From Thermococci archaeon (GTDB lineage Archaea > Hadarchaeota > B88-G9): a DNA stretch of 8,671 nt. The position numbers and the translations under genes were made by a program. The DNA is taken from the NCBI GenBank assembly GCA_003660555.1, contig QMUK01000053.1:1-8671 (forward strand). Direction: 5' to 3'. Position 1 is the first letter of the stretch, and each line of letters opens with the position of its first letter. The notes beneath the pieces were generated by a model. The model searched no databases. It was not told the origin of the DNA and saw only the letters and a list, made by a program, of their open reading frames with translations. Shown piece after piece: positions 1-8,671 of the stretch.

Positions 1-2
1 AA

Positions 3-833
3 ATGAGATCTGAGAATGAAGTTGAGGATTACACTCATCTAGAGACTATTCTTCCCATTGGATTCTCCATAGGAAAGGGAGATGTTGTCCTAAGAGATAG
101 AGAAGTACTCTGGACTGGAGAGGTTCCCGGGGAATTCCATTACGAGTTGAGAGTAAATGAAGACGCTTTGCCAGGGGTATACGAGATACAATTCCTAGAT
201 AACGAGAAAGAAGAGGGAGAAGCTGGATTATTGAGGTTAGAGGTGCTTCCTAAATTGGGAATAGAATTTCCAGACGTTCTAGAGGTAGAAGTCGGTAGAG
301 AGGAGAGAGTGAAAATTGAGGTTACCAATTACTCTAGGGCGAGGCTAAATGGTGTGGAACTACTGGTTAGAGCAGAAGGAGAGAAAAGCATAGTTTCCTT
401 CATTCAAGAAGAGGATATTTCCATAGATGGTGAATCAAAGAATGTCATACACCTGAAAATGAGTGCTAGCGAAGTAATAGAGAGGCCAAAGAGCTTGAAA
501 GAGGCCATCCTTAGAGATGTTCAAGAACTCAAGGAGAAACTTCTTGGAAGGAGGAGAACTCCATTAGAGGATGTGGATTTGCTCATTAACTTGTCATACC
601 TAGACAAGGATGGGACTAGAAGGAGTGTTCAGTTGGACGGAGACAGAGAGGCAAGGGTTTTCCTCCCAGAGAAGAAGCCAGATTTCATGCTTTGGGCGAT
701 GATACTCTTGATTTTGGCTTTTATGTTCTTTATATCCTTGGTTATAAGGAATATGAGAAAAAGAAAGCAAAAATCGTCTTCTCACGAAAGGCAGAGGCTA
801 CCCGATATGTCTCAGAGCCTCTACAGGGCTTAG
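3..833 (+). CDS. Membrane-anchored extracellular Ig-like (NEW3/COG1361-type) protein, 5' partial
   Basis: At least one beta-sandwich repeat resembling NEW3/COG1361 domains is visible at about residues 84-155, with a further beta-rich stretch at 15-80. A charged, probably helical insertion follows at about 158-188. One transmembrane helix lies at about 228-248, followed by a basic cytoplasmic tail (RKRKQK) and a polar C-terminus. I infer an outside-facing protein anchored by its C-terminus. No signal peptide is present, and the open frame reaches the window edge, so the ATG at position 3 is probably internal and the true start lies upstream. The gene ends inside the 3' end of the convergent permease gene (36-base overlap). 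The family is found in archaeal envelopes, often near ABC permeases; no substrate can be named. The fold assignment comes from sequence pattern only. Confidence 0.65.
   Translation: MRSENEVEDYTHLETILPIGFSIGKGDVVLRDREVLWTGEVPGEFHYELRVNEDALPGVYEIQFLDNEKEEGEAGLLRLEVLPKLGIEFPDVLEVEVGREERVKIEVTNYSRARLNGVELLVRAEGEKSIVSFIQEEDISIDGESKNVIHLKMSASEVIERPKSLKEAILRDVQELKEKLLGRRRTPLEDVDLLINLSYLDKDGTRRSVQLDGDREARVFLPEKKPDFMLWAMILLILAFMFFISLVIRNMRKRKQKSSSHERQRLPDMSQSLYRA
756..774 (-). terminator. Oligo-T tract downstream of the permease gene
   Basis: On the minus strand, 24-42 bases past the permease stop, there are three T tracts (5, 3 and 5 Ts) within 19 bases. Oligo-T without a hairpin is the usual archaeal intrinsic terminator. 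The same bases encode the Lys/Arg-rich tail of the plus-strand gene, so coding constraint alone could explain them. Confidence 0.35.
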
Positions 834-1985
834 TTTCGAAGCTCTCCAGGCAGGATATAATCCGGAGATGGTACTAGATCCTAGAGCCACTAGGAATCCA
901 ATGAATGGGATTAAAGGCGATTTGGAGAGATAAAAAGAGATACCGATCTTACTGACTATGACTTTGACTATTAGAGAAGCAACTCCAAATCCGAGAGATA
1001 TTCCCATTATCGCTCCTATTATCCCCATTAGGGCTGACTCGATTAGGAAGAGAGTCATCACATAAAGGTTGGTTGCTCCCAGAGCCTTTATTGTCCCTAT
1101 TTCCCTAGTTCTTTCCATGACTGACATTAGCATAGTGTTCATTATCCCTATTCCTGCAACTAGCAAGGAAACTGCAGCAATCCCAACGAATATTGCCTCT
1201 ATTAATCCGAGAAACTTCCCTATTATCTTCATTATCTCCTTAGAGGTCATTACAACTATGTCCTCGTCGAATTCCTCCTTAAGTTTCTCTTCTATTTTCT
1301 CTGATATTTCCTCTGCCTTTCTTATGTCGTAAATCTTGACCGCTATGTAACTCACTTCGTCCTCTAAATCGAATACGTCCATGGCTGCCCTGAGAGGCAT
1401 TATAGCGATGTAGTCGAAGTTGAAGAAGAAACCGCTTCCTACTTCGGTTAACTCTCCTATTATCCTGAATTTCCTCTTCCCCTCCACAGAGACCTTCTTT
1501 CTGAGAGTTACTCCCTCTTCTTCTAGCTCCCTTGCCAGTCTGTATCCAAGTACTAGGACGTATTTGTCTCCCTCACGCATGAATCTCCCTTTTTCTATCC
1601 CTATTTCCTTTTCAGGAGCAACTACTTCGGTATCTCTGGGATCGAATGCAACTATCCAGTAAGTTCTGTACTCGTCCTCTGAGAGATAGATCTTACCTAG
1701 TCTCTCCACTACCGGAGCGGCCTTCTCTACTCCCCTGATTCTTTCTATTATCGGCACCATGTCCAGAGTGATTTTCCCTTTTGGTATTCCACCCTCTCTT
1801 TCTGGCATTACGTATATTTTGTCCCCTAAAACTGAGAGTTCTCTTTCGCTAGTCTCCTTAAGTCCCTCTCCAAGTGAAATGAGTGAAACTATGGCAGCTA
1901 CCCCTATTGTTATTCCAAGAATGGTAAGCAAACTCCTCATTCTTTGTCTTCTGAGGTTTCTGATAGCTAGAAGTACTATCTCCAT
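798..1985 (-). CDS. MacB/LolC-type ABC transporter permease (FtsX family)
   Basis: This 395-residue protein has full MacB-type permease architecture. TM1 is at about 17-39 after a basic start (RNLRRQRMRS), a large extracellular core domain at about 40-255, and three C-terminal helices at about 262-288, 307-340 and 356-378. The cytoplasmic coupling motif MERTREIGTIKALGAT (290-305) and the C-terminal block GLYPAWRASKLSPVEALR (375-392) are characteristic of the family. There is no ATPase domain, so it needs a separate LolD-type ATPase; one is encoded at 3781-4464 on the same strand. It follows the Ig-like protein gene by 28 bases, so the two are probably co-transcribed. The ATG at 1985 has only a weak SD-like GGGATG ahead of it, but TM1 requires a start near here. 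In bacteria such permeases act mechanically on extracytoplasmic substrates; the substrate here is unknown. Confidence 0.93.
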   Translation of the reverse strand: MEIVLLAIRNLRRQRMRSLLTILGITIGVAAIVSLISLGEGLKETSERELSVLGDKIYVMPEREGGIPKGKITLDMVPIIERIRGVEKAAPVVERLGKIYLSEDEYRTYWIVAFDPRDTEVVAPEKEIGIEKGRFMREGDKYVLVLGYRLARELEEEGVTLRKKVSVEGKRKFRIIGELTEVGSGFFFNFDYIAIMPLRAAMDVFDLEDEVSYIAVKIYDIRKAEEISEKIEEKLKEEFDEDIVVMTSKEIMKIIGKFLGLIEAIFVGIAAVSLLVAGIGIMNTMLMSVMERTREIGTIKALGATNLYVMTLFLIESALMGIIGAIMGISLGFGVASLIVKVIVSKIGISFYLSKSPLIPFIGFLVALGSSTISGLYPAWRASKLSPVEALRHIG

Positions 1986-2013
1986 TCCGGTTCATCCCGC
2001 TAGAATTAATTCT

Positions 2014-3363
2014 CTATCCGAATATCCAGTCCAGTATTCTCCTTATAAGTCCTTCCTTCTCCTTCCTTTTGGCTTTCCTCAAATACTCGGGTTTCGCTAG
2101 TTCTAGTTTTAGTTCCTCTTCGTAGAGTTTATCCATGTTGTTGAAGTCCTTGTAATGGGCTCTGAGTAGGAGGATTACCTTCTTCCCAATCAACTCCTCT
2201 TTCAGGGAGATGTCGAACTCCACTGTATCGAAATCGTCTGGCTCCAGAGTGCCGACGTATACTTCTTCTGGGCTTATACTATCTGTCTGATTGCTCTCTA
2301 ACATCAATAAAACGTATTTGGCATCAGTTTCTCCTCTGTTTATTACGTCTACCTTCAGGGAGAACTCATCTCCAGGAGATACCTCCCTCGGATATTCTCT
2401 CGGTATTATCTCCAATTCAGGTTCTCCTGAAACCTCTATGGATATGGAAGTCTCCTCTACTATGATTTCATCCTCGTCCATGTATCTAATCTCTACGGGA
2501 ATGTGATAAACCCCAGATTTCGCATCTCCGGAGATTATTGCATTGAAAGTAACTCTTCTCTTGTCTAGAGGATAAAGCACACCCAGGAATTTTTTTGAAT
2601 CCTCTTCCAAAAGTCCTAAGGGTAATTCCTCAACAATGGGAAATTGTCTCTGTTGAGTAAATAGAGTGGGAGGTGACTTGGTAATTTGCTCCGTGATTGA
2701 GTGGACTTCCTCTGAGTATTGGGTCCTTTTCGATTTTCTGAAACTCCTTTGATGAGACGTGGTCTCCCTTCTAATGGACGCTGACTCTATACCTACTCTT
2801 ACCTCTAAATTCCTAGCCTTACCCGTCCCCCTATTAATTAGGTCCAGTTGTATCGTTACTTCTGATCCGGGCCTAGGGGTTCCAAAGAGTCTGTATTTTA
2901 GCAAATCCACTTTTGGAAAACCATCTACCCTAAGTTCTATGTCTTTCCTTAGAGAGTACTCCATTCCAAAGGTGTCTGAGAAATTTAACATGAGAGGAAG
3001 CTTGTATTCCCCCTCATATGCCTTATCGCTTACTTCTAGAACGAATTCAACTATTGAGCTCCTATGTGGTCCGAAATCCCCGAGGAATTTCTCCATGGAC
3101 CCTCTGGCACTAAACGGGAACCTAGGTTTCAGTTCCACTGCCACTCCTCTATAGGTCCTCTCTGGGTCCAGATTCTCTATCCATACCTTAACTCTCAAGA
3201 ATTCCTCTCCTGGCCTTATTTCCTCTGGCTCAGTCATTACTACTCCTACTTTAAAGCTTGGTTCTGTATTTCTACTGAGTTCTAACTCAGTTGCTGATAA
3301 AGGTGTCAGGAAAAGTGAAGTAACCAAGAGTACTGTAAGTAGAGCTGTTTTCCTTCCTCTCAC
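2014..3363 (-). CDS. Secreted COG1361-type protein with about three Ig-like domains
   Basis: The GTG-initiated protein has 449 residues. A signal peptide (basic MRGRK, hydrophobic core 7-20, small residues near 22-24) is followed by roughly three beta-sandwich units at about 35-147, 150-313 and 315-423. Each opens with the pattern of a Pro-Gly turn then alternating strands (RPGEEF, RPGSEV, SPGDEF), and the second and third carry INRG, typical of NEW3/CARDB-like domains. A Ser/Thr/Gln-rich stretch at about 197-243 interrupts the second unit. The C-terminus is basic and ends in a short amphipathic helix (about 438-449) rather than a clear membrane span. A weak GGGGT precedes GTG, and a TATA-like element suggests a very short leader. 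The permease gene follows by 28 bases, so an extracellular partner role, comparable in position to MacA, is plausible but inferred. Confidence 0.75.
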   Translation of the reverse strand: MRGRKTALLTVLLVTSLFLTPLSATELELSRNTEPSFKVGVVMTEPEEIRPGEEFLRVKVWIENLDPERTYRGVAVELKPRFPFSARGSMEKFLGDFGPHRSSIVEFVLEVSDKAYEGEYKLPLMLNFSDTFGMEYSLRKDIELRVDGFPKVDLLKYRLFGTPRPGSEVTIQLDLINRGTGKARNLEVRVGIESASIRRETTSHQRSFRKSKRTQYSEEVHSITEQITKSPPTLFTQQRQFPIVEELPLGLLEEDSKKFLGVLYPLDKRRVTFNAIISGDAKSGVYHIPVEIRYMDEDEIIVEETSISIEVSGEPELEIIPREYPREVSPGDEFSLKVDVINRGETDAKYVLLMLESNQTDSISPEEVYVGTLEPDDFDTVEFDISLKEELIGKKVILLLRAHYKDFNNMDKLYEEELKLELAKPEYLRKAKRKEKEGLIRRILDWIFG

Positions 3364-3393
3364 TTCTACCCCTACCCATGTATTATGAGCATA

Positions 3394-3403
3394 TTATATA
3401 AAG
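3394..3403 (-). promoter_or_regulatory. TATA box candidate for the Ig-like protein/permease operon
   Basis: Minus-strand CTTTATATAA is close to the archaeal TATA consensus. Placing transcription about 26 bases downstream gives a start near 3372, only about 9 bases before the GTG, so the mRNA would be nearly leaderless. The element is almost palindromic and could be read both ways. Confidence 0.6.
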
Positions 3404-3430
3404 ATGATTACTCTAAGTCACAGTCGAAAA

Positions 3431-3441
3431 GGTTAGATACT
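3431..3441 (+). promoter_or_regulatory. Weak TATA-like element for the 2TM gene
   Basis: GGTTAGATACT, preceded by the purine-rich GAAAA, sits about 33 bases before the TTG start, which would give a transcript start near 3463. The match is weak. The AT-rich element at 3394-3403 is an alternative with a longer leader. Confidence 0.25.
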
Positions 3442-3469
3442 TAGTCAGCGAGAAACTCACGGTGGCAAC

Positions 3470-3763
3470 TTGAGCGAGATTTTCTTGGAGGAATACAAAC
3501 TAGCTTATAGAGAGGTGAAGAAGGAAGAGGCTAGAAGGGGATTCGTGATACACCTAGTGGCATATACATTGGTGAATTCCCTCTTCGTGGTGGTGAATTT
3601 CCTGTATTCCCCTAATGCCATTTGGTTCATATATCCCATGTTCTTCTGGGGAATTGGTCTCTCGATACACTACTTCCTCGGTGTGAGATGGATTGAAAAG
3701 AGAATAGAAGAGGAAGAGGCAAAGGCTGAATATAGAGCGAGAACCAAACGAGATAGCGAGTAA
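3470..3763 (+). CDS. Small 2TM-domain membrane protein
   Basis: This 97-residue protein matches the 2TM domain pattern: a charged N-terminal helix (EYKLAYREVKKEEARRG), TM1 at about 24-46 with HLVAYTLVN, a short loop, TM2 at about 51-70 containing WFIYPMFFWGIGLSIH, then a strongly charged helical tail (RIEEEEAKAEYRAR). Both termini are probably cytoplasmic. The start is TTG at 3470, supported by GGTGG at 3461-3465; no other ATG, GTG or TTG occurs in frame before an upstream stop at 3434. The function of stand-alone 2TM proteins is not established. The gene sits on the opposite strand between the transporter permease unit and its likely ATPase gene, divergent from one and convergent (17-base gap) with the other. 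That placement hints at, but does not prove, a shared role. Confidence 0.85.
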   Translation: MSEIFLEEYKLAYREVKKEEARRGFVIHLVAYTLVNSLFVVVNFLYSPNAIWFIYPMFFWGIGLSIHYFLGVRWIEKRIEEEEAKAEYRARTKRDSE

Positions 3764-3780
3764 TCAGCAATAATCACAAG

Positions 3781-4464
3781 TCATGTTACTATTGTTCCGT
3801 CTCTTATTTCAATGATTCGACTAGTCTTCTTAGCAACTTCTGGGTCGTGGGTGACGACTATTACGGTCTTGTCTTCCTCTCTAGATAATCTCTCCATTAT
3901 GGACACTACCTCTTCCCCAGTCTTCGTGTCTAAATTCCCGGTTGGCTCGTCTGCCAGTATTACAGATGGATCGTTTGCCAATGCTCTAGCTATAGCTACC
4001 CTTTGCTGCTCTCCCCCACTCAATTCCCCAGGCTTGTGTCTCTCTCTCCCGCTCAGTCCAACCAGTTCCAATAACTCGGATGCTCTTCTCTTTCTTTCTC
4101 TGCGAGGAAGTCCAGAGAATACCATTGGAAGCTCGACGTTCTCAATTGCTGTCAGCGTTGGTATCAAGTTGAAGAACTGAAAGACGAATCCTATTTTCTT
4201 CCTTCTGATAATCGCCAGTTCTTTTTCACTCAGTTTAGTTATATCTAGACCATCTAGGAAGATTCTGCCTGAGGTTGGCCTATCTAGGGCTCCAATGAGA
4301 TTGAGCAATGTGCTCTTCCCGCTTCCCGAGGGTCCCATCACTGAGAGGAACTCGCCTCTCTCTACAGAGAAGGTAACTCCCCTTAGGGCCTCAACTAGGG
4401 TAGAACCCATTCGATAAGTCTTCCTCAAATCCTCTACCCTTATCACTTCGTCTCGAGATGTCAA
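3781..4464 (-). CDS. LolD/MacB-type ABC transporter ATP-binding protein
   Basis: This 227-residue ATPase has every expected motif: Walker A GPSGSGKST (44-52), Q-loop Gln96 in FQFFNL, signature LSGGEQQRVAIARAL (148-162), Walker B VILADE (168-173), D-loop LD (178-179) and H-loop His206. FQFFNLIPTLTAIENVELP and ADEPTGNLD are typical of the LolD/MacB/FtsE group that works with FtsX-type permeases. It therefore most likely energises the permease at 798-1985, although it is transcribed with htpX. The start is TTG at 4464, overlapping the htpX stop in TTGA (translational coupling). A GTG at 4446 (codon 7) is an alternative; neither has a strong SD. The gene ends 17 bases from the convergent 2TM gene. 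The family is certain; the pairing is inferred. Confidence 0.93.
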   Translation of the reverse strand: MTSRDEVIRVEDLRKTYRMGSTLVEALRGVTFSVERGEFLSVMGPSGSGKSTLLNLIGALDRPTSGRIFLDGLDITKLSEKELAIIRRKKIGFVFQFFNLIPTLTAIENVELPMVFSGLPRRERKRRASELLELVGLSGRERHKPGELSGGEQQRVAIARALANDPSVILADEPTGNLDTKTGEEVVSIMERLSREEDKTVIVVTHDPEVAKKTSRIIEIRDGTIVT

Positions 4465-5351
4465 GGCACTCTACCCATTTCCCTAGCTATTTTCATGAGT
4501 CTCTCTATTCTTTTATGCGTCGGGGGATGGGTTGAGAATAGCCCGAACATGCTCCAAGATTCTCCCCTGAATGGATTGACTATGAACATGTGAGAAGTAG
4601 CAGGATTTCCCTTTGACATGGGTCTTCCCCTGACATAACTCTCTATTTTTCTCAAAGCACTTGCAAGTGCCTCTGGCTTTCCTGTTATCCTAGCTCCTTC
4701 CTCATCTGCTCTGTACTCTTCGGATCTGGAAATGGCAAATCTCACCATTAATGCAGCTATGGGGACGAAGAATGCTATTAGGAAGAGACCTATTAGACTC
4801 ATTGCAGACCCCCTTTCTCTGTTTCCTCCCCCGAACAGAAGAAGAAATCTTCCCATTAAAGCCAAGTACGCTATTGCAGAAGCTATTACTGCAGCTATTG
4901 TTCCTATGAGTATATCTCTGTGCTTTATGTGTGCTATCTCGTGTCCTAGAACTCCCTCTATTTCGTCTTCCCTAAGTAATCTCAGAAGGCCTTTGGTGAC
5001 TACTACTACCGAATTAGATGGATTCCTTCCTGTCGCAAATGCATTCGGTGTAGCCTCCTCCATTACCGCTACTTTAGGTTTTGGTATCGAGGCAACTGCA
5101 GATAGCATACTTACTGTTTGGTGAAGTCTTGGATATTCTCTCTCGGACACTTCTTTAGCTCCGTACATTCTCAGGACTATCTTATCGCTGTAGTAATAGG
5201 TGAGGAGATTCATTGCTCCCGCGAAAATCAGGGCCATGAGTATAGATGCCCCCATGTCATATCCTGTGGCCATGGATATGGCTCCGGCTACTAGGATGAG
5301 GAGAGAGGTCAGGAGGCCCATGAGTAGGGTAGTCCTCACGAACAGGAGCAT
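4461..5351 (-). CDS. htpX: HtpX-like membrane zinc metalloprotease (M48)
   Basis: HtpX proteases cleave misfolded or damaged membrane proteins. With the ATG at 5351 the protein has 296 residues. Membrane segments lie at about 5-28, 33-53, 147-169 and 183-206. The zinc motif HEIAH is at 137-141, and the third ligand is the Glu in SRSEEYRAD (about 212). Family blocks NAFATGRNPSNSVVVVT and STHPPTHKRIERL are intact. I chose 5351 because a perfect GGAGGTGA (5357-5364) lies 5 bases ahead of it. The in-frame ATG at 5366 would start inside or before that SD and gives 301 residues. The gene overlaps the upstream kinase frame by 95 bases and the downstream ATPase by 4. Co-transcription with an ABC ATPase suggests envelope maintenance, which is inference. 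Confidence 0.94.
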   Translation of the reverse strand: MLLFVRTTLLMGLLTSLLILVAGAISMATGYDMGASILMALIFAGAMNLLTYYYSDKIVLRMYGAKEVSEREYPRLHQTVSMLSAVASIPKPKVAVMEEATPNAFATGRNPSNSVVVVTKGLLRLLREDEIEGVLGHEIAHIKHRDILIGTIAAVIASAIAYLALMGRFLLLFGGGNRERGSAMSLIGLFLIAFFVPIAALMVRFAISRSEEYRADEEGARITGKPEALASALRKIESYVRGRPMSKGNPATSHMFIVNPFRGESWSMFGLFSTHPPTHKRIERLMKIAREMGRVP

Positions 5352-5871
5352 TTCCTTCACCTCCATAGTATTCCTCCAGATAGTCTATCCCATAATAACC
5401 CTTTCTCCTGCCCCAGATGACATCCAGTATTTCGGATACTACCTCTTCTGGTCTCTTGCCACTCGTGTCTACTTCAAAAACCTTTTCTCCGTAGATCTCT
5501 CTGGCCTCGTATGAGCATATTCCAAGAGCTTCGCTTTCTAAATTGTCTCTTATTTTGTCCTCCGGGTATCTCCTGGACTTAAGTCTCTCTTCGAGTTCCT
5601 TAGGATTTGTTCTGAGAACTATGACCCAATCTGCATCTAATTCGAGTAGATGTGAGAGATGGCCTACCAATATATAATCATCTCTTCCTTTGAGATGTTT
5701 CGAGAGACATTCGATGTCTACTATGTATGTATCATCTTCTACGTCAAGATAGCACTTCCATTTCCTAACTAGGTCACTTATCTCCAACAATTCCAGTCCT
5801 AATCTATCTGAAAGGACTTTACCAACTAACGTCTTCCCGGTGCCTGGAGTGCCGGTCAATAGGAGTATCAT
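5257..5871 (-). CDS. AK6/Fap7-like nucleotide kinase (COG1936)
   Basis: This is a P-loop kinase of the archaeal AK6/Fap7 group (adenylate/CMP-kinase-related; the eukaryotic member also acts in small-subunit ribosome maturation). Walker A is GTPGTGKT (7-14). VGHLSHLL (69-76) and VIVLRTNPKELEERL (83-97) are followed by the lid-like SRRYPEDKIRDNLESEA (99-115) and EAREIYGEKVFEVDTS, all characteristic. The ATG at 5871 overlaps the ZPR1 stop by one base (TGATG) and is preceded by AGAGGT at 5878-5883 with 6-base spacing. The frame is 204 residues long, but family similarity appears to end near DYLEEYYG (163-170). The last 35 or so residues (rich in Pro, His, Ser) are encoded within the overlapping start of htpX and look like read-through into a second frame. 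Kinase identity is firm; the tail is doubtful as a functional part. Confidence 0.9.
   Translation of the reverse strand: MILLLTGTPGTGKTLVGKVLSDRLGLELLEISDLVRKWKCYLDVEDDTYIVDIECLSKHLKGRDDYILVGHLSHLLELDADWVIVLRTNPKELEERLKSRRYPEDKIRDNLESEALGICSYEAREIYGEKVFEVDTSGKRPEEVVSEILDVIWGRRKGYYGIDYLEEYYGGEGNAPVREDYPTHGPPDLSPHPSSRSHIHGHRI
5357..5364 (-). promoter_or_regulatory. Strong SD that sets the htpX start
   Basis: Minus-strand GGAGGTGA is fully complementary to the archaeal 16S 3' end and is followed by AGGAA then ATG (5351-5349). Spacing favours that ATG over the one at 5366. The SD lies inside the kinase reading frame. Confidence 0.8.
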
Positions 5872-6452
5872 CAGTATACCTCTATTCCGATTGTTCTTTT
5901 TAAGACGTTTGCCTCCTCCTCACTTAGTTCTTCTCTATCTATGGGGTATTCCTCATCGGAATAGAGCCCGCTATTCCCAAATGGGTCTTCTACTATTAGA
6001 GTAAACTCTAATTTCCCGTTTAATGCTAGCTTTATCTTGTTTCTTAGCTCAATGACCCTTTCTCTTTCTATCCCCTCTGAGTCCATCTCTAGGAGATCAG
6101 CTATCTCCATTACTCTGTGTAGAACACCCTCTACGTTTGAAACGAATCCTTGACAAGCCGGTCCTGGGTCTATTCTAACACCTAGCTCTGGAATCCGAAG
6201 GACCCCGGTGTTAGATCTGACTACTCTCACTTTCAGACCTTTTTCTCCTTTTATCTTGGCTTGGAACCTAGTTGGTTTCTTCACGTCCATTGCACTCACG
6301 TTTATGCTTCTGAATGAACAAACATTGCAAAACGATATGAACTCTAGTATCCTCCCCAAATAGGGAACGTCATCTACTCTGATTTTACTTACGAATTTGT
6401 CTGCACCACAAGAAGGGCACCTGCCTGAATAGAGTAAATATTCTTCTGGTAT
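5871..6452 (-). CDS. ZPR1-type zinc-finger protein with a probable ATA start
   Basis: Archaeal ZPR1 proteins are homologous to the eukaryotic zinc-finger factor ZPR1, which is linked to eEF1A biogenesis; the archaeal role is not settled. From an ATA at 6452 the protein has 193 residues. The zinc knuckle is C12-P-S-C15, then 26 residues, then C42-N-V-C45. The alpha/beta domain follows, with the family block DPGPACQGFVSNVEGVLHR and a C-terminal EDPFGNSGLYSD. The only in-frame ATG/GTG/TTG upstream of the body is TTG at 6359, which would remove C12 and C15. A TAA at 6455-6453 closes the frame upstream. A GGAGG lies 7 bases before the ATA. The gene leads a probable operon with the kinase, htpX and an ABC ATPase. 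The family is certain; the start is inferred and could instead reflect a sequencing error or a stop mutation. Confidence 0.85.
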   Translation of the reverse strand: MPEEYLLYSGRCPSCGADKFVSKIRVDDVPYLGRILEFISFCNVCSFRSINVSAMDVKKPTRFQAKIKGEKGLKVRVVRSNTGVLRIPELGVRIDPGPACQGFVSNVEGVLHRVMEIADLLEMDSEGIERERVIELRNKIKLALNGKLEFTLIVEDPFGNSGLYSDEEYPIDREELSEEEANVLKRTIGIEVY

Positions 6453-6459
6453 TTACATC

Positions 6460-6464
6460 CCTCC
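6460..6464 (-). promoter_or_regulatory. SD supporting the ATA start of the ZPR1 gene
   Basis: Minus-strand GGAGG is followed by GATGTAA (7 bases) and then ATA. The ATG inside that spacer is only one base from the SD and is followed at once by TAA, so it cannot start the ZPR1 protein. Confidence 0.55.
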
Positions 6465-6475
6465 GATGATCTCGT

Positions 6476-6485
6476 ACCCTAGGGT
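6476..6485. repeat. 10-base perfect palindrome at the ZPR1 promoter
   Basis: ACCCTAGGGT lies about where transcription from the TATA-like element at 6499-6506 would begin. It could be a small operator, but a 10-base palindrome can occur by chance in a gap this size. Confidence 0.3.
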
Positions 6486-6498
6486 CTCGCCAATCATT

Positions 6499-6506
6499 TT
6501 TTATTA
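6499..6506 (-). promoter_or_regulatory. TATA-like element for the ZPR1-kinase-htpX-ATPase operon
   Basis: Minus-strand TAATAAAA, in the 80-base gap after the methyltransferase gene, predicts a transcript start near 6476 and a leader of about 23 bases carrying the GGAGG. It is the only AT-rich element in this gap. Confidence 0.45.
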
Positions 6507-6532
6507 CTATCGTCTGTCGAGCAACCATTGAG

Positions 6533-7165
6533 TCATGCTCCTCTTTTTCCTCTCTTTCTTAATAAGAAGAAATGATGGTAAGGATTGAGTAGCGGTCTCA
6601 GTTCTCTTTCTATGTGGAAATGCTTGCATATCTCATGCCTGATTTTCTTCGGTGGAAATTGTCTCAGTCCGATTTCCCAGTGATGTTCTTCGCTTCTTTT
6701 CCCCTTCCTAGGTAGACTAATCCTGATGTGAATTATACTCCTCTTCAAGAGTTTGTTAATGGGAGTTCCTCTAAATATCATTTCCATTGAGTAAGAAGAG
6801 TGTGGAAGAGATAGTATTGCGTATTCTCTAGTGACTCTGGAAATTTCTGAGATAGCTCTTGGGAAGAGCTCCCATGGAAGGTGTTCCAGGACTTGGAAGC
6901 AGAGCACTGCATCGAAGGACTCGTTCTTAAACGGGATTCTAGATGCGTCTCCCACAACGTCTGGGTGAAGGCAAGAGCTCAAGTCTAAAGTAGTAACCCT
7001 CAATCCAAGCTTCCTGAGATAATCCGAAACTGTCTTATTCCCTATGCCTATTTCTAGGACTTGTTTCACATTGAGTTTTCTAGTCAAGTCTATCTGGTAG
7101 TAATATGACACGAATCTCTGTAGATCATCGTAACCTGCCAGGTATTTCCTCATTTCGTCTGACAT
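6533..7165 (-). CDS. Class I SAM-dependent methyltransferase
   Basis: The 210-residue protein has a Methyltransf_11-type Rossmann fold. Motif I is VLEIGIGNK (37-44), an acidic ribose-binding candidate is Asp61 in TTLDLS, Asp73 lies in VVGDASRIPF, and FDAVLCFQVLEHL (84-96) is the post-motif strand and helix typical of the family. The C-terminal third is basic and His-rich (IIHIRISLPRKGKRSEEHHWE), with a basic tail (LRKRGKRGA). That could bind an acidic or glycan/lipid partner, but the substrate cannot be read from sequence. ATG at 7165 has a weak AGGA 9 bases upstream. The gene ends 80 bases before the ZPR1 start on the same strand and is divergent from pdxS, so it is probably transcribed alone. 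The fold is confident; the target is unknown. Confidence 0.88.
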   Translation of the reverse strand: MSDEMRKYLAGYDDLQRFVSYYYQIDLTRKLNVKQVLEIGIGNKTVSDYLRKLGLRVTTLDLSSCLHPDVVGDASRIPFKNESFDAVLCFQVLEHLPWELFPRAISEISRVTREYAILSLPHSSYSMEMIFRGTPINKLLKRSIIHIRISLPRKGKRSEEHHWEIGLRQFPPKKIRHEICKHFHIERELRPLLNPYHHFFLLRKRGKRGA

Positions 7166-7201
7166 TTCGGAAATTCCTGCTACTGATATGGACTTTTCCT
7201 C

Positions 7202-7211
7202 TATATTAAAA
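7202..7211 (-). promoter_or_regulatory. TATA box candidate for the methyltransferase gene
   Basis: Minus-strand TTTTAATATA predicts a transcript start near 7180 and a leader of about 15 bases. The rest of the 7166-7336 gap shows nothing recognisable apart from the divergent pdxS element. Confidence 0.5.
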
Positions 7212-7304
7212 TTAATTTAGTCTCGTGATGTAAACGAATTAGGTACCTGAAACAGAACGTTGAGGTAATCCAAACAGTTAGTACATTGTCGCACTCAGGA
7301 AGGG

Positions 7305-7314
7305 TTTTAAGATA
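7305..7314 (+). promoter_or_regulatory. TATA box candidate for pdxST
   Basis: TTTTAAGATA is preceded by a purine-rich BRE-like AGGAAGGG at 7297-7304. Transcription about 26 bases past its centre would begin near 7335, giving an almost leaderless mRNA starting at the pdxS ATG. Confidence 0.5.
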
Positions 7315-7336
7315 ATCTATTCCAGGCCAAGGGGGG

Positions 7337-8227
7337 ATGGAATTGATCCTTAGGGGCACCACTCTAGTCAAGAGAGGACTTGCCGAGATGCTAAAAGGCG
7401 GAGTGATAATGGACGTCACTACTCCAGAACAAGCAATGATAGCGGAAGATGCAGGAGCTGTGGCTGTAATGGCTTTAGAGAAGGTTCCTGCAGACATAAG
7501 GGCTTCTGGAGGAGTAGCTAGGATGGCAGATCCCAAAATAGTAGAGGAGATAATGGATTCCGTTTCTATTCCCGTAATGGCCAAAGTCAGAATAGGACAC
7601 TTCGTCGAGGCCAAAATCCTAGAGGCAATGGGTGTGGACTTCATAGACGAAAGTGAAGTCTTAACTCCGGCAGATGAAGAACATCACATAAATAAGTGGG
7701 AATTCAAAGTTCCATTCGTTTGTGGAGCTAGAGATCTAGGAGAGGCTCTGAGAAGAATATCAGAGGGAGCTTCAATGATTAGGACTAAAGGAGAGGCGGG
7801 GACCGGAAACGTCGTGGAAGCTGTCAGACACATGAGAGCAGTGATGTCTGAAATAAGGAAGATATCCAGAATGAGAGAAGACGAGCTTTACATGGAAGCT
7901 AAGAGATTGGGAGCTCCAATAGAATTAGTCAGAGAAGTGAAAGACTTAGGCAGGCTTCCGGTAGTTAACTTCGCAGCTGGCGGAATTGCAACTCCTGCAG
8001 ATGCTGCTCTGATGATGCATCTCGGAGCAGACGGTGTATTCGTAGGATCTGGAATATTCAAGTCAGAGAACCCGGAATTAATGGCAGAAGCCATAGTAAC
8101 TGCCGTGACATACTACGATGACCCTCAAATTCTAGCTGAAGTTTCTAAGGGGTTAGGAGAGGCTATGAAGGGATTAGATCTCAGATCAATCCCGAGAGAG
8201 GAATTGTTACAGGTGAGAGGTGTATGA
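7337..8227 (+). CDS. pdxS: Pyridoxal 5'-phosphate synthase subunit PdxS
   Basis: PdxS makes pyridoxal 5'-phosphate from ribose 5-phosphate, glyceraldehyde 3-phosphate and ammonia supplied by PdxT. It is a cytoplasmic (beta/alpha)8 barrel that assembles as a dodecamer. The 296-residue sequence is full length and strongly conserved: [17 protein letters not shown] (11-27, with Asp26), the catalytic Lys83 in [10 protein letters not shown], the second Lys151 in [12 protein letters not shown], the phosphate-binding [13 protein letters not shown] (211-223) and [12 protein letters not shown] (230-241). ATG at 7337 follows a G6 run directly with no SD spacing, which suits a leaderless start. TTG at 7343 is an alternative. 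pdxT follows one base after the stop, so this is the usual pdxST operon. Confidence 0.98.
8217..8222 (+). promoter_or_regulatory. SD that sets the TTG start of pdxT
   Basis: GAGGTG, within the last codons of pdxS, lies 6 bases before TTG (8229). The nearby ATG at 8224 is closed by a stop after one codon. Confidence 0.65.
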
Positions 8228-8228
8228 C

Positions 8229-8671
8229 TTGATAATAGGTGTGCTAGGAATTCAGGGAGACTTCAGAGAACATCTATTACTCCTAAAAAGAGAGATGGGC
8301 ATTAATTCTATGATAGTAAAAAAGGCAAAAGAAATAGATGAAATAGATGGTCTCATAATCCCGGGAGGAGAGAGCACTACCATAACTAAGCTGAGCCAGA
8401 AATTCGGATTGTTAGAAGCTATTCAAGAGAGGAAAATTCCGGTGATGGGGACTTGCGCTGGAGCCATATTGCTCTCTAGAGAAGTGATCAATCACCCAGA
8501 ACAGTATTGCTTAGGGCTGATAAACATGAAAATAGAGAGAAATGCTTACGGTAGACAGAGAGAGAGCTTTGAAGTAGAATTAAACTCAGAAATAGGGAGA
8601 ATAAAGGCTGTGTTTATAAGGGCGCCAATAATAAGAGAAATAGGAAAAGAAGTAGAGGTATTGGCCGAATT
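8229..8671 (+). CDS. pdxT: Pyridoxal 5'-phosphate synthase glutaminase subunit PdxT, 3' partial
   Basis: PdxT is the class I glutamine amidotransferase that releases ammonia for PdxS. The 147 residues present start at TTG and match the family throughout: IIGVLGIQGDFREH (2-15), GLIIPGGESTTI (41-52), the nucleophile Cys76 in GTCAGAILL, RNAYGRQRESFE and VFIRAP. The family is usually about 190-200 residues, and the C-terminal catalytic His-Glu pair should lie just past the window edge. The start is placed by alignment with the family N-terminus and by GAGGTG at 8217-8222. The gene begins one base after the pdxS stop, so translation is probably coupled. No internal stop or frameshift is seen. Confidence 0.96.
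   Translation, partial: MIIGVLGIQGDFREHLLLLKREMGINSMIVKKAKEIDEIDGLIIPGGESTTITKLSQKFGLLEAIQERKIPVMGTCAGAILLSREVINHPEQYCLGLINMKIERNAYGRQRESFEVELNSEIGRIKAVFIRAPIIREIGKEVEVLAE

Follow-up and report, generated by a model that had tools for sequence, protein, structure and literature searches.

In the window, the 8,671-nucleotide stretch of DNA analysed here, the ZPR1 gene is probably translated from an AUA codon at 6452 and would be a normal gene. The source assembly, an archaeal metagenome of 1.295 Mb in 150 contigs, is 91% complete, and the window is its contig 67. On the (-) strand the start region ATCGGAGGGATGTAAATACCAGAAGAATAT reads GGAGG (6464-6460), G (6459), ATG (6458-6456), TAA (6455-6453) and ATA (6452-6450). 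The ATA is followed by IPEEYLLYSGRCPSCGADKFVSKIRVDDVPYLG..., and the frame stays open for 193 codons to TGA 5873-5871. Direct reading of the (-) strand agreed with the preliminary description that the frame is closed by TAA 6455-6453 with no ATG, GTG or TTG until TTG 6359, that ATA 6452 lies exactly 7 nt past GGAGG, and that an ATGTAA in the ZPR1 frame occupies the spacer. The same description had taken ATA 6452 to be the only ATN codon before the TTG; this is correct for the region ahead of CPSC, but an ATC is present downstream of that motif at codon 24 (6383).

Table 1. Features of the ZPR1 start region and coding sequence in the window
Feature	Position	Strand	Basis
ZPR1 coding sequence	5871..6452	(-)	ATA 6452 to TGA 5873-5871, 193 aa; PF22794 jr-ZPR1 E 1.1e-16, 2qkd alignment
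Proposed start codon ATA	6450..6452	(-)	GGAGG + 7 nt; opposite Met1 of relatives; no ATG/GTG/TTG ahead of conserved Cys
Shine-Dalgarno GGAGG	6460..6464	(-)	7-nt spacing to ATA is the commonest pre-ATG spacing in the genome
ATG TAA start-stop pair	6453..6458	(-)	In spacer, ZPR1 frame; ATG 1 nt from GGAGG
CPSC, first half of C4 zinc knuckle	6408..6419	(-)	Upstream of TTG 6359
TTG, first in-frame standard start	6357..6359	(-)	Resulting protein lacks CPSC
In-frame upstream ATG, 14-codon ORF MIGETLGYEIIGGM	6495..6497	(-)	ORF stops at TAA 6455; no Shine-Dalgarno

The neighbours of ZPR1, both on the (-) strand, are a methyltransferase gene (7165-6533) and a kinase gene (5871-5257) which we take to be AK6-like from its AAA_18 match. 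The ZPR1 stop and the kinase start share one base in the sequence TGATG (window 5871-5873). This overlap suggests translational coupling of the two genes and, if they are coupled, the ZPR1 AUA start may also set kinase output. The 14-codon ORF starting at ATG 6497 is probably outside the ZPR1 gene. An Rfam search of the whole window gave no match.

The encoded protein was identified by its jelly-roll domain (PF22794, residues 73-168, E 1.1e-16) and by phmmer comparison with the mouse ZPR1 structure 2qkd, in which residues 12-163 and 4-175 aligned to the two halves of the mouse protein. Read from the ATA, the C4 knuckle consists of CPSC at residues 12-15 and CNVC at 42-45. Both features expected of the ZPR1 family, the jelly-roll domain and a CxxC...CxxC knuckle preceding it, were therefore found. 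TTG 6359 corresponds to residue 32, after CPSC and before CNVC, and a protein started there would retain CNVC only. In an alignment of eight sequences C12, P13, C15, F20, P30, Y31 and G33 were invariant.

Comparison with relatives, which the preliminary description had proposed, was made with 39 other ZPR1 loci, of which the same phylum contributed 16 and other archaea the remainder. All 39 have a standard start 2-16 codons ahead of the first Cys, and the window is the sole exception. Together with the eight-sequence alignment, these loci bear out the earlier proposal that CPSC and a conserved linker upstream of the TTG complete the C4 knuckle. Because this segment is conserved and every other locus has a standard start, the lack of one in the window is beyond chance. 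The ATA aligns to Met1 of in-phylum proteins (MEKREFELPLERCPLC, MRRQEFTLPIERCPSC and others), the window protein being one residue shorter. If the ATA is the start, the expected N-terminus is (Met)PEEYLLYSGR. A scan of contigs across genomes for ZPR1 detected distant relatives only.

The spacing of the start region points to the same codon. Genome-wide, ATG most often stands 7 nt past a Shine-Dalgarno (93 sites), followed by 8 (72) and 9 (60). With GATGTAA intervening, the ATA is at the mode of this distribution; for the start-stop ATG the spacing is 1, against an optimum of 7-9. The AUA thus occupies the expected position of a start. Probably the ATG-TAA pair is incidental and its ATG not an efficient start. 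Near-cognate initiation is indicated on both counts: there is no AUG, GUG or UUG before the conserved N-terminus, and the Shine-Dalgarno is at normal spacing.

To place ZPR1 among other genes of the lineage, 957 kb (74%) of the window genome (G000) and 1.19 Mb of a second genome of the phylum (G001) were compared, using genes predicted by codon bias. G000 is the sole member of its family in the comparison set, and the phylum is represented by 27 other species. Among the Shine-Dalgarno-preceded starts in the 957 kb of G000, TTG was nearly as common as ATG (164 against 167). About eight more G000 genes, chosen partly by eye and then anchored on family models, have a near-cognate codon 7-9 nt past a Shine-Dalgarno and a standard start that is absent from the conserved N-terminus or badly placed. 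Four of these have ATA as candidate start. In ribosomal protein S17e (GAGGGGGTATAACC-ATA-GGAAGAGTG) position 1 of NCBIfam NF002242 falls on the ATA codon; in RpoL (GGGGGTGTTCTG-ATA-AAGGTG) position 1 of NF002239 does so, and G001 has ATG at the aligned place. In Cbf5 (GGGGTGATAGA-ATA) the distance to the conserved AE motif nearly equals that of the TTG in G001, and in an Lrp/AsnC-domain protein (GGAGGGGATGTGCC-ATA-GAGATATGTGCTTACGTA) the next standard start is 31 codons on. CTG is found in this position in the CTP synthase gene pyrG (L086:2448 (+), AAGGAGGGAGAAACT-CTG-ACCAAATACATC), with the next standard start within GGVMSGLGKG, and in ornithine carbamoyltransferase (L113:4231 (-), GGGGTGGTGGT-CTG), with the next standard start within the family core. 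The expected PyrG N-terminus, if CTG is used, is (Met)TKYIIVTGGVMSGLGK. XTP pyrophosphatase has GGAGGGGTAGAT-ACG, and an ATA five codons past the ACG is another possible start; AhaH perhaps starts at ATT and is less sure than the other candidates. No standard start precedes the conserved family core in PyrG, ornithine carbamoyltransferase, the Lrp protein or XTP pyrophosphatase. The three remaining ATA candidates have downstream alternatives at poor spacing, namely GTG +3 codons in S17e, GTG +2 codons in RpoL and TTG +10 codons in Cbf5. From these genes AUA initiation looks recurrent in the lineage rather than confined to ZPR1. At L083:3291 (+), a 134-aa coiled-coil ORF has GGAGG followed by ATA-ATA and lacks a standard start in its first 13 codons; it is possibly another AUA gene.

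Similar candidates were found in the same phylum. In G001 the EF-1alpha gene (L158:1943 (-)) reads GGAGGGTCCGTT-CTG-TCTAAAAAACACATAAAT (CTG-SKKHINLLFMGHVDHGKST) and its next ATG lies within FMGHVDHGKST; CTG is its only plausible start. A pattern search for CTG-started EF-1alpha matched G001 alone, as did a start-free version of the pattern, and the search is thus uninformative on other species. SerA of G001 also has a CTG candidate, and ACG is the candidate start in its class III CoA transferase and in a PHP protein (GGTGAGGTAG-ACG-AGACTGGAC), where it directly follows a stop codon, as the ATA does in ZPR1. The best comparative case for near-cognate starts is S17e, whose putative start across 17 species is ATG in 12, TTG in one, ACG in three species of one genus (G001, G003 and G013) and ATA in the window genome. 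At the ACG loci (L183 in G001, L182 in G013 and L191 in G003), GGAGGTGGAAGA or GGAGGTGGGAGA is followed by ACG-GGAAGGGTG. As the Shine-Dalgarno and GGAAGGGTG are kept in all three species, the S17e ACG is no one-off error. The GTG three codons on is a conceivable start, but its spacing is 16.

A test on sequence alone required a Shine-Dalgarno of at least 5 nt, a codon at spacing 7-9, at least 8 codons to the first standard start and a positive coding signal between. Among the 31 sites obtained, six had ATA (expected 5.7%, p 0.007) and 11 had any near-cognate codon (expected 16.9%, p 0.01). This enrichment is modest, and the stronger support is the anchoring on family models, for candidates selected in part by eye. 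Automatic comparison of start codons between reciprocal best hits suffered from too much noise, as the N-termini are variable at 36-50% identity. Ranking start-less genes by coding potential alone yielded many false positives, because the GG triplets of Shine-Dalgarno sites resemble coding upstream extensions.

One G to A substitution is enough to convert a perfect ATG into ATA, so that an assembly base error, or a minority or strain variant, at 6450 could hide an ordinary ATG start 7 nt past GGAGG. The source is a metagenome assembly in 150 contigs, and an ATG here would be ideally spaced. We nevertheless consider this explanation unlikely on the error rate of the assembly. In 445 gene pairs (123,530 aligned residues), every stop lay ahead of a gene start, at the end of a gene or in a spurious ORF, and none of the conserved genes was clearly split by a frameshift, each case being judged by the author. 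With a stop-creating share of substitutions of 5.0%, the 95% upper error rate is ~1.6e-4 per base. Error would then cost at most ~0.3 start codons in 786 genes, whereas ~8 were observed besides ZPR1; the S17e ACG is, moreover, common to three species of another family. Sequencing error is thus an unlikely source of the missing starts, and the doubt on this point in the preliminary description is largely allayed, as is its doubt whether TAA might be a sense codon. An altered genetic code of that kind was rejected on the same 445 gene pairs, whose conserved bodies contain no in-frame stops.

The remaining explanations accept the sequence but place the start elsewhere or dispense with it. TTG 6359 is the first standard start in the frame and TTG is a very common start in this genome, yet translation from it, giving a short ZPR1 without the first CxxC, is very improbable: CPSC and the conserved linker, which relatives retain, would be lost, and the TTG has no Shine-Dalgarno at the right spacing (GATGACGTTCCCTATTTG). 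The preliminary description had weighed an AUA start against an older start whose second codon had mutated to a stop. Spacing and the recurrence of the pattern in other genes favour the former, and an ATG 1 nt from GGAGG speaks against the latter. Both that ATG (6458) and the one at 6497 are in frame with the TAA and ZPR1, and termination-reinitiation could help an AUA start. We give very little credence, however, to readthrough of the TAA from either ATG or to reinitiation at the ATA after the ATG-TAA pair, since the first ATG is too close to GGAGG, the second has no Shine-Dalgarno, stops are otherwise respected, and in-phylum relatives begin at about the ATA rather than upstream. An in-frame ATG-stop pair is also absent from the other near-cognate genes, and is thus not a shared mechanism. 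Finally, ZPR1 might be a fresh pseudogene that has lost its start; a ZPR1 match was absent in 43 of 101 sampled archaeal genomes, so archaea do not strictly require the gene. This is the least probable explanation, as the 193-codon frame is intact and its coding signal normal, the best Shine-Dalgarno spacing has been retained, and the same arrangement occurs in S17e, RpoL and PyrG, which are very unlikely to be pseudogenes.

In the proposed mechanism for AUA initiation at ZPR1, GGAGG would pair with the anti-Shine-Dalgarno and so place the 30S subunit, and the ordinary initiator tRNA-Met (anticodon CAU) would start at AUA despite a mismatch at the third position, so that the protein begins Met-PEEYLLYSGRCPSCG.... 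Relaxed start selection, extending to first-position (CUG) and second-position (ACG) mismatches, could serve several other housekeeping genes of this genome and would occur in a relative from the same phylum as well. Placement driven by the Shine-Dalgarno, combined with weak proofreading by aIF1/aIF2, may let AUA, CUG and ACG start at useful rates. Within the 74% of the genome covered, the initiator tRNA has anticodon CAT and three G-C pairs in the anticodon stem, and no tRNA with anticodon TAT was found. An altered initiator tRNA reading AUA as its cognate was rejected on the CAT anticodon of the initiator in that 74%. Genes for aIF1 and aIF1A are present in the genome. TTG makes up ~44% of Shine-Dalgarno-preceded standard starts in G000, compared with 20% in G001, indicating that tolerance of mismatches is already high. 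The natural suspect would be aIF1, by which complexes on non-AUG mRNA are reportedly destabilised (PMC6237735). We infer that initiation takes place at near-cognate codons with insertion of Met, and that weakened proofreading by aIF1/aIF2, not a special tRNA, makes this possible. As judged from the genes compared, there is about an even chance that the phylum uses AUA, CUG, ACG and perhaps AUU in this way as ordinary starts for ~1% of its genes, among them genes for ribosomal proteins, RNA polymerase and elongation factors.

Bacteria initiate poorly at AUA and CUG. For infC, ccpN and citZ of Staphylococcus aureus, AUA starts were identified by initiation profiling and reporters and gave ~10-30% of the AUG level (PMC13009471). 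ZPR1 resembles these genes in being an ordinary protein gene with a strong Shine-Dalgarno ahead of a natural AUA start, here predicted from sequence. S. aureus, however, is a bacterium with IF3 in which few genes are involved and AUA is seen as a brake on expression, whereas the present organism, an archaeon, has aIF1 and aIF1A, and its candidate genes include those for CTP synthase, a ribosomal protein and a subunit of RNA polymerase. For bacteria such as E. coli, values quoted in PMC11497404 include AUU in infC and pcnB, CUG at ~0.86% of AUG activity, and CUG as 0.024% of bacterial starts. Like the E. coli near-cognates, the codons described here differ from AUG by one base and would be read by the initiator tRNA; the E. 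coli cases are single and mostly regulatory, while here ~1% of the genes inspected would be involved, with several types of codon. A review of archaeal initiation names AUG, GUG and UUG as starts and does not mention AUA or CUG (PMC7531240). The window genome is like the archaea reviewed there in its Shine-Dalgarno-led mRNA, initiator tRNA and aIF1/aIF1A genes. We found no report of an AUA-started archaeal gene in the open-access literature, although one may exist elsewhere, and none of CUG starts in archaea in the literature searched. The one match was a laboratory strain in which the ATG of nadA had mutated to ATA (PMC11834397).

Gene callers restricted to ATG, GTG and TTG would cut short or overlook conserved proteins in genomes of this kind, as with ZPR1 at TTG 6359. 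If true, the use of AUA and CUG as starts for housekeeping genes by one lineage would offer a natural test of start proofreading by aIF1/aIF2, a system shared with eukaryotes.
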